From Priestia megaterium (GTDB lineage: Bacteria > Bacillota > Bacilli > Bacillales > Bacillaceae_H): a stretch of DNA of 64,000 bases. Shown here piece by piece: positions 1 through 64,000 of this stretch; positions within the stretch are counted from its first letter, which is position 1, and the number at the start of each line of letters is the position of its first letter. The stretch spans positions 4,245,501 through 4,309,500 of the forward strand of contig NZ_CP023317.1 of the NCBI RefSeq assembly GCF_009497655.1. Direction: 5' to 3'. The translations under genes were made by a program, and so were the position numbers. The notes under the pieces were generated by a model. The model saw only the letters and a list, made by a program, of their open reading frames with translations, made no database searches and had not been told where the DNA came from.

Positions 1-437
1 GAACGAGGGTTTTTTAAGCTATTTTTTTCTTCTTCTGAACGAGGAATAGCAAAATAAGCCTCGAGCCCTAACGAACGAAATCCTTCCAGTAAACCTTCAG
101 AGATGACGCGATATGCCTCTGTAACTGTCTTAGGCATATTAGGATACTCTTCAGATACAATGACGCTGTAAGTAAGCTCTTCATCATGAAGCACGCCCCT
201 GCCGCCCGTTGGACGTCTCACAAAGCCTAATCCTAATTCTTTTACTTTATCAAAGTTAATTTCTTTTTCAGCTTTTTGAAAATAACCGATCGACAGCGTT
301 GGAGGGTTCCATCCGTAAAAACGAATCGTAGGTGGAATTTCTCCTTTACTATGCCATTCTAATAACGCTTCATCTAACGCCATATTGTAATAAGGCGAAC
401 GGTTGTTGGAATCAATAAATCTCCACTTTGCTTTCAT
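1..437 (-). CDS. lipM: Octanoyltransferase LipM, N-terminal part (runs off the window)
   Basis: Partial gene: 145 residues are visible and the C-terminal half lies beyond position 1. LipM moves octanoate from octanoyl-ACP to GcvH as the first step of lipoate synthesis. The translation shows the lipoate-ligase family features WRFIDS near the start, [17 protein letters not shown] at about residues 38-54 and the [19 protein letters not shown] lipoyl-binding loop at about 74-92, which matches B. subtilis LipM (about 278 aa) almost residue for residue. The ATG at 435-437 follows a GAGG-type ribosome site. Its neighbour is the glycine-cleavage operon, whose GcvH needs the lipoyl group. Identification is firm; the 3' end cannot be judged. 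Confidence 0.93.
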
Positions 438-528
438 CTACCTCATCCTCAGCTATATGTAATATAAAAAATAAATCCGTTTTTTAGTCTACCAAAAGAT
501 TGAGCTAAGGAAAAGCAAAGAGCAACAT

Positions 529-557
529 AAAACTACGAATTCAAATGTGGTAGTTTT
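529..557 (+). terminator. Hairpin with U-run on the + strand between lipM and yqhL
   Basis: An 8-bp perfect stem (AAAACTAC at 529-536, GTAGTTTT at 550-557) with a 13-base loop runs into a T-tract. It looks like a + strand terminator, yet no + strand gene precedes it. On the - strand it would lie in the lipM leader. Confidence 0.45.
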
Positions 558-600
558 TTCATTTCGGGGAAGAAATACGCTAGATTCAAGGCAAAATCGC

Positions 601-630
601 TTTACTTCTAATTTCATTCACTTATATAAT
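601..630 (+). promoter_or_regulatory. Predicted sigma-A promoter of yqhL
   Basis: TTTACT at 601-606 and a perfect TATAAT at 625-630 are separated by 18 bases, about 40 bases ahead of the yqhL start. Strong -10, fair -35. Confidence 0.55.
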
Positions 631-667
631 AAGAGTATGGATTTTGTCGAAGAAAGGAAGAATCAGC

Positions 668-1051
668 ATGTCAGCAATTACAGCAGTACTCATTTTACTT
701 GGAGTAATCATCATATACTCTGTCGTTATGTTCTTTATCCAACGTCGCATTATGAAAACGTTAACTGAAGAAGAATTCCGCAGCGGCTACCGCAAGGCGC
801 AGCTAGTTGATATTCGCGAACCGAATGAATTCGAAAACGGACATATTTTAGGCGCACGAAATATTCCTCTTTCACAGTTCCGTATGCGCATTAAAGAATT
901 TCGTGCGGATCAGCCTGTGTACATCTATTGTCAAAGCGGAATGCGCACAGGACGTGCAGCACAAATGCTTCGTCGCCACGGTGTTCAAGAAATCTATGAT
1001 TTAAAAGGCGGCTTCAAAATGTGGAACGGTAAAGTAAAAAAGAAAAAATAA
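668..1051 (+). CDS. yqhL: Rhodanese-like domain membrane protein YqhL
   Basis: A 127-residue protein with one N-terminal membrane segment (about residues 4-21, hydrophobic ITAVLILLGVIIIYSVVMFF) followed by a single rhodanese domain. The domain has the family's DIREPNEFENGHILGARNIP segment (about 47-66) and the active-site loop CQSGMRTGRA with a cysteine at about residue 88. It presumably handles persulfide sulfur at the inner face of the membrane; the physiological substrate is unknown. The ATG at 668 has AAAGGAAG seven bases upstream; a TTG at 644 would add eight residues without a better ribosome site. Same length and position as B. subtilis YqhL (126 aa). It converges with gcvPB across a shared terminator. 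Confidence 0.9.
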   Translation: MSAITAVLILLGVIIIYSVVMFFIQRRIMKTLTEEEFRSGYRKAQLVDIREPNEFENGHILGARNIPLSQFRMRIKEFRADQPVYIYCQSGMRTGRAAQMLRRHGVQEIYDLKGGFKMWNGKVKKKK

Positions 1052-1064
1052 TGGTATGTATATA

Positions 1065-1095
1065 GAAAAACCTCGCCTTTGGGCGAGGTTTTTTG
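1065..1095. terminator. Bidirectional terminator between yqhL and gcvPB
   Basis: AACCTCGCC and GGCGAGGTT arms around a TTTG-type loop, with A-run before and T-run after, so it can end both convergent transcripts. Confidence 0.85.
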
Positions 1096-2574
1096 TTAGA
1101 CGTTTTGAACAGCCTGTTCTTTCTGATAGCGAAGAACTGGTTTTCTCGCTGCCAGCGTTTCGTCAAGGCGCTTCACAACCGTTGTATGCGGAGCTTCCTG
1201 TACGAGTTCAGGCGTCTCTTCTGCTTCTTTTGCAATTTGAATCATCGCATCGATAAACGCATCTAGCGTTTCTTTCGACTCCGTTTCCGTTGGTTCGATC
1301 ATCATGCACTCTTCTACGATAAGAGGGAAGTAGATAGTCGGCGGATGATAGCCAAAATCAAGCAGTCGTTTCGCGATATCCAATGTGCGCACACCAAGCT
1401 TTTTCTGACGTTTTCCTGATAAAACAAATTCGTGCTTACAGTGACGGTCAAACGGCAGCTCATAGTGTTCTGCTAAACGACGCATCATATAGTTGGCATT
1501 TAGCACAGCGTTTTCCGTTACGGCTTTTAAGCCGTCTGGACCCATTGAACGAATATACGTATAAGCGCGAACGTTGATACCGAAGTTGCCGTAAAACGGC
1601 TTTACGCGTCCAATTGACTGAGGACGGTTATAGTCAAAGTGATAGCCTTGTTCTGTTTTCACAAGCACTGGTTTAGGCAGATACGGAATTAAATCTGCTT
1701 TTACCCCTACCGGACCAGAACCAGGACCGCCGCCTCCATGAGGACCTGTAAAGGTTTTATGAAGATTTAAATGAACAACGTCAAATCCCATATCTCCAGG
1801 ACGAGCTTTGCTTAATACTGCGTTTAAATTTGCACCATCATAATAAAGTTTTCCACCTGCTGCGTGAACAATTTCAGCCATTTCTAAAATATCTTCTTCA
1901 AATAACCCTAGCGTATTTGGGTTTGTTAACATTAAAGCGGCTGTATCTTCTCCCACTACGCGGCGTAAATCCTCTAAGTCCACTAAACCATGTTCATTTG
2001 ATTTTACCGTTACCGTTTCAAATCCTGCAACTGTTGCCGAAGCAGGGTTCGTTCCGTGAGCTGAGTCTGGAACAATGACTTTTGTTCGCTGCGTCTCACC
2101 ATTTGCTTCATGATAGGCACGAATCATCATAAGCCCGGTCCACTCGCCATGAGCACCCGCTGCTGGCTGAAGTGTTACTTCATCCATTCCCGTAATTTCT
2201 GTTAAATGCTCTTGTAAATCATATAAAAGTTCGAGAGCACCTTGAACCGTTTGCTCATCTTGAAGCGGATGAATATGCGCTAACCCAGCAATGCGTGCTG
2301 CTTGTTCATTCACTTTTGGATTATATTTCATCGTACATGAACCAAGCGGATAAAACCCTGAGTCCACTCCATGATTTCGTTTTGAAAGCGCGGTGTAATG
2401 ACGCATAATATCGAGTTCTGATACTTCAGGAAGCTCAGGAGCTTCGGTACGGACATACGCTTTTCCAAGCAGCTCTTCAGCATTTACTTGCGGAACATCT
2501 AACTCCGGCAATGAATAGCCGATTCGCCCTTCTTTACTGCTTTCAAAAATAAGTGATTGATTTTGATTAAGCAT
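1096..2574 (-). CDS. gcvPB: Glycine dehydrogenase (decarboxylating) subunit 2
   Basis: 492 residues. This is the PLP-carrying half of the split P-protein of the glycine cleavage system: with GcvPA it decarboxylates glycine and passes the aminomethyl group to lipoyl-GcvH. The pyridoxal-phosphate lysine is the K (about residue 273) in [17 protein letters not shown], and the [10 protein letters not shown] loop typical of P-proteins is at about 171-180. The start was set at 2574, where GGGGGA precedes ATG by about six bases and the protein begins [11 protein letters not shown] like its homologues; an upstream ATG at 2592 would add six residues. It overlaps the gcvPA stop by 8 bases, so the pair is translationally coupled. 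Last gene of the gcv operon. Confidence 0.96.
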
Positions 2575-3913
2575 GAAGATCCCCCAATTCATTTACAAGT
2601 TGGTCAATTTCCTCTTTTGTACGGAGTTCTGTAAAAGCAAGCAGCATGTGATTTTCAAGCGCTTGGTTATCACGGCTAAGATCATAACCGCCAATTATTT
2701 TTGATGCTAATAAATGATTGTTTGCTTCTGTTACCGAAACAGGAAGCTTCACGACTAGTTCGTTAAAAAACGGTCCTTCAAATGCTACATTTACCCCTTT
2801 TGCCTTTAACGCTTCATATGCATAATGCGTTTTTGATAAGTTTTGCAGCGCCATTTCTTTTACACCTTGCTTGCCTAAAGCTGTCATGGCAACTGATGCT
2901 GCTAAAGCATTTAACGCTTGATTTGAACAAATGTTAGACGTCGCTTTATCGCGGCGTATATGCTGCTCACGCGCTTGAAGGGTTAAAACAAACCCTCGCT
3001 TACCGTTTTCATCCACCGTTTGCCCTACTAATCGTCCTGGAATTTTTCGCATAAGCTTAGACGTAGTTGCAAAGTATCCGCAGTGCGGGCCTCCAAATTG
3101 ACTTGGAATACCAAATGGCTGTGCATCTCCAATGACAATATCAGCTCCAAATTCTCCAGGAGGCGTAAGTAAACCTAATGATAAAGGATTGCTTGAAACC
3201 ACAAACATACATTTTTCTTGATGAGTAATTTCTTCAATTTCTTTTAACGGCTCGATTTGTCCGTAGAAATTTGGATACTGGACAATAACAGCTGCCACGT
3301 CACTTCCCATCTCTTTTTCTAATGCAATCATATCTGTTACGCCGTCTGCTGCAGGGATTTCTACCACTTCAATGTATTGACCCTTCGCATACGTTTTTAA
3401 CACATCTTTTGACTCAGGGTGAACGGCCGCAGAGACAAGTACTTTTTTCTTTTTCGTTTGACCCGCACTGAGCATAGCGGCTTCTGCTAAAGCAGTTCCT
3501 CCGTCATACATAGAAGAATTGGCCACGTCCATCCCCGTTAACTCACAAATCATTGTTTGAAATTCAAAGATGGCCTGAAGTTCTCCTTGAGAAATTTCCG
3601 GTTGATACGGAGTATAGGCCGTATAAAATTCCGAACGAGAAATAACATGATCAACAATAACCGGCATGTAATGATCGTAAACTCCTGCTCCTAAAAAAGA
3701 AGCATAGTCTTTTAAATGAGCATTTTTAGCAGCCATATTATTTAATTCTTTTAACAGCTGAGGCTCTGAAGCCGCTTTTTTAATATTGTATTCTCCTTGA
3801 AAACGAACGCGCTGCGGAATATCTGAAAATAAATCACCAACAGATGAAACACCAATTGCTGCTAACATTTGCTGCTGATCTTGTTCTGTCATTGGTAAAT
3901 AGCGATGTAACAT
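2567..3913 (-). CDS. gcvPA: Glycine dehydrogenase (decarboxylating) subunit 1
   Basis: 448 residues, exactly the usual length. N-terminal homologous half of the split P-protein; it pairs with GcvPB and lacks the PLP lysine itself. Recognisable features are [12 protein letters not shown] at the N-terminus, the [15 protein letters not shown] block, [22 protein letters not shown] (about 119-140) and the [18 protein letters not shown] segment (about 267-284), all characteristic of GcvPA. The ATG follows GGGAGG at about nine bases. It lies 20 bases after gcvT and overlaps gcvPB by 8, forming gcvT-gcvPA-gcvPB under the glycine riboswitch. No anomalies. Confidence 0.96.
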
Positions 3914-3933
3914 GTTAAATTCCTCCCCAAAGC

Positions 3934-5034
3934 TTACTTTGAACGTTTATAAAAAGGTGTTGAAACCACTTTTGCTTTTAAGCGTTTTTTCCGAACCTGC
4001 ACTTCCACTTCTTGACCAAGCTCTGTATACTCTGCTGATAATAGCGCTAAACCGATGTTTTTCTTTAATGTCGGTGACTGTGTACCTGTTGTCACAAATC
4101 CAATTTGTTCTTCATCTGCAAATACTTCGTAACCGTGTCTTGGTATACCTTTATCAATCATTTCAATTCCTACCAGCTTACGAGGTGCCCCGCTTTCACG
4201 CTGTTCTTTTAAAACTTCTTTTCCAATAAAGCTGTCTTTGTTCGTCTTTACTGCAAATCCAATTCGAGCTTCAATGGGCGTAATATCTTTTGAAAGCTCT
4301 TGGCCATATAAAGCCAAAGTAGCTTCAAAACGAAGCGTATCACGAGCGCCTAGTCCGCAAGGCAACACCCCGTCCTCACTTCCTGCTTCTAAAATAGCCG
4401 TCCACAAGTGAGAGGCGTCAGCTGAAGAACAATAAATTTCAAAACCATCTTCTCCGGTATATCCAGTACGTGAAACAAGAGCATTTACATTCGCTACTTC
4501 TACATCATCAGCAAATGTAAATGGCTTTAATGAAGCTAAATTTTCATTCGTTAACGTTTGTAAAACTTTTTCTGCTAAAGGACCTTGTAATGCTAGCTGC
4601 GCAGTTTCATCAGATTGATTAACGAGCGTTACATCTCCTTGCTTGTGAGACACAAGCCACTCATAGTCTTTTTGAATATTAGCAGCGTTTACTACCAGCA
4701 AATACTCTTGATCTGCTTTTTTGTAAATCAGCAAATCATCTACCGTGCCTCCGTCTTCATAACACATAGCCGTATACTGCGCTTTTCCATCTACAAGGGT
4801 AGAAACGTCATTTGTCATCGTATGCTGAAGAAAAGCTAAGCTATCAGCTCCTGTCACAAGAATTTCTCCCATATGAGAGACATCAAAAAGACCTGCCTTT
4901 GTACGTACAGCTTCATGCTCTTCTTTAATAGAAGAAAATTGAACGGGAAGAGCCCATCCTCCAAAATCAATTGTTTTGGCACCATATTTTTGATAGGTAT
5001 CATAAAGCGGCGTTTTGTGTAATTCTGTTGTCAT
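3934..5034 (-). CDS. gcvT: Aminomethyltransferase, glycine cleavage T-protein
   Basis: 366 residues (family about 362-370). It transfers the methylene group from the aminomethyl-lipoyl arm of GcvH to tetrahydrofolate and releases ammonia. The sequence carries the folate-binding T-protein signature: HTPLYD-like N-terminus, [11 protein letters not shown] (about 48-58), [25 protein letters not shown] (about 189-202) and [15 protein letters not shown] (about 224-238, with the catalytic aspartate region). The ATG has GAGGAGG nine bases upstream. First gene of the operon; its 480-base 5' region contains the tandem glycine riboswitch and terminator, so expression should rise with glycine. Confidence 0.97.
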
Positions 5035-5116
5035 ATTTATGTCCTCCTCTTTTTCACGTGAAACTTTTCATAACGGGGAGTTTTCAAATAGTGTGGGAAT
5101 CACTATGTATCCAAAC

Positions 5117-5345
5117 AAAAAAGGACAGAAAACCCCCTACTGTATTTAGTAGGAAGTCTCTGTCCTTTTCACCTGAAAGTTTACCTATAAACGAATAGGT
5201 TTGCCTCGTGGGTGGTCTATAAACGCATAGACACTCTCCAGAGCTGCGTCAAACAAGAGTCTTTTTGCCTGAGAGATTCACAATTTTATTGCTTGCTCCT
5301 TCGGCGCTACATTCAAGTAGTCTCTCCCCGTGTCGTCATTCGCTT
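5117..5345 (-). promoter_or_regulatory. Tandem glycine riboswitch with expression-platform terminator (gcvT leader)
   Basis: Read on the - strand, the first aptamer (about 5235-5335) shows GGGGAGAGAC, GCGCCGAAGGAGCAA and GAATCTCTCAGGCAAAA. The second (about 5168-5235) shows CTCTGGAGAGTGT, ACCACCCACGAGG and AAACTTTCAGGTGAAAAGGACAGAG. These are the two classic glycine aptamers. Directly after the second is a terminator stem (GGACAGA...TCTGTCC at about 5122-5166) followed by a T-run. In B. subtilis glycine binding prevents termination, turning gcvT-PA-PB on; the same architecture is seen here. Boundaries are approximate. Confidence 0.93.
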
Positions 5346-5386
5346 CTATAAAGTTGGTAAAGTTGGGCATACTACTGAAAGATGTA

Positions 5387-5416
5387 TTTATCTTTATTCA
5401 CACAATCATTTGTAAA
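5387..5416 (-). promoter_or_regulatory. Candidate promoter of the gcv operon
   Basis: On the - strand TTTACA (5411-5416) and GATAAA (5387-5392) are 18 bases apart, about 50 bases before the first glycine aptamer. The -10 is weak; offered as the best visible candidate. Confidence 0.35.
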
Positions 5417-5519
5417 GTGCTAATCTATTTTCTTTTTCAAATTTTCTAAATATATTTTTATCCTACCTGATTCTTATCATTTGTTCAATAAAAATTTTTT
5501 ACAAAGGAGCATTTTTATC

Positions 5520-7193
5520 ATGAAAGTGAAATTAAACATCGATGAAACATGGGAAGCAGCCTTCTCAACTAAATTGGAGCAAGACGGCCCTTGGTCTGCA
5601 TGGGATTTGTATAAACTTGCCTATGAAATAGAAGACCAAACGCTTATCTCAGAATTTGAAGGACTACAAAGCCCAAAACATCTAGCCGATTTAACGCCGC
5701 TTCCTCATCAGCTCGAAGTAGCCAAACAAGTAGTCGAAACAATGAATGGGAAAGCCATTTTAGCAGATGAAGTAGGACTAGGGAAAACGATTGAAGCAGG
5801 GTTAATTTTGAAGGAATATATGATTCGCGGGCTTGTTAAAAAAGTTCTCATTTTAGTTCCAGCTTCGCTTGTTTCACAGTGGGCTATGGAATTGAATCAA
5901 AAATTTTATATTCCCGCGGTCCCTCAAAGAAAATCATATGTGTGGGATCAGTGTGACATCGTTGTGTCTTCAATTGATACAGCAAAACGTTCTCCTCATC
6001 GAGAAATTGTGCTAGAACAAGACTACGACCTCATCATCATTGATGAAGCTCATAAACTTAAAAACAACAAAACAAAAAACTATGAATTTGTTCAAAGCCT
6101 GAAAAAGAAATTTTGTCTGTTGCTAACCGCAACACCGATTCAAAATCGAATTGAAGAAATTTTCAACTTAGTCTCTCTTTTAAAGCCTGGCCATCTCGGC
6201 AATAAAGACTATTTTGAAGAATTATTTTCTGCTAAAAAACGCTCTTTGCAAAACGATGAGCACTTAAAAGAGCTTGTTAACAAAGTTATGATTCGAAATC
6301 GCCGCCATGATACGGGTATCGAATGGACGAAGCGAATTGTTCAAACCATTCCTGTTGAATTTTCACCGAAAGAACGCGAGCTATACGATGCGATTACGTC
6401 TTTTAAAGGAAACGGACTGCACCCTTCAAGTGCTTTTTCAATTTTAACCCTGCAGCGAGAGGCCTGCAGCAGCCGTGAAGCGGTGTATATGACATTAAAA
6501 AACATGCTGGAACGTCAGGAAGATCAAAACAGCGCATTAACGGAACATATGATTACTCCGTTAATGCAACTACTTCAACAAGTACCGCAAAATGCAAAAG
6601 CAGAAAAAGTTCTGGAGCTCGTTCAAAAAATTGATGACAAAGTTATTATTTTCACTGAGTACAGAGCAACTCAACTGTACTTACAGTGGTATTTAAAACA
6701 GCATGGAATTACCTCTGTACCGTTTAGAGGAGGATTTAAGCGAGGTAAAAAAGACTGGATGAAGCAGCTTTTTGAAAGCCACGCGCAAGTATTTATTGCC
6801 ACTGAAGCGGGCGGCGAAGGAATCAACCTTCAGTTTTGTCATCATATTATTAACTATGATCTGCCGTGGAATCCAATGCGTCTAGAACAGCGAATTGGAA
6901 GGGTCCATCGTTTAGGTCAAAAACATGATGTTCACATTTACAATTTAGCCATTCAACATACGGTCGAAGAACATATTTTAAAATTGTTATACGAAAAAAT
7001 AAACCTGTTTGAACGAGTTGTTGGAGAGCTAGATGATATTTTAACAAAGCTTGATTTAAAAAATATCGAAGAGCATATTCAAGATATTTTATTTCATTCA
7101 CGGAGTGAAGGAGAAATAAAAATCAAAATGGAGAACTTGACGTCTATTATTCAATACGAAGACAGCGAGGAGGATCAGCATGCAGCAAACTGA
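5520..7193 (+). CDS. yqhH: SNF2-family DEAD/DEAH-type helicase YqhH
   Basis: 557 residues, the same as B. subtilis YqhH. A Swi2/Snf2 two-domain ATPase that probably translocates on double-stranded DNA or nucleoprotein; its target is unknown. Walker A is in LADEVGLGKTIEAG (about 81-94), the DEAH box in LIIIDEAHKLKNN (about 176-188), motif III in LLLTATPIQNR, and the C-terminal helicase motifs are ATEAGGEGINLQFCHH and RIGRVHRLGQKHDVHIYNL. The start is the ATG at 5520 with AAAGGAG at 5503-5509. It is divergent from gcvT and its 3' end overlaps yqhG by 14 bases, so the two are co-translated. Confidence 0.93.
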   Translation: MKVKLNIDETWEAAFSTKLEQDGPWSAWDLYKLAYEIEDQTLISEFEGLQSPKHLADLTPLPHQLEVAKQVVETMNGKAILADEVGLGKTIEAGLILKEYMIRGLVKKVLILVPASLVSQWAMELNQKFYIPAVPQRKSYVWDQCDIVVSSIDTAKRSPHREIVLEQDYDLIIIDEAHKLKNNKTKNYEFVQSLKKKFCLLLTATPIQNRIEEIFNLVSLLKPGHLGNKDYFEELFSAKKRSLQNDEHLKELVNKVMIRNRRHDTGIEWTKRIVQTIPVEFSPKERELYDAITSFKGNGLHPSSAFSILTLQREACSSREAVYMTLKNMLERQEDQNSALTEHMITPLMQLLQQVPQNAKAEKVLELVQKIDDKVIIFTEYRATQLYLQWYLKQHGITSVPFRGGFKRGKKDWMKQLFESHAQVFIATEAGGEGINLQFCHHIINYDLPWNPMRLEQRIGRVHRLGQKHDVHIYNLAIQHTVEEHILKLLYEKINLFERVVGELDDILTKLDLKNIEEHIQDILFHSRSEGEIKIKMENLTSIIQYEDSEEDQHAAN

Positions 7194-8004
7194 TATTCAT
7201 CAATTTTTAAAGCGTTACTTTCTAGCTAATAATTGTTCTATTGTTACAGAAACACCGTCTTATCTGACGGTTCAATTAACGATTGAACTCGACAAAGAAT
7301 TGATGAATCGTCCATTTTATTGGCACTATATTGAAAAGACGGGAGGAGAAGCAATTCCTGCTTCGCTCACTTTCATTACAGACCCAGCATTTGAAGACGA
7401 TTCCGTTCAAGGCGAACGAATTCATTTTGGCTCACCTAGGCTGCACCAAATTTTCGCTTCTACTCAAAAACTAGGCGGGTTTATTCACTTGTATGAACAA
7501 GTTGCATCAGCTCAGCAAACAAATCAGCCTTTACATCCTTGGCTTGCGTTAAATATTAAAGTCTCGTACAAATGCGATCGCAAAAAAGATGAGCTTTTGT
7601 CGCTTGGTATTAATTTAATCAATGGACAAATCGTTGAATCATTTCATGAATTAATCATTAATCAAAATTTGTCATCTAAAATCTCAGACTATTGCTTTAC
7701 TCTTTCACCTTTTATTAAACCGAAAAGTGCCATCTCACGACTCACATCATATGTGACTGACTATGTTAAAACTCAGCCAACTGAATGGGCTGAAAAAGCG
7801 CAGGAAAGATGGTATGAAGACTTAGCGCTTCTTGATCATTTTTACGAAACGGCGGAGGAGCTGCCAGAAATATATATGACCGAAAAAACAGCGCTTCAAG
7901 AGCTGTACGAACCGACTATTTTATTCAAGTTTATAAACGGTGGCTTATTTTACATATCGCCTGAAACGATGTCTCGTCAATTTAATAAAACACAAGCCGG
8001 TTAA
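7180..8004 (+). CDS. yqhG: YqhG family protein of unknown function
   Basis: 274 residues, soluble, no signal peptide or membrane segment. It matches the YqhG family conserved beside yqhH in Bacillus; no enzymatic function is known to me. Visible conserved stretches include FYWHYIEKTGGE (about 47-58), ITDPAF and GSPRLHQIF. Its ATG lies inside the yqhH reading frame with GAGGATC upstream, and the tight overlap implies the product works with the helicase. It ends at a bidirectional hairpin. Confidence 0.88.
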   Translation: MQQTDIHQFLKRYFLANNCSIVTETPSYLTVQLTIELDKELMNRPFYWHYIEKTGGEAIPASLTFITDPAFEDDSVQGERIHFGSPRLHQIFASTQKLGGFIHLYEQVASAQQTNQPLHPWLALNIKVSYKCDRKKDELLSLGINLINGQIVESFHELIINQNLSSKISDYCFTLSPFIKPKSAISRLTSYVTDYVKTQPTEWAEKAQERWYEDLALLDHFYETAEELPEIYMTEKTALQELYEPTILFKFINGGLFYISPETMSRQFNKTQAG

Positions 8005-8043
8005 AAAAAGATGAGCATATGATATGCTCATCTTTCTTTTTTC
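8004..8043. terminator. Bidirectional terminator, yqhG / yqzE
   Basis: AAAAAGATGAGCATA and TATGCTCATCTTT form a long perfect stem with flanking A- and T-runs, between convergent yqhG and the comG-yqzE operon. Confidence 0.85.
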
Positions 8044-8213
8044 TTTCTGTACCACAGCATAAACGACAGCGGAATCATTCCAAACCATCTGTTTGCAAAA
8101 GGTGCTCGCTCTTCTTTTTTTTGAATCTTTTTCGTTTTCCTCTCTTCTTTTGGCTGATCCATATATTGTACAAATTGCTGAGTCATATATTTTACATAAT
8201 CATTCGTTTTCAT
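8028..8213 (-). CDS. yqzE: YqzE family small protein at the end of the comG operon
   Basis: 61 residues, highly basic (KEERKTKKIQKKEERAPFA core) with a short hydrophobic C-terminal stretch (WFGMIPLSFMLWY) that may touch the membrane. It matches YqzE, which in Bacillus always follows comGG. The function is unknown; position suggests a competence or transformation-pilus role. The ATG has GAGGAG eight to nine bases upstream. The stop codon lies within the terminator stem. Confidence 0.85.
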   Translation of the reverse strand: MKTNDYVKYMTQQFVQYMDQPKEERKTKKIQKKEERAPFANRWFGMIPLSFMLWYRKKKER

Positions 8214-8256
8214 ATAATCATCTCCTCAGCACTATTATATCCGGAGAGAAAGAGAC

Positions 8257-8631
8257 TTAATCCGTCCACTTCACAATGTGCTGATCCTTTTTTTGAATAT
8301 ATGCGGTTTCTGTCAATGCTCTTCCTTGCAGTGTTTGACACTTTATTTTTAGAATAATCATCTGTTCATCTTCACTTACTACTTCGTATGAAACCGTACC
8401 CGTTTCTAATACTAAGGGTGCAGATGGAGATTTATTCTGTTCTTTTATTTCTTTTTTCACATGTACCACCGCGTTTTCTAGAAGATGCTGCAGACGATTT
8501 TTCTGCTCTACTTCTTGATAAAATGAACTTTTCGTCACAAAATAAGTGGTTTGCTGAGCTACTAACAGAAGAAAAAGCGCACAGAATGCCAACACAACCG
8601 GGAGAATAAACCCTTGCTCATTATGTTTCAT
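8257..8631 (-). CDS. comGG: Competence minor pseudopilin ComGG
   Basis: 124 residues, equal to B. subtilis ComGG. It has an N-terminal hydrophobic helix (about residues 6-27, GFILPVVLAFCALFLLLVAQQTTYF) but not a canonical prepilin cleavage site, as in the B. subtilis protein. It is a minor component of the DNA-uptake pseudopilus. The ATG at 8629-8631 lies within the end of comGF and has no clear ribosome site, so coupling with comGF is expected; an in-frame TTG at 8635-8637 is an alternative start. The C-terminus (QHIVKWTD) resembles the KKLLRWTE end of the homologue. Confidence 0.85.
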   Translation of the reverse strand: MKHNEQGFILPVVLAFCALFLLLVAQQTTYFVTKSSFYQEVEQKNRLQHLLENAVVHVKKEIKEQNKSPSAPLVLETGTVSYEVVSEDEQMIILKIKCQTLQGRALTETAYIQKKDQHIVKWTD

Positions 8632-9058
8632 AAGCAAGCATCAAAAACGTCGTAATGGTTTCTTCTCTAACTTTGTTAACACCGTCTGTTGAACGAATCA
8701 GCAGCCTTTCTTTTTGCTGTTCATACATAATATTCTTAATGTGCTGCAGCACCACTTCATGACCGCTTTCATCCACTCGTCTTCTTATCTTATCTTCATA
8801 GCGTTCATAAGTGATGATCTGATTATTTTCCATTTTCAACGTAAGCGTAGTCGCATGAATTCCCACTTCTTTTGCTTCTCGATATTCCATAGCAAGTTGA
8901 TTCACAAAAATTCCCCACTCCATTTCATTCATACTAAAGTCCGGATTATACGTTTGCTTAGCTAGCGGAATGATAATGGGGAAAAATGAAACAATGATCA
9001 AAAAAAGAGTAAAACTGACTAACATCTCTACAAGCGTAAAGCCTTTTTCACTTTTCAC
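8621..9058 (-). CDS. comGF: Competence minor pseudopilin ComGF
   Basis: 145 residues. Its N-terminus is EKGFTLVEMLVSFTLFLIIV, a type IV prepilin leader: cleavage is expected after the glycine at about residue 6 by ComC, leaving Phe as residue 1 and Glu at +5. The rest is the low-identity ComGF body. It overlaps comGE by four bases (ATGA), so the two are translated together, and is followed by comGG. It should help initiate the competence pseudopilus in the membrane. Confidence 0.88.
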   Translation of the reverse strand: MKSEKGFTLVEMLVSFTLFLIIVSFFPIIIPLAKQTYNPDFSMNEMEWGIFVNQLAMEYREAKEVGIHATTLTLKMENNQIITYERYEDKIRRRVDESGHEVVLQHIKNIMYEQQKERLLIRSTDGVNKVREETITTFLMLAYET

Positions 9059-9393
9059 TTCAACATCACATCACACTTCTTTTTCATTTTATCAGCGGAA
9101 TCTGTCCATTCTACACAAAGCTTTTGAGCACTTTCTCCGTTCCACTTCAGATAAAACACAACGTTTTCTTTTATGATTTTTTCTCGCTGTTTATATCCTG
9201 CTTCATATTTATATTTCAATAGCTCTTCGTGCAAGATAGCATCAGCTTGATACGAAACATATTGCTTCTTTTCTGCTTCCTTCATCTGAACATACAAAGG
9301 AATAATTGTACCGGTTAGGAGTAAAAGCATGCTAAATGAAACAAGCATTTCTAACAAGGTATAGCCCTGCTGACCCTTACATCTTGTCCACAT
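9055..9393 (-). CDS. comGE: Competence minor pseudopilin ComGE
   Basis: 112 residues (B. subtilis 115). Prepilin-like leader KGQQGYTLLEMLVSFSMLLLL with Gly-Tyr at the cleavage position and the conserved Glu at +5. The start MWTRCKG resembles the B. subtilis MWRENKG. It overlaps the comGD end by 17 bases and comGF by four. Minor pseudopilin of the comG apparatus. Assigned by leader, length and operon position, because the rest of the family diverges fast. Confidence 0.87.
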   Translation of the reverse strand: MWTRCKGQQGYTLLEMLVSFSMLLLLTGTIIPLYVQMKEAEKKQYVSYQADAILHEELLKYKYEAGYKQREKIIKENVVFYLKWNGESAQKLCVEWTDSADKMKKKCDVMLK

Positions 9394-9814
9394 AAAAACG
9401 CCCTCTACCTATTTGAAAAGTAACTTTGTATTTAAACTTTTGACTGCTGATAAAAATGGTCTTTGCTTGAGAAATATTGCCGTTTTTGTTGTATTGTATC
9501 GTGGAATTGCCGCTTCCAAACGTGATATGAATGGTGGAGTCATAGGCGCGCTTATAAAGAACGGCACGAGAATCAGAAACAATATATTCTGTTCCCTTCG
9601 GTGCGAAGTTAATTTTAATTGGAGATTCTCGGTTCATGGCTGTCTGCTGCACATAAAACGTGTCGCTTTGCAGCTGTCGCAAGAATAATGTGATTTTGTA
9701 ATATTCCACAAGCGGCCGAATGGTTACGATAATGGAAAACATCATCACTTGCACAATAAATAAAACCATCAGCATCTCAATGAGGGTAAATCCTTTTTGC
9801 TTAAGAAGAACCAC
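9377..9814 (-). CDS. comGD: Competence minor pseudopilin ComGD
   Basis: 145 residues from the GTG at 9812-9814 (B. subtilis 143). The leader KQKGFTLIEMLMVLFIVQVMMF has the canonical prepilin Gly|Phe cleavage site and Glu+5. The GTG is preceded by GGAAAGG at about nine bases; the longer frame extending to 9859 would run well into comGC and delay the leader. The C-terminal YKVTFQIGRGRFYVDK resembles the VYLGSGRVNVERK end of the homologue. It overlaps comGC by 14 bases. Confidence 0.87.
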   Translation of the reverse strand: MVLLKQKGFTLIEMLMVLFIVQVMMFSIIVTIRPLVEYYKITLFLRQLQSDTFYVQQTAMNRESPIKINFAPKGTEYIVSDSRAVLYKRAYDSTIHITFGSGNSTIQYNKNGNISQAKTIFISSQKFKYKVTFQIGRGRFYVDKM

Positions 9815-10112
9815 TAGCCGTAACCTTTCCGGTACCGTCAATTTGAATAGCTTGACCATTTGGACACACGGTGCCTTCTTTTAAGTAGCCTCCTGCTTCA
9901 AGCTCTTCTAGACTTGGTTTTTCGCCGTTTTCAAGCTCATATACTTGTACCTCAGCCTCTACGGTTTTGACAAGAGCTGAGCAGCCTTTGTTGTTAATAA
10001 CCGTATTATGCTTTAATACATTTGGAATCATAATGAGCAAAAGCACGGTAATAACGAGCATAACGATTAACATTTCAATAAGGGTAAACCCTTTATTACC
10101 TTTTAGAATCAT
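9801..10112 (-). CDS. comGC: Competence major pseudopilin ComGC
   Basis: 103 residues. The most conserved pseudopilin: leader MILKGNKGFTLIEMLIVMLVITVLL, with cleavage after Gly8 and Glu at +5 (residue 13). Cys44 and Cys83 are the pair that forms the stabilising intramolecular disulfide in B. subtilis ComGC, introduced by BdbD/BdbC. It polymerises into the transformation pseudopilus that lets DNA reach ComEA. The C-terminus TASGSS is slightly extended. Third gene of the operon, 14 bases after comGB. Confidence 0.94.
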   Translation of the reverse strand: MILKGNKGFTLIEMLIVMLVITVLLLIMIPNVLKHNTVINNKGCSALVKTVEAEVQVYELENGEKPSLEELEAGGYLKEGTVCPNGQAIQIDGTGKVTASGSS

Positions 10113-10126
10113 ATTCTTTCACCCTT

Positions 10127-11173
10127 CTACAAGCTCGACATCACTTCTAACATCGGAAGCATAACAGACATATACATAAGCAGAATGACCATTCCGATGA
10201 ACAAAAATGTAAGCGGCTGTACATATTTTAAAATACGAAAAATAAATTGTTCCATTCTTTCCATCATAAATAGACTGTAATCATACAGCTCTTGAGAAAG
10301 CTCACCGTTCTGCTGGCCATGCACAATAACATGAGCCAAGTCTTTTTCATAATGAGATTTAGCTGAAACGATATGATCTAATCGCATTCCTGAGGAAAGT
10401 TGATCTGTAAAAGCAAAAGCTTCCACTTGAAAGAACGGATGATGCTCCTGCTTTTGAAAAAGAGCAAAACATTCATAAATAGATAAACCACCGTTTAATA
10501 AATTGCTCATATGAACAGAAAAAAAGTAGGAGTTAAATAGCCGTGTGAACGTTCGGATAACGGGAACTCTCATAAAAAGCTGCATTTGAACTACTGGAGG
10601 CAATTTTTTAATGTAAATTACATAAAACAAATAAAGGATGATTGGCATACTGATGACTGCAGGTAACACAAAAGGAAAGAACGACATCGCCTGCATAAAT
10701 AAGAGGATAAACGAAGACTGCTTGTTTCCAAAGGATAAGTACAGAGCTTCAAACTGCGGAAGTAAAACCGTACTTAAAACAAATGAAATGGAAAGAATAA
10801 ACAGAAGCAGCAATACGGGATATTGAACAAGCTTTTGAAATTTTTTACGATGCCTTACTTTTTCTTCAATCATTGAGCTACTTTCTTTTAAAGCAAATTG
10901 AAGATTTCCATGCTGTTCCGCAAAATATAAATAGCTTAAAATATCACGGTGAAACTGAAGTTTAACAAAAGCATCGTGCAAAGATTCTCCTCGTTTTAAC
11001 TGCTCAAGACATTTTTCAATATCCGTTTTTTCTTTGTTAGATACTTGAAACGTCAAAAATGAAAGAGCTTGAGAAAGAGTGTAGCCTTTTTCTAAGAGCT
11101 TGGAGACCTGCTTAAGAATTTTTGCTTGCTGAGCCAGAGACCACCTTTTTTGTCTATTTGTCTTTACCCCCAT
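10127..11173 (-). CDS. comGB: Competence pilus polytopic membrane platform protein ComGB
   Basis: 348 residues (B. subtilis 323). GspF/PilC-family integral membrane protein that forms the platform on which ComGA drives pseudopilin assembly. It shows two T2SS-F repeats: the first contains LLEKGYTLSQALSFL (about 28-42) and GESLHDAF; the second LLNGGLSIYECFALF (about 223-237) and SSGMRLDHIV. There are three strong membrane segments near 118-138, 162-186 and 317-343. The ATG overlaps the comGA end by 10 bases. Confidence 0.92.
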   Translation of the reverse strand: MGVKTNRQKRWSLAQQAKILKQVSKLLEKGYTLSQALSFLTFQVSNKEKTDIEKCLEQLKRGESLHDAFVKLQFHRDILSYLYFAEQHGNLQFALKESSSMIEEKVRHRKKFQKLVQYPVLLLLFILSISFVLSTVLLPQFEALYLSFGNKQSSFILLFMQAMSFFPFVLPAVISMPIILYLFYVIYIKKLPPVVQMQLFMRVPVIRTFTRLFNSYFFSVHMSNLLNGGLSIYECFALFQKQEHHPFFQVEAFAFTDQLSSGMRLDHIVSAKSHYEKDLAHVIVHGQQNGELSQELYDYSLFMMERMEQFIFRILKYVQPLTFLFIGMVILLMYMSVMLPMLEVMSSL

Positions 11174-12216
11174 CCGTCTAGCGAATGCGGATATAAATAG
11201 CCTAGCGCGATTCCTTTTAGAATAACATCTCGGAGCGTCTTATAATCATAATCCGCATTTTCTCCTTTCACTTCTCTCATCACTGCGCTAAGCTCCTTGC
11301 CATAAAGCAATTCGTATATGCTGGACTGACGATGCTTCCTCATTTTTTTACAAGCAGGGTGGCATTTTCCCGAACACAGCGGACAGCGAATTTCTACAAG
11401 ACGCTGTGCAGCTACTGCTACAAGAGTCTGCTCCATTTCTTGAAAGCTAACGCCAAACTCAAGCAGCCTGTACAAAGATCCTTTTGTATCTTTAGTATGC
11501 ATCGTTGTCAAAACCAAGTGTCCGGTAAGCGCTGCTCTCACAGCAATTTTGGCGGTCTCACTATCTCTTATTTCTCCCACCATGATAATGTCTGGATCAT
11601 GGCGCAATATAGCTTTTAAACCAGTCGTATACGTAATCCCTGCGCGTTCATTTACCTGCACTTGAAGCACGGTTTCACTCGGTTTTTCAATAGGATCTTC
11701 TAGTGTAATAACATTTCGATTAAAAAGGTGCTTTACTTCGTGTAAAAGAGTATATAGAGTAGTGGTTTTACCTGATCCTGTAGGACCGGTAAAAATAATT
11801 AATCCATGAGAGAATTTCAAGAGAGAAATAAGCTTTTTAGTATGTTCAGGAAAAAGAGATAAATGTTTGAGAGAGGTAGATTGTTGATGAGGCAAAAGCC
11901 GAATAACAAGACTTTCATCATGAGAAGTAGGAAGAGTTGATAAACGCAAATTTACTTGATAGTGATCAACGGAAGTGGTCAATGCACCATTTTGAGGTTT
12001 TCTGCGCTCCCCAATATCCATTCCCCCTAAAAACTTAAAATGCGAAATGAGCCGTTCAGACATTTCCTTTGAAATAACCCTCTTTAAAATAAGCTCCTGG
12101 TCAATTCGCAGCTGAATCACAGCATCTTTCTTTCGGGGCACAATATGCACATCAGAACTTCGACACTCACATGCATCTCGTATAACGTAAGTAGCAAACT
12201 GTTCAATTTCGGTCAA
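11164..12216 (-). CDS. comGA: Competence traffic ATPase ComGA
   Basis: 350 residues. GspE/PilB-type secretion ATPase that powers pseudopilus assembly from the cytoplasmic face. Walker A is GPTGSGKTTT (about 144-153), the Asp box TLEDPIE is at 171-177, Walker B with IIMVGEIRD at 210-218, and the His box GHLVLTTMH at 232-240. A CxxC-x3-C-x3-C cluster at about 278-289 is probably a zinc site. The start is a TTG at 12214-12216 with AAAGGAG about ten bases upstream; no in-frame ATG is close enough. First gene of comGA-GB-GC-GD-GE-GF-GG-yqzE. In B. subtilis this operon is switched on by ComK. Confidence 0.94.
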   Translation of the reverse strand: MTEIEQFATYVIRDACECRSSDVHIVPRKKDAVIQLRIDQELILKRVISKEMSERLISHFKFLGGMDIGERRKPQNGALTTSVDHYQVNLRLSTLPTSHDESLVIRLLPHQQSTSLKHLSLFPEHTKKLISLLKFSHGLIIFTGPTGSGKTTTLYTLLHEVKHLFNRNVITLEDPIEKPSETVLQVQVNERAGITYTTGLKAILRHDPDIIMVGEIRDSETAKIAVRAALTGHLVLTTMHTKDTKGSLYRLLEFGVSFQEMEQTLVAVAAQRLVEIRCPLCSGKCHPACKKMRKHRQSSIYELLYGKELSAVMREVKGENADYDYKTLRDVILKGIALGYLYPHSLDGWG

Positions 12217-12360
12217 ACGATCATCACTCCTTTATTTGTAATGAAGATGATTCTTAAAACACCTAGAAACAGTAATTTCGACCTTTTTCGAGATTTCCCT
12301 CCTTCTTTTTTCATTTTTTATAATTTTTTTCGTATACGCTTCTTTTCTTCGCTTCAGTCC

Positions 12361-12387
12361 TTGTACACGATGTACAACTTCTGTACA
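12361..12387. promoter_or_regulatory. TTGTACA inverted repeat plus third TGTACA, upstream of comGA
   Basis: TTGTACACGATGTACAA (12361-12377) is a perfect 7-bp inverted repeat with a 3-base spacer, and a third TGTACA follows at 12382-12387. It sits between the mgsR terminator and comGA, about 145 bases from the comGA start. An operator-like element of unknown regulator. Confidence 0.4.
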
Positions 12388-12403
12388 CCTCTAAACGATT
12401 ACA

Positions 12404-12446
12404 TAAAAAAAAGACAACGTGATGTAAAACTCTACGCTGTCGTTTT
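12404..12446 (-). terminator. mgsR terminator
   Basis: On the - strand GACAGCGT pairs with ACGTTGTC (one G-U) and is followed by eight T residues, 40 bases after the mgsR stop. Confidence 0.8.
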
Positions 12447-12486
12447 ATTCGTTATTTACTGAATTGAGCTTCTTCATCATGTATGC

Positions 12487-12870
12487 TTACACAACTAGAG
12501 ACGCAAGACTTGTTTTTTTCTTGACCAAATTTTTAAGTGCAGATTCGTTATAACCTACTACAAGCTTTTTGCCATCCGTTAAAATGGGGCGGCGAAGCAA
12601 ACGAGGATGTTCAATTAATAGATTGACTACTTGTGATAACGTCATGCTGTCCACATCAACATTTAACTTTTTATATTCCTGACTTCTTTTAGCAAGAAGT
12701 TCATCCATCCCTTCTGTTGTCATAGAAAGAAGTTCAAGCATTTCTTTATGAGTAGGTGTTTCTCTAAATAAATGACGCTCTTTAAAATTTACATCTTCCT
12801 TCACTAGCCACTTTTTCGTTTTACGACATGATGTACAGCTCGGGTACGTATAAAATTTAATTTCTTCCAT
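12487..12870 (-). CDS. mgsR: Spx/ArsC-family stress regulator MgsR
   Basis: 127 residues. Spx paralogue that in B. subtilis acts with RNA polymerase to adjust a part of the SigB general-stress regulon. The N-terminal thioredoxin-like fold carries the redox CxxC pair, Cys12 and Cys15 (YPSCTSCRKTKKW), and the family segments RHLFRETPT (about 33-41) and LLRRPILTDGKKLVVGYN (about 91-108) are intact. Compared with Spx proper it is closer to B. subtilis YqgZ/MgsR (126 aa). The ATG follows GGGAGG. Its upstream region carries an unusual phased repeat array. Confidence 0.93.
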   Translation of the reverse strand: MEEIKFYTYPSCTSCRKTKKWLVKEDVNFKERHLFRETPTHKEMLELLSMTTEGMDELLAKRSQEYKKLNVDVDSMTLSQVVNLLIEHPRLLRRPILTDGKKLVVGYNESALKNLVKKKTSLASLVV

Positions 12871-12912
12871 ATGAAACCCTCCCGTTTTTTAGTTATAGAT
12901 TGTTTATATACA

Positions 12913-12964
12913 TTGTACACGTTTTGTATAACCTTTGTATAGTATTTTGCATACGTTTTGTATA
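12913..12964. repeat. Five helically phased TTG(T/C)A(T/C)A repeats upstream of mgsR
   Basis: TTGTACA at 12913, TTGTATA at 12924, TTGTATA at 12935, TTGCATA at 12947 and TTGTATA at 12958, at steps of 11, 11, 12 and 11 bases. They lie 43-94 bases before the mgsR start, where promoter or regulator contacts would be expected. The order on the - strand is TATACAA-type direct repeats. No known Bacillus site I can name fits exactly. Confidence 0.6.
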
Positions 12965-13003
12965 ACTTTTTTTCTTCTGTCGTATTTCAAGGAAAAGATA
13001 GCG

Positions 13004-13032
13004 TTTTCAGGAAAGAAAGGATGTATTATAAT
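13004..13032 (+). promoter_or_regulatory. Predicted sigma-A promoter of yqgY
   Basis: TTTTCA (13004-13009) and a perfect TATAAT (13027-13032), 17 bases apart, reading toward yqgY. Confidence 0.5.
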
Positions 13033-13131
13033 GGAAAAGTATCGATATAGTTTCATAAGTGCTTTCTAGTGCTTACACAGCGATGACATTCATCATGACA
13101 CTAACTAAGTTTGATAAAGGAGGAAATGGAC

Positions 13132-13368
13132 GTGGAACGAATGTACCGTGTAATGGGGTTCTGGACAGCAATTTTCACTGTAATGTTTTACCTCGGTCAC
13201 ATGCATAAGACTTCTTTACTCTTTTTAGCTCAAACAGGTTTTTTTGTAATTCTTAGTTATTTAAAGCTGTCTGAAAGAATGTACATTTACGTTTTTGGAG
13301 CATATTTGACCGTCTTTTTTGTGGGGTTCACGTACTGGTCAACTTTTATGATGACACCAGGACAGTAA
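13132..13368 (+). CDS. yqgY: YqgY family small membrane protein
   Basis: 78 residues from a GTG start. It consists of two or three short membrane helices (about 8-24, 28-44, 49-66) with the conserved YRVMGFWTAIF start and LSERMYIYVFGAYLTVFF motif that I recognise from B. subtilis YqgY. No function is known. AAAGGAGG at 13116-13123 is eight bases from the GTG at 13132, while the in-frame ATG at 13126 is only two bases away, so GTG is preferred. Divergent from mgsR. Confidence 0.82.
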   Translation: MERMYRVMGFWTAIFTVMFYLGHMHKTSLLFLAQTGFFVILSYLKLSERMYIYVFGAYLTVFFVGFTYWSTFMMTPGQ

Positions 13369-13370
13369 AG

Positions 13371-13401
13371 AGAAAAGCGATGGGCTTCCATCGCTTTTTG
13401 T
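13371..13401. terminator. Bidirectional terminator, yqgY / yqgX
   Basis: AAAAGCGATGG and CCATCGCTTTTT around a GCTT loop, between two convergent genes. Confidence 0.85.
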
Positions 13402-13405
13402 ATTC

Positions 13406-14038
13406 TTAAAACCCATTTAGAAAAGGATTTTGATCCATTTCGTGTCCCACAGTTGTTTCAGGTCCGTGACCGCTTAGTACAAGCGTATCTTCTGGAAGGG
13501 ACAGCAATTTCGATTCGATGCTTTCTAACAGCTGAGCTTGATTACCTCCAGGTAAATCTGTGCGCCCGATGCCGCCTGCAAAAAGCGCGTCACCAGATAC
13601 TACAAAGTTACCCGGTTTGAAATAATATGAAACGCTGCCAGGAGAATGACCAGGCGTTTCATACACCTCAAATTGGAATGAACCGATTGTTAAATTGCCT
13701 TCTGATGAAATAATATCGGTTGCATCTGGAGCTGTAATTTCTCCTAGGTCAAAAAATTTCGACCCGTTTAAGTCACTATTATGAAGCCATTCTTTTTCGT
13801 TTTTATGTACATAAAGCGGGATAGAGTAGTGATTCATCACCTCATCTACTCCTCCAATGTGATCGAAATGAGCGTGTGTCAGCAAAATAGCTAATGGTTT
13901 ATACGTTTGTTTTTCGAGAAATTCAACGAGCTGTTTTCCCTGAGCTCCCGGATCAAAAATTAAACATTCTTTTTTTTCGTTAGCAACGACATAACAATTC
14001 GTTTGAATAGGTCCTAGCGGTATACGATGATAGTTCAT
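13406..14038 (-). CDS. yqgX: Metallo-beta-lactamase-fold hydrolase YqgX
   Basis: 210 residues (B. subtilis 211). Glyoxalase II-like metallo-beta-lactamase superfamily enzyme. The metal site is visible: THAHFDH (about 56-62, HxHxDH), a later H in ETPGHSPGSV (about 133-142), D in VSGDALFAGGIGRTDLPGG (about 154-172) and the final H in LSGHGPETT. The fold suggests hydrolysis of a thioester or lactonase-type substrate; the true substrate is not known. The start MNYHRIPLGPIQTNCY at 14038 has AAGGAGG seven bases upstream; the longer frame to 14089 has none. Probably monocistronic. Confidence 0.9.
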   Translation of the reverse strand: MNYHRIPLGPIQTNCYVVANEKKECLIFDPGAQGKQLVEFLEKQTYKPLAILLTHAHFDHIGGVDEVMNHYSIPLYVHKNEKEWLHNSDLNGSKFFDLGEITAPDATDIISSEGNLTIGSFQFEVYETPGHSPGSVSYYFKPGNFVVSGDALFAGGIGRTDLPGGNQAQLLESIESKLLSLPEDTLVLSGHGPETTVGHEMDQNPFLNGF

Positions 14039-14247
14039 AATGTGTCCTCCTTGTGTAAATTTATTTCCGTTATATGCATTATCATACACACATCATCTTA
14101 TAAATGAAAGTAAGGACCTTTCTAAGCCAAAGAAGCAAAAGAAAGATTGGTTTTCATCTCGACAAACGGTTAGAAAAGTTTTACAATTGAAGGGATAAGC
14201 TAATGATAGCGCTTTAATTTTAAGTTACCTAAAGGAGGTTTCTTCGA

Positions 14248-14424
14248 GTGGGTCTTATGATTATTTTTGCACTAACAACATTGCTAGGCGTATTTGCAGC
14301 TATTTCATCTTTGAGAAATAAAAACATATTAGGCATTGGTTTTTCGGTACTAACATTCGGTGTATTCGGATGGTTTACCGTGATGACCATCATACATCAC
14401 GGTTATCCGGCGGTACATCATTAA
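14248..14424 (+). CDS. yqgW: YqgW family 58-residue membrane protein
   Basis: Short gene encoding 58 residues from GTG (14248-14250) to TAA (14422-14424). AAAGGAGG at 14231-14238 is nine bases upstream. Two membrane helices are predicted (about 2-21 and 29-49) with the ending WFTVMTIIHHGYPAVHH, close to B. subtilis YqgW. Function unknown. It sits at the B. subtilis position between yqgX and the M14 peptidase gene, and a strong bidirectional terminator starts at its stop codon. Coding status rests on the ribosome site and remembered homology. Confidence 0.8.
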   Translation: MGLMIIFALTTLLGVFAAISSLRNKNILGIGFSVLTFGVFGWFTVMTIIHHGYPAVHH

Positions 14425-14463
14425 AAAAGCCATGCAAAGCATATGCTTTGCGTGGCTTTTTAA
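14422..14463. terminator. Bidirectional terminator, yqgW / M14 peptidase gene
   Basis: AAAAAGCCATGCAAAGCA and TGCTTTGCGTGGCTTTTT arms form a near-perfect long stem with A- and T-runs on both sides. Confidence 0.85.
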
Positions 14464-15362
14464 ATAGACAGATAATCCATTGCCGCAACTAAAATAGCTT
14501 TAGTCGGATTATATACGCGCGATATTTGAGATAAAGGCAGCGGATTAATCCCTTTTCCCAATTCTAGGGTGAACCCCAGCTTTTTCTTTTCTAAAATAAA
14601 CCAATCCTTAAATCCCGCGTGACTATCAATCGTTTTGACAGCTTTATAACCGCTTACCCTTTCAAAATAGCTTGCTATTTCCTCTGCTTCCTCAGGCTCT
14701 TCATTCATATACCCCCAATAAAATTCTTCTCCTTGGGTATGTAAAGCAATCACACAATCAAAATCATGACGCTCAACGAGTTTTACCATTGCCTGAGCTT
14801 CAGGTTCAGAGAGAGATTCATAGCCTGGAAAATCTCGATAATGCGGCGCTTTAGGTTCTTTACGCTTTTTTTCGATTTCCCAATAAGCCGGAAACTGATT
14901 GTTTAAGTCCACCCCTCGGATATTTGCTTTCCAGCTTTGAAAATCCGGAAAATCTCTCCCTATTTTAGAAAGAAAAGACGCATAAGGTTCGCCTACACCA
15001 GGACCTTTTAAGACCAGATCTACTCCGTCTGGGTTAACAATTGGAACTGCAGAAAGCGTAATTTGATTAAAAAGAGCTCTTGAATCTTGCCCGTTCAACG
15101 CCTGATCATAATGAAGAGCAGCTAAATAATCTTCCATAAACTGTAGAAGAACATTTGTCGTAATCCATTCATTAGCATGAAACGACGCATTGATATGAAC
15201 CTTTCTCTTTCCGTTTCCAATTAAAATATGAGGAATCGGCTTTCCAAGCACGCTGCACCCTATCCATTCAAGAGAACCATAGGGATAATAAGTCAAAAGT
15301 GTTTGTATGTCTTTTATGGTTCGCTTGTAATCGTAAGGCTTTTGGATATCTATAATTCGCAT
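14460..15362 (-). CDS. yqgT: M14-family zinc carboxypeptidase, gamma-D-glutamyl-diamino acid endopeptidase type
   Basis: 300 residues. Zinc peptidase that by family should cut the gamma-D-Glu-meso-diaminopimelate bond of peptidoglycan peptides. Zinc ligands are H and E in NASFHANEWITT (about 59-70) and H in VIALHTQGEE (about 202-211); the catalytic Glu is in FTLELGKG (about 266-273). B. subtilis YqgT, as I recall, is longer (about 376 aa) with an N-terminal LysM region; here the protein begins directly with the peptidase pro-segment (YDYKRTIKDIQTLLTYYPYGSLEWIG), and no signal peptide is visible, so it may be cytoplasmic and act in muropeptide recycling. AAAGGAG lies eight bases before the ATG at 15362. 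Confidence 0.85.
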   Translation of the reverse strand: MRIIDIQKPYDYKRTIKDIQTLLTYYPYGSLEWIGCSVLGKPIPHILIGNGKRKVHINASFHANEWITTNVLLQFMEDYLAALHYDQALNGQDSRALFNQITLSAVPIVNPDGVDLVLKGPGVGEPYASFLSKIGRDFPDFQSWKANIRGVDLNNQFPAYWEIEKKRKEPKAPHYRDFPGYESLSEPEAQAMVKLVERHDFDCVIALHTQGEEFYWGYMNEEPEEAEEIASYFERVSGYKAVKTIDSHAGFKDWFILEKKKLGFTLELGKGINPLPLSQISRVYNPTKAILVAAMDYLSI

Positions 15363-15413
15363 AATCTTCACTCCTTTACACTATGTATATGTAAAGATTG
15401 AAAAGATGCATGA

Positions 15414-15453
15414 TAAAAAAGCGCTTTGACATTTAGTCAAAGCGCTTTTTTAT
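15414..15453 (-). terminator. glcK terminator
   Basis: AAAAGCGCTTTGAC and GTCAAAGCGCTTTT arms with a TAAAT-type loop and T-run, 20 bases after the glcK stop. Confidence 0.88.
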
Positions 15454-15473
15454 CTCAGTTAGATTCTTGCTTA

Positions 15474-16442
15474 TTATTCAAAATAAGATTTAACTAACCA
15501 AGCTCCTCCAATAATTCCCGCATCGTTTCCTAAAGTAGCGATTGCTAGTTCAGCACCTTGTGCTACGCGAGGAAATGCAAAACGTTTGAAATAACCTCTT
15601 ACCGGTGCAAGTAATACCTCGCCTGCACGAGACACACCGCCGCCTAGAACGATTTTCTCAGGGTTTAATGCATTAGCAGAGTTTGCTAGTGCTAGACCTA
15701 AATGAAAGGCAACTTTATCTACAACATGCATCGCTAACTCGTCTTTTGAACGAGCTGCATCAAATACATCTTTAGATGTAACTTGTCCATTTTGTTCTAA
15801 CACTGTGCGAAGCTCACTTGGTTTGTCCGTTTCCGTTAATTCTTCCATTGTTAAACGTACAATTCCAGTTGCTGAAGCGATTGTTTCTAAACAGCCGGTT
15901 TTGCCGCAGTTACACGGTGCTCCGCCTTCAGGAATAGAAGTAATGTGCCCGATCTCACCAGCGGCTCCATTTACGCCTTGTACAATTTCACCGTTGGCAA
16001 TGACACCGCCGCCAACACCTGTGCCAAGCGTAACGCACAGCAAATCTTTTGCTCCGTCTCCAGCACCTTTCCACATTTCTCCAATGGCTGCAATGTTTGC
16101 ATCATTGTCTACTACAACAGGAAGAGAAGTTTCTACTTCCAAGATATCTTTGATAGGGAATTTTTCCCAACCTAAATTGACAGCTACTTCAATCGAACCG
16201 TTTGCAAAGTTGACAGGCCCCGGTGCACCAATACCAATTCCTACCAACCTTGACTTTACTTCTCCAAGATCGTTTAACTTTTTATCAATTGCTTTTGCAA
16301 TATCTGTTGGAATTTTACGGCCTTGCTCGCTCACATCCGTATTAATTTCCCACTTGTGAATGATTTCTCCATAATGATTAATAAAGGCCATTTTTATTGT
16401 TGTACCGCCTAAATCAACTCCAACTAACCATTTGTCATCCAT
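15474..16442 (-). CDS. glcK: Glucokinase, ROK family
   Basis: 322 residues (B. subtilis 321). Phosphorylates glucose with ATP in the cytoplasm. The ATP site DLGGTTIK is at 10-17, the catalytic Asp is D114 in VDNDANIAA, and the ROK zinc site consists of H166 (EIGHI) and the cysteines of CNCGKTGC (177, 179, 184). The GGGVSRAGE loop is near the C-terminus. The start at 16442 ([13 protein letters not shown]) is chosen because AAAGGA is nine bases upstream and the homologue starts the same way; an ATG at 16448 overlapping the yqgQ stop is possible. Co-transcribed with yqgQ. Confidence 0.95.
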
Positions 16443-16444
16443 GT

Positions 16445-16651
16445 TCATTCATCCTTTTTCTCTTTTTGTTGTTTTAACTCTCGACGAAGCAAAAGAATTG
16501 CCATTTGGTAATCACGTACATCAATCAAATTAGACTGATATAATTCTTTTACTTCCGCTTCCATCAGCTCTAAATCAGCAGTACGATCGCCTACGTATAT
16601 AAAAATGCCGAAGGACTTTAATAATTGTTGTACATCATATAACGTATTCAT
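16445..16651 (-). CDS. yqgQ: YqgQ family small protein
   Basis: 68 residues, soluble and helical. It matches the YqgQ family (DUF910): [33 protein letters not shown] is the conserved three-helix fold. The B. subtilis structure is known as a likely single-stranded nucleic-acid binder, but function is unsettled. It lies immediately upstream of glcK, and the two stay together in Bacillus, so it is probably in the same transcript. The 180 bases upstream hold no gene. Confidence 0.88.
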
Positions 16652-16832
16652 TCTGTCACCTTTATCCTATTTTCTAGGTGATATGATTCATTTATTTTGA
16701 GATAACTCAACAGTCATTCAGTCATAAACAGCGGCCGTATTTAACGCCCACTGCTAGGTCTACATATTAATATTCTAGTAAACGTTCTCACAATAGTAAA
16801 GTATAAAATATTAAATTCGTCATTCAACAGTT

Positions 16833-18353
16833 TTAATTTTCTAGCTGTTGCTTCAGCTTTTCATATTTTTTACTTTGTGGTTCAAGCGCAATTGCTTTGT
16901 CGATATTTTGTGTGGCCGCTGAAATATCGTTCAGTTTTATATTCACCAAAGCTAAATAGTAATACGCCTCATGAAAAGTTGAATCATACTTTACAGCCTG
17001 ATTCAATTGCTGTTTAGCTTCTTTATAATTTTCAAGATAAAGTTCTGCGCTAGCACTGATAAAATATATGTCACTATTGCTTGTCCCTTTTTCAATAAAA
17101 AGCTTGATGGCGTCTTTTGCTTCTTCATACTGCTTCTGCTGAAGATACGTAGCCGCTACGCTGAGTGCATATGGCTCATCTTGATAAACAGAACGCTCAT
17201 GATATCCATAAAAAAGCAGACTTCCTACTAATAAAAGCGTGCAAATGAAAGCCGGAATCTGAATATACAGCTTTTTTTGTTTCGGTAAACTGACGATGCT
17301 TGCAGCTAAAAATCCGCCAACCAAACCGCCAATATGCCCTGCATTATCGACGTTCGGCGCAACAAATCCAAAAATCAAGTTAATCACAATGATGACAATG
17401 AAACTCGATCCCATTGTTCGAAAAAAGAAGCGTGGATTTGTTCTTGCTAAAAACAGTAAAGCTCCAAAGCAACCGAAAATGGCCCCTGAGGCTCCTGCGG
17501 AAATAGACGTATTCCATATAAAACTTCCTAGAGATCCTGCAAACCCGGCAAATATATAAATAAAGACAAAACGCCCGCTGCCATATATCCTCTCTACAAG
17601 CGTTCCTAAATAATACAGGGCTACACTATTCATAAGCAAATGCAGAAGTCCTATATGCAAAATTATAGGTGTAAAAAAACGCCACCATTCGCCTTCTATA
17701 ATTAAGGGGTTATATTTAGCTCCGTATTGAATCAGAGTGAGCGTATTTTGCGTACTGCTTTTCCACTCCAGAAATAGAAACATTAAGATTTGCATCGCTA
17801 AAAATATATATGTAAAAATAGGCTTTCCGTATCCAGCTATTTGCTGTTCTTCGCTTTGTTTTTTCTGCACAAAAAGCACAATTTTATGTTTCCACTGTTC
17901 TATCCGCTGAGCTTCTTCTTCGGAAGAGAAATTGTCTGCGCTTTCTAATGTAAGACCCAGCCGTTCGAATAGAGGTTCATAAGCGCTTGCTTTCTCTGCC
18001 GTTAGTTGTTCAACATAACTATTCACTTTAGAGGGACTCGGCGCACTTTCTAAGGACTGCTCTGTATAAAAAGGATCAAAATCAGCAAAGTAAATTGTGT
18101 TAAGAGTAAGCGTTGATTTACCGCTCTGCTTTCGCACATTCTCAGCTCTTTGTAATGCATACAGTACATCTTTTTGCTGCTCAACGACTGATTTGAAATT
18201 ACGGCGGACTATGCGGATTATTGACTTATCTTTGCGATAGTGAGATTGAAACCATAGCTCTGAAGCATCAGCTTTCATCGAAATCAGCTCATATGAAGAA
18301 TGGCCAAGCAATTGCTGTGCCACCTGCAAATAATAAAAATCTTGCCTAGACAA
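16833..18353 (-). CDS. gluP: Rhomboid intramembrane serine protease GluP with TPR tail
   Basis: 506 residues (B. subtilis GluP/YqgP 507). Three parts: a soluble N-terminal domain (1-175), a rhomboid core with about seven membrane helices (about 178-390), and a C-terminal TPR region (about 390-500). Catalytic residues are Ser289 in SAGASGAIFG and His340 in DNAGHIGGLVGG; the ALYYLGTLVERIYG and HLLMNS motifs of rhomboids are present. In B. subtilis it cleaves the Mg transporter MgtE with FtsH and was linked to cell division and glucose export. ATG-type start with GAGGTGA upstream. The usual yqgQ-glcK neighbours are kept. Confidence 0.94.
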   Translation of the reverse strand: MSRQDFYYLQVAQQLLGHSSYELISMKADASELWFQSHYRKDKSIIRIVRRNFKSVVEQQKDVLYALQRAENVRKQSGKSTLTLNTIYFADFDPFYTEQSLESAPSPSKVNSYVEQLTAEKASAYEPLFERLGLTLESADNFSSEEEAQRIEQWKHKIVLFVQKKQSEEQQIAGYGKPIFTYIFLAMQILMFLFLEWKSSTQNTLTLIQYGAKYNPLIIEGEWWRFFTPIILHIGLLHLLMNSVALYYLGTLVERIYGSGRFVFIYIFAGFAGSLGSFIWNTSISAGASGAIFGCFGALLFLARTNPRFFFRTMGSSFIVIIVINLIFGFVAPNVDNAGHIGGLVGGFLAASIVSLPKQKKLYIQIPAFICTLLLVGSLLFYGYHERSVYQDEPYALSVAATYLQQKQYEEAKDAIKLFIEKGTSNSDIYFISASAELYLENYKEAKQQLNQAVKYDSTFHEAYYYLALVNIKLNDISAATQNIDKAIALEPQSKKYEKLKQQLEN

Positions 18354-18437
18354 ATAGTCACCTCCTCACACTCTCTATATGTAAAGATGGCAGAAAGCCA
18401 GGAAAAAAGCAACGATTTTCCCTTTTTCTTTTTCTAC

Positions 18438-18474
18438 GAAAAAACACCTTACATGTCTGTAAGGTGTTTTTTAT
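18438..18474. terminator. Terminator upstream of gluP
   Basis: AAAACACCTTAC and GTAAGGTGTTTT arms with a short loop and T-run; ends transcription of the 60-residue gene that follows on the - strand. Confidence 0.8.
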
Positions 18475-18487
18475 GTATCTTTCGCTC

Positions 18488-18670
18488 TTAGCGGAAGACC
18501 TGCTTCATTAAACGATCCCGAACAAACGGCAAATTAAAAAATGAACGAACAGCTAGACTGCGGATAAATGAATTTCCAAACAGCGAATTTAAAACACGGT
18601 ATCTCATTTGGTAGCCCAGCGTTCCAACAACTAAAAGCGTAAGTACTAATACAATATGTCTCATTTTCAA
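18488..18670 (-). CDS. Small membrane-anchored protein of unknown function
   Basis: 60 residues: one N-terminal membrane helix (about 5-20, IVLVLTLLVVGTLGYQM) followed by a basic tail with repeated Arg/Phe/Leu (SLAVRSFFNLPFVRDRLMKQVFR). The ATG has AAGGAGG upstream, and a terminator follows 15 bases after the stop, which supports a real gene. The position, between gluP and the folate cycloligase gene, equals that of a small yqg gene in B. subtilis (possibly yqgO), but I cannot confirm the homology by eye. Confidence 0.68.
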   Translation of the reverse strand: MKMRHIVLVLTLLVVGTLGYQMRYRVLNSLFGNSFIRSLAVRSFFNLPFVRDRLMKQVFR

Positions 18671-18715
18671 GCCTCCTTACGTTTACTTTGCTCCTATGAC
18701 GAACATTTTATGCTC

Positions 18716-19513
18716 TTATATAGGTAAAAGCAGGATAAGGATTCCGCCTGTAAAAGCAGCAAGCAAAATAGCGGCAAGATTCACAACATCATTGTTAAAG
18801 AACGTTATTCCTTTTTCTTTTACGGTTGGCTTGCCGCAATGATCTTTCCGTTCCGTTTCAATACCGCAGCTTTGACAGCGAAAGCGAACTTGCACACTTG
18901 CTCCAAGAAGAGTGTCTATAGCGTTTCCAATAAAACCAAAGCACCCAACTAGCAATATACTACTCAGCGATACGGATGGAAAAGCAAAATAACAAGCGGC
19001 AGCAATAAGAAAAGTTCCGGCTGCTCCGGCTGCTGTACCTAAAAGTGAAACGGCTCCTGAAGTACCCGCTTCTACTCTCTTTAACGTCCAAATGTAAAAC
19101 GGCGGCTTCTTACTAAGAGACCCTATTTCAGATGCCCATGTGTCAGCATTAGCAGCTGAGATACTAATCATAAACATCCACATGTAAACAGGCAAAGCTG
19201 TTGCAGCATATAACAAACCGCAAGCAGCAGCTACACCTCCATTAGCAAGGACTTGAATGTAATCTCGCCTGTCGTGCTTCTCTAGCTTTTCTTCTAATGC
19301 GCGTTTTTTTTCTTTTTTATACTTACTACACAACGTAGAAGTGCTAAAAAATAAGAGTAAGAGTAAAAAACCTTGAAGCGAAAAACCGATATAAACGCTC
19401 GCTCCTACGATGAAAGACATGCAGGCTCCCGATACTGTCAGTGCTTTTGCTATGTAGCCCGCTCCTGCCATGAGTAATATCACGATTATCATGACAGCAT
19501 CAAACGGATTCAC
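18716..19513 (-). CDS. DUF92 family integral membrane protein
   Basis: 265 residues with about six or seven membrane helices. DUF92 signature motifs are clear: ISAANADTWASEIG (about 116-129), RVEAGTSGAVSLLGTAAGAAG (about 146-166) and GFIGNAIDTLLGA (about 197-209). A four-Cys-like segment CQSCGIETERKDHC sits in a loop. Plant VTE6, in the same family, is a phytyl-phosphate kinase, so a CTP-dependent prenyl or polyol phosphate kinase role is conceivable but not shown. It overlaps the upstream cycloligase gene by 14 bases, so they are co-translated. I do not recall this gene at the B. subtilis locus. Confidence 0.85.
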   Translation of the reverse strand: MNPFDAVMIIVILLMAGAGYIAKALTVSGACMSFIVGASVYIGFSLQGFLLLLLFFSTSTLCSKYKKEKKRALEEKLEKHDRRDYIQVLANGGVAAACGLLYAATALPVYMWMFMISISAANADTWASEIGSLSKKPPFYIWTLKRVEAGTSGAVSLLGTAAGAAGTFLIAAACYFAFPSVSLSSILLVGCFGFIGNAIDTLLGASVQVRFRCQSCGIETERKDHCGKPTVKEKGITFFNNDVVNLAAILLAAFTGGILILLLPI

Positions 19514-20066
19514 AGCAAATAAGCTCCTTCTCTGTCAAAATATATTCAACGGGAATATCATGAGATTCATATGGAACCTCTGAAACGACTTGACAATCAA
19601 ACGCAAGGCTTAGCTTCTGTCCGGTATAATCTGTTAAATAACGATCGTAATAGCCGCCTCCATAGCCGATACGATATCCATTCTTGCTATATACCACGCC
19701 AGGCACAAGGAGTAAATCAATTGAAGATTTTGAAACGGGAACCGTTTCTTCAACAATTGGTTCGGCTAACCCGTAGTACACTGTTTCAAGCTGTGAAAAA
19801 TTCGTAATCTCGTAGAAAACCATTTGAGATGTTGTGGGGTTGCATTTTGGAACAGCTACTTTCTTTCCATCTTTCCAAGCCCGTTCAATGATGGCTTTCG
19901 TATTAACTTCTTTATTTCTTGAAACCGTAGCTGCAATGACTCTAGCCTCTTTCCATAAACAAGTTTCATACAGTGCATTTGCTATGCTCGTTGAATGTGC
20001 CTCGTGCTGCTCTTCAGAAATTAAATTAAGAACGCGCTTCATCTCTTTGCGCAGATGAGATTTCAT
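19500..20066 (-). CDS. yqgN: 5-formyltetrahydrofolate cyclo-ligase
   Basis: 188 residues (family about 185-200). Converts 5-formyl-THF to 5,10-methenyl-THF with ATP in the cytoplasm, rescuing folate from a storage or inhibitory form. Basic N-terminus KSHLRKEMKRVLN, ATP-binding VAVPKCNP (about 70-77), and the family signature LLLVPGVVYSKNGYRIGYGGGYYDRYL (about 123-149) are present. ATG at 20066 with GGGGGGAA upstream. It lies just after rpmG and, via overlap, before the DUF92 gene. Also fits serine/glycine one-carbon metabolism encoded at gcv. Confidence 0.93.
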   Translation of the reverse strand: MKSHLRKEMKRVLNLISEEQHEAHSTSIANALYETCLWKEARVIAATVSRNKEVNTKAIIERAWKDGKKVAVPKCNPTTSQMVFYEITNFSQLETVYYGLAEPIVEETVPVSKSSIDLLLVPGVVYSKNGYRIGYGGGYYDRYLTDYTGQKLSLAFDCQVVSEVPYESHDIPVEYILTEKELICCESV

Positions 20067-20081
20067 TTTAATTCCCCCCTA

Positions 20082-20116
20082 TAAAAAAAAACAGCAGGAT
20101 TGTACTCCTACTGCTT
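20082..20116 (-). terminator. rpmG terminator
   Basis: Stem AGCAG(TA)GGA / TCCTGCT starting right at the rpmG stop, followed by nine T on the - strand. Confidence 0.7.
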
Positions 20117-20264
20117 ACTTTGTTTCACGATGAAGTGTAACTTTTTTAAGTCTTGGGCTGTATTTTTTTAACTCAAGACGATCTGGGTTATTACGCTTGT
20201 TTTTAGTTGTAATGTAATTACGGTCACCAGTTTCAGTGCAAGCTAATGTAACGTTTACGCGCAT
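20115..20264 (-). CDS. rpmG: 50S ribosomal protein L33
   Basis: 49 residues from ATG 20262-20264 to TAA 20115-20117; shorter than 60 codons. The sequence [22 protein letters not shown] and the ending [11 protein letters not shown] identify L33. Only Cys9 is present: the second cysteine of the usual CxxC is Thr (CTET) and the C-terminal pair is replaced (SPRL). This is therefore the zinc-independent form. GGAGGG is about eight bases before the ATG. Located upstream of the folate cycloligase gene as in B. subtilis. Confidence 0.95.
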
Positions 20265-20506
20265 CTATTTTCCCTCCAAACATTATAAACATAAATCAGA
20301 CTTTAATATAATATCATTTTTCGAAAGGAAATGCCAGTCTGTTTTTTTGAAGAAAGTCATTTAATTTCATTTCTTCACTTTTTCTTTCCTCTTAGAGTCC
20401 TGAGCTCCTTCTCTGCTACGCCTTATACATAGATGAAGTTTCTTAAAATAGGCGGAACTCTTTTTATGAGAGGCGTACTTCCTTTCTTTTAAATAAAATC
20501 CATTAT

Positions 20507-22786
20507 TTACACTCTTTGATATTCTTGTATTTTTTCTACAAAATATGCCGACAGCTTCTTGGCAGTCTGAGTGTTTAACGCCTCTGAATAAATATTTAAT
20601 ACAGGCAAGTGACCATCGGGCAAAATAAGCGTCCATTCATGAGGATCATGGTAAATTTTTAAACCATCAATGACATACACTTGTTTACCGATTGCTTCTT
20701 CTAATAACTTCTTCATCACTTGTTCTTGAATTTCTAGCGGACATGAAATATAGCGCCAGTTCATATAAGCGTGGGGGACATATTGAATCATTTCAGAAAT
20801 TTTCCGCTGCTGCACCATAATTAATTCGATCAGCTGACATAAAGCGTACATGGCATCTAACTGAAATTGAACAGGCCCCAAAAGACTAAGCAAATCACGT
20901 TTTTTTGCTTTTGTCCTCATAAATGATTGATTGAGAGATTGAGCAAATGTTTCTAATGTGGATGAATAGTGTATAGGAATAGGAACGAATGCTACTTTTT
21001 TTGTCATGTATACGCTATAAATATAAAGCGACATAATTTCTGAGTCATTTACGCTGCAGCCTTTTTCATCATATAGAGCAAATGTTTCTCCATCTTCTTT
21101 AATCTGAATACAAAAAGACAGCTTATTTCGTTTAATTATTCGTTTGGTTTCTTCTGTTTTCTCCCACTTGTTTAAAAATAACACATGGATACGAAGACGC
21201 TTACATAATAATTCGACAACTTCCTGTATAAACGGTGAACAAATCACACCAATCCGCGTACTGTCTTCTAATAAAATATGCTGATTAATTGATTTTACTA
21301 AAGCATCACAATATTCTTCCTTGATATTTCCTATGCTTGTTTCTTTAAGTGAAACAGAAGTCGTTATGTTTGCTTTTTTAGCTTGAAGATACATCCGCTC
21401 AATCTTTTTTTCAATAAGCTGATTAACTAATTGTCCTTTATTATCATATATTTCTAAAAATAGACCGCTGTTTTTGCTATCCACACCAATATAAATACCA
21501 ATGCTCGCTTGTGAAGTCATCATGTAATATCGAAATACCGGAAGAGCTTCTTTTTTAATATCATACACAGCTGAATGATTACTCCGTAAAAAAGAAAAGC
21601 ATTCTTTGCGAAGTTGAGTGGCTTCTCCTTCATCATCGCTTGCTAGACAGAACGATCCTTGATGTTTGCATACAAGTAATAACGCATTGTATAGTCTTTC
21701 TCGATCAACAGATGAATGTACATACAGGCGACCGTTTTTGAAGATAGAAACATCTGGTTTTACAGAAAGGTGAGGTAGCACTTGATTTTCAGCTACTGTA
21801 TCTTGGACATACGTAGTCATCGCTTGAACATTTACATACGGACCTATCGTAGCGTTGTATAAAAACGATTCTGCCCCCACCGTTACGTTTTGAAGCAAAA
21901 TCGTTTTATCGATTGCAGCATGTGCTTCTATGATACTATTGGTTCCGATAATCGTGTAAGGACCAATTGAAGCACCTTTTCTAATCACCACATTTTCTCC
22001 TACGTAAACCGGATCGTAAACAGTCACCCCTTCTTCTATAAGCGCGGCATCTGAGACAATACTTTCCTGTCTATCGCCAAACCACTTGCTCCACAGATCA
22101 TAGTGTGCTTGACGATAATGGTGGATTTGCCCAATATCAATCCAATAATCCTCTGTTACAAAACTGCACACAGTATGATTATATTCCAAAAGAAGCGGGA
22201 TAATGTCAAAGCTAAAATCTGTAGGACCATAAGAATTCACGTAATCAAGAACGGATTTTTTGATCACATACACTCCCGTATTAATCAATCGGCTATTGGC
22301 CTGTTCGTAGGTCGGTTTCTCTACAAATCCCGTGACTCGATTCCCTTCATCTATCGTCACCACTCCATAACCCCGCACGTCGTTTACTTCTTTTGTAACA
22401 ATAGTCATTTCGCTTTTTTGTTCATAATGAAAATGAATAACGTCTTGAAGATTAATTTCTGTTAAGGCATCTCCACTAATAATAATACAGTCTTCCTCAA
22501 TAAAGGCCTCTGCTCGCTTAATTCCGCCCGCTGTTCCAAGAGGCTCTTTTTCGATAAAATAAGTAAGCGTCACTCCCCACTGAGAGCCATCCCCAAAGTA
22601 TTCAATAATTTGTTCATGCCTATACTGCAGCGTAATCCCAATCTCTGTAATTCCATGTTTCTTAAGCAGTTCAATGCTATATTCCATCACAGGTTTATCG
22701 TAAAGCGGCAGCATAGGCTTTGGAATCGTGTAGGTCAAGGGCTGCAGTCTTGTTCCTTTACCGCCAGCAAGTATAATGGCTTTCAA
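20507..22786 (-). CDS. Sugar nucleotidyltransferase / left-handed beta-helix / phosphohexomutase-like fusion
   Basis: 759 residues. Residues 1-230 are a nucleotidyltransferase with GGKGTRLQPLT (8-18), the metal/sugar Asp in IISGDALTE, and VEKP; likely mannose-1-phosphate guanylyltransferase or glucose-1-phosphate thymidylyl/uridylyl-type. Residues about 250-370 are hexapeptide repeats (VYVGENVVIRKGASIGPYTIIG). Residues about 375-759 resemble a phosphomannomutase (IGIYIGVDSKNSGLFLEIYDNKG), but no phosphoserine SHNP loop or DGDGDR metal loop is visible, so that part may be non-catalytic. Similar fusions are known in cyanobacteria and Firmicutes. It overlaps the glycosyltransferase gene by 4 bases. 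Substrate unknown. No obvious terminator follows. Confidence 0.85.
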   Translation of the reverse strand: MKAIILAGGKGTRLQPLTYTIPKPMLPLYDKPVMEYSIELLKKHGITEIGITLQYRHEQIIEYFGDGSQWGVTLTYFIEKEPLGTAGGIKRAEAFIEEDCIIISGDALTEINLQDVIHFHYEQKSEMTIVTKEVNDVRGYGVVTIDEGNRVTGFVEKPTYEQANSRLINTGVYVIKKSVLDYVNSYGPTDFSFDIIPLLLEYNHTVCSFVTEDYWIDIGQIHHYRQAHYDLWSKWFGDRQESIVSDAALIEEGVTVYDPVYVGENVVIRKGASIGPYTIIGTNSIIEAHAAIDKTILLQNVTVGAESFLYNATIGPYVNVQAMTTYVQDTVAENQVLPHLSVKPDVSIFKNGRLYVHSSVDRERLYNALLLVCKHQGSFCLASDDEGEATQLRKECFSFLRSNHSAVYDIKKEALPVFRYYMMTSQASIGIYIGVDSKNSGLFLEIYDNKGQLVNQLIEKKIERMYLQAKKANITTSVSLKETSIGNIKEEYCDALVKSINQHILLEDSTRIGVICSPFIQEVVELLCKRLRIHVLFLNKWEKTEETKRIIKRNKLSFCIQIKEDGETFALYDEKGCSVNDSEIMSLYIYSVYMTKKVAFVPIPIHYSSTLETFAQSLNQSFMRTKAKKRDLLSLLGPVQFQLDAMYALCQLIELIMVQQRKISEMIQYVPHAYMNWRYISCPLEIQEQVMKKLLEEAIGKQVYVIDGLKIYHDPHEWTLILPDGHLPVLNIYSEALNTQTAKKLSAYFVEKIQEYQRV

Positions 22787-25101
22787 TTTTTTGCCTCCCT
22801 CCTTTTTTTATCCTGGCAAATGTGATGTTGAAACAGCTTACTTGTATCGATAGCGATTTTCTCCCAGCTAAACATCGTTGTTGCTTTTCTATACCCATTT
22901 TCGCTGATTTTCGCAGCTATTTTTTCATTTTTTAACAAAAATTCAATACAGTTGATTAATTCGAGCGTATCTCCTCTGGCAAACGTCAGGCCCGTGTCGA
23001 AATGTGAAACAATATCGCTTAGACCTCCTGTATCGGCAACGATGGTTGGCTTCTTGGCTACCATCCCCTCTAAAGCCACAATTCCAAAAGGTTCATATAG
23101 ACTTGGAAAAACAACCATTTTGCAAGCTTGAAGAAGTTGATTTCGTTCGTTATCGGTAATGTATCCAATAAAATACACGTATTTGTCTAATTGCTTTTCA
23201 CTTACCTGTGTTCGAAATTCATGAAGTAAAGGCCCTTTTCCCGCCACAACAAATTGAACATCTATTTGTTTTTTCTTAAATAGTTCCGCTGCTTCAATAA
23301 ATAGCTGAAATCCTTTTTCATATACAATTCGTCCAATTGAAAAAATAATAGGGGCCTTTCTAAAATTATATTTCTTTTGTAAACTTTCTTTTAACCGTTC
23401 ATTTACTGCGTCGACTACCAGCTGCTTGTCAATTCCATTTGGAAATATAGCAATTTTATCCTGTTCTACGTGAAATAAAGTGATTAATTCTTTCTTCATA
23501 TAGTCGCTGCAGACAATGATTGAGCTTGATTGTCGAATCAGCTCCTCTTCTTGCAAGTGAATTTTCTGCTGCATGTCATTATGAATACCATTATTGCGCC
23601 CATGTTCTGTCGCATGAATGGTCGTAATTAGCGGCCTATCCGTTTTATCTGCTAAACATTTTGCTGCGGATGCAACAAGCCAGTCATGAGCATGAATAAC
23701 GTCAAAAGACAGCTTGTAGCCTAACTGCAGTCCTCTAAGAGCCATAGCCACGTTCAAACTGTTTACCCATGTCAAAAAATCCGGATGATGAGGCTGCAGG
23801 CTTTTAACTCTGTAAACGTGAACACCGTATAAACGTTCATATTCCGGCAGCCCCTCTACATACGTCGTTAATACACTAACGTGATGGCCCGCTCTAGCTA
23901 ACGCTCTGGATAAATCAAATACATGTCGTGCAAGTCCTCCGATAACTAGAGGAGGGAATTCCCATGCAAGCATTAAAATGGAGAGACCGCCTTTATATTG
24001 ATTTACTGATAAAGCCGACGGCTCTATCTCTTTTACAGGGTATAAAAAAGAACTTCCTGAAAGAAAACTGTTTTCACTATCCATCCTTGGATTCTCTTCG
24101 TGACAGAGAAAATCAAACAGCTTTATTTGCCTTTCGTATTCACCTCTGACTTTTTCAAAAGTATAAAGCCAATCGCTGCTACTTAAAAGGAGCCACTGTC
24201 GGTAGATGGCATTCACCACGCTAGGATGTTTAAAATCGATCACACCTAGCATCGCCTCTGACTTCTGTACGGTTGAAATAAACAATTCATTGTTCTCACT
24301 GACAAATTCGGCGCTTTTTGTTGCACCGTAGAGTGCAAGAGTTTCGTTTTGATGAAACTGTATATCCCTCGCGTAATCTAAAGGATATTGAAATGTACCG
24401 CTTGCTGCTTGCATTCGCTGAAAGCCAAGCGTGTCCTTCGCTTTCAAATCCAAAACAGCGCTCGCTTTATTCATTGTTCCTTCCTCAACTTGTTTTCCTT
24501 GCTTAGGATATGGAAACAAGATAATACCAGCAGGGGACTTTTTTAGTTCATCTGTTGATGACTTCACAAAGGTATAGCGCATTTCATGAGATTTCAGGAG
24601 CATATCTACTTGATGAGTATACTCTCCTTGCTGTATAAAAAAACCGACGGGCTTTTTTTCAAAAAACTGTTGAAAAACACGTATTGCTTCTGTAATTTGG
24701 AGATTTAATGTTTGTTCTGTTTTAAGGATGGAAACGAACGCGTTCGTTACGGTAGTAGGAATACATTCCATCATGTCATGCTGAAAGAAATATTTGCAGG
24801 CTGAGAACAAGCTCCCGTCCCACTTTTTTAAAAAAGTGAGTGCTCTCTGATGCTGCCGGCTTGAAAACTGGTGTAAATACTGAGCGTAACGAGTATTAAA
24901 CTCCTCGTCGTTTAATACGTTCAAAAATACACAAGACATCACAGCTGTTGCACCTATCAATTTTTCAGACTCAATTTGATCTAAAAAAGGGATGAATTCG
25001 TTCGTTACTTGTTCAAACAGCGGATACTCACTCTCTGCTTGAAGTACATGTAGCAACGGATAATGCATATAAGTTAAAAGAATACAGTCATCACTATTCA
25101 T
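22783..25101 (-). CDS. GH57-like (DUF1957-type) domain fused to GT4 glycosyltransferase
   Basis: 772 residues. Residues about 372-765 are a GT-B glycosyltransferase of family GT4 (glycogen-synthase-like): LMLAWEFPPLVIGGLARHV at the start, VIHAHDWLVA, FSIGRIVYEKGFQLFIEA, and the EPFGIVALEGM nucleotide-sugar motif. Residues 1-360 look like a degenerate GH57 branching-enzyme fold (LLTYMHYPLLHV, NEFIPFLDQI). The segment PVGFFIQQGEY (about 151-161) aligns with the GFWLPE(C/M)AY nucleophile motif, with Gln in place of the catalytic Glu. So the GH57 part may be a binding or scaffolding domain. Middle gene of an overlapping trio (8 bases with DUF4912 gene, 4 with the nucleotidyltransferase gene). Confidence 0.83.
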   Translation of the reverse strand: MNSDDCILLTYMHYPLLHVLQAESEYPLFEQVTNEFIPFLDQIESEKLIGATAVMSCVFLNVLNDEEFNTRYAQYLHQFSSRQHQRALTFLKKWDGSLFSACKYFFQHDMMECIPTTVTNAFVSILKTEQTLNLQITEAIRVFQQFFEKKPVGFFIQQGEYTHQVDMLLKSHEMRYTFVKSSTDELKKSPAGIILFPYPKQGKQVEEGTMNKASAVLDLKAKDTLGFQRMQAASGTFQYPLDYARDIQFHQNETLALYGATKSAEFVSENNELFISTVQKSEAMLGVIDFKHPSVVNAIYRQWLLLSSSDWLYTFEKVRGEYERQIKLFDFLCHEENPRMDSENSFLSGSSFLYPVKEIEPSALSVNQYKGGLSILMLAWEFPPLVIGGLARHVFDLSRALARAGHHVSVLTTYVEGLPEYERLYGVHVYRVKSLQPHHPDFLTWVNSLNVAMALRGLQLGYKLSFDVIHAHDWLVASAAKCLADKTDRPLITTIHATEHGRNNGIHNDMQQKIHLQEEELIRQSSSIIVCSDYMKKELITLFHVEQDKIAIFPNGIDKQLVVDAVNERLKESLQKKYNFRKAPIIFSIGRIVYEKGFQLFIEAAELFKKKQIDVQFVVAGKGPLLHEFRTQVSEKQLDKYVYFIGYITDNERNQLLQACKMVVFPSLYEPFGIVALEGMVAKKPTIVADTGGLSDIVSHFDTGLTFARGDTLELINCIEFLLKNEKIAAKISENGYRKATTMFSWEKIAIDTSKLFQHHICQDKKRREAKN

Positions 25102-25588
25102 ATTGCTTCTTCACCTGCTCCAAGTCATTTGAATATAAGGAATATGTGCTAAATTCATTTTGAACACCTTGGTGAACTTTTACAGGTTCGTACATCCAGC
25201 TCAACGACTTTACATTCACTTGTTCATGCTGTTCTTTCATCAAATAAACCGGATTCGAACGAAGAAGGGAAAAAAAACTTCCTTCTTTATCTTGAATACC
25301 AATATCTATTACATACGTGCGCTCACTTTCCAAGCTATTCATAAACATGAAGTCTTGCTTAGGAGTAAGACCCTTCATATAATAGCGGTTTGATTCATGG
25401 CCGTTAAAATGAAGGCCTGTTATATCATACGTACACATAGCTAGATTCAATTCTTCCCATCGTGTCGAAAACATACTTTCTACCATGTCTCGAATATGCT
25501 CTGAAAACGACCAGTGAACATAAATACGAGATGAGTCAAGCTGAGTAGCTATACACACATTTAAGTTTTGAATAAGATTAGGAGCCAC
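25094..25588 (-). CDS. DUF4912 family protein
   Basis: 164 residues, soluble, no signal peptide. It matches DUF4912 by eye: the RIYVHWSFSEH segment (about 21-31), LNLAMCTYDITG (about 47-58) and TYVIDIGIQDKEGSFFSLLRSNPVYL (about 91-116). DUF4912 proteins tend to sit beside glycan-synthesis genes, but no function is established. The GTG at 25586-25588 has only a weak ribosome site (GAAGTGAT). It overlaps the next gene by 8 bases, so the trio forms one operon. Direct CGTATAAA repeats lie about 40 bases upstream. Confidence 0.75.
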   Translation of the reverse strand: MAPNLIQNLNVCIATQLDSSRIYVHWSFSEHIRDMVESMFSTRWEELNLAMCTYDITGLHFNGHESNRYYMKGLTPKQDFMFMNSLESERTYVIDIGIQDKEGSFFSLLRSNPVYLMKEQHEQVNVKSLSWMYEPVKVHQGVQNEFSTYSLYSNDLEQVKKQYE

Positions 25589-25624
25589 TGTTTTATCACT
25601 TCGTTTCTTAGATTGTTTTTTCTA

Positions 25625-25643
25625 CGTATAAATGCCGTATAAA
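25625..25643. repeat. Direct CGTATAAA repeat, 11-base step, upstream of the glycan trio
   Basis: CGTATAAA at 25625-25632 and again at 25636-25643. On the - strand this reads TTTATACG twice, 11 bases apart, 37-55 bases before the DUF4912 start. Spacing matches one helical turn, and TTTATA with a 5-base gap also fits a loose PhoP half-site pair. Confidence 0.35.
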
Positions 25644-25737
25644 CTTATTAACATCTTACCATTCAGAAAAAGTTGCCACAATAAACGCAATTTGTCGATT
25701 TGTGTTAAAAAATCCAGCCCAGCAAATTGGATGCATG

Positions 25738-25976
25738 AGCCCGTATGAATCGTTTGTTACACCGCTGTTGATTTCCGTGCAAAATGTCGCTTTCCGAGGG
25801 CGGCGATGAGCCTCCTCGTCGCTTCCGCTTTTCCTGCAGGAGTCTTTGCCCTTCCCTCTCATTAACAGCTAGAAGCAGCTACATTAAACCTACGTTTCTC
25901 GATACAATGAAAAAAATCCGAACGATTCATCGTTCGGATCTTCCTTCAACTAAAACACTTTTGTCCCAGCCTCTTT
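25738..25976. repeat. Composite intergenic repeat, copy 1 (downstream of phoU)
   Basis: Shares with copy 2 the blocks GCTGTTGATTTCCGTGCAA, GAGCCTC.TCGTCGCTTCCGC, AGAAGTCTT.GCCCT and the ending TTTTGTCCCAGCCTCTTT. Within it a 10-bp perfect stem (25916-25925 / 25930-25939) followed on the - strand by T6 serves as the phoU terminator. It occupies most of the 390-base gap between the glycan operon and phoU; the GC-rich reading frames across it are not genes. Confidence 0.75.
25911..25940 (-). terminator. phoU terminator inside repeat copy 1
   Basis: ATCCGAACGA / TCGTTCGGAT stem, TTCA-type loop, T-run on the - strand. Confidence 0.85.
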
Positions 25977-25981
25977 TTCCA

Positions 25982-26641
25982 CTATTCATTTAAATCGTAG
26001 CGTTTGCCTTTTACAAGGTAAAATACGCTTTCTGCTACGTTAGTGGTATGATCAGCCATACGCTCTAAATAACGGGCTACAAATAAAAGCTGTGTAATTT
26101 GGTTCATAGCCTCCTGCTTTTCTTTAGCAAGACTTAAAAGTTCTTTAATTGTTATTCCGTAAAGCTCATCCACTTGATCGTCCATTTCCGCTACTTTTTT
26201 AGCCAACACAAGATCTTCTTCGTGATAAGCTTTTAACGAAAGGCTCAGCATTTCAATCGAAATATCGTGCATTTTCTTTACATGTTCTAACGGCTTAATT
26301 AATTCTTCGTTTCCAATTCGTATAGCTGATTTTGCTACATTAACGGCAAAATCTGCCATACGCTCAACATCCGAAGCAATTTTAATTGCCACAATAATAC
26401 GTCTTAAATCAATAGCCACGGGCTGCTGCTTTGCAATCAGTAGGATAGCTAGGTCATTAATTTCTTCTTCTAAGTCATCCACGTATGAATCACCGTCGAT
26501 AATTTCTAGCGCCAGCTCAACGTTACTTGTTTGCAACGCTTCAATTGATTTTGATAACGCCTCATGCGTTAAGCGCCCTATTTCTAATAATTTTTCACGT
26601 AATATCTTTAAATCACCATGAAACTTTTCGCGTACAACCAC
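25982..26641 (-). CDS. phoU: Phosphate signalling / transport accessory protein PhoU
   Basis: 219 residues made of two PhoU three-helix repeats. Each carries the metal-binding E/DxxxD-type motif: DLEEEINDLAILLIAKQQPVA and ASDVERMADFAVNVA in the first half, and LARYLERMADHTTNVAESVFYLVKG at the end. PhoU links the Pst transporter to the PhoR kinase in many bacteria. B. subtilis lacks a clear phoU, so this is a difference. The start is GTG (VVREKF) with GGGATGA upstream. It lies 22 bases after pstB, in one operon. Confidence 0.93.
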   Translation of the reverse strand: MVVREKFHGDLKILREKLLEIGRLTHEALSKSIEALQTSNVELALEIIDGDSYVDDLEEEINDLAILLIAKQQPVAIDLRRIIVAIKIASDVERMADFAVNVAKSAIRIGNEELIKPLEHVKKMHDISIEMLSLSLKAYHEEDLVLAKKVAEMDDQVDELYGITIKELLSLAKEKQEAMNQITQLLFVARYLERMADHTTNVAESVFYLVKGKRYDLNE

Positions 26642-26663
26642 TCATCCCATCTCCTTGTATGTC

Positions 26664-27473
26664 TTAACCGAAACGACCTGTAATATAATCTTCTGTGCGT
26701 TTATCAGATGGCATTGAGAAGATTTTATCTGTTTCTGCGTACTCTACCACTTCTCCATTTAAGAAAAATGCTGTTTTATCTGAAATACGTGCCGCTTGCT
26801 GCATATTATGTGTAACAATAATAATGCTGAAGTCTTTCTTTAATTCTTGTACTAACTCTTCTACTTTTAATGTCGAAATTGGATCGAGTGCAGAAGTAGG
26901 CTCATCCATTAAAATAACGTCGGGTTCAATAGCCAAGCAGCGCGCAATACAGATACGCTGCTGTTGTCCACCTGACAACCCATTCGCATTTTGATTCAAA
27001 CGATCTTTAACTTCGTCCCAAATAGCTGCTCCTCGTAAACTTTTTTCAACAATTTCATCTAGTTTTTTCTTGTTGCGAACGCCATGAATTCTTGGACCGT
27101 ACGCGATATTATCATAAATAGATTTTGGGAACGGATTTGGCTTTTGGAAAACCATTCCTACTTGCGTGCGCAGCTCTTCCACATGGTACGATTTATCAAA
27201 AATATTTTTTCCTCTATACTCAATTTCACCTGATGTACGGACAATTGGCGTCATTTCTACCATACGATTTAACGTTTTAATATATGTTGATTTTCCGCAG
27301 CCTGATGGACCGATGATCGCGGTAACTTCGTTAGCATGAATGTCTAAATCAATATTTTTTAAGGCATGTGTGTTGCCATACCATAAATTCAAACCTTTTG
27401 TTTTATATACAATTTCTTTTGTTTGCGGAGTATTTACTTTTTCTTTGTTAGTCAATTCCATTGTTATTGCCAT
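26664..27473 (-). CDS. pstB: Phosphate ABC transporter ATP-binding protein PstB
   Basis: 269 residues. ATPase of the PstSCAB phosphate importer. Walker [12 protein letters not shown] (about 53-63), Q-loop [15 protein letters not shown], signature [16 protein letters not shown] and Walker [13 protein letters not shown] are intact; PNPFP is diagnostic for PstB. The start at 27473 has AAGGAGG eight bases upstream; a longer frame reaching 27515 has no ribosome site. It is followed by phoU. No pstS, pstC or pstA precede it, and the next upstream gene is pbpA, so the rest of the transporter must be elsewhere or lost. Confidence 0.95.
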
Positions 27474-27542
27474 TGGATAATCCTCCTTCATCGTCTTTAA
27501 CCGTTTTGAGCACAATAAAAGTCTCTCTATGTCTATTTAATA

Positions 27543-27566
27543 TCTATTGTTTACTATTAGTGTAAA
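27543..27566 (-). promoter_or_regulatory. Candidate promoter of pstB-phoU
   Basis: TTTACA (27561-27566) followed on the - strand by an AT-rich -10 region (TATTAA-type) about 17-18 bases on. The first element is part of an imperfect inverted repeat TTTAC-N7-GTAAA. No convincing PhoP-box series is seen. The remaining bases up to 27780 hold only a small GAAGC/GCTTC hairpin near 27575-27592. Confidence 0.35.
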
Positions 27567-27780
27567 TACATACGAGAAGCCGAACGCTTCCCCTTATTTT
27601 GATCATTTCTATTAATCCTTACACTTACAGAATAATAGCCGACTATTAATTGTGTTTTAACTCAATGTAAAGCTTTTGTAAACGAAGGCCTATCTGCGTG
27701 TTTTTTAGGTAAAAAACTAGTTCTTACGACCCTTAAATTCAATAAAAAACCATATATGTAAAGATTTCTAACAAAAAAAA

Positions 27781-28106
27781 GAAGAGGTTGAGACATAACT
27801 AAATTAATTTGATATAAAGACAAGTAAATTAGATAAATAAGCCAGTACGAATCACTTCTGACACCACTGTTGATTTCCGTGCAAGCAGGCGGCCGGTGAG
27901 CCTCGTTGTCGCTTCCGCTCCTGCGGGGTCTCACTTCTTCCGCTTTTCCGGCAGAAGTCTTCGCCCTGCCCTCCAATCAACCGCTTAAAGCACCTACTTA
28001 CATGAAATCTACGTTCACCCTCTCAATAAAAAAATCCGAACAGCGTTAATTCTTAATCAACGTCGTTCGGATCTTACTTCAACTAATATGCTTTTTCCCA
28101 GCCTCT
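27781..28106. repeat. Composite intergenic repeat, copy 2, with inverted ends (MITE-like)
   Basis: 326 bases between pstB and pbpA. The left end AAGAGGTTGAGACATA (27782-27797) and the right end read on the other strand, AAGAGGCTGGGAAAAA, match at 12 of 16 positions. Inside are the GC-rich core (CGGCCGGTGAGCCTCGTTG, CCTGCGGGGTCTC, GCAGAAGTCTTCGCCCT) and the terminator stem at 28029-28074. The right end abuts the pbpA stop codon. No transposase; open reading frames across it are incidental. Confidence 0.75.
28026..28076 (-). terminator. pbpA terminator inside repeat copy 2
   Basis: GATCCGAAC...GTTCGGATTTTTTT on the - strand, with an inner CGTT/AACG extension of the stem. Confidence 0.82.
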
Positions 28107-30284
28107 TTAATTGGCGTCGTTTGCAATGACAGCCTGTTGATTCTCTTCTTGATCTTTTACTTCTTGTTCACCTTTTTTCTTTAAATCAAAATACGTATCG
28201 AGCGCAGAACGAGCAAGCTCTTTTGTAATGGTATTTGGTGCACTTGGCACAAATGCCGATGGTACCACGACAGCTACTGCAATTTCAGGATCATTTGCCG
28301 GAGCAAAGGCCACAAAGTTTGAATTATTAACTTTAATTGGATCCCCTCCGCTTGGGTTTTTCTCATAGGCTTGTGCCGTTCCAGATTTACCAGCAGGATT
28401 ATAGTTCGCTGTATGGAAAGCTGCGTACCCTGTACCGCCTTGTTCCTGCGTAACCCGTTTAAAGCCATTTTGAACATCTTTAATGTATTCTTCTTTCATC
28501 GTGATACGATTTAACACATCAGGTTCAAATGAATGCTGCGTACCGCCAATTTCATCGATTTTTATTGTTGGCTTTCGGATTTCTTTTACTAGCTGCGGCT
28601 TGATGCGATACCCTCCATTAGCTATTGCAGAAGTATATTGAACAAGCTGCAGCGGCGTGTACGTATCATACTGGCCAATTCCTAAATCAAGCGCTGTACC
28701 TGGAACATTGCTTCCGCCTTGTACACCTGTTGATTCGTTATCGAGGTTTATGCCTGTTGATACGCCTAAGCCGAACTGACTGTAGTACGAACGCAGTTCG
28801 CTGAATGTGTCAGGTTTAATCGGTAAAGTCATGTTCTTGTGGTACTGTAATCCAGCCATCGCCATTACCGTTTTAAACATAAATACGTTGGATGAATATT
28901 TTAACGCGGATGAATACGTTAAGGGTCCTAACCCCTCAGCCTCAGCTGATTTCTTAATTGGTGTTCCTTTAATTTTTAACGGTTCATCAACGAACACTGT
29001 GTTTGGCTTAATAGCTCCTGAATCTAAGCCAGCTAGAACCGTTGCCCCTTTTACAACAGAGCCCATTGTATAAGATGTTGAAATATTCCCTAGTGCAAAA
29101 TCTTCTATTTTAGGTACCCCAGTCTTCTTATCAATGGTGTATTTTTTACCTGCCATTGTTAAGATTTCTCCTGTGTGAGGATCCATCATAATCACAAAAG
29201 CACGGTCTAAAAACTGCGTTCCTTTCATTTTCTTTTTGGCTAAAAGCTGGTCCGTAATTTGTTTTTCTACCGCTTTTTGAAGCTCCATATCAATAGTTAA
29301 AACTAAATCACTGCCGCGTTCGCCTTTCGACACTTGAATTGTATCAAGGAGATTTCCTTTATCATCTGTTACATACTGGACTTTTTCTTTTTGACCGCTG
29401 AGCTGAGCTTCGTATTGCTTCTCTAAATAGCTCGTCCCAACTTGGTCATTTCGACTATAGCCTCTTGATAAGTAATACTGTACTTTATCTTTGGGCAGAC
29501 CCTCGTTGGCAGAGGATACATTTCCAAGCAAAGTACGGAGAGTGCTGTTTTCTGGGTATGAGCGATCCCAATACGTTGTTGTATCAACACCCGGAAGTTC
29601 ATCTAAATGCTCACTTACAACGGCATACTCTTCATTTGTCACACCGCTTTTAACAATTTGCGGGGTGCTAGAATAACCTGCCTCCATTTGGCGCTTAATA
29701 GCTAGAACTTCTAAATCACTCTTTAAACTTTCTAAATCTTTTTTAGAAATGCGGTCTAACTGACGTTGATACAGTTCGTCATCAGTCATTTCACCATCTT
29801 GAACTTTTTTGCGATCAGCTTTCGTAATTTTCTGCTCCGCTTCTTTAGGGTGAAGCATAATCCAATAATCCTTCATGTCGCGTTCTGTAATTTTTACCAC
29901 GTTTTTAGCATCTTTATTCTTTCTATTTTCTGGAATATCAATCACATTTGTGGTGTAAGGAACATCGATCATAGTGGCTAACTTTTTAGCGATACGCAGC
30001 CTTTCTTCAGCTGTATTTCCTTGAAAACGAGTATATGTAATCGTATTTAAAGAGGTATTATCTACAATTACGCGGTTATACCGATCGTACATTTTCCCTC
30101 GAGGAACAGGCGTACTGACTGTAACGTCCTGTGTTTTTTCGACTTCTCGTTCGTAATTCTCACCGTACACAATTTGAACAAGTCCCAACCGCAAAATTAA
30201 TACGGAAAATAGGGCAAATACGGTCAAGAAAAGTAAGTTCACACGAAAAGGCACGTGACTTTTTCTTCTTTTTTTCTTTTTCAT
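28107..30284 (-). CDS. pbpA: Class B penicillin-binding protein (PBP2A type)
   Basis: 725 residues (B. subtilis PbpA/PBP2A 716). Monofunctional transpeptidase for cell-wall elongation. One N-terminal membrane anchor (about 14-34), dimerisation domain with RGKMYDRYNRVIVDN (about 62-76), then the transpeptidase domain with SVVK (Ser409-Lys412), SSN (464-466) and KSGTA near residue 635. A basic KKKKRRK stretch precedes the anchor. The last 25 residues are charged and Gln/Glu-rich. Same neighbours as in B. subtilis (yqgE, sodA). The stop codon merges with the outer end of a repeat element. Confidence 0.94.
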   Translation of the reverse strand: MKKKKRRKSHVPFRVNLLFLTVFALFSVLILRLGLVQIVYGENYEREVEKTQDVTVSTPVPRGKMYDRYNRVIVDNTSLNTITYTRFQGNTAEERLRIAKKLATMIDVPYTTNVIDIPENRKNKDAKNVVKITERDMKDYWIMLHPKEAEQKITKADRKKVQDGEMTDDELYQRQLDRISKKDLESLKSDLEVLAIKRQMEAGYSSTPQIVKSGVTNEEYAVVSEHLDELPGVDTTTYWDRSYPENSTLRTLLGNVSSANEGLPKDKVQYYLSRGYSRNDQVGTSYLEKQYEAQLSGQKEKVQYVTDDKGNLLDTIQVSKGERGSDLVLTIDMELQKAVEKQITDQLLAKKKMKGTQFLDRAFVIMMDPHTGEILTMAGKKYTIDKKTGVPKIEDFALGNISTSYTMGSVVKGATVLAGLDSGAIKPNTVFVDEPLKIKGTPIKKSAEAEGLGPLTYSSALKYSSNVFMFKTVMAMAGLQYHKNMTLPIKPDTFSELRSYYSQFGLGVSTGINLDNESTGVQGGSNVPGTALDLGIGQYDTYTPLQLVQYTSAIANGGYRIKPQLVKEIRKPTIKIDEIGGTQHSFEPDVLNRITMKEEYIKDVQNGFKRVTQEQGGTGYAAFHTANYNPAGKSGTAQAYEKNPSGGDPIKVNNSNFVAFAPANDPEIAVAVVVPSAFVPSAPNTITKELARSALDTYFDLKKKGEQEVKDQEENQQAVIANDAN

Positions 30285-30348
30285 ACCAACACCTACACTT
30301 TATAAAACATATATACCATAACACCATAAAATCAGACATTTAGCAAAT

Positions 30349-30375
30349 AAATAGACACCTGGCAGGTGCCTATTT
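30349..30375. other. Perfect 12-bp hairpin between pbpA and yqgE
   Basis: AAATAGACACCT at 30349-30360 pairs with AGGTGCCTATTT at 30364-30375 around a three-base loop (one G-U on one strand). It ends the yqgE transcript or sits in the pbpA leader; weak T-run (TATTTATTT) on the - strand. Confidence 0.55.
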
Positions 30376-30445
30376 ACACAACGTATTTATTCTAAAAGAA
30401 AAGCGAGGCATTTTCCATAGTACAAATGAAGGAGCTAATAATACT

Positions 30446-31723
30446 CTAAGCTGGAGACTCTCCGTCTCCTTCATTTAATACTGGAGGAGTAACAGTCGTT
30501 TCTTTTTTGTGCAGAGGCTGTGAGATATGTCTTACACAAAAATAAATGATCGTATGCCCTGCTCCAACAATAGCTAATAAAATGGGAATACTTTTTGCTT
30601 CATCAAAAAATAGTACGGCTATTAAAAATAAAGATATGGAAACGACCCGCCCAATATTCAGAAATACTTCTCTGACAACAATGTATTCGATTCTTTTTGA
30701 AACAACGTCCTTTGCTCGTCCAATCACATCGTACGTTAGAGAAATGAATGGAACCAACAAAATAGGATAGGCAATAGCAATACAAACAGCATATATAATT
30801 AACTTTGGATACGATAAGTTAAAGATAAGCAAAAAGACTGCTCCATAGAGAAGGAGGCCCCCGGTGAAAATAAATCGAAGGCGATTTTTTTGCTTAATAA
30901 ATCTTGAGGCTACATAGTATCCTACAAACGCCACCGCTGAATTCACCAGTCCATAAGTTCCTAAAGCTAATTCACTTCCCGTCGTAATAAATACCATGAC
31001 GGATACGACAAAAATGAACGTACCTTCACGCAATCCTTGAAAGAAATGAGCCTGTAATATTCGATTCCAGTCTTTGTTGACTTTTCGTTCAGCCCACACT
31101 TCTTTAAATTTGTATACTCCTTCAGCTGCGCGTCTTGTAATAAAAAAACTAAGCACAACGGCACCGACAAACAATAGCAGAGATACACCAAACACAATTT
31201 TATACCCAAGTGATTCATACAAAGCGGAAATAACAAAGCCCGCTCCTAAAGGACCAATCATCCCTGCAAAAGAGTTTAAGATCCCTAAAAATCCGTTAAA
31301 AAAGTCTCTTGTATCAGGTTCTGTAATTTCAAAAGTTAGCACATTAAAAGCTAGCCAATAAAAGCCATATCCTATACCCAGCAGTCCACCAAGCAATACT
31401 AAATACTCGGCTGCGTTAGCTCCACTGACCAATACAGCGATATAAAAAACAGCTAAAAAAGATACGCCTAACCTTAAAACCACAACCCGGTCAATTCGTT
31501 TGGCCCATTTACCTGCTAAAATAAACGTAAGCGGCTGAAGCACCACTACCGCTAAATTATAAATAGCGAGATCCGAAAATTCGCCTGATTGTTTCCACAG
31601 ATAAATGTTAACAAACGAATTGGAAATTGAAATAGCCAAGGCATAAAGACCGCCTATAATTAAAAGCAAAAGTAAATCTTTACTAACTTCTATATCTCCA
31701 ACTACTTTTTTTAATAAAGGCAT
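30446..31723 (-). CDS. yqgE: MFS transporter YqgE
   Basis: 425 residues with about 12 membrane helices (first from about 18 to 40). Major facilitator superfamily, no close match to a characterised transporter; identified as B. subtilis YqgE (430 aa) by the sodA-yqgE-pbpA order and the MPLLKKVVGDIEVSKDLLLLLIIGGLYALA start. The family motif between helices 2 and 3 is KWAKRIDR. ATG with GGAG 11 bases upstream. The C-terminal tail (about 405-425) is soluble and acidic. Substrate unknown. Confidence 0.88.
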   Translation of the reverse strand: MPLLKKVVGDIEVSKDLLLLLIIGGLYALAISISNSFVNIYLWKQSGEFSDLAIYNLAVVVLQPLTFILAGKWAKRIDRVVVLRLGVSFLAVFYIAVLVSGANAAEYLVLLGGLLGIGYGFYWLAFNVLTFEITEPDTRDFFNGFLGILNSFAGMIGPLGAGFVISALYESLGYKIVFGVSLLLFVGAVVLSFFITRRAAEGVYKFKEVWAERKVNKDWNRILQAHFFQGLREGTFIFVVSVMVFITTGSELALGTYGLVNSAVAFVGYYVASRFIKQKNRLRFIFTGGLLLYGAVFLLIFNLSYPKLIIYAVCIAIAYPILLVPFISLTYDVIGRAKDVVSKRIEYIVVREVFLNIGRVVSISLFLIAVLFFDEAKSIPILLAIVGAGHTIIYFCVRHISQPLHKKETTVTPPVLNEGDGESPA

Positions 31724-31795
31724 ATCAAAAAACTCCTTTTCTCTTCTACACCTAGTGTGTGAAAAAGAAAAGGAGATATGTAAAAGAATTGGAAA

Positions 31796-31837
31796 ACAAA
31801 AAAGCCAGTAAAGGTAATAATTACTTTACTGGCTCTT
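31796..31837 (-). terminator. sodA terminator
   Basis: AAGAGCCAGTAAAGTAA / TTACCTTTACTGGCTTTTTTG on the - strand, just after the sodA stop. Confidence 0.88.
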
Positions 31838-31852
31838 AAATACGTCTTCAGC

Positions 31853-32461
31853 TTATTTTGCAGCGTCGTAACGCTTAGCAACTTCGTCCCATTTTACAAC
31901 ATTAAAGAATGCTGAAATGTAATCTGGACGGCGGTTTTGATAATTTAAGTAGTAAGCGTGCTCCCAAACGTCTAGACCAAGAATTGGCGTTTTGCCTTCC
32001 ATTAATGGGCTATCTTGGTTTGGTGTGCTTGTTACTTCTAATTGGCCGTTGTTTACAACTAACCAAGCCCAGCCAGAACCGAAGCGAGTTTTAGCTGCAT
32101 TTGCAAATTCTTCTTTGAATTGATCAAAGCTGCCGAATTTGCTAGCGATAGCGTCTGCTAATTCACCAGTTGGAGCACCGCCGCCGTTAGGGCAAAGGAT
32201 TGTCCAAAATAATGAGTGGTTCGCATGACCGCCACCGTTATTGCGTACTGCTGTACGGATATCTTCAGGAACAGCATCTAAGTTTGAAATTAACTCTTCA
32301 ATACTTTTGCTTTCTAAATCCGCTTTGCCTTCAACAGCAGCGTTTAGGTTTGTAACATATGTGTTGTGATGTTTTGTGTGGTGAATATTCATTGTTTCTT
32401 TGTCGATATGTGGTTCCAGTGCATCGTATGCATAAGGTAGTTCTGGTAATTTGTAAGCCAT
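31853..32461 (-). CDS. sodA: Superoxide dismutase, Mn/Fe family
   Basis: 202 residues, same as B. subtilis SodA. Disproportionates superoxide in the cytoplasm and also in spores. Metal ligands: His27 in MNIHHTKHH, His in NHSLFWT, and Asp and His in [20 protein letters not shown]. Manganese is expected from the GGG..W and DVWEHAYY context. The start at 32461 ([17 protein letters not shown]) has AAGGAGG eight bases upstream; the extension to 32479 adds six unsupported residues. Confidence 0.96.
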
Positions 32462-32519
32462 GAATAATTCCTCCTTCAAAATATGTAAGCATTTTGGCGC
32501 AAAAGCACCATATACGTTT

Positions 32520-32548
32520 AGATTAGCAAATTTACCCTACTCTTTCAA
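32520..32548 (-). promoter_or_regulatory. Candidate sodA promoter
   Basis: TTGAAA (32543-32548) and TAATCT (32520-32525) on the - strand, 17 bases apart, about 60 bases before the sodA start. Confidence 0.4.
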
Positions 32549-32610
32549 ATAAAAAGTACCTAATCCATGATTTATATTTACCTAATTCCCATTCGCTATT
32601 CTTTTAAACA

Positions 32611-32646
32611 TAAAAAAAGCTTCTTTTTCTCAAAAGAAGCTTTGAA
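32611..32646 (-). terminator. tRNA operon terminator
   Basis: CAAAGCTTCTTTTGAG / AAAAAGAAGCTTTTTTT on the - strand, 12 bases after the last tRNA. Confidence 0.88.
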
Positions 32647-32658
32647 TAGACAATAGTA

Positions 32659-32751
32659 TGGCGGAGGAAGAGGGATTCGAACCCCCGCGGGCTTTAACAC
32701 CCCTGTCGGTTTTCAAGACCGATCCCTTCAGCCGGACTTGGGTATTCCTCC
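32659..32751 (-). tRNA. tRNA-Ser (TGA)
   Basis: 93 bases including an encoded CCA (32659-32661). Starts GGAGGAATACCC, anticodon loop CTTGAAA with anticodon TGA, long variable arm (GGGTGTTAAAGCCC type) and GGTTCGAATCC T-loop. Last tRNA of the operon. Confidence 0.96.
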
Positions 32752-32762
32752 AACCCTATAAA

Positions 32763-32839
32763 TGGTGGACCCTGCAGGACTCGAACCTGCGACCGGACGG
32801 TTATGAGCCGTCTGCTCTAACCAGCTGAGCTAAGGGTCC
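32763..32839 (-). tRNA. tRNA with CAT anticodon, probably Ile2 (lysidine)
   Basis: 77 bases with encoded CCA. GGACCCTTAGCTCAGCTGG start, anticodon loop CTCATAA. C4-G69 and C5-G68 acceptor pairs match known determinants for TilS, which converts CAT to lysidine-AT and makes it an isoleucine tRNA. It may be annotated as Met by anticodon alone. Confidence 0.88.
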
Positions 32840-32842
32840 ACG

Positions 32843-32917
32843 TGGCTCCACAGGTAGGACTCGAACCTACGACCGATCGGTTAACAGCCGATAGCTCTAC
32901 CACTGAGCTACTGTGGA
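32843..32917 (-). tRNA. tRNA-Asn (GTT), copy 1
   Basis: 75 bases with encoded CCA. TCCACAGTAGCTCAG start, anticodon loop CTGTTAA, GGTTCGAGTCC T-loop. Identical to the copy at 33033-33107. Confidence 0.96.
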
Positions 32918-32957
32918 ACAATATGAATTATGTATGTCACAAACGTAAATTGGAAAA

Positions 32958-33031
32958 TAGCGGCGGAGGGGATCGAACCCCCGACCTCACGGGTATGAAC
33001 CGTACGCTCTAGCCAGCTGAGCTACACCGCC
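32958..33031 (-). tRNA. tRNA-Met (CAT), elongator type
   Basis: 74 bases; GGCGGTGTAGCTCAGCTGG start, anticodon loop TTCATAC, GGTTCGATCCC T-loop. The acceptor has the G1-T72 pair known for this Bacillus tRNA. Unlike its neighbours no CCA is encoded (the end is CTA followed by TTTTCC), so CCA must be added enzymatically. Confidence 0.92.
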
Positions 33032-33032
33032 A

Positions 33033-33107
33033 TGGCTCCACAGGTAGGACTCGAACCTACGACCGATCGGTTAACAGCCGATAGCTCTACCACTGAGCTA
33101 CTGTGGA
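33033..33107 (-). tRNA. tRNA-Asn (GTT), copy 2
   Basis: 75 bases, identical to copy 1, sharing also seven flanking bases (ACAATAT) on the 5' side. One base separates its CCA from the start of the Met tRNA. First tRNA of the operon. Confidence 0.96.
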
Positions 33108-33136
33108 ACAATATAACATTTACTAGCGACATTAAA

Positions 33137-33165
33137 AATTTAACATGTTTCTGGCCTAAAGTCAA
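33137..33165 (-). promoter_or_regulatory. Promoter of the tRNA operon
   Basis: TTGACT (33160-33165) and TAAATT (33137-33142) on the - strand, 17 bases apart, about 30 bases before the first tRNA and just past the yqgC stop. Confidence 0.5.
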
Positions 33166-33169
33166 TATA

Positions 33170-33655
33170 TTATTTTAAAACAGCGTATAAAAAATAGGCA
33201 ATCATCAACAGTTGAATAAATCCTTTCGAGATAGCGCCACTAAAAAAGCCAATAACCGAACCTACTCCAATTTTTACTGCGTTGCTAATTGTGGTCCGAT
33301 GAACAATCAGTTCTCCTACAATCGCTCCGATAAACGGCCCTAAAATAATTCCAAATCCCGGAATAACAAACGGACCCACAAGCAATCCAACTGTACTTCC
33401 CCAAACGCCTGCTTTAGTGCCTCCGAATTTTTTCACACCAATAATATTAGCGATATAGTCTGCTAAAAAAAGTGCGACAACTAACAATCCTTGTATCACC
33501 CAAAATAACCAGCTATAGGAGCTAAAATCATAAAATAAACCGTATATAACAAATCCTAGCGCTACAAATAGCACGCTTGGGATGATGGGATAAACCAACC
33601 CAACAAACGATACAACAAAGCTAATGATAACTAATGCCCAACATAAAATAGCCAT
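33170..33655 (-). CDS. yqgC: DUF456 family membrane protein YqgC
   Basis: 161 residues (B. subtilis YqgC about 160). Four or five membrane helices and glycine-rich repeats typical of DUF456: LVYPIIPSVLFVALGFVIYG (about 19-38), KFGGTKAGVWGSTVGLLVGPFVIPGFGIILGPFIGAIVGEL (about 77-118). Function unknown. ATG with GGATAGG upstream. It lies between the tRNA operon and the Na/Pi transporter; the tRNA promoter starts at its stop codon. Confidence 0.88.
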   Translation of the reverse strand: MAILCWALVIISFVVSFVGLVYPIIPSVLFVALGFVIYGLFYDFSSYSWLFWVIQGLLVVALFLADYIANIIGVKKFGGTKAGVWGSTVGLLVGPFVIPGFGIILGPFIGAIVGELIVHRTTISNAVKIGVGSVIGFFSGAISKGFIQLLMIAYFLYAVLK

Positions 33656-33710
33656 GCCCGCACCTATCCTTTTTATTATTACTATTTATCATACAATAAC
33701 CACTCTTATA

Positions 33711-33744
33711 AAGAAAGGCCTTGCATGAGCAAGGCCTTTCTTTA
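33711..33744. terminator. Terminator at the 3' end of the Na/Pi cotransporter gene
   Basis: AGAAAGGCCTTGC / GCAAGGCCTTTCTTT with an ATGA loop; it begins at the transporter's stop codon. Confidence 0.85.
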
Positions 33745-35397
33745 TTTTACCTTTGAATATGTCTTTAGATAGCGATCTCCGAGTACCGCTTCCGCAATAT
33801 TAACAGCATGATCTCCAATTCGTTCTAAATTGCTAATGATATCGACAAAAACAATAGCAGCAGAACCTGTACATACATTTTCATTTAGACGTAAAATGTG
33901 CTTCTTACGAAGCAGACGCTCCATTGCATCAATCTGCTCTTCTTTTTGAATGACCTGGACTGCTTTTTCTCTATCTACTTTTTCTAAAGCAAAAACAGCT
34001 TCTTTAACTGTTACAATAGTCAATTCGAACATATCAGCTAAGTCGGTATTAGCTTCTTTTGTCATTCTCACCTTATTTGTAATTTGATAATCAACAAGTT
34101 CAATGATATTTTCAAAATGATCGCCAATACGCTCAATATCTCGCGCAGTATCTAGAAGCACAGAATGCTCTTCGCTTTCAGCTTCTGACATGGAAGAGCG
34201 GGATAACAACACTAAATAATTCGTGATTTTTTTATCTAAATTGTTAATGGCATTTTCAATTTGCATAGTAGCATCAGAATGTTTAGGATGGCGCGTCTTC
34301 AAATAACTATTGGCTTCTTCTAACCCAATCGTCGCGAATTCTCCCATACGAATAAGCTCTGCTTTTGCCTGCCCAAGAGCAATTGAAGAAGACTGTTCAA
34401 TAAAAATAGGATCAAGATGTTTAGGTTTAAAGTCTATAACAGCATCTTCACCAGGAATCAGCTTTGTAACAATTAACGCAAGCAGACCGATAAGAGGGAA
34501 CTGAATAATTGTATTGGTTGTGTTAAAGAGACCATGAGCAAATGCAATCGTCATTTCTGGGTTTAAGCCCATCGTCTCTCTCAAGTACTCCACAAGACGA
34601 GTAAATAACGGCAAGATAATTAAAAAGATAGTTGTACCAATTAAGTTGAACATTACGTGCGTTAAAGCAGCCCTTCTTGCTGCCACACTTGCCCCGATTG
34701 AAGCTAAAATAGCGGTAATAGTCGTACCAATGTTGTCTCCAAACAATACAGGCAGCGCGGCATGTATATCAATAGCGCCCTGTCCAAAAAGTTCTTGTAG
34801 AATTCCGATAGTAGCGCTAGAGCTTTGCACAATCACCGTAAATAAAGTGCCAATTACAACTCCTAAAATCGGATTATCACTCATGCTTACAGTTAAATCA
34901 TGAAACTGTTGAAGTGAGCGAAGCGGCTTCATCCCGCTTCCCATAAGCTCTAGACCAAAGAATAACATTCCAAACCCAAAAGCGATTTGACCAAAATTTT
35001 GAACAGGTTTACTTTTAAAGAAAAAGAGTAAAATCGCTCCCACTGCGAGAATAGGAAGAGCGTAGCTCGAAATGTCAATTCCGATTATAAAAGCTGTAAC
35101 TGTCGTACCGATATTTGCGCCCATAATAACCCCTATAGCTTGGCGCAAAGTCATAAAACCGGCACTTACTAAGCCTACCGTAATAACAGTGGTTCCTGAG
35201 CTGCTCTGAATAAGAACGGTAACCAGAATACCTGCTAGAACTCCCATAAACGGATTAGTTGTGAATCTGTCTAAAATATCGCGCAATCTATCTCCTGCTG
35301 ATTTTTGCAACCCATCTCCCATGAACTTAATCCCGAATAAAAAGATTCCGAGTCCACCGATAAATTCAAAAATCATTTTTTGAACATCTAGTTCCAA
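33742..35397 (-). CDS. Na+/phosphate cotransporter (NptA family) with C-terminal PhoU domain
   Basis: 551 residues from a TTG at 35397. Sodium-driven phosphate symporter family with two inverted repeats, each carrying the QSS motif: VTVLIQSSSGTTVITVGLVSAG (about 59-80) and FTVIVQSSSATIGILQELFG (about 185-204), plus GANIGTT and GDNIGTT. Residues about 330-551 are a PhoU-like helical domain (DIERIGDHFENI, LERIGDHAVNIAEAVLG). AAGGAG is nine bases before the TTG, while the more distal frame start at 35406 is too close to it. The 5' side has a promoter flanked by a Pho-box-like array. Confidence 0.9.
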   Translation of the reverse strand: MELDVQKMIFEFIGGLGIFLFGIKFMGDGLQKSAGDRLRDILDRFTTNPFMGVLAGILVTVLIQSSSGTTVITVGLVSAGFMTLRQAIGVIMGANIGTTVTAFIIGIDISSYALPILAVGAILLFFFKSKPVQNFGQIAFGFGMLFFGLELMGSGMKPLRSLQQFHDLTVSMSDNPILGVVIGTLFTVIVQSSSATIGILQELFGQGAIDIHAALPVLFGDNIGTTITAILASIGASVAARRAALTHVMFNLIGTTIFLIILPLFTRLVEYLRETMGLNPEMTIAFAHGLFNTTNTIIQFPLIGLLALIVTKLIPGEDAVIDFKPKHLDPIFIEQSSSIALGQAKAELIRMGEFATIGLEEANSYLKTRHPKHSDATMQIENAINNLDKKITNYLVLLSRSSMSEAESEEHSVLLDTARDIERIGDHFENIIELVDYQITNKVRMTKEANTDLADMFELTIVTVKEAVFALEKVDREKAVQVIQKEEQIDAMERLLRKKHILRLNENVCTGSAAIVFVDIISNLERIGDHAVNIAEAVLGDRYLKTYSKVK

Positions 35398-35446
35398 ACA
35401 CCTCAACTCCTTGATTTTTTTCTAACGACATAGAGAAGTCCCCACT

Positions 35447-35476
35447 ATTATTAACGAATCTTAAAAGCACTGTAAA
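35447..35476 (-). promoter_or_regulatory. Predicted promoter of the Na/Pi cotransporter gene
   Basis: TTTACA (35471-35476) and AATAAT (35447-35452) on the - strand, 18 bases apart. The -35 overlaps a cre-like sequence at 35471-35484 (TGTAAACGTTTTTA, one mismatch to TGWAANCGNTNWCA). Confidence 0.5.
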
Positions 35477-35480
35477 CGTT

Positions 35481-35520
35481 TTTACGCTAATGTTTACAAT
35501 AACTTAACAGTATATTTACA
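35481..35520 (+). promoter_or_regulatory. PhoP-box-like array (TTTACA/TTAACA at 11-base steps)
   Basis: TTTACG at 35481, TTTACA at 35493, TTAACA at 35504 and TTTACA at 35515; the last three are exactly 11 bases apart. This agrees with the B. subtilis PhoP site of 6-base TT(A/C/T)A(C/T)A repeats with 5-base gaps. It lies directly upstream of the Na/Pi transporter -35 and about 40 bases before the yqgB promoter. The repeats read on the + strand. Confidence 0.6.
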
Positions 35521-35558
35521 TTGTAATTGGAAACGATTTCTAGAATCTATTGTAAACC

Positions 35559-35588
35559 TTGAATTTCCGCTATAGAATAAATTATAGT
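35559..35588 (+). promoter_or_regulatory. Candidate promoter of yqgB
   Basis: TTGAAT (35559-35564) and TATAGT (35583-35588), 18 bases apart, about 35 bases before the yqgB start. Confidence 0.45.
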
Positions 35589-35624
35589 TAGAATTTTTTA
35601 ATAAAAGGAGGGTTTACAATAATC

Positions 35625-36401
35625 ATGTTAAAAAAGATGGGATGGAGTCTTACTTCTTTTCAAAAAATGAGGTCTCTTCGCTTTGAGCATACAAACAAAA
35701 CCATTGGCTTCATATTGTTTTTAACACTTATTTCTTTGCTGCCTACATTTTTCTTTATGACGTTGACAATTGTAAACGGCTATCACATTGCTACAACAGA
35801 GCTCCCGAAATCTGTTTCTTCTTTTTCTATTTCAAATTCACAGCTTACGTCAAGCCAACCTTTCACAAAAAAAGTAAACGGTACCGCTTTTATCTTAGAC
35901 CCCTCACAGTCTATTGAACGGTTTCATTCCCCTGCTCATGCAATTGGTTTTTTAAAGGATGGAATTTACATCACGACTAATTCACAAACACAAACGTATT
36001 CATATGAGTTGCTAAACTGGCATCATAAAGATAAAAATGAACTGTTAAACTTGCTGCACGAACAAAAATTTTCTTTATACATACTTGTCCCTATCGCTAT
36101 GCTTTTACTGTACGTATTAACATCTGGACTAAACTTCCTTTCTATTACCTGCCTTGCTTATCTTGGAAAACTGATTGGACTCATCACTAAGAAGCAGCTT
36201 CCTTTCAAACAGCTATGGGCACTGAGCGCTTATAGTACGGTAGCCTTCACGCTGCTTTATATGCTTTTTGAAGCTTTTTCTTTTTCTCTAGCAACACATA
36301 GCTCTCTTTACTGGATAGGAACGTTCTTCATTTACTTATTGCTCGTCACAAGGGTTCCTATGAGAAAAAAGGTAAAACCTAATAAAGCGATTGAAACATA
36401 A
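35625..36401 (+). CDS. yqgB: DUF1189 family membrane protein
   Basis: 258 residues, equal in kind to B. subtilis YqgB. Five or so membrane helices: one at about 29-50, then an extracellular-looking region (about 55-140), then three at about 147-175, 200-222 and 228-245. DUF1189 conserved KMRSLRFEHTNKTIGFI and SGLNFLSITCLAYLG are present. Function unknown. AAAGGAGGG is about 13 bases before the ATG, which is longer than usual. Its end touches a truncated repeat element. Confidence 0.85.
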   Translation: MLKKMGWSLTSFQKMRSLRFEHTNKTIGFILFLTLISLLPTFFFMTLTIVNGYHIATTELPKSVSSFSISNSQLTSSQPFTKKVNGTAFILDPSQSIERFHSPAHAIGFLKDGIYITTNSQTQTYSYELLNWHHKDKNELLNLLHEQKFSLYILVPIAMLLLYVLTSGLNFLSITCLAYLGKLIGLITKKQLPFKQLWALSAYSTVAFTLLYMLFEAFSFSLATHSSLYWIGTFFIYLLLVTRVPMRKKVKPNKAIET

Positions 36402-36410
36402 CGAAATGAA

Positions 36411-36552
36411 TCCAATCAACCGCTAGAAGCACCTACATACATAAAATCTATGTTTACCCTGCCAATGAAAAGCTCCGAACGAATTTAATTCTTGATCAAG
36501 AATCAAATTTGTTGGGAGCTTCTTCAACTAACATACTTTTGTCCCAGCCTCT
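36411..36552. repeat. Composite intergenic repeat, copy 3 (left-truncated, downstream of an MFS gene)
   Basis: Shares CAATCAACCGCT.GAAGCACCTAC, ATAAAATCTA.GTT.ACCCT and TCTTCAACTAACATACTTTTGTCCCAGCCTC with copies 1 and 2 but lacks the GC-rich left half. It lies between convergent yqgB and the MFS gene. The outer motif again overlaps a stop codon (TAAAGAGGCTGGGAC on the - strand). Confidence 0.75.
36466..36522 (-). terminator. MFS gene terminator inside repeat copy 3
   Basis: AAGCTCC...GGAGCTTTTC with a long, nearly perfect inner stem (AATTTGATTCTTGATCAAGAA type) on the - strand. Confidence 0.8.
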
Positions 36553-37764
36553 TTATTTCTGTACAACTTTTCTTCTCCCCATTGCAGAAGAAAAAATTTT
36601 CAACTGATACAAAACCCACAAACCTCCTGCTGCGAGCAAACTAAAGCTATAAATAAACATCAGCCTTTCAGTATGCATCCACACTTCAAAAACAACGGGT
36701 CCCAACGCTACTCCTAAAAATCTCACCGTTCCATAAATGGATACAATAAATCCTCTTTCTTCGTCTGAAGCCGCTGAAGTAATCATCATATTAATACAAG
36801 GAAGAACAAATCCTAAGCCGCCAAAGGCGACTGTCAAACAAAACATCAGCACAGGAAGCGTATAAATCACCGTTAATACTCCAAACATTACGAATAAAAG
36901 AATCATTCCTACTATCATCAATTTTTTCATGAGCACTACATCTGTTTTGATTCGCTGACCGGTCCAATAAGAAACGAGCGTCATCGCGCCAAGAGGAAAT
37001 AAAAAAGCGGTTCCTTTGAAAAAACCGTCTATATGATACGTTTCCTCTATTAAAAAAGATAAGTAATATAAAATGCCAAATAATAAAAACAACCCCAGTC
37101 CCCCGACAAAGAATAAAGGAAAAAGCGATTTTCTTTTATCATAGACGATCCCAATGGCTCTCTTTAAATACTCTCCAACAGATACTGAATCTGAACCTGT
37201 TTTCGCTTCTCTCACATACATGGCTATACCTACTAAAGCAGCACCTGCAGCTAAAGGATACACAAAAAATGCGGCATACCATACAACGAGTGCCGCCGTT
37301 GCTCCAATTATAGGTGCAACCACTTTTCCAGCTCCATTATATACTTCTAAAATCCCAAGGACTTTTGCTCTTTTTTCCCCTGTAAATACATCTCCAGTTA
37401 ATGCCATTGCCAACGTTGTAGTACCAGCAGCGCCAATCCCTTGAATCACTCTTCCAGCCATCAACACAGCAAAGCTTCCAGAAGAGACCAAAGCGCTACT
37501 AGCAGCGACAAGGCTACCGATTATCATCACGATGAGGGAATACATAATTAATTTTTTACGTCCATATCGATCTGATAAAATTCCTACCGCAGGAATACAC
37601 AATGCAGCCGGAATCGAAAATACACTCAGTATCAAACTGGTTTGGACTCCACTTAAGTGAAGTGACTTTTGAATGCTTGGCAGCAGAGGAATGAGCATGG
37701 AATTTCCCAGCACCATGATTAAAGGCAATAAGCCTAATGAAACAATCATTAATTTTTCTTTCAA
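36553..37764 (-). CDS. MFS transporter, DHA1 (drug:H+ antiporter) type
   Basis: 403 residues with about 12 membrane helices. The DHA1 motif A is GILSDRYGRKKLIMYSL (helix 2-3 loop) and motif C-like GRVIQGIGAAGTTTLA is in helix 5. Likely efflux of an unknown compound. I do not recognise it as a named B. subtilis gene in this position. The start is set at TTG 37762-37764, with GGAG eight bases upstream; in-frame alternatives at 37782 (ATG) and 37797 (TTG) lack ribosome sites. The gene ends in a repeat-derived terminator. Confidence 0.8.
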   Translation of the reverse strand: MKEKLMIVSLGLLPLIMVLGNSMLIPLLPSIQKSLHLSGVQTSLILSVFSIPAALCIPAVGILSDRYGRKKLIMYSLIVMIIGSLVAASSALVSSGSFAVLMAGRVIQGIGAAGTTTLAMALTGDVFTGEKRAKVLGILEVYNGAGKVVAPIIGATAALVVWYAAFFVYPLAAGAALVGIAMYVREAKTGSDSVSVGEYLKRAIGIVYDKRKSLFPLFFVGGLGLFLLFGILYYLSFLIEETYHIDGFFKGTAFLFPLGAMTLVSYWTGQRIKTDVVLMKKLMIVGMILLFVMFGVLTVIYTLPVLMFCLTVAFGGLGFVLPCINMMITSAASDEERGFIVSIYGTVRFLGVALGPVVFEVWMHTERLMFIYSFSLLAAGGLWVLYQLKIFSSAMGRRKVVQK

Positions 37765-37840
37765 TTTTCGTTCTCCAATCATATTTAAGTAAGACAAGCA
37801 TAGGCTTTACACATAAGCAAAAGAATGAAGGAGGAGCATA

Positions 37841-38173
37841 ATGAAAAAGCTATGTGCATTAGCCGCTTTCGCTTTTATCGGATATATTTGTCACTACGAC
37901 ATTAAATACGGGACCATTCCTACTGCGACTGAAGCAGTTCAAGTCAGCAAAGCGCAGCCTGCAGAAACAAAAGCCGCCAGCTCTTCTTCCACCTATACAA
38001 AAATAAAAATTAAGCCAGGCGATACAGTTTTGTCCGTCATTGAAGAGCTTACAAAAAAATCGATACCGGTTTCTATGAACCAAATGATTAAAGACTTTAA
38101 GAAGTTAAATAACGGTACAGCGCCTGAAGATATTCAAATTGGAAAAACGTATAAGTTCCCTATTTACAAGTAA
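37841..38173 (+). CDS. yqfZ: LysM domain protein YqfZ
   Basis: 110 residues (B. subtilis YqfZ about 99). N-terminal hydrophobic signal or anchor (about 3-20, LCALAAFAFIGYICHY), an Ala/Ser-rich linker, and a C-terminal LysM domain (about 55-109; IKIKPGDTVLSVIEEL ... IQIGKTYKFPIY) for binding peptidoglycan. In B. subtilis it neighbours ispG, as here. AAGGAGGAG lies before the ATG. Probably surface or spore envelope associated; function unproven. Confidence 0.85.
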   Translation: MKKLCALAAFAFIGYICHYDIKYGTIPTATEAVQVSKAQPAETKAASSSSTYTKIKIKPGDTVLSVIEELTKKSIPVSMNQMIKDFKKLNNGTAPEDIQIGKTYKFPIYK

Positions 38174-38315
38174 TGACAGCATTCTTCTTGTCAAGATGGG
38201 ATAGTCATTGTTAAAATAGCTAAGGTAGTACTTTCTACTAGTTATTTTGTTCATAAAGAGTTATTCTATTAATGAATTCAAATTCTTGATTTCATTTTGA
38301 AGGAGAGATTATCAC

Positions 38316-39428
38316 GTGAGTGAAATTATACATCGTACAAAAACACGCCCCGTTAAAGTTGGAGATTTAACAATTGGGGGCAGTAACGAATTAGTTATTC
38401 AAAGTATGACAACCACTAAAACACATGATGTTGAAGCAACGGTTGCAGAAATTAAACGTTTAGAAGAAGCAGGATGCCAAGTTGTTCGTGTTGCTTGTCC
38501 AGATGAGCGCGCAGCAGATGCAATCCCTGAAATTAAAAAACGCATTAACATTCCATTAGTTGTAGATATTCATTTTGACTATCGCTTAGCGTTAAAAGCA
38601 ATTGAAGGCGGAGCGGATAAAATCCGTATCAACCCAGGTAATATTGGACGCCGTGAAAAAGTGGAAGCTGTTGTAAATGCTGCAAAAGCTAAAAATATTC
38701 CAATTCGTATTGGAGTTAACGCCGGTTCACTGGAAAAACGTATTTTAGATAAATACGGCTATCCGACAGCAGATGGCATGGTAGAAAGTGCACTTCATCA
38801 CATTAAAATTTTAGAAGACCTTGATTTCCATGACATCATCGTTTCAATGAAAGCATCCGATGTTAACTTGGCAATTGAAGCATATGAAAAAGCTGCTCAA
38901 GCTTTTGACTACCCTCTTCACTTAGGAATTACAGAATCGGGTACATTATTTGCGGGAACTGTAAAAAGTGCAGCAGGTCTTGGCGCTATTTTGTCTAAAG
39001 GAATCGGAAATACATTACGTATTTCTTTAAGTGCGGATCCTGTAGAAGAAGTAAAAGTTGCACGCGAGTTGCTAAAATCATTCGGTTTAGCTTCCAATGC
39101 TGCAACGCTTATTTCTTGCCCAACTTGCGGACGTATTGAAATTGATTTAATTAGCATTGCTAATGAAGTTGAAGAGTATATTTCAACTGTAAAAGCACCG
39201 ATTAAAGTAGCGGTACTTGGCTGCGCTGTAAACGGTCCTGGCGAAGCTCGTGAAGCTGATATCGGGATTGCAGGAGCACGCGGTGAAGGTCTTCTATTCC
39301 GCAAAGGTGAAATCGTACGCAAAGTTCCGGAAGAAACAATGGTTGAGGAACTAAAAAAAGAAATTGATAAAATTGCTGCTGAATATCACGCAAAGCAAGA
39401 AGCTGAAAAAGCTGCAGCTAAATCATAA
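38316..39428 (+). CDS. ispG: 4-hydroxy-3-methylbut-2-en-1-yl diphosphate synthase (flavodoxin)
   Basis: 370 residues. Penultimate step of the MEP isoprenoid pathway: converts MEcPP to HMBPP with a [4Fe-4S] cluster and two electrons from flavodoxin/ferredoxin. Cluster ligands Cys268, Cys271 (LISCPTCGR), Cys303 and Glu310 (GCAVNGPGE) are present. TIM-barrel start with [15 protein letters not shown]. The GTG/ATG-type start has AAGGAGAG upstream. With ispH at 46.5 kb the window holds both terminal iron-sulfur enzymes. It ends at a strong palindromic terminator. Confidence 0.97.
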
Positions 39429-39429
39429 C

Positions 39430-39468
39430 CAAAAAAAGCGAGGCGCATATGCGCCTCGCTTTTTTTAT
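39430..39468. terminator. Bidirectional terminator, ispG / yqfX
   Basis: AAAAAAGCGAGGCGCATA / TATGCGCCTCGCTTTTTT, a perfect palindrome serving convergent genes. Confidence 0.9.
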
Positions 39469-39830
39469 GAAAAGAACGGTAATATAAACGTACCGACAAT
39501 AATCGATACAACTCCGATCCCTATTGCCCATGCTCCTAGCGTAAGTGCTCCTTTTCTGCGTGCGATAAACCCTAGAATAATCCCAGCGGCACCAAGAATA
39601 ATTGGTAAAAAGAATAGTGAAAGAATCGAAAGCACGAGTGCGAAACGACCGTATCCCGTTCCTTCTCCTTGTCCAGCGACTTCATGATTGCGATTGCGGT
39701 CAATATCTATAACTTCACGCTCTGCATGTGGCTCTCCTACTCGGTAAGGAACGCCCACTTCAGCTGCAGTTTCTTCCATGAAATCAGCTTCATATACATC
39801 TTTTCTACGCCTTTGTTCTTCATTCTCCAT
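39465..39830 (-). CDS. yqfX: YqfX family membrane protein
   Basis: 121 residues. A hydrophilic, charged N-terminal half (Asp/Glu/Arg-rich) is followed by two membrane helices (about 59-83 and 93-117) with GRFALVLSILSLFFLPIILGAAGIILGF and LGAWAIGIGVVSIIVGTFILPFF. It resembles B. subtilis YqfX and DUF4190-like proteins; function unknown. The start at 39830 follows GAGGGA; the frame extends further upstream but without ribosome site. Convergent with ispG. Confidence 0.82.
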   Translation of the reverse strand: MENEEQRRRKDVYEADFMEETAAEVGVPYRVGEPHAEREVIDIDRNRNHEVAGQGEGTGYGRFALVLSILSLFFLPIILGAAGIILGFIARRKGALTLGAWAIGIGVVSIIVGTFILPFFS

Positions 39831-40089
39831 GCTTAATCCCTCGCTTTCGTAAATAAGGAGCATTTATAGTATCTGAATGCGAGAAAAAATTATAAGTGTT
39901 AATCTTATACAGCTGCTCATTTTCTTGCAAAAATAGATACCTGCACGATTCCCACACCGTATAATCATCCTTATCTTTTTTCTTAAGGAGTATAAAAAGT
40001 ATTACTGTTTCTCTTTAGGCTTTATGTTACACTAGACAAGAATAATCAAGCACCTAAGCAGAATAAACGTATTAAAGGAGTGCACGTAG

Positions 40090-40665
40090 TTGACAAAAAA
40101 GTTTGGAATTGACATTGATGGAACTGTTACCTCTCCTGAAACTTTTGTTCCTCATTTAAATAAAGCCTTTAACTTAAATTTAACACTTGAAGATATTACA
40201 GAATATGATTTCAGCCCTTTTGTAAATGTATCACCTGCAGAACTCGGGAAATGGTTTAAAGCAAATGAACGCTCTATTTACGAAACCTCTCCACTTGCAG
40301 ACGATGCAAAAGCGGTTTTGCAAAAGTGGCATCAAAAGCACGAATTATTCTTTATTAGTGCAAGGCACGATCAGCTATTGGACGTCACGGAAGAATGGTT
40401 TCAAAAAAATGAGCTATCGTTTCATCACATTGAGTTAGTCGGCTCTCATTTTAAAGTTGAGACAGCAAAACGATACGATGTTGATATCTTTTTTGAAGAC
40501 AAACATGATAATGCTTGTGAAATCAGTGAAGAATGCAATATTCCCGTTATCTTATTTGATACTCCTTATAATCGCTTACCTGTTCCAAAAGGAGTGGTTC
40601 GCCTATATAACTGGCTAGAAGCAGATCAGTGGGTAGCCGACTGGTTAAAAGAACAGCAAAAATAA
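40090..40665 (+). CDS. yqfW: HAD-like nucleotidase YqfW
   Basis: 191 residues. HAD superfamily phosphatase, 5'-nucleotidase / NT5C-like group. Catalytic motif I DIDGTVTSPE (about residues 7-16), motif II ISARHDQL (about 94-101) and motif IV FFEDKHDNA (about 136-144) are visible. It probably dephosphorylates a nucleotide or related phosphate in the cytoplasm. The start is TTG at 40090 with AAAGGAG nine bases upstream. Flanked by terminators; divergent promoter region of about 250 bases contains no other gene. Confidence 0.86.
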   Translation: MTKKFGIDIDGTVTSPETFVPHLNKAFNLNLTLEDITEYDFSPFVNVSPAELGKWFKANERSIYETSPLADDAKAVLQKWHQKHELFFISARHDQLLDVTEEWFQKNELSFHHIELVGSHFKVETAKRYDVDIFFEDKHDNACEISEECNIPVILFDTPYNRLPVPKGVVRLYNWLEADQWVADWLKEQQK

Positions 40666-40699
40666 AAAAGAGAGGTGCATAGCACCCTCTCTTTTTTAT
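40664..40699. terminator. Bidirectional terminator, yqfW / zur
   Basis: AAAAAAGAGAGGTGC / GCACCCTCTCTTTTTT with an ATA loop. Confidence 0.9.
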
Positions 40700-41109
40700 T
40701 GATTACATTCTATACATTGACCGTAAATTTCGAATTTATGGCCTGTAATATTATACCCTCGCAAATCCTCGTCTACATACTCCATCGGACAAGCTTCAAT
40801 TTCTTTTGTTTTTCCACAATCTAAACAAATGAAGTGGTGATGATGATGAGCAGTTGCACATTTAAATCGAAAGTGCTTTTCGCTCGAAAGCTCCGTCATT
40901 TCAAGTACGCCTAACTCCACAAATAATGATAAATTACGGTAGATTGTATCAAAACTTAGACCAGGATAATCAGGCTTCATATATTCTAATACATCTTTTG
41001 CCGTTAAGTACTTATTTGATTTTGAAAACAAGGCAAGCATTTCTTCACGTTTTCCTGTATGTTTATATCCTTGATCTTTTAATAAATGAATGGCTTCAGT
41101 TAAATTCAT
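40696..41109 (-). CDS. zur: Zinc uptake repressor Zur (Fur family)
   Basis: 137 residues. Zinc-loaded Zur represses zinc uptake genes. Winged-helix N-terminus ([33 protein letters not shown] recognition helix region) and metal domain with [13 protein letters not shown]: Cys95, Cys98, Cys132 and Cys135 form the structural zinc site. Very similar to B. subtilis Zur (YqfV), slightly shorter at the C-terminus. Overlaps znuB by 4 bases (ATGA); last gene of znuC-znuB-zur, giving autoregulation through the Zur box upstream of znuC. Confidence 0.95.
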
Positions 41110-41948
41110 TTTTGTTTCCCCTTCCGTCCTTTATTAATCATAATAGATATGATTAAAATAACAACAGCAATGACAACAATTGTACCGCCTGGTGCTAAAT
41201 CCAAGTAGTACGCTGAAAATAATCCGCCTAAAACAGATATTTCACCAAAAATCACCGAAAGCAGAATCGTTTGTTTAAAGCCTCTAGCTAAGCGAATGCT
41301 TGCTGCTACAGGAAGAGTCATAAGCGATGACACCAATAGAATACCGACGATACGCATCGATACAGCAATGACAAGAGCAACCATCACGATAAATAAAAAG
41401 TGCATCCACTTCGATTTAATTCCAGAAGCAGAAGCATGCTCCTCGTCAAAAGATAAAATAAATAATTCTTTATATAAGAAAAAGACAATAGCTATTACAA
41501 ATACGGCTATGACAACAACTGTCCAAAGATCCGAACGACTAACTGCACTCACGCTTCCAAACAAATAATTCATTAAATCATTATTAAAACCGTCTGCCAG
41601 CGAGATACAAATTGCACTAATACCAATTCCGCCCGATAAAATAATCGGAATGGCCAGCTCTTGATAGTGCTTGTAGACCCCTCGAAGCTTCTCGATAAAA
41701 AGAGCCCCTGTAACGGAAGACACCATTCCTAAATAGACGGGGTTCACTCCTTGCATAAACCCTATTTTCTGACTAAGAAGCAAGCTCGCAGAAATTCCGG
41801 CTAGCGTCACGTGACTTAACGCGTCTGCAATTAAAGAAAGACGTCTTACTACGATGAACGTGCCCAATAAAGGAGCTAAGACGCCAATAATCATACCTGT
41901 TAAAAATGCATTTCGCAAAAACTCAAATTGAAATAAACTGCTTATCAT
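41106..41948 (-). CDS. znuB: Zinc ABC transporter permease ZnuB
   Basis: 280 residues with about eight membrane helices; ABC-3 family (zinc/manganese) permease. Conserved elements: [29 protein letters not shown] (about 27-55) and [20 protein letters not shown] (about 200-219). It brings Zn2+ into the cell with ZnuC and a binding protein that is not encoded here. Overlaps znuC by 4 and zur by 4 bases. Metal specificity (Zn rather than Mn) is inferred from zur linkage and the Zur box. Confidence 0.92.
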
Positions 41949-42724
41949 ACGTGCTGCCCTCCATGATGATGATCATGGGTTAACACATGAACATTATGAC
42001 CATAAAACATAGATACGTCATGTTCACAAAGCTGTTCGAATTCTTTGGCATTCCCATGAAAGTGTAAAAATTTATTTAAACAAGCAACGTGGGTTACTTT
42101 TTCCGAGACAGTTCCAATATCGTGAGTAACAAGCACAAGCGTAATTCCTTTTTCTTTATTTAACTTTTCAAGAAGCTCATAAAAAGTGTACACATTTTGT
42201 GCATCCACTCCGACCGTAGGCTCATCTAAAATCAACAGCTCGGGCTCACTTACAAGCGCGCGTGCAATAAAAATTCGCTGCTGCTGACCACCGGATAGCT
42301 CTCCTATGTTTCGATTTAAAAATTTGCTCATCCCCACTGCTTCTACCGCTTCTTTTACTTTTTGTTTATGAGAAGCATTCATAAAGCGAAACAAACCTAG
42401 TTTTGAAGTAAGGCCCGTGGAAACCACTTCAAAAACGGTAGCAGGAAAGCCGCTGTTGAAACTATTCGCTTTTTGCGATACATATCCAATTTTACTTCGT
42501 TCTTTAAACCTTCTCTGATCTTTTCCAAATAAACGAATTGAACCTTGAGATGGTTTTTGCAAACCAAGCAAACATTTAATTAGCGTTGATTTCCCAGAAC
42601 CATTTGGACCAACGAGCCCCAAAAAAGCTCCTTTTGGAATTGAAAAACTTATATCTTCTAATACATTCACTCCATCATATTGAAATGATAAATGATCAAT
42701 TTCAATGATATCAGGTGTATTCAT
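41945..42724 (-). CDS. znuC: Zinc ABC transporter ATP-binding protein ZnuC
   Basis: 259 residues. ATPase of a metal ABC importer. Walker A GLVGPNGSGKSTLI (about 36-49), signature [16 protein letters not shown], Walker B LLILDEPTVGVD. The C-terminus ends in a histidine-rich stretch HDHHHGGQH, common in zinc transporter ATPases. First gene of the operon, behind a strong promoter with Zur operator. ATG preceded by GGTGAGG. Confidence 0.93.
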   Translation of the reverse strand: MNTPDIIEIDHLSFQYDGVNVLEDISFSIPKGAFLGLVGPNGSGKSTLIKCLLGLQKPSQGSIRLFGKDQRRFKERSKIGYVSQKANSFNSGFPATVFEVVSTGLTSKLGLFRFMNASHKQKVKEAVEAVGMSKFLNRNIGELSGGQQQRIFIARALVSEPELLILDEPTVGVDAQNVYTFYELLEKLNKEKGITLVLVTHDIGTVSEKVTHVACLNKFLHFHGNAKEFEQLCEHDVSMFYGHNVHVLTHDHHHGGQHV

Positions 42725-42806
42725 ATGCGCCTCACCATTCTTTTTTTATATTTCTCCATACAAAAGAGGGCACGGTTTCTATCGTATACTCCGTTACCCA
42801 TTTACT

Positions 42807-42827
42807 TTCTCAGAATCATTACGATTT
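42807..42827 (-). promoter_or_regulatory. Zur box
   Basis: On the - strand AAATCGTAATGATTCTGAG at about 42809-42827 matches the left two thirds of the B. subtilis Zur site (AAATCGTAATNATTACGATTT). It starts 12 bases after the -10 of the znuC promoter, where bound Zur would block RNA polymerase. Confidence 0.75.
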
Positions 42828-42839
42828 AGTCATTAATGT

Positions 42840-42868
42840 AGTATACAGGATTGTCTTTTATTTGTAAA
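42840..42868 (-). promoter_or_regulatory. Promoter of znuC-znuB-zur
   Basis: TTTACA (42863-42868) and TATACT (42840-42845) on the - strand with the ideal 17-base spacing, next to the Zur box. Confidence 0.7.
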
Positions 42869-42996
42869 CTAAGCCGTTTCACTCTTTCGCTTTCTTACCC
42901 CGTAGGTTCATCCGACTCAAAATGTTGTTTTATTACACAATATAGTCACATCTTTCTTTTTTATTCATAAACTGTATATGACGAGGAGGTAATCAT

Positions 42997-43248
42997 ATGA
43001 AAATTGTACAGCAGATTGTCAATAAGAAAGTAAACAATATTACCCCGAAAGAGCTTTTAAAGTATAGCAAACAATACAACATCCCCATTACAGATCAGCA
43101 GGCACACACCCTTGTATCTGTCATTAGACAGCAGCCCGTAAATATTTATAACCTTGAAGAGCGCCGAAATTTAATCAAACAAATTGCTCAAGTAACAGAT
43201 CGTGAAACTGCCAGACGCGTGAACGAATTATTTCAGCAGTTAATGTAA
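42997..43248 (+). CDS. yqfT: DUF2624 family small protein YqfT
   Basis: 83 residues, soluble and helical, no membrane segment. MKIVQQIVNKKVNNITPKELLKYSKQYNIPITDQQAHTLV and the ending RETARRVNELFQQLM match DUF2624 (B. subtilis YqfT). Function unknown. GAGGAGG lies eight bases before the ATG. A bidirectional terminator follows the stop. Monocistronic. Confidence 0.85.
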   Translation: MKIVQQIVNKKVNNITPKELLKYSKQYNIPITDQQAHTLVSVIRQQPVNIYNLEERRNLIKQIAQVTDRETARRVNELFQQLM

Positions 43249-43284
43249 AAGAAGAGGTCATGTCTGTAGACATGACCTCTTTCA
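43248..43284. terminator. Bidirectional terminator, yqfT / nfo
   Basis: AAAAGAAGAGGTCATGTC / GACATGACCTCTTTC with a TGTA-type loop. Confidence 0.88.
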
Positions 43285-43297
43285 ATCACATATGAAA

Positions 43298-44185
43298 TTA
43301 CATAAGCTTTTGTTTTAACTCTGAATCAAAGCTTTGTGCACGAATCATATCAATTTCCAATTGATATGGCGCTTTTTTATTTTTCTTATCTTCTCCTACA
43401 TAAGGAGTTTCTAGAATTTTAGGAACTTCTTTAAACGCTGGGTGATGAACAATATAATTCAGTGCACCAAATCCGATTTCACCAAACCCAATGTTTTCAT
43501 GACGGTCTTTTCGAGCACCGCATACATTTTTACTATCATTGATGTGAAGCACTTTAATTCGCTGTATTCCTACGGTTTTGTCAAATTCATTTAATACACC
43601 GTCAAAGTCTTGAACGATATCGTAACCAGCATCATGTACGTGACATGTGTCAAAACAAACAGAGAGCTTTTCATTGTGCGTCACACCATCAATAATTTGG
43701 GCGATTTCTTCAAAGCTTCTTCCACACTCTGTTCCTTTTCCAGCCATTGTCTCAAGCGCAATTTGAACTTCTTGATCAGCTGTCAACACTTCGTTTAGAC
43801 CGTTGATAATTTGCTGAATACCAGCATCTGCTCCTGCCCCCACATGAGCCCCTGGATGAAGAACAATTTGCTTTGCGCCAAGAGCATGGGTGCGCTGAAT
43901 TTCAGACGTTAAGAAATCTACTCCAAGCTCAAATGTTTCGGGCTTTGTTGTATTCCCTAAATTAATGATATAAGGAGCATGTACAACAATATCTTTCATT
44001 CCATGCTCTTTCATATGCAAAAGACCAGCTTCAATATTAAGCTCTTCAATCTTTTTGCGACGAGTATTTTGTGGAGCGCCTGTATAGATCATAAACGTAT
44101 TTGCTCCATAAGAAGCTGCCTCTTCACTTGCTCCTAAAAGCATCTTTTTGCCGCTCATCGATACGTGAGAACCAATTTTCAACAT
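43298..44185 (-). CDS. nfo: Endonuclease IV (AP endonuclease)
   Basis: 295 residues (B. subtilis Nfo/YqfS 297). Cuts DNA 5' to abasic sites in base-excision repair; important in spore DNA repair. TIM-barrel with three-zinc site: [12 protein letters not shown] (about 105-116), [13 protein letters not shown] (about 142-154), [15 protein letters not shown] (about 175-189) and [19 protein letters not shown]. The ATG lies after AGGTG. It follows the cshB gene by 28 bases on the same strand, suggesting one transcript, as in B. subtilis. Confidence 0.96.
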
Positions 44186-44213
44186 TCTTTTTTACACCTC
44201 TAACCTATTGCGA

Positions 44214-45533
44214 TTAACGATTGTTTCGTCTTTCACTACGCTTTTTCTTTTGCACGTACTTTGTAATTTCACGAGCACGTTTTTTCTTATAGCCAGGCTT
44301 TACTTTCTTAGGCTTTTGAATAAAGCGATGTGCCTCTTCTCCCACTTCATCCGCTTTCTTCACACGCTTTTTACGGCGGTTACGGTCATCAATAGAAACC
44401 CACTCTTGCTTTTGAAGATCTTTGTTTACAAACTCGATTCCCATTTTCTCTAGCTTATTTACTGCATCTTCATCTTCCACATCGAAGATTGTAGCAGCAA
44501 TTCCAGAATGACCAGCACGAGCTGTACGGCCTACGCGGTGAATGTAGAAATCTAGATCTGAAGGAAGCTCAAAGTTAATAACGTGTGAAATCCCTTCAAT
44601 ATCAATACCGCGAGCTGCTAAATCTGTCGCTACTACGTATTGAAATTCTAAATTATTAATTTGCTTCATCATTTTCTTACGGTCACGAGGAGATAAGTCT
44701 CCGTGAATTCTTCCTACTTTTAAGCCTTTAGACAGTAGGTCATCTGCTACTTCGTCCGCCATTTTCTTTGTATTTGTAAAGACGATAGCTAAATAAGGAT
44801 TATACGAAATAAGCATATCGTGCAGCAGCTTAAACTTGTTACGATGACGTAGTGGAACTAATACATGCTCTAATTTAGCCGCTGCTGCTTGCTTCGGCGA
44901 AACATGCGTAAATTTTGGATTTTCCATGTATTTTTTTAAGAATGGCTTTAATTTTTCAGGAATCGTTGCTGAAAAAACAAGCATCTGTAATTTTTCAGGC
45001 ATGTTGCTTGCCAAACGGTCCACATCTTCTAAAAATCCCATATCAAGCATTAAATCAGCTTCGTCTACTACTAACGCCTTAGTTGTATACACAACTAACG
45101 CTTTTTCATTTACTAAATCAAACAAACGAGCCGGTGTTCCTACAACCACTTGAGGCTGTTTCTTTAATTTGTCGATTGTACGCTGCTTATCTGTACCGCC
45201 GATAAAACATTTTGCTGAAATTTCTTCTCCTTCAGCACTGTGTTTTGTTAGCTTTAAGACTTCTTGATAAATTTGAGAAGCAAGCTCACGAGTTGGAGCG
45301 GTAATTACAACTTGTACTTCTTCTTTTTTATGATCTACCTTTTCAAGTAAAGGCAATAAATAAGCGTGTGTTTTGCCCGTCCCTGTTTGTGACTGACCAA
45401 TTACACTTTCCCCTTTTAAAACGGAAGGAATTAAGCGCTCTTGAATCTCTGTAGGCTGATAAAAACCTAATTGTTTAATTGCTTCTATTAAAAATGGTTG
45501 AAACTCAAAACGTTCAAAGTTTGTTTTTTCCAT
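44214..45533 (-). CDS. cshB: DEAD-box RNA helicase CshB
   Basis: 439 residues (B. subtilis 438). ATP-dependent RNA helicase connected with cold adaptation and translation. Q motif FYQPTEIQ, Walker A GQSQTGTGKT (46-55), PTRELA, DEAD box VVDEADLMLDMG, SAT motif, and C-terminal HRVGRTARAG are intact. The C-terminal 60 residues are strongly basic (RNRRKKRVKKADE, KKKRAREITKYVQKKKRSERRNNR) for RNA binding. Start at 45533 with AAGGAGA; an extended frame to 45563 is unlikely. Confidence 0.95.
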   Translation of the reverse strand: MEKTNFERFEFQPFLIEAIKQLGFYQPTEIQERLIPSVLKGESVIGQSQTGTGKTHAYLLPLLEKVDHKKEEVQVVITAPTRELASQIYQEVLKLTKHSAEGEEISAKCFIGGTDKQRTIDKLKKQPQVVVGTPARLFDLVNEKALVVYTTKALVVDEADLMLDMGFLEDVDRLASNMPEKLQMLVFSATIPEKLKPFLKKYMENPKFTHVSPKQAAAAKLEHVLVPLRHRNKFKLLHDMLISYNPYLAIVFTNTKKMADEVADDLLSKGLKVGRIHGDLSPRDRKKMMKQINNLEFQYVVATDLAARGIDIEGISHVINFELPSDLDFYIHRVGRTARAGHSGIAATIFDVEDEDAVNKLEKMGIEFVNKDLQKQEWVSIDDRNRRKKRVKKADEVGEEAHRFIQKPKKVKPGYKKKRAREITKYVQKKKRSERRNNR

Positions 45534-45718
45534 AATAGTCTCCTTTTTTACATTCACGTTCATCTTTTAAGGCACAATATATGATTATAATCGATTTTTC
45601 CTTCTGTGACTACTTCTCATTCATATTACTAAAACTTATTACCTGTTTCAAAAACATTTTATCGCGAGTTGCATACGATAGTAAAAGAAAATCTACTTTA
45701 CTAAAGGAGGTGCGTCCT

Positions 45719-46423
45719 TTGCTACAGCGAAGACCACCATTTCCACCCGGTATGCAAAGAAGAATGATGCCAGGAATGCCACCGCAAAACGGTTTTGGGC
45801 AACAACCTGGTAACTTTGGCCAATTTAATCCATTACAGCAGTTTCGTAACTTTGCCCAGCAAACAAATGCTCAACAATCATTTTACCCGAATCAGCAAGG
45901 CCTGAACCGTGGAGGAGGTAACTTCTTAACTCGCCTATTCCGAAGAGGCGGGAATAGAAACATCCCCTTTCAACAAGCAGCAGCTGCTGCTCCTCGAGGT
46001 TCTTTGTTTTCAGGCCTTTCAGGAGCCCAAGGTGCTGCAGGAGCGACCAACTCTTCTTCCCTGCTTGGAGGTTTGCAAGGTTTAACGAACCCTGCTAACT
46101 TAAGCTCCATGATGGGAAATGTTCAACGAGTATTAAAAGCTGCGGAAACGATGGGACCTATGATTCAACAATACGGACCTCTTGTCAAAAATGCTCCTTC
46201 TCTATGGAAAATCTATCAGGCCCTGCGCTCAAGTGACGATACAGATGAAGTACTCGAAGCAGAAGGAACAGAGGTTGCTGAAACTGATGAAAGCAAAGAC
46301 AGTAAGGTTTTGTCAACAGGCGCAGAAAGCACGGATTCATCTGATGATGAGCTGGATTTCTTCGAAGAAGAAATTGAACTTTCCTCTAGAGATCGAGTGT
46401 CTAAACCAAAACTTTATATTTGA
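45719..46423 (+). CDS. yqfQ: VrrA/YqfQ family Gln/Asn/Gly/Pro-rich protein
   Basis: 234 residues from a TTG at 45719 with an excellent AAAGGAGG eight bases upstream. Low-complexity N-terminal half rich in Gln, Asn, Phe, Pro, Gly (NGFGQQPGNFGQFNPL, QQFRNFAQQTNAQQSF), then Ala/Gly-rich and a conserved helical block (SSMMGNVQRVLKAAETMGPMIQQYGPLVKNAPSLWKIYQALRS, about 129-171), ending in an acidic tail. It matches B. subtilis YqfQ, related to the repeat-variable VrrA protein of B. anthracis. Function unknown, possibly spore associated. The first 46 codons of the longer frame are rejected as non-coding. Confidence 0.82.
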   Translation: MLQRRPPFPPGMQRRMMPGMPPQNGFGQQPGNFGQFNPLQQFRNFAQQTNAQQSFYPNQQGLNRGGGNFLTRLFRRGGNRNIPFQQAAAAAPRGSLFSGLSGAQGAAGATNSSSLLGGLQGLTNPANLSSMMGNVQRVLKAAETMGPMIQQYGPLVKNAPSLWKIYQALRSSDDTDEVLEAEGTEVAETDESKDSKVLSTGAESTDSSDDELDFFEEEIELSSRDRVSKPKLYI

Positions 46424-46458
46424 TAAATCTGCTAGTTCCGTAAGCAAAGACAGTAAGT

Positions 46459-46494
46459 AAAAAAAGAATATCTTTGTATTCTTCCTTCCTCTTT
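46459..46494 (+). terminator. Weak terminator after yqfQ
   Basis: AAGAATA / TATTCTT arms followed by a C/T-rich tract (CCTTCCTCTTTT), 40 bases after the yqfQ stop; overlaps the ispH promoter. Confidence 0.45.
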
Positions 46495-46502
46495 TATATA
46501 AT
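46474..46502 (+). promoter_or_regulatory. Predicted ispH promoter
   Basis: TTGTAT (46474-46479) and perfect TATAAT (46497-46502), 17 bases apart, 50 bases before ispH. Confidence 0.6.
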
Positions 46503-46551
46503 AGAAGCGAGTTGAATTGCTCGTCAGGATTATGATGAGGAGGAAATTGAA

Positions 46552-47502
46552 ATGAAAGTTATTAAAATCGCACCGCGCGGCTATTGTTATGGTGTAGTAG
46601 ACGCAATGGTCATTGCACGAAACGCCGCTTTAGATAAATCATTGCCTCGACCAATCTATATCTTAGGAATGATTGTTCATAATAAACACGTTACAGATGC
46701 GTTTGAAGAGGACGGCATTATCACACTGGACGGTGCTAATCGCTTAGAAATCTTAGACCAAATAAATGAAGGAACCGTTATTTTTACGGCGCACGGAGTA
46801 TCTCCAGAAGTAAAAGAACGAGCAAAAGAAAAAGGTTTAACAACAATCGATGCTACATGTCCGGATGTTACAAAAACCCACGACCTTATTCGCCAAAAAG
46901 AAAAAGAAGGTTATGACGTTATTTATATCGGAAAAAGAAATCATCCTGAGCCAGAAGGTGCACTTGGCATCGCACCAGATATCGTTCATTTAATTGAGAA
47001 AGCAGAAGACGTAGCCCATTTAAATATTCAACGTGAAAAAGTCATTGTAACCAATCAGACAACAATGAGTCAGTGGGACGTTGCAGATGTAATGGAAAAA
47101 GTAAAAGAAAAATATCCGCACGCTGAAGTTCACAAGGAAATTTGTTTAGCTACACAAGTTCGCCAAGAAGCTGTAGCTGAGCAAGCAGGTGAAGCAGATG
47201 TTACAATCGTAGTAGGAGATCCTAAAAGTAACAATTCAAACCGTTTAGCTCAAGTATCAATGGAGATTGCCGGCACTGAGGCATATCGCATCGGTGACAT
47301 CTCAGAGCTTCAGATCGAATGGTTGATGAACGCGAAAACCGTAGCTGTTACGGCAGGCGCATCTACCCCTACTCCAATCACAAAAGAGGTCATCAATTTT
47401 CTAGATCAGTTCGATCCGGAAGATGAAACAACATGGACACGTGAAAAAAGTGTGCCTCTTTCGAAAATTTTACCAAAAGTTCGAACAAAAAAATCGTCTT
47501 AA
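46552..47502 (+). CDS. ispH: 4-hydroxy-3-methylbut-2-enyl diphosphate reductase
   Basis: 316 residues (B. subtilis 314). Last step of the MEP pathway: reduces HMBPP to IPP and DMAPP using a [4Fe-4S] cluster. The three cysteine ligands are Cys12 (RGYCYGV), Cys103 (DATCPDV) and Cys198 ([11 protein letters not shown]); the His in FTAHGVSP and NQTTMS, SNNSNRL motifs of the substrate pocket are present. GAGGAGG precedes the ATG. Monocistronic between a promoter and a terminator. Confidence 0.97.
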
Positions 47503-47507
47503 TAGAC

Positions 47508-47546
47508 GCAAAAGAAGGTGTTGACATTCGTCAACACCTTCTTTGT
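47508..47546. terminator. Bidirectional terminator, ispH / yqfO
   Basis: AAAGAAGGTGTTGAC / GTCAACACCTTCTTT around an ATTC loop. Confidence 0.9.
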
Positions 47547-48667
47547 TACCTAAACGTAAATGGGTTTGTGTCTACTTTTGAATCAAATACTTCACACTCA
47601 AAGTTTTTCGCTTCAAAAAGACTGTTTAATACGCGTGTTACACCTTGTCTCATGACTTTTTCAACATGATGACCAGGATCTACAACGTTTAATCCCATTG
47701 CCATTGCATCATGCGCAACGTGGAAATACAAATCACCTGTTACATAGGCATCTGCTCCGCTAAATTTTGCGTTTGTAATATATTTGTTTCCGTCTCCGCC
47801 AAGAACAGCTACTTTTTTCACAGTGGCATCCATAGACCCTACTACTCTGACACCATCTACATCCAATGCTTGTTTAACGTGATCGGCAAACTGTTTTAAC
47901 GTCATCTCTTCTTTTAACTTACCAACTCGTCCAAGTCCAAGCGTTTCGCCCGTTTGTTCCACTGGATAAATGTCATAGGCTACTTCTTCGTAAGGATGAG
48001 CACTGAGCATGGCACGAATAATTTTATTTTGTTGACCCGCTTCAAAAATAGTTTCAACTTTTGTTTCATTGACACGTTCTAGCTCTCCTTTTGAGCCAAT
48101 GTATGGATTGGCTTCTGAAGAAGGTTTAAATGTGCCTTCGCCTTCTGTTGAAAACGTACAGTCGCTGTAAAGGCCAACATGTCCAGCTCCCGCATCACAA
48201 ATAGCTGTGCGCACTGCTTCAGCGTCATTTAAAGGAACAAATACAGCTAGCTTTTTCAATTGAATCGACGTTGTTGGAACCAGCACTTTTGTCTCTTGTA
48301 GCCCCAACGCTTCGGCTAACAAGTCATTTACTCCGCCTTTAGCTATATCTAAGTTTGTATGAGCAGCATATACGGCAATATCATGCTTAATGCATTTCTC
48401 TAAAATACGCCCTTCAGGACGATCTGTAACCACTTGTTTTAGTGGTCTAAAAATAGGAGGATGGTGAGCAATAATTAAATCCACTTGTTTTTCAATTGCT
48501 TCGTCTACGACCGTTTCAAGAACATCTAACGTTACCATTACTTTTTTTACAGGCTTGTTTAACGTTCCAATCTGTAAACCAATTTTATCTCCTTCAACCG
48601 CTAAATGCTTGGGGGAAAATGATTCAAATGCCTCAATTACTTGAAATCCGTTAGGGATTTTACTCAT
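47546..48667 (-). CDS. yqfO: DUF34/NIF3 family metal-binding protein YqfO
   Basis: 373 residues, the exact length of B. subtilis YqfO. A Nif3-like two-lobe protein with an inserted PII/CutA-like domain (about residues 130-235). Metal residues: HHPPIF (about 66-71), AAHTNLDIAKGG, and at the C-terminus VDPGHHVEK. Commonly annotated GTP cyclohydrolase I type 2, but the true function (possibly metal-insertion or NAD-related) is unresolved. It overlaps trmK by four bases. Confidence 0.92.
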   Translation of the reverse strand: MSKIPNGFQVIEAFESFSPKHLAVEGDKIGLQIGTLNKPVKKVMVTLDVLETVVDEAIEKQVDLIIAHHPPIFRPLKQVVTDRPEGRILEKCIKHDIAVYAAHTNLDIAKGGVNDLLAEALGLQETKVLVPTTSIQLKKLAVFVPLNDAEAVRTAICDAGAGHVGLYSDCTFSTEGEGTFKPSSEANPYIGSKGELERVNETKVETIFEAGQQNKIIRAMLSAHPYEEVAYDIYPVEQTGETLGLGRVGKLKEEMTLKQFADHVKQALDVDGVRVVGSMDATVKKVAVLGGDGNKYITNAKFSGADAYVTGDLYFHVAHDAMAMGLNVVDPGHHVEKVMRQGVTRVLNSLFEAKNFECEVFDSKVDTNPFTFR

Positions 48668-49368
48668 TTTAACGCCTCCTCAATTAATGAGATGTCTTGG
48701 GTAAGTTTTTGAAGTTTTGCTTTGCTTTCCTCTGACTGAGCCTGTTCCATTTGACTGACAATTTGTTTAAGATGATTTAGTTCATGCGTCCACTTTGTCA
48801 TAAAAGCAGAAGAGCGCTTTTCTTTTAAAATAGGGCCCATTAACACACCGGCTTCCACTTCCCCGTTATACGGAGCTAAAGGGTTTCCAGGTTCAGCGAC
48901 GATGACTTCATACATACGACCGTCTTCTTCGATGATTTTTTCATCAATGATTTCCCAGTTGTGTTGAATCAGCCAGCTGCGAATATGATGTGAACCAATA
49001 TTCGGCTGAAGCACCAGTCTTTTTACTCCTTCTAATTTTGCCTTTCCTTCTTCTAAAATCATCGTAATAAGCGTTCCGCCCATTCCGCAGATTGTAATAC
49101 AGTCTACTTCATTCGGTGATATTACTTCTAGGCCGTTTCCTTTTCGAACATCAATAACATCCGTTAAGCTTGTTTTTTTCACCTGCTGAATAGCCGATTG
49201 CAGGGGACCTTCTGTAATTTCACCTGCTACAGCGCCGCTAATATATCCATTTAAATAAGCAAAACATGGCAAATACGCATGATCTGAGCCAATGTCTGCT
49301 ATCTTTGCTCCCAAAGGAATCGACTTTACTACTTCTTCAAGTCTTGTTGATAAGTTTAATTCATTCAT
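48664..49368 (-). CDS. trmK: tRNA (adenine-22-N1)-methyltransferase TrmK
   Basis: 234 residues. SAM-dependent Rossmann methyltransferase making m1A22 in tRNA. SAM motif KIADIGSDHAYLPCFAYL (about 22-39), VDCITICGMGGTLITMIL (about 86-103), and LVLQPNIGSHHIRSWL catalytic area; a C-terminal helical coiled coil (about 185-234). Close to B. subtilis TrmK (YqfN). Co-translated with yqfO via a four-base overlap. Confidence 0.93.
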   Translation of the reverse strand: MNELNLSTRLEEVVKSIPLGAKIADIGSDHAYLPCFAYLNGYISGAVAGEITEGPLQSAIQQVKKTSLTDVIDVRKGNGLEVISPNEVDCITICGMGGTLITMILEEGKAKLEGVKRLVLQPNIGSHHIRSWLIQHNWEIIDEKIIEEDGRMYEVIVAEPGNPLAPYNGEVEAGVLMGPILKEKRSSAFMTKWTHELNHLKQIVSQMEQAQSEESKAKLQKLTQDISLIEEALK

Positions 49369-49480
49369 TTTGTCACCTATTCTCTATGTGATTACTGTTC
49401 ATTATTTTAACATAGATAGTTGCATGATTCCTATTTCTCTTCATGTTTTCCTTCTAGCTGAATGCGTATAAAAAAATCAT

Positions 49481-49517
49481 AAAAAAAAAGCCTGCTTTAT
49501 AAATGAGCGGCTTTCCA
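49481..49517 (-). terminator. cccA terminator
   Basis: AAAGCCGCTC...GCAGGCTTTTTTTT on the - strand; stem with one bulge, 20 bases after the cccA stop. Confidence 0.7.
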
Positions 49518-49537
49518 GAAAATCATGTTTCTGAACT

Positions 49538-49897
49538 CTATTTAATTTCGGATACCCATTTAGCCATTTCCTTCGCTTTTTCCGGTGGAACCAGCCCGGC
49601 CGGCATGTTTCCTTTACCGTTTACAACAATATTTGCAATTTCGTCTTGAGAAACTTTTTTCCCAATTCCTTTTAACGAAGGACCTACTCCACCTTGATAC
49701 TGATCACCGTGACAACCAATACAAGTTTTTTGATAAATTTCTTCTGGTTTAGCTGAAGCCTGCTGTTCCGCGCCACCGCCTTCTTTTTCAGCCGCGATTT
49801 CTTTTGCATTGTTCAATCCGTTGAACGAAAGCGTTAACATTAAAGCAATCCCGATTACCGCAATTAATAAAAATGGTATTAGCGGATTTCGCTTCAC
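49538..49897 (-). CDS. cccA: Membrane-anchored cytochrome c-550 CccA
   Basis: 119 residues (B. subtilis 120). One N-terminal membrane anchor (about 6-25, LIPFLLIAVIGIALMLTLSF), a Glu/Gly/Ala linker, and a small cytochrome c domain. Heme is bound by Cys59-x-x-Cys62-His63 (CIGCH), with Met98 (NMPAG) as sixth ligand. It carries electrons outside the membrane toward the caa3 oxidase. The start is GTG with GGGGG upstream. In B. subtilis cccA directly precedes sigA; here an acyl-CoA dehydrogenase gene lies between. Confidence 0.93.
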   Translation of the reverse strand: MKRNPLIPFLLIAVIGIALMLTLSFNGLNNAKEIAAEKEGGGAEQQASAKPEEIYQKTCIGCHGDQYQGGVGPSLKGIGKKVSQDEIANIVVNGKGNMPAGLVPPEKAKEMAKWVSEIK

Positions 49898-50028
49898 TCA
49901 CTATACCCCCTTTATGTATTCCCATCCCTAGAAATAACAAAATAGTATAAGCACTTTTATTTTACTTGAAAATGCTCATAAGTGAAAGGGTTTTATTTAC
50001 ATAATTAACTAATTTCTTATTACTTATC

Positions 50029-51168
50029 TTAACAGCCAATTTGCCTTGCAATAACAGAGCGCTGAATTTCCGAAGTTCCTTCTCCAATTTCTAAAAGCTT
50101 GGCATCCCGTAAATACCGCTCCACGTGATACTCTTTCATGTAGCCGTATCCTCCATGAATCTGCACAGCTTGACTGGCTACTTCCATACAAATTTCAGAA
50201 GCATACAGTTTACACATAGCTGCTTCTTTCGTAAATGGCTTTCCTTGGTCTTTTAACCACGCTGCTTTATACACCATATTTCTTGCTAACTCAATTTTCA
50301 TGGCCATATCAGCTAATTTAAACTGAATCGCTTGAAACGATGAAATAGCTTTCCCAAACTGCTTTCTTTCCTGCGCATATGACAGTGCTTTTTCATAAGC
50401 CGCTTGAGCGATTCCAACGGCCATTGCCCCAATTCCAATTCTTCCCCCGTCAAGCGTCATTAGAAATTGTTTGAATCCTTCTCCTCTTACACCGAGTAAA
50501 TTCTCTTCAGGCACTTGAACATCCTCTAAAACGAGTTCAGTTGTATTTGAAGCATGTAGACCCATTTTCTCGTAATTGTCTATTACAGTAAAACCTCGAG
50601 CTTCTGTAGGCACGATAATAGCTGAAATTTCTTTTTTACCTTCTGTACGGTTTGTAACAGCTGTTAAAGCTAAAAACTTTGCATAGCTGGCATTCGTAAT
50701 ATAGCATTTACTTCCATTAATCCTAAATGTTCCATCCTTCAACACTGCTTCGGTCTCCGTTCCCCCCGCGTCACTTCCTGCGTTCGGTTCGGTTAAACCA
50801 AACGCTCCAAAAGATTCCCCGGAGCATAAAGCAGGTAGGTACTGTTCTTTTTGCTCCTTTGTTCCGAATAAATAAATAGGTGCCCCCCCGAGCGAAACAT
50901 GAGCTGAGTATGTAATTCCTGTAGAGCCACAAGCTTTACTTAACTCCTCTACGACAATAGCAAAACTAACCGTATCTGCGCCTCCGCCACCATACTCTTC
51001 AGGAAAAGGAAGGCCCATTACACCAAGCTCACTTAACTTTTTAAAAACATCAAGCGGAAATTGCTTACTTCGATCGCGCTCTAGTGCATTTGGTGCTACC
51101 TCAGCTTCTGAAAATTCTCTCAGCGTCCGTTGAATCATCTTTTGTTCATTGGTTAATTCATAATTCAT
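50029..51168 (-). CDS. Acyl-CoA dehydrogenase (short/medium chain type)
   Basis: 379 residues. FAD flavoenzyme catalysing alpha,beta-dehydrogenation of acyl-CoA. FAD and substrate motifs: FGLTEPNAGSDAGGTET (about 122-138), CYITNASYA, and the C-terminal VERYLRDAKLLEIGEGTSEIQRSVIARQIG, whose Glu (about 363 in IGEGT) is the catalytic base. SCAD- or isovaleryl/butyryl-type is likely; the substrate cannot be set by eye. Insertion relative to the B. subtilis cccA-sigA order. ATG with GGGGGAA upstream. No other beta-oxidation genes are adjacent. Confidence 0.93.
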   Translation of the reverse strand: MNYELTNEQKMIQRTLREFSEAEVAPNALERDRSKQFPLDVFKKLSELGVMGLPFPEEYGGGGADTVSFAIVVEELSKACGSTGITYSAHVSLGGAPIYLFGTKEQKEQYLPALCSGESFGAFGLTEPNAGSDAGGTETEAVLKDGTFRINGSKCYITNASYAKFLALTAVTNRTEGKKEISAIIVPTEARGFTVIDNYEKMGLHASNTTELVLEDVQVPEENLLGVRGEGFKQFLMTLDGGRIGIGAMAVGIAQAAYEKALSYAQERKQFGKAISSFQAIQFKLADMAMKIELARNMVYKAAWLKDQGKPFTKEAAMCKLYASEICMEVASQAVQIHGGYGYMKEYHVERYLRDAKLLEIGEGTSEIQRSVIARQIGC

Positions 51169-51240
51169 TTTTATTCCCCCTAAAAATGTATACGCTTACA
51201 TTATCTAATTATAATTCATTTTTGTAAATTTTCTCAACTT

Positions 51241-51350
51241 TTAAAACGTTTTAATTTTTTCATGTTATAATAGAGGAGTATTCATCAATGCAAGAATAAA
51301 ATGAGAGCGATTCCATTTTTTTTCGGATGTTTAAATGAAATTTGAACATC
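51241..51350 (+). other. 384-base gene gap upstream of the acyl-CoA dehydrogenase, with promoter- and hairpin-like signals
   Basis: Between 51169 and 51552 there is no gene. A perfect palindrome TTAAAACGTTTTAA is at 51241-51254, a TATAAT at 51266-51271, a GAGGAG at 51273-51278 and an 11-bp hairpin (51326-51336 / 51340-51350, GAA loop). These could form a short + strand transcript or leader. No ORF is convincing; -35 is weak. Confidence 0.3.
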
Positions 51351-51485
51351 TTACGCTTCTATAACAAAAGAATATAAAGGAGCATTTGCAAAACGAAGGA
51401 CAATTCAGTAAAATATATGAAAGAAGAAAAGTTGGTAAAAAAATCAATATACTTCTTTAAAATGCGTTTTCATGAAATTTATTCC

Positions 51486-51532
51486 ATAAAAAACAGATAG
51501 CCTCTTTCCGCAGGGAAAGAAGCTATCTCATA
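51486..51532 (-). terminator. sigA terminator
   Basis: AGATAGCTTCTTTCC / GGAAAGAGGCTATCT with loop CTGC and T-run on the - strand. Confidence 0.88.
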
Positions 51533-51552
51533 AGCGCTATTTACGCTTTTAT

Positions 51553-52686
51553 CTATTCTAAGAAATCTTTTAAACGTTTGCTTCGGCTAGGGTGACGAAG
51601 CTTGCGAAGCGCTTTAGCTTCAATTTGACGAATACGCTCACGCGTTACGCCAAATACTTTTCCTACTTCTTCAAGCGTACGCGTACGCCCATCGTCCAGA
51701 CCAAAGCGGAGTCTAAGAACATTTTCTTCGCGATCTGTTAACGTATCAAGGACGTCTTCTAACTGCTCTTTTAATAATTCATATGCAGCATGTTCAGAAG
51801 GTGATGTTGCATCCTGGTCTTCAATGAAGTCACCTAAATGAGAATCATCTTCCTCACCAATTGGCGTTTCAAGAGAAACCGGCTCTTGGGCAATTTTTAA
51901 GATTTCACGAACTTTTTCTGGTGTTAAGTCCATATCTTCTGCAATTTCTTCAGGAGATGGTTCGCGACCTAAATCTTGTAGAAGCTGACGTTGAACACGA
52001 ATTAGTTTGTTAATCGTTTCAACCATATGAACAGGGATACGAATCGTTCTTGCTTGGTCAGCAATCGCACGAGTAATAGCTTGACGAATCCACCATGTCG
52101 CATACGTACTGAATTTATAACCTTTGCGATAATCAAATTTTTCTACCGCTTTAATAAGACCCATGTTTCCTTCTTGAATTAAATCAAGAAACAGCATACC
52201 GCGTCCAACATAGCGTTTAGCTATACTTACAACAAGACGTAAGTTTGCTTCAGCAAGACGACGTTTCGCTTCTTCATCGCCTTCTTCAATACGTTTTGCT
52301 AAATTGATTTCTTCCTCTGCCGACAATAAGTCAACGCGTCCGATTTCTTTTAAGTACATACGAACTGGATCATTAATTTTCACACCAGGAGGTACACTTA
52401 AATCATTTAAATCAAACTCTTCTTCTTTTGACAGTTCTTGAATATCGGGATCGGCATCGTCATCATTTGCTTCAGATTCACTCATTACTTCAACACCTTG
52501 TTCTCCAAGGTATTCATAATATTCATCCATTTGATCGGATTCAATTTCGAAGTTCGCCATACGCTCTGCAATTTCTTCGTATGTTAGCACACCACGTTTT
52601 TTTCCGATTTCGGTCAATTGATCTTTTACTTGTTCAATTGTTAAATCTGAATCAAGTTGTTTTGATTGAGCTGATTTTTCAGCCAT
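51553..52686 (-). CDS. sigA: RNA polymerase primary sigma factor SigA
   Basis: 377 residues. Housekeeping sigma-70. Region 1.1 and acidic stretch at the N-terminus, region 1.2 ([19 protein letters not shown]), 2.1-2.4 ([63 protein letters not shown], contacts the -10), region 3, and 4.2 helix-turn-helix ([29 protein letters not shown]). Start at 52686 (MAEKSAQ) with AAGGAGGGG upstream; the frame reaches 52704 without better site. Third gene in the yqxD-dnaG-sigA operon. Confidence 0.98.
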
Positions 52687-52751
52687 CAGATCCCCTCCTT
52701 CCAAAATTTTAAGGAAAACCTTCTAAAAGTGGGACTAATACGCAACATCGT

Positions 52752-54560
52752 TTATTTTAACGTTTTTTTCAACTGTAAAATTTCCATTGCTATTGTCGCA
52801 GCTTTTAAATAATCTTTTTGACGCTCTGCTTCTTGCTTTTCTGCTTCTTTTTTTTCTATCGCTACCCTTTGTGGATAAATCAATATCGTTTGGATATAAT
52901 CATTCAAAGCTTGCTCCGACAATTCATCATTGATTGACATCATCGCCAATTCTGAAGCTAGACTAGACAACGAAGATTCGGGCAACCGCTCAATAAATCC
53001 GCTCGGATTAGGCTCGTGTCCTTCCTCGTAATAGGCATACAAATATAGAACAAGCGCACGATGTTCTTCGACATTGAACTGACCTTGAAGTCGGTCTTGA
53101 ATTCTAAATGCTACATCCTTATCTTTCAACATATGAGCGATCAAAAAACGTTCTGCATTTTGATAAGCCGGTAATAAGCTTCTCTTTACGACTGGTTGTC
53201 TATTTATATTATTTCGATTTGGAGAATCATTATCCTTTTTCTTTTTTTCCGTTCGATACACTTGATACTGCTGTTCTTTAAGCGCATCTAATGAAATGGA
53301 AAACTCTTGTGCCAATTGGCGTAAATAATGATCTCGCTCTACAGCTTTTGTAAGGAGGCTTATTTCTTTCAAAACGTCTTCAATGTATTGCATACGTTCA
53401 GATTCATTTTGTAGATTTCGCTTTCGGCGGAGATACCTCATTTGAAATGCCATAAAGGTCAAGCTGCTATTAATAACATCATTTTGAAACTTCTCTGCCC
53501 CGTATTCTTTAATATAATCATCCGGGTCATAACCATCCGGCATCACAGCAATCTTAACGGTACAACCCACATTTGTTAAGATAGCAGTTGCTTTGTGCGC
53601 TGCTTCAATTCCAGCAGAATCTGCATCATAGCAAATGATAACGGACTCTACATTTCGGCGAATAATTTTGGCTTGTTCTTCTGTTAAGGCAGTTCCCATT
53701 GTTGCAATTGCGTTTGGGCACCCCGCTTTAACAGCTGAAATAACATCTGCAAATCCTTCAAATAAAATAACCTGCTGATTTTTGCGTATATGTTTTTTAG
53801 CGCGGTGAAAGTTGTAGAGTGTGCGACTTTTGTTAAAAATAGAAGTTTCGGGACTGTTTAAATATTTAGGCTGCCCTTTTATCTCTTTTAGCAGGCGCCC
53901 TGAAAATGCAATTGTTTTGCCTTGCAAGTCAGCAATAGGAAACATAATTCGATCGCGAAAACGATCAAAGTACGTTTCATCTTGGTTGCGTTTAATGATT
54001 AAACCTGCATGTTCCATCTCTTGCGGATTAAACCCACGTTTTGTTAAGAACTTACTTACAAATTCCCACGAATCTAAAGCAAAACCTATCTCAAATTCAT
54101 CGATAATTTCTCGTGAAAACCCTCGATTTATTAAATAATCATAAGCATCTTGGCCTTCTTTTGTATTTACCAATAAATGATGGTAAAATTTCTTTAAAAG
54201 CTCGTGTGCTTCAATCATTTTATTGCTAGGCTTTTGATTATCTTCTTCATGAGGATGTATCTCATGTTCAAAAGGAATATCTCCTTTTTCAGCAAGCTGC
54301 TGAGCTGCTTCCGTGAAGGACAGTCCTTCTAATTCCATTATGAATGAAAATGAATTCCCTCCTGCACCGCATCCAAAGCAATGATAAATTTGTTTATCAG
54401 GCGATACTGAAAAAGATGGTGTGCTTTCCCCATGAAACGGACAGAGTCCAAAATAATTGCGCCCTTGTTTTTTTAGTTGTACATAATCGCTTATGACGTC
54501 GACAATATCTACTGAATGCCGAATACGGTCGATTACTTCATCAGGAATTCGATTTGCCAT
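52752..54560 (-). CDS. dnaG: DNA primase DnaG
   Basis: 602 residues (B. subtilis 603). Makes RNA primers at the replication fork. Zinc-binding domain with Cys40, His43, Cys61, Cys64 (LCPFHGESTPSF, YHCFGCGAGG), TOPRIM domain (ILFEGFADVISAV about 260-272, IICYDADSAG), and a C-terminal DnaB-binding domain. The start at 54560 (MANRIPDEVID) has GGAG eight bases upstream; an ATG at 54581 is seven codons further. Between yqxD and sigA. Confidence 0.97.
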   Translation of the reverse strand: MANRIPDEVIDRIRHSVDIVDVISDYVQLKKQGRNYFGLCPFHGESTPSFSVSPDKQIYHCFGCGAGGNSFSFIMELEGLSFTEAAQQLAEKGDIPFEHEIHPHEEDNQKPSNKMIEAHELLKKFYHHLLVNTKEGQDAYDYLINRGFSREIIDEFEIGFALDSWEFVSKFLTKRGFNPQEMEHAGLIIKRNQDETYFDRFRDRIMFPIADLQGKTIAFSGRLLKEIKGQPKYLNSPETSIFNKSRTLYNFHRAKKHIRKNQQVILFEGFADVISAVKAGCPNAIATMGTALTEEQAKIIRRNVESVIICYDADSAGIEAAHKATAILTNVGCTVKIAVMPDGYDPDDYIKEYGAEKFQNDVINSSLTFMAFQMRYLRRKRNLQNESERMQYIEDVLKEISLLTKAVERDHYLRQLAQEFSISLDALKEQQYQVYRTEKKKKDNDSPNRNNINRQPVVKRSLLPAYQNAERFLIAHMLKDKDVAFRIQDRLQGQFNVEEHRALVLYLYAYYEEGHEPNPSGFIERLPESSLSSLASELAMMSINDELSEQALNDYIQTILIYPQRVAIEKKEAEKQEAERQKDYLKAATIAMEILQLKKTLK

Positions 54561-54601
54561 AGTAACAGCTCCGTATTTCATATAATATTCTTCACTAAGT
54601 G

Positions 54602-55072
54602 CTAAATTCCTGCAAGTTTCGACAACATTTTTTCAAAAGCTTGAATGAAATGCTGGCGATCTTCTTCACTAAATGCCTTCGGGCCTTTAGTATGACGCCC
54701 TGATCGTCGCTCTTTTGCAGAAACATAGCGAAAGAAAAGCACCGTATTCATTTCGTCGTCATTATAGTACTTTCCACGAGGAGACAGTGCATAAACCCCT
54801 CGACTTACTAACATGCTTGCCAAGCCAGTATCTTGAGTTACGACAATATCCTGCTTGGCTGCGTGATTTAAAATATATAAATCTGCGGCTTCCTTTTCTG
54901 CATCCACATAGACCCATTTTCCTGGTGTAGGATTTGTTTGCATGTGAGCATAGGAAGCAACAAACACAAGCTCGATGTCATATGTATGTGTAAGTTCAAC
55001 GATTTCTGCTTTGACAGGGCATGCATCAGCATCGACAAAAACTTTACTTTTTCTTTTGCTATAACTCTGTAT
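54602..55072 (-). CDS. yqxD: YaiI/YqxD family (DUF188) protein with non-canonical start
   Basis: About 156 residues if started at ATA 55070-55072. The diagnostic N-terminus VDADACPVKAEIVELTHTYDIELVFVAS lies upstream of the first in-frame standard codon (GTG at 54965-54967), so the gene must start earlier. In that upstream stretch no ATG, GTG or TTG is in frame back to a stop codon. GGAGGG (55080-55085) sits seven bases before an ATA that could be a mutated ATG. YqxD/YaiI is a PIN/NYN-like protein of unknown function; later motifs DLYILNHAAKQDIVVTQDTGLA and SPRGKYYNDDE are intact. Usually about 150-166 aa. Upstream of dnaG in the operon. Confidence 0.82.
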   Translation of the reverse strand: MQSYSKRKSKVFVDADACPVKAEIVELTHTYDIELVFVASYAHMQTNPTPGKWVYVDAEKEAADLYILNHAAKQDIVVTQDTGLASMLVSRGVYALSPRGKYYNDDEMNTVLFFRYVSAKERRSGRHTKGPKAFSEEDRQHFIQAFEKMLSKLAGI

Positions 55073-55162
55073 TCTACATCCCTCCAGAGATTCCTTCTAA
55101 CAAATTGTTATTTCCTGTAGATGGCATTTGTCGAATACTTTTTTCGATTTTGACTTGACTTT

Positions 55163-55191
55163 TATATAAATAGTTTATTCGTTCTTAACAA
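55163..55191 (-). promoter_or_regulatory. Candidate promoter of the yqxD-dnaG-sigA operon
   Basis: TTGTTA (55186-55191) and TATATA (55163-55168) on the - strand, 17 bases apart, about 90 bases before yqxD. Confidence 0.5.
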
Positions 55192-55258
55192 AGTCTAAAC
55201 CTAAAACTATTCTTTTTTATCACAATTTTTTATTATAATATAAACAACCTATATTTTC

Positions 55259-55356
55259 TATACCAAAGTCACTTGTTTTTAAAAGTTCTGTCATATTCAT
55301 CTTTGGTATATTTTCTTAGGCTTACAGCATACAAACATAAGAAAGCAATCTCCTTT
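55259..55356 (-). other. 311-base gap between yqfL and yqxD: inverted repeat and mini-ORF
   Basis: No gene of usual size. TATACCAAAG (55259-55268) and CTTTGGTATA (55301-55310) are a perfect 10-bp inverted repeat 32 bases apart. On the - strand AAAGGAG (55350-55356) precedes ATG 55336-55338 by 11 bases and a 13-codon ORF (MFVCCKPKKIYQR) ends at 55297-55299, overlapping the repeat. May be a leader or terminator arrangement. Confidence 0.3.
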
Positions 55357-55383
55357 ATATTACGCACGGAGGAGATCCATCGT

Positions 55384-56187
55384 TTATTTCTTTTTGATGG
55401 TATTGAGAATGATACCGGCTGTTTCTTCTACGGCCCTGTTGGATACGTCAACCACTTCACAGCCAATCTTATCTACAATCCCTTGAAAAAATTCAAGTTC
55501 TTCTTTAATACGACCAATATTAGCATAAATTGCTTTATCGTTTAGACCAAGAGACTTTAAACGCTCTTTACGAATATCGTTTAATTTTTCGGGACTAATA
55601 GTAAGCCCTATACACTTCTCAGGTGATACGTGAAACAGCTCTTCTGGTGGATCTACTTCAGGTACAATCGGAACATTGGCTACTTTCAAACGCTTGTGTG
55701 CTAAAAATTGAGAAAGAGGCGTTTTAGACGTTCTTGATACACCGATTAATACGATATCCGCTCTAAGAATTCCTCTCGGATCACGCCCATCATCATATTT
55801 CACTGCAAATTCAATCGCTTCTACTTTCTTAAAATAATCTTCGTCTAATTTTCTAGCCATACCAGGCTCATAGCGAGGAGAAAGTTGATAAGAAGATTGA
55901 ATTTTATCAATTAAAGGTCCAATAATATCAAATACCTCTACCCCGTTCTTGGACGCTTCTTGAATTAAAAATTCTCTCATTTCGGGCTTTACTAACGTAA
56001 AGCCAATAATAGCGTTGTTCAACTTTGCTACTGAAACCACTTCTGAAAGTGTTGCGATGTCCTCTACATAAGGTACTCTTTTAATTACAAAGTCTGTCAT
56101 ATTGAACTGACTAGAGGCAGCCTTTACAACTAGTTCAGCTGTCTCACCTACAGAATCCGAAATGACATAAAGACATGGGTTGTTCAT
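55384..56187 (-). CDS. yqfL: Pyruvate, phosphate dikinase regulatory protein family (DUF299) YqfL
   Basis: 267 residues (B. subtilis YqfL about 270). Bifunctional Ser/Thr kinase and phosphorylase family that in plants and other bacteria uses ADP to inactivate PPDK or PEP synthase and inorganic phosphate to reactivate it. P-loop-like [15 protein letters not shown] (about 149-163), N-terminal [13 protein letters not shown], and the [17 protein letters not shown] region are conserved. Its partner here is ccpN, 33 bases upstream, the repressor of gluconeogenesis genes. Likely an operon ccpN-yqfL. Confidence 0.9.
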
Positions 56188-56220
56188 ATTTTGTGCATCC
56201 CCTTTTTAATCCTTTTTCAC

Positions 56221-56859
56221 TTATAATACTTCATCATTTGCTAATGCTACTAGTAATTTTGTAATATTTGTTTTGGTAATGCGTCCCACCACTTCAAAAT
56301 TGCCGTCTCCCTCTTTAATAACGGGCATAGCATCAATCTGTTTTTCAATTAAGATCTTAGCAATATCAATTAACAAATCTTCGCGATAGCAATATGTAAT
56401 GTTGGGCATTCTCGTCATGATAATATGAACAGGAATAGATGTGAGCTCTTGCTTTCCGATACTCGCGCGCAATAAATCTTTACGCGACAGTACTCCCACT
56501 AGCTGTGATTTCTCATCCACTACAAAAAGGGTCCCCACGTCTTCTAGAAACATTGTACAAATAGCATCATATACCGACACATTTTCGTTCACGACTACAG
56601 GGATAGACTGATACTCTTGCACCTGTATTTTTTTTATTTTATCTGTAAGAAGCTGTGCTCCTGTTTTACCTGTGTAAAAGTAACCTACGCGCGGTCGCGC
56701 TTCTAGATAACCAGCCATTGTTAAAATAGCAAGGTCCGGTCTTAGCGTGGCCCGCGTAAGGCTAAGCTGATCTGCAATATGCTCGCCTGTAATAGGGCCT
56801 TCGTCTTTGACAATTTGTAAAATTTGTTCTTGTCGTTTGTTCAGTTCGATTGTACTCAC
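56221..56859 (-). CDS. ccpN: Gluconeogenesis repressor CcpN (HTH + CBS)
   Basis: 212 residues. N-terminal winged HTH (LNKRQEQILQIVKDEGPITGEHIADQLSLTRATLRPDLAILTMAGYLEARPRVGYFY) then two CBS domains (about 82-205), probably sensing nucleotides. In B. subtilis CcpN represses gapB, pckA and the small RNA sr1 when glucose is present. The start: two tandem GTG codons at 56862 and 56859; the second gives MSTIELN, as in the homologue. The ribosome site AGGTGG overlaps, so the exact start is not certain. Confidence 0.93.
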   Translation of the reverse strand: MSTIELNKRQEQILQIVKDEGPITGEHIADQLSLTRATLRPDLAILTMAGYLEARPRVGYFYTGKTGAQLLTDKIKKIQVQEYQSIPVVVNENVSVYDAICTMFLEDVGTLFVVDEKSQLVGVLSRKDLLRASIGKQELTSIPVHIIMTRMPNITYCYREDLLIDIAKILIEKQIDAMPVIKEGDGNFEVVGRITKTNITKLLVALANDEVL

Positions 56860-56896
56860 CACCTAATCATTAAATGTGACATACTATTTATAAAAC

Positions 56897-56926
56897 ATTA
56901 TATACTTTTTAAGCAAAAGTAAAAGC
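56897..56926 (-). promoter_or_regulatory. Candidate ccpN promoter
   Basis: Perfect TATAAT on the - strand (56897-56902) with a CTTTTA-like -35 17 bases upstream, 35 bases before ccpN. Confidence 0.4.
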
Positions 56927-57041
56927 TATAACTTATTAATTTTAGCATTTTATCTTTTTAGAATGCCGTTTATTTTACCATGGCTTCTCAAAAAAAGCAG
57001 ACATTACGCTTACAATAAGCGAAACTACCCCTTCGCTCCAC

Positions 57042-57084
57042 AGTAAAAAGGGTGTCCTCTACACACTACGAGGCACCCTAGCGA
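57042..57084 (-). terminator. recO terminator
   Basis: AGGGTGCCTC / GAGGACACCCT stem with loop and TTTTTAC tail on the - strand. The 255 bases between ccpN and recO hold only this and the ccpN promoter. Confidence 0.85.
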
Positions 57085-57117
57085 CAGCAATTCCTTGCAT
57101 ATCACTGATTATCTTTT

Positions 57118-57882
57118 CTATTTCTCATCAGAGAGCGATTGTTTTAAAGACTCCATCTGATTCAAAAACCGCTTTGTTTTTAAAAACAATCCTGAATATT
57201 CTTCATAATATTGATCAATTACAAACTTTAATTGTTTTTTTGTTTCGGGTTTAACAGAAATAGAACCTAACCGCTTTAAATCAATGTAATAAAATAGCCT
57301 TAATAGTTTAACCGTCATCGGACTAATTTTCAAATGATAAGGATCTTTTTCTAAGCATCGATGACAAATAAACCCGCCTTCTCGAATGGAAAAATGAAAG
57401 GTTCCTTCACCTTGATGGCAGACTGCACATTCATTTAATGTAGGATGAAGACCTAGAACGTTTAACATTTTCATTTCATAAATAAATGTTAAGATCTCTG
57501 CATCATACTCTTCGTTCATATAATGAATGGTTTGATGCAGCAGTTCAAATAGAAATGGATTTGGTTTATTGTTCTCAGTAGCTTTATCTGTTAATTCAAG
57601 AATATAAGAAGCATACGCTGTTGTGAAGATATCTTCGCGTATGCTTCTCATAGATGAGATAACTTCTCCTTGATGGAGAGTACCCATTCCTGAACCTGCT
57701 TGTATAAAAAAGTATCCATACGTAAATAATTGTGTGACGGAAGCTAAGCGACTACTGGGCTTTTTTGCCCCTCTTGCCATGAGACCCACTTTTCCGAGTT
57801 CACGTGAATAAATGGTGACAATTTTATTTGATTCACCGTAATCATTCGTTCGAATGACAATTCCTTCACACTTTTTAAACAA
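57118..57882 (-). CDS. recO: DNA recombination and repair protein RecO
   Basis: 254 residues (B. subtilis 255). Loads RecA on SSB-coated DNA with RecR/RecF. OB-fold N-terminus ([44 protein letters not shown], about 2-45), helical middle, and a zinc-binding C-terminal [25 protein letters not shown]. Start is TTG at 57880-57882 with GGTGATGA; the B. subtilis start has MLTKCEGIVLRT. Downstream of yqzL (27 bases). Confidence 0.94.
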
Positions 57883-57909
57883 TCATCATCACCGCCATCT
57901 TACAGAAGG

Positions 57910-58053
57910 CTAAGACAAGGGAGAATTGAGACTTTCGCTGTTGTCCTCATATGTTTCGGGTCTTTCTTTCACTTCATTTTCAAGTTCCTTAAAAATGAGA
58001 TAAGTATCAATGCTACCTGTTTGTGAAAAAATGTTCCAAGTAAAATTCAACAT
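57910..58053 (-). CDS. yqzL: YqzL family 47-residue protein
   Basis: 47 residues, below the 60-codon size. MLNFTWNIFSQTGSIDTYLIFKELENEV matches the conserved part of B. subtilis YqzL, then a hydrophilic tail ending SLNSPLS. ATG 58051-58053, TAG 57910-57912; GGGAG lies six bases upstream. Found between era and recO as in B. subtilis; translation with recO is likely. Function unknown. The 155 bases between it and era contain no other gene. Confidence 0.85.
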   Translation of the reverse strand: MLNFTWNIFSQTGSIDTYLIFKELENEVKERPETYEDNSESLNSPLS

Positions 58054-58208
58054 AGAACTCCCACCTTTCTAACCATAAAGATCAGATACATATTTCAATT
58101 CCTTATGTTTAGAATAGCCTTCCGACGTAAAATCATGTAACACAATTTTTTACAAATCACCTTCTTTTATGAAGGGATATAAATCGACGCAAACAAGAAC
58201 TCAAATGA

Positions 58209-59505
<1,297 letters not shown>

Positions 59506-59556
59506 TTATCCGCTCTCCTTTTGCGCTTCTACATGTCTTTTAACTTGTCCTTTTTT

Positions 59557-59584
59557 ATTATACCACGGGGGTGTAAAGAACCAA
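59557..59584 (-). promoter_or_regulatory. Candidate promoter of cdd-era
   Basis: Perfect TATAAT on the - strand (59557-59562) with TTGGTT 16 bases upstream, about 50 bases before cdd. Confidence 0.45.
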
Positions 59585-59596
59585 AAAGAATCCTTT

Positions 59597-59968
59597 TTAA
59601 AACAAATACTTTAAGAAAATAATTCCTCCTATAAGGACAGCAAAACACGCATAGACCAACACCGCGGCTGCGGCTGCATCTTTTGCGTGTTTTGCTAGTA
59701 TGTGATATTCAGGAGAAACTAAATCAACAACTTTTTCAACCGCTGTATTCATTAACTCTAAGCTGAACATGCCTGCAATCAGAAGCAGCACAACCGTCCA
59801 TTCACCAGCTGTAATTGACAGCACGGCTCCTAAGAGAAGGACGATGAAAGAAGCTGCTACGTGAATTTGCATATTTCTCTGTGTTTTACAAACATAGAGA
59901 AACCCCTCTATTGCATAACCAAAGCTACTGACAACTTTAGCTATCCCTTTTTTATCGCGAGAGTCCAT
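59597..59968 (-). CDS. dgkA: Undecaprenol / diacylglycerol kinase DgkA
   Basis: 123 residues. Small integral membrane kinase; the Bacillus enzyme phosphorylates undecaprenol to restore the lipid carrier. Three membrane helices (about 33-52, 56-72, 98-120), with the conserved family motif AGMFSLELMNTAVEKVVDLVSPEYHILAKHAKDAAAAAVLV (about 65-105), including catalytic Glu and DxxA. Overlaps ybeY by 17 bases. Confidence 0.95.
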   Translation of the reverse strand: MDSRDKKGIAKVVSSFGYAIEGFLYVCKTQRNMQIHVAASFIVLLLGAVLSITAGEWTVVLLLIAGMFSLELMNTAVEKVVDLVSPEYHILAKHAKDAAAAAVLVYACFAVLIGGIIFLKYLF

Positions 59969-60422
59969 ATTGTTCTAAAATATCTTTTTGACGTGTAAAC
60001 ATCTCTTTTTCATCTTCTGATGTTTCATGGTCATACCCAAGCAAGTGCAAGAAACCGTGAACCGTTAAGAATCCTAGCTCCCTCATAAACGAGTGATTGT
60101 ATTCTTCTGCTTGCTCATGAGCTTTTGGAATCGAAATGACAATATCCCCCAGGACTCTTGGCATCTCATCTCCGATAATTTGCATTTCATCTTCGCCCAT
60201 TTCTTCTAGCGCAAACGATATTACATCCGTTGGCTGATTTTTATGGCGGTATTGATGATTGATTTCTTGAATTCGATCATTATCCACAAATGTAACGGAT
60301 ACTTCTGCATCCTCTTGAAGATTTTCATATATAGCAGCGGCTTCAAGCAGCTTCTCAAGCTCTTTTTGCTGCTCTTTACTCACTTCGTTTGTTTCATCAA
60401 TAAAATCAATAACTAAACTCAT
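59952..60422 (-). CDS. ybeY: rRNA maturation endonuclease YbeY
   Basis: 156 residues (B. subtilis YqfG 157). Metal-dependent RNase used in 16S rRNA 3' maturation and ribosome quality control. Zinc ligands His122, His126 and His132 in LTVHGFLHLLGYDH, and the conserved TDVISF (about 65-70). Four-base overlap with pgpH and 17-base overlap with dgkA: pgpH-ybeY-dgkA is a tight operon. Confidence 0.96.
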   Translation of the reverse strand: MSLVIDFIDETNEVSKEQQKELEKLLEAAAIYENLQEDAEVSVTFVDNDRIQEINHQYRHKNQPTDVISFALEEMGEDEMQIIGDEMPRVLGDIVISIPKAHEQAEEYNHSFMRELGFLTVHGFLHLLGYDHETSEDEKEMFTRQKDILEQYGLSR

Positions 60423-62557
60423 ACCTTCACCTTCTCTTTTTTTATCTCTGGATATTCAATTCGGGAATGAAAAATCCCATTTAAAGTTTCACATAGTGCT
60501 TGGCGAATTAACTCTAGCTCTTTGAGCGTTACGTTACACTCGCTAAGCTGCTCATCCTGCAAGCGATCTTTAATAATATTTCGCACCAAGTTCTCAATCT
60601 TTTCCGGAGTTGGATTGGACATTGACCTTACGGCTGCTTCTACACTATCAGCTATGCAAATAACCGCTGCTTCTTTTGACTGAGGCTTTGGTCCAGGATA
60701 GCGATATTCTTTTTCATCAATTTTTTCTTCTGTTTGTTCAAGTGCCTTATGATAGAAAAACTTAAGCAGGGTCGTTCCGTGATGCTGCTCTGCAATATCT
60801 ACAATCTCTTTTGGAAACTTGTGATTTCGCAAAATGGTCGCTCCATCTGTAGCATGTGCGATTATAATATTTTTACTAGTCTTCGGACTTAGTTTATCAT
60901 GCGGATTGGTAATATTCATTTGATTTTCAATAAAATACTGCGGTCGCTTCGTTTTACCAATATCGTGGTAATAAGCCCCCACTCTCGCTAATAAACCGTT
61001 AGCTCCTATCGTTTCGCACGCCGCTTCAGATAAGTTTGCCACCATTACACTGTGATGATACGTTCCCGGTGTTTCGGTTAAGATTTTACGTAATAGCGGA
61101 TGATTAGGACTCGATAATTCAATCAGCTTCATCGTAGATAAAATGCCAAATCCACTTTCAAAAAACGGAAGCAAACCTATAGCTAAAACGGAAGCAATAA
61201 CACCAGATGCAATTGACATCATGCTGTAATAGCCAAGCTCTACAGTACCAATTTGGCCATTTTTAATAAAAATAATAGCAAAGCTAATAATTACGTTTAC
61301 CATAGCCACAAATAGACCTGCCTGCAAAATCCGTGAACGCCTGTGCTGCCTGCTTAAAAATAAAATAGCAGCAATATTGCTAATTAAAAAGTAAATCCCA
61401 ATGTTCATATTAAACGAGGTTGTCAATTCACCATTAAAAATAATGCTTCCACAAATAGCAAATACAATACTTGATAAAATAGCAATGCGTTCATCCATTA
61501 AAATTCGAATCAGCAAACCTCCCACCGCAACAGGAGCTAAGAAACCAATTTCCGATAAATCAATTTGTTGAAACAAGCTTAAGATTTTCATGAGGCCAAT
61601 CGTAATGGTTGCTACCAATACATACAACAACAAGGGCTGATATGTCTTGGTGTGAAATTCACGCAAATAGTAAATGAGGCCGGCTATCATCATCACAATC
61701 AGCAAAGCTAATCCCGCAAAAGGCTGAATAGATCCTTTATTATTCAACAATCCCGCGAGCTGGAGCTGACGATATATATCAGGATTAATAAGCTGATTTT
61801 CTTCTACAATAATCTGACCTTGTTTAATTCGAACAGGCTCCACTTTTTCCACAGCTGCTTGACGGTTTTCAGCTGTTTTTTTGGGATCATAAATCACATT
61901 TGGAATGATAGCGAATTTAGCAATTGCATTCATTGAATCCTTTAGGGAGTTGCTGACATTGGTGTAAACAAGCTGACCTTCTACCTGGTCTTTTTTCTCT
62001 TCTACATCGCTAATCTTCACTTGATCTTTCATCACATGATGAACGGCTGTAACTACAGCGTCTTTCGCAATCGATAAATCACTGTTAGAAGACTGAAGCA
62101 GCTGCTTGATGGTATCCTTTGGCAAGTTTTTTTGAATGTCTTCAGGAAGCTTATCCTCTAGCATTTTTTGTTTGGTTTTTAATACGGCATCGATACTGTC
62201 ATCTTCATGATCTTCTTTTTCATATTTTGTATTAACTTCCATCATCGCATCAAAAATAGATGCAACAAGATCGACTTGGTTCTGTGCGTATTCTGTTTTT
62301 TGTGTATACACATCTTCAACGGCTTGTTCTGCCTCTGCCCGTTTTTTCTCTGTGCTCTCTTTATCTTCAATGGTAACGGGTGAGTAAATGGTTTGCGGGG
62401 AAATAGACAGTAGTCTAAGATCTAATTCCTGCGGCTTTACATTGCTATACATAGACGCAAACATCATTATACCTAACAAGGCATATAACCCAATTTGAAT
62501 TAACCGTAATCGCTCGATCTGTGCCATTGTTTGCTTGATTATCCGAAACGTTGACAC
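60419..62557 (-). CDS. pgpH: 7TM-HD cyclic di-AMP phosphodiesterase PgpH
   Basis: 712 residues (B. subtilis YqfF/PgpH 711). Membrane protein: an N-terminal helix (about 20-38), a large extracellular 7TMR-HD domain (about 45-275), seven membrane helices (about 280-470), and a cytoplasmic HD phosphohydrolase (about 485-700) with HHSVMVANLSEAA, VGAYYHDIGKTKRPQ and EQHHGTTL metal residues. It degrades c-di-AMP. GTG start with GGGGG upstream. A hairpin separates it from phoH. Confidence 0.95.
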   Translation of the reverse strand: MSTFRIIKQTMAQIERLRLIQIGLYALLGIMMFASMYSNVKPQELDLRLLSISPQTIYSPVTIEDKESTEKKRAEAEQAVEDVYTQKTEYAQNQVDLVASIFDAMMEVNTKYEKEDHEDDSIDAVLKTKQKMLEDKLPEDIQKNLPKDTIKQLLQSSNSDLSIAKDAVVTAVHHVMKDQVKISDVEEKKDQVEGQLVYTNVSNSLKDSMNAIAKFAIIPNVIYDPKKTAENRQAAVEKVEPVRIKQGQIIVEENQLINPDIYRQLQLAGLLNNKGSIQPFAGLALLIVMMIAGLIYYLREFHTKTYQPLLLYVLVATITIGLMKILSLFQQIDLSEIGFLAPVAVGGLLIRILMDERIAILSSIVFAICGSIIFNGELTTSFNMNIGIYFLISNIAAILFLSRQHRRSRILQAGLFVAMVNVIISFAIIFIKNGQIGTVELGYYSMMSIASGVIASVLAIGLLPFFESGFGILSTMKLIELSSPNHPLLRKILTETPGTYHHSVMVANLSEAACETIGANGLLARVGAYYHDIGKTKRPQYFIENQMNITNPHDKLSPKTSKNIIIAHATDGATILRNHKFPKEIVDIAEQHHGTTLLKFFYHKALEQTEEKIDEKEYRYPGPKPQSKEAAVICIADSVEAAVRSMSNPTPEKIENLVRNIIKDRLQDEQLSECNVTLKELELIRQALCETLNGIFHSRIEYPEIKKEKVKV

Positions 62558-62575
62558 AAACGTACCCCCTTTTAC

Positions 62576-62604
62576 AAAAAATAGACCCTATTAAGAAAGG
62601 GTCT
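62576..62604 (-). terminator. Intrinsic terminator in the phoH-pgpH gap
   Basis: AGACCCT / AGGGTCT stem (62583-62604) with the phoH stop codon in its loop, then T-run on the - strand. Placed inside a same-strand gene series, it may reduce read-through from phoH into pgpH. Confidence 0.7.
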
Positions 62605-63565
62605 TTTGGTCAGCGTGTTCGTACGCTTGAATGATACGTCCCACAAGTGGATGGCGCACAACATCTGACTGTTCTAGATGAACAAACGAAATACCTTTAA
62701 CATTGGTCAGGATTTTCGAGACAGCCGCTAGACCAGACTGAGCTCCTTTTGGTAAATCAATTTGTGAAATATCTCCTGTAATCACCATTTTAGACCCAAA
62801 TCCTAGTCGTGTTAAAAACATCTTCATTTGCGCCATCGTGGTGTTTTGTGCTTCGTCTAAGATAACAAACGCATCATCTAGTGTACGACCTCGCATATAA
62901 GCAAGGGGTGCTATTTCAATAACTCCGCGTTCGATTAGGCGTTGCGTATGTTCTGTTCCTAATACATCATGTAATGCATCGTACAGAGGCCGCAAGTACG
63001 GATCTACTTTTTCTTTCAAATCTCCTGGCAAGAAGCCAAGACTTTCACCTGCTTCAACAGCAGGACGTGTTAAAATAATACGCTGTACGTGACCATTTTT
63101 AAGAGCATTAACGGCCATGACAACGGCTAAATACGTTTTACCCGTACCAGCAGGCCCAATTCCAAATACCAAATCATTTTTCTTAATAGCAGAAATGTAG
63201 TGACTTTGTCCTAATGTCTTAACACGAATAGTCTTACCTTTTACGTTTTTACCAATCTCTTCTTCATATACATCTTCAAAAAACTCGAGAGAATTTTTCT
63301 TAGCTAATTGAATCGCATACACAACATCTCGTTCAGATATGGAAATATTTTTGCGGATAATGTTCAGTAACTTTTTAAGCATTTCTTCCACTAGCTGAAC
63401 ATTTTCTGTACTTCCGGAGACTACAACAGTCTCACCTCTTGAAATGATCGAGACCTGCATTTCTTCTTCAATTCGCTTTAAATTCGCATCTTGTACGCCA
63501 AATAATGAAATGGCTTCGTTTGAATCATCAAGTTGTACGTTAATTGTTACTAGCTGTTCTGACAT
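62591..63565 (-). CDS. phoH: PhoH-family ATPase / RNA helicase-like protein
   Basis: 324 residues (B. subtilis PhoH 319). N-terminal KH-like part (about 1-75), then the PhoH P-loop ATPase: Walker A GIGPAGTGKTYLAVV (135-149), RPAVEAGESLGFLPGDLKEKVDPYLRPLYDALHD, Walker B VILDEAQNTT and TGDISQIDLP. Thought to act on RNA together with YbeY. ATG with AAGGAGA, which overlaps the end of yqfD. Part of yqfD-phoH-(pgpH-ybeY-dgkA). Confidence 0.95.
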   Translation of the reverse strand: MSEQLVTINVQLDDSNEAISLFGVQDANLKRIEEEMQVSIISRGETVVVSGSTENVQLVEEMLKKLLNIIRKNISISERDVVYAIQLAKKNSLEFFEDVYEEEIGKNVKGKTIRVKTLGQSHYISAIKKNDLVFGIGPAGTGKTYLAVVMAVNALKNGHVQRIILTRPAVEAGESLGFLPGDLKEKVDPYLRPLYDALHDVLGTEHTQRLIERGVIEIAPLAYMRGRTLDDAFVILDEAQNTTMAQMKMFLTRLGFGSKMVITGDISQIDLPKGAQSGLAAVSKILTNVKGISFVHLEQSDVVRHPLVGRIIQAYEHADQKTLS

Positions 63566-63568
63566 TCA

Positions 63569-64000
63569 TCAATCTCCTTGAATAATTGGTTGAGTGTTCG
63601 CAATATTTTCTATAACTTGGTAATGTATTGATAATCTAACTTTACCATTGTCCTGTTCTTGGTGCAAAACTTTTTCACCTTTTATTTTAGCATCCTCACC
63701 TAAAGTTGATAGTAATTTTTTTCGACCGATTTCCAAAGCTTTTTCCACCGCCTCTTGTTTAGAATAGACGCGCTGCGAATTCTGTTCTTCTCGTACAGCA
63801 ACTTTCTCATACGACAGAGGTAATTTCCATTTAAAAAAATAGAGTGGATGCTCCACTTTTTCTGTCACCTTTGAGCCGTATTTCTCTTTGTTAAAAGCCC
63901 AAAGAGGCATTTTAAAAGCTTGAAAATCTAAATAGTGCTTCGTATATCCATTACCCGTTAATACTTGAAAATCAGTTTTTAAAGGCACTTCCACCTCAGA
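63569..64000 (-). CDS. yqfD: Sporulation protein YqfD, C-terminal part (continues beyond the window)
   Basis: 143 C-terminal residues; the start is past position 64000. It is the cytoplasmic or periplasmic tail of the YqfD/SpoIV-type membrane protein (about 398 aa in B. subtilis): [34 protein letters not shown] and the repeat-like [28 protein letters not shown] are conserved. It is made in the mother cell in B. subtilis and needed for efficient sporulation. It ends four bases before the phoH start. Confidence 0.9.

Follow-up and report, generated by a model that had tools for sequence, protein, structure and literature searches.

A three-gene operon of Priestia megaterium with an apparently active GT4, two probable pseudoenzyme modules and a nearly invariant promoter

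The window, a 64,000-nucleotide stretch of the Priestia megaterium chromosome, carries three minus-strand ORFs (164 aa with a GTG start, 772 aa with ATG and 759 aa with TTG; ORF list). As the first-pass annotation had claimed, these overlap by 8 and 4 bases according to their ORF coordinates, and its view of the trio as a single translational unit is supported; the third gene has its purine-rich ribosome-binding site within the end of the GT4 gene, which suggests translational coupling. The trio is 96–98% identical in four more close Priestia genomes and is therefore not an ORF artefact. Profile annotation placed PhoU and PstB upstream of the operon and fthC downstream, with a TIGR00297-like membrane protein also among the annotated neighbours; a short gene between the operon and fthC (start codon near window position 20264) is presumably rpmG, judging from its sequence. 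No Rfam element was detected in window positions 18500–30400. We know of no enzyme activity, product or transcript for this operon, and a literature search on yqgL/yqgM gave nothing relevant among the papers listed. The features are as follows:

25676..25697, minus strand: operator/-35 element CGACAAATTGCGTTTATTGTGG (family consensus CGACAAWWTGYGTTYATTGTRG, 0 mismatches; motif conservation)
25653..25661, minus strand: extended -10 element TGGTAAGAT, at a fixed distance from the operator (motif conservation)
25094..25588, minus strand: DUF4912 protein, first gene of the operon (ORF, Pfam)
22783-25101, minus strand: GH57-like/GT4 fusion gene, 772 aa (ORF, Pfam)
24112..25101, minus strand: degenerate GH57-like module, residues 1-330 of the 772-aa protein (Pfam, alignment)
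22783..23997, minus strand: GT4 retaining glycosyltransferase module, residues 369-772 (Pfam, motifs)
22793..22804, minus strand: purine-rich ribosome-binding site of the third gene, within the end of the GT4 gene (sequence)
20507-22786, minus strand: nucleotidyltransferase/hexapeptide/mutase-like gene, 759 aa (ORF, Pfam)
22067..22786, minus strand: nucleotidyltransferase module, residues 1-240 of the 759-aa protein (Pfam, motifs)
21737..22066, minus strand: left-handed beta-helix (hexapeptide) module, residues 241-350 (Pfam)
20507..21736, minus strand: mutase-like module, residues 351-759 (Arch_GlmM match, alignment)

An HMM search with Pfam recovered the DUF4912, GH57-like/GT4 and nucleotidyltransferase families first recognised by eye, the PGM_PMM part alone falling below its cut-off. 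No NCBIfam cut-off was reached by any of the three proteins, among the best 25 of 54 and of 52 matches for the two large ones. Retaining GT4 enzymes are characterised by an E-x7-E motif and a basic R/K at the donor site, and the window GT4 (Glycos_transf_1, 136 bits; Glyco_transf_4, 109 bits) has both, in YEPFGIVALE (E-x7-E) and GRIVYEKGF (R, K). The four catalytic residues were unchanged in 62/62 genomes of the order with a DUF4912 match and, judged by these motifs, the module looks active. Its best-scoring NCBIfam model among the matches listed was TIGR02149 (GlgA_Coryne; 154 bits, far under the cut-off of 302.4), and its solved relatives include the glycogen synthase GlgA (2bis, best, 87 bits) and the alpha-maltose-1-phosphate synthase GlgM (PDB 6tvp, 71 bits).

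The GH57-like half of the same protein (Glyco_hydro_57, 33.2 bits, residues 78-183) has a different status. GH57 enzymes carry their catalytic Glu in an LPEC-type motif; at this column the window reads GFFIQQGEY vs GFWLPECAY in intact relatives, and Gln is found there in 5/5 close Priestia genomes. The second motif, of DAELFGHWW type, is unrecognisable in the window, with an Asp (LDYA) at the catalytic Asp column in the same 5/5 genomes, in an unsure alignment. We call the module dead because the catalytic Glu is lost, an Asp still aligning at the catalytic Asp column; it is probably a pseudoenzyme with unlikely activity, the GH57-type module of the first-pass annotation very probably having no enzymatic function in this genome, and a GH57 or branching-enzyme name for this Priestia protein is probably wrong. 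Among the 62 genomes, GH57 was intact in 26, degenerate in 26, deprived of one motif in one and absent in nine (three proteins of ~930 aa, with VPEC variants or no HAHLP string, were not scored degenerate in these counts). Intact non-Priestia relatives have both catalytic motifs, with the branching-enzyme C-terminal domain BE_C beside Pfam GH57 in all three proteins scanned, and resemble the GH57 glycogen branching enzymes of Thermotoga, Thermococcus and Petrotoga, unlike the window copy with its Gln for Glu and unrecognisable second motif.

Nucleotidyltransferases of this type are recognised by a GGxGTRLxPLT signature and two metal-binding Asp motifs. The window protein (NTP_transferase PF00483, 193 bits, plus hexapeptide repeats) reads GGKGTRLQPLT, ISGDALTEIN and WIDIGQIHH at these sites, and its nucleotidyltransferase looks active. 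The nearest solved chains are annotated as UTP-glucose-1-P uridylyltransferase, mannose-1-P guanylyltransferase and others, and no equivalog model that would specify base or sugar exceeded its cut-off among the matches listed. A supposedly dead nucleotidyltransferase in three families (f168, f171 and f3) was withdrawn, their N-termini reading GGEGKRL, GGRGRRL or similar. The mutase-like part scored 13.1 bits with PGM_PMM_I (Pfam cut-off 22.5), and residues 639-752 matched Arch_GlmM at 71 bits (cut-off 439). Neither the DxDxDR metal loop nor the TASHN Ser loop was present in any of the 37 fused copies aligned, four of which are truncated modules, vs both loops in 3/5 unfused rows of the same alignment (Ser loop missing in L108 and L112). 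The window has SKN at the Ser loop, and two close relatives carry Ile or Thr in place of the Ser. Since its metal loop is lost, this part is considered dead (the window Ser aligns at the catalytic Ser column), probably a pseudoenzyme in which mutase activity is unlikely. The domains of the fusion first described as activated-sugar synthase, beta-helix and mutase-like part were confirmed, and mutase activity was not. The NTP-hexapeptide-PGM order and the intact nucleotidyltransferase signature are shared with pyrophosphorylase-phosphohexomutase fusions, which we take to be COG1208 plus COG1109; what differs is the missing metal loop.

Mean dN/dS over five close Priestia genomes was 0.058 for GT4, 0.10 for the nucleotidyltransferase, 0.13 for DUF4912, 0.13 for the PGM-like module and 0.24 for the GH57-like module. 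The GH57-like and mutase-like modules still evolve under constraint, which could in part reflect folding.

DUF4912 (PF16258; 58.1 bits in the window protein vs a curated cut-off of 29.4) has, to our knowledge, no known function, and a full-text literature search for the name returned only a plant transcriptome paper. In an order-level sample of 199 genomes, 62 had a DUF4912 match (61 of them over the cut-off), and in 62/62 a GT4 gene was directly adjacent and co-directional. The conserved co-occurrence expected of one system was therefore borne out for DUF4912 and GT4; the trio as a fixed set was not, the nucleotidyltransferase being missing beside GT4 in 17/62 genomes. Outside the order, among 45 loci hand-picked from the best matches listed, DUF4912 was annotated in 43, its same-strand direct neighbour was GH57 in 41/43, both catalytic motifs were present in all 41 of these GH57 proteins, and a nucleotidyltransferase-PGM gene lay at most about 18 kb away in 26/45. 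A profile search of the window genome gave one DUF4912 match, that of the operon itself; in the B. subtilis control genome the DUF4912 profile match was one of three, two of which exceeded the cut-off. DUF4912 was modelled with AlphaFold2 on the basis of 4 sequences, at a mean pLDDT of 58 and with values of 51 to 86 for the ten-residue blocks of residues 21-120. The best Foldseek matches of the model were fibronectin type III domains (E about 2e-4; TM score to the query of about 0.4), which points, with low to moderate confidence, to an FN3/Ig-like beta-sandwich. A PDB sequence search with DUF4912 gave no match below E 0.2. Kinship with CBM48 was rejected (hhalign probability 0.8% against 6 GlgB N-termini; 100% for the positive control, Bacillales vs other DUF4912). 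A DUF4912-GT4 fusion in Sutcliffiella (L091) is unproven and no use is made of it here, its 61 bits coming from a profile possibly containing L091 and dropping to 12-13 bits without it, and Pfam did not list DUF4912 there at E 0.01.

GH15 genes neighbour the system in relatives, and an unnamed neighbour family of ~200 aa with no Pfam match is a GH15 without its catalytic domain; its recognition as a truncated GH15 is new. At 8 loci the GH15 N-terminal gene stands alone with the promoter kept and no GT4, so the core is not GT4 in every case. The catalytic parts of GH57, PGM-like, nucleotidyltransferase and GH15 proteins have been lost in many combinations. Among the remains are a GH57 that lacks the catalytic Glu, a mutase that lacks the metal loop and a GH15 cut to the N-terminal domain.

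The window genome has a glgB-C-D-A-P operon elsewhere, and the early proposal of an alpha-glucan-type system distinct from glgBCDAP is supported; for the mannan-type product also envisaged, nothing was found beyond general family scores. The classical operon would have alpha-glucan synthesis in common with the window operon, and differs in its GlgA, GH13 GlgB and GlgC and in its locus. Classical GlgB (TIGR01515) was below cut-off in 16/62 genomes, all 16 with intact GH57. GlgC was clearly absent in 8/62, all eight with a full-length nucleotidyltransferase-PGM protein and two of them (G454, G492) with GlgP still present; two genomes with an intermediate GlgC match (G457 and G596, E about 1e-111) and no GT4-side nucleotidyltransferase were counted as GlgC-bearing, and otherwise the figure is 8/10. 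Relatedness explains much of both patterns: well supported branches leave a single independent pair, and the best tree gives 4 for GlgB and 3 for GlgC.

A new finding upstream of the operon is an almost invariant promoter/operator whose elements keep a fixed distance. The 22-bp motif was found at ≤3 mismatches in 34/62 genomes, with its spacing fixed in 34/34, and the promoter elements are near-invariant across these 34 genomes of 10 families. A looser half-site/-10 frame, defined post hoc after the sequences had been inspected, was present in 51/62 genomes vs 0/286 upstream regions of six neighbouring genes. The window genome holds one operator site at ≤2 mismatches and one more at 3, neither near glg. 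By GH57 state, the motif occurred in 31/36 non-intact vs 3/26 intact genomes; its reading as a gain of degenerate lineages is weakened by the same frame and spacing, in looser form, in many intact lineages, and a tree-aware test left a single independent pair, the best tree giving 4.

Among known regulators, Spo0A binds the 0A box TTTGTCRAA. A box at ≤1 mismatch was present in 46/62 genomes vs 27% of shuffles, an exact one in 7/62 vs 1.3%, and the window has TTTGTCGAT, with 1 mismatch; upstream of control genes, boxes at ≤1 mismatch occurred in 9-19 of 40-58. SigE-type promoters (score at least 11; 2.6% of shuffled sequences) preceded DUF4912 in 16/62 relatives vs 1/345 control regions. The window score of 9.2 against the SigE consensus is at chance level, and none of the 7 Priestia genomes in the 62-genome set has such a site. 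Upstream patterns for SigB, SigG, SigF, SigH, strict SigA, PhoP and CcpA were found in 0/62 genomes each, and the SigK pattern in 6/62 vs 3.5 in shuffles.

We propose, with a probability of about 0.5 for the explanation as a whole, that the window operon is a specialised descendant of an alpha-glucan synthesis system that is widespread in Bacillota and stands apart from glgBCDAP. Other lineages still have the complete ancestral set, in which the nucleotidyltransferase-beta-helix-pseudomutase protein would make NDP-glucose, GT4 would add glucose in alpha-1,4 linkage, GH57 would act as branching enzyme, GH15 would trim the glucan, and DUF4912, a small protein of presumed beta-sandwich fold, would partner GH57/GT4. 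In the Priestia fusion the catalytic Glu of the GH57 half is gone, and no GH15 lies at the locus, with GT4 and nucleotidyltransferase apparently intact. We infer that this GT4 may take NDP-glucose from its neighbour and make an alpha-glucan that is short or unbranched, or else transfer glucose to a single specific acceptor. The acceptor might be bound by a scaffold of DUF4912 and the dead GH57 module, and the dead mutase module might have a structural role or sense sugar phosphates. Transcription of the operon would start from a dedicated SigA-type promoter that has the nearly invariant operator upstream, probably in late growth or sporulation.

The operon could instead be an accessory to glycogen synthesis, in which GT4 and the nucleotidyltransferase add priming or synthase capacity, GlgB does the branching and GH57 is free to decay. 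The glg operon in the same genome, the presence of GlgB in 36/36 DUF4912 genomes with degenerate, half-degenerate or absent GH57, and the TIGR02149 glycogen synthase model as best, if below cut-off, for GT4 all agree with this, but the GH57-like module is constrained and kept in 27/36 non-intact/absent genomes, GlgB is also present in 10/26 intact-GH57 genomes, and the operon has its own operator, with none near glg; we regard this account as rather unlikely. Parts lost in so many combinations, down to the 8 genomes with a GH15 N-terminal domain alone at the site, might also mark a relic in decay with no present function in Priestia, which we consider improbable given the invariant catalytic residues and low dN/dS of GT4 and the near-invariant, fixed-spacing promoter across 10 families.

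A product other than a storage glucan, either a specialised glucan or glycoconjugate of the cytoplasm or a glycan associated with spores, is about as unlikely as the glycogen accessory. Its model would be mycobacterial Rv3031-Rv3032 and methylglucose lipopolysaccharide (MGLP); Rv3032 is presumably a GT4. In published work on this studied GH57/GT4 pair, Rv3032 is an alpha-1,4-glucosyltransferase responsible for MGLP elongation that can contribute to glycogen as well, Rv3031 is a potential branching gene (PMC2674218) and a GH57 (PMC6629080), and, as in the window operon, GH57 and glucosyltransferase lie in one cluster. Unlike the mycobacterial pair, the window GH57 and GT4 are fused, the GH57 catalytic Glu is lost, and a nucleotidyltransferase-pseudomutase and DUF4912 are co-encoded. 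The SigE-type promoters of relatives favour such a product; their absence from the 7 Priestia genomes speaks against it, as does the lack of MGLP-type methyl- or acyltransferases among the three operon genes and the annotated neighbours, and the GH15 and GlgP associations point to a plain alpha-glucan in the ancestral set.

Returning to the descendant of an ancestral alpha-glucan system, a tentative and less likely extension is that a GT4-centred system has been shedding catalytic domains stepwise, keeping the remains and, at each stage, one dedicated promoter/operator, and that it serves a glucan role in sporulation or stationary phase that would be new for Bacillaceae. If this is true, the near-uniqueness of the promoter/operator to this operon in the window genome would point to a narrow regulator yet to be discovered, or else to a Spo0A-type site of unusual form. 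The deeply conserved promoter is a direct bait for its regulator. DUF4912 is now tied to GH57/GT4 alpha-glucan genes across Bacillota, and these loci form a graded natural series that runs from the complete set down to one remaining domain.

Three overlapping genes had been proposed here by the first-pass annotation, and this was borne out: all three are minus-strand genes that overlap one another by 8 and 4 bases, and they were assigned from their open reading frames and Pfam matches as follows.

25094-25588, minus strand: DUF4912 gene (ORF and Pfam)
22783-25101, minus strand: GH57-like/GT4 gene (ORF and Pfam)
20507-22786, minus strand: nucleotidyltransferase/hexapeptide/mutase-like gene (ORF and Pfam)

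The third gene has a TTG start, with a purine-rich ribosome-binding site inside the end of the second gene. Domain calls for the three proteins are those of Pfam; among the NCBIfam models listed, none reached the cut-off for any of them. A Priestia aryabhattai contig encodes a GT4 protein 97% identical to the window copy.

Profile searches found DUF4912 in 14/16 genomes of the family, 62 of 199 genomes sampled within the order (61 above cut-off) and 191/398 genomes of the phylum. Comparison of the locus in each of these 62 order genomes, window included, showed that GT4 directly adjoins DUF4912 in the same direction in every one and that the site is largely shared, with fthC (58/62), pstB (47/62) and phoU (46/62) within the stretch taken, and phoU, pstB or pbp2 in 61/62. 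Outside the order, we hand-picked a non-random set of 45 loci from the listed best phylum matches (four genomes contributing two apiece). Of these loci, 43 had an annotated DUF4912; a GH57 protein directly adjoins it on the same strand in 41/43 (exceptions, L114 and L197), and 41/41 of these proteins retain both catalytic motifs; a nucleotidyltransferase-PGM gene lay within the stretch in 26/45, and the GH57-GT4 fusion recurred in three loci (L119, L126, L165). Close to the DUF4912-GH57 pair, some of these loci (L113, L194, L195, L203) have further, distinct GH57 genes. Just upstream of the DUF4912 cluster in L126 (L126:10664-13148), and also in L165, stand a second nucleotidyltransferase and a phosphomutase that looks intact, arranged as though feeding NDP-glucose.

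With the known roles of the enzyme residues as background, 67 GH57 modules were aligned. Both motifs (the catalytic-Glu motif and DxELxGHWW) are kept in the separate enzymes of ~530 aa and in the fusions of ~880-960 aa, with the exception of two different GH57 genes of L113, while none of the 655-854-aa fusions keeps both; one (L140) retains the first only, and two others have a Glu aligned with the catalytic-Glu column, inside a different motif. The window module reads GFFIQQGEY in place of GFWLPECAY and its second motif is unrecognisable, yet in the alignment an Asp (LDYA) falls at the catalytic Asp column in the five close Priestia genomes. By a corrected motif rule, GH57 is intact in 26 of the 62 order genomes, degenerate in 26, short of one motif in 1 and absent in 9, and the GT4 tree requires at least four changes between intact and non-intact GH57, or three after omission of eight distant or long rows.

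In the mutase-like part of the third protein, TASHN and DxDxDR are both missing from all 37 fused copies, 4 of which are truncated, and both loops are present in 3/5 unfused mutase rows of the same alignment. At the Ser loop the window has an aligned Ser (SKN), and two close relatives have Ile or Thr. This part is probably an old non-mutase rather than a Priestia novelty. GT4 keeps both Glu, the Arg and the Lys in 62/62 order genomes, and the signatures of the window nucleotidyltransferase are intact. Mean dN/dS among five close Priestia genomes, as pairwise averages rather than a formal test, was 0.058 for GT4, 0.10 for the nucleotidyltransferase, 0.14 for the hexapeptide part, 0.13 for the PGM-like part, 0.24 for the GH57-like part, 0.37 for the linker and 0.13 for DUF4912 (controls: phoU 0.013, fthC 0.095); thus, the probably dead parts are still constrained, though more loosely.

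An almost invariant block is common to ten upstream regions from Priestia. The promoter core CGACAAWWTGYGTTYATTGTRG (window 25676-25697, minus strand) lies upstream of DUF4912 at ≤3 mismatches in 34/62 genomes, drawn from 10 families; shuffled versions of those regions had no match with fewer than 6 mismatches, and among 331 upstream regions of seven other genes there were 0 matches at ≤3 and 1 at ≤5. Its distance to an extended -10 box, TGNTANNAT, is constant in 34/34, and the spacer counted from TTGTRG is 17 bases. A less strict frame, AC(A/T)2-N10-TTGT-N18-20-TANNAT, defined post hoc with the sequences already in view, occurs upstream of DUF4912 in 51/62, in 0/286 regions upstream of the phoU, pstB, fthC, rhomboid, pbp2 and DUF92 genes present at the same loci, and in 0/43 outside the order. 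The window's genome holds the core once at ≤2 mismatches, with a second match at 3. A search of the 199 genomes at ≤2 mismatches gave 51 matches, spread over 48 genomes (reversed control pattern, 1 genome), 18 of them, by our count, away from a known DUF4912 gene; of 14 inspected, 9 stand at the chromosomal site described here (one of them on a short contig) and the other 5 look like chance matches elsewhere. One Priestia genome has a second copy elsewhere with 2 mismatches (G005:C1:406421-406442).

SigE and Spo0A sites were sought with general consensus sequences. A preset SigE pattern, tried first, matched 12/62 upstream regions vs at most 4 in 40 shuffles; a hand-made score on the consensus gave SigE-type promoters in 16/62 (shuffled, 2.6%; control regions, 1/345), none of them among the set's 7 Priestia genomes. 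Overlapping the core is a candidate Spo0A box, one mismatch from the consensus. At window 25589-25981, P. megaterium-like genomes lack the divergent gene pair, which we take to be yqzC/yqzD, that separates phoU from the operon in many relatives; they keep the promoter. Window 25808-25829 holds a copy of an intergenic repeat with a GAGCCTCCTCGTCGCTTCCGCT core, and 27898-27919 another with 2 mismatches; the genome has 54 copies at ≤2 mismatches, 27 per strand (reversed control pattern, 0).

Eight genomes in which DUF4912 had no match carry, behind the promoter, the gene of a ~200-aa protein and no GT4. Many DUF4912 genomes encode related proteins downstream of the operon; 43 copies were collected by position and fell into a single BLAST cluster, and in the 10 scanned no Pfam family exceeded the cut-off. 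The family profile matches 17 proteins (652-694 aa; whole-protein E 1e-36 to 5e-22) over residues ~37-264, and in the two of these that were scanned (L130, L126) the GH15 domain lies after residue 270. Since the matched segment precedes the GH15 domain, we infer that the ~200-aa protein is a GH15 N-terminal domain without its catalytic domain. These two ~660-aa neighbours are GH15, as is a different neighbour in L115. Full-length ~660-aa GH15-type enzymes adjoin intact operons at:

L130:570-2552
L126:745-2730
L165:1193-3163

Among the 62 order genomes, 32 have the N-terminal part only, 5 the full protein, and in 25, window included, neither was found within the stretch.

BE_C, the branching-enzyme C-terminal domain, was present in all three intact GH57 proteins scanned. 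When classical GlgC, GlgB and GlgP were searched in the 199 order genomes, GlgB fell below cut-off in 16/62 DUF4912 genomes, all 16 with intact GH57, and was present in 36/36 with non-intact or absent GH57 (Fisher p 2e-8, kinship ignored). GlgC was clearly absent in 8/62, all 8 with a full-length nucleotidyltransferase-PGM (Fisher p 4e-6, kinship ignored); two genomes (G457, G596) whose GlgC match is of intermediate strength (E about 1e-111), and in which no nucleotidyltransferase adjoins GT4, were not counted among these. Because the GT4 tree offers few independent pairs (1 on well supported branches; 4 for GlgB or 3 for GlgC on the best tree), we regard the association as suggestive and unproven. 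Two genomes (G454, G492) have GlgP and neither GlgC nor GlgB above cut-off, which fits the DUF4912 system as the source of their glycogen. The window's genome has a classical glgB-C-D-A-P operon at 4.65 Mb (L211, G000:C1:4649500-4659500), with GlgB, GlgC and GlgP assigned by model and GlgA and GlgD presumed from position, length and N-termini.

Sequence search found no solved relative of DUF4912. Structure prediction from four sequences (mean pLDDT 58; block values for residues 21-120 from 51 to 86) gave strands around one helix, with fibronectin type III domains as best Foldseek matches (E about 2e-4, TM to query about 0.4), in agreement, with modest confidence, with a binding domain. A relation to CBM48 was sought and none was found.

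Our literature search, with subscription journals mostly outside reach, found no description of the operon. The closest studied pair found is Rv3031 (putative GH57) and Rv3032 (alpha-1,4-glucosyltransferase) (PMC2674218, PMC6629080); for archaeal glycogen metabolism, a review states that the role of GT4 genes, some beside GH57 genes, needs clarification (PMC11046441).

From these comparisons we infer that the operon is a real, conserved, non-classical system of alpha-glucan type in advanced remodelling, composed of an intact-looking GT4 and nucleotidyltransferase and two constrained, probable pseudoenzyme modules under a dedicated promoter. GH57/GT4/pyrophosphorylase chemistry is of an already known kind; the unusual feature is a conserved promoter behind which catalysis has been lost serially.
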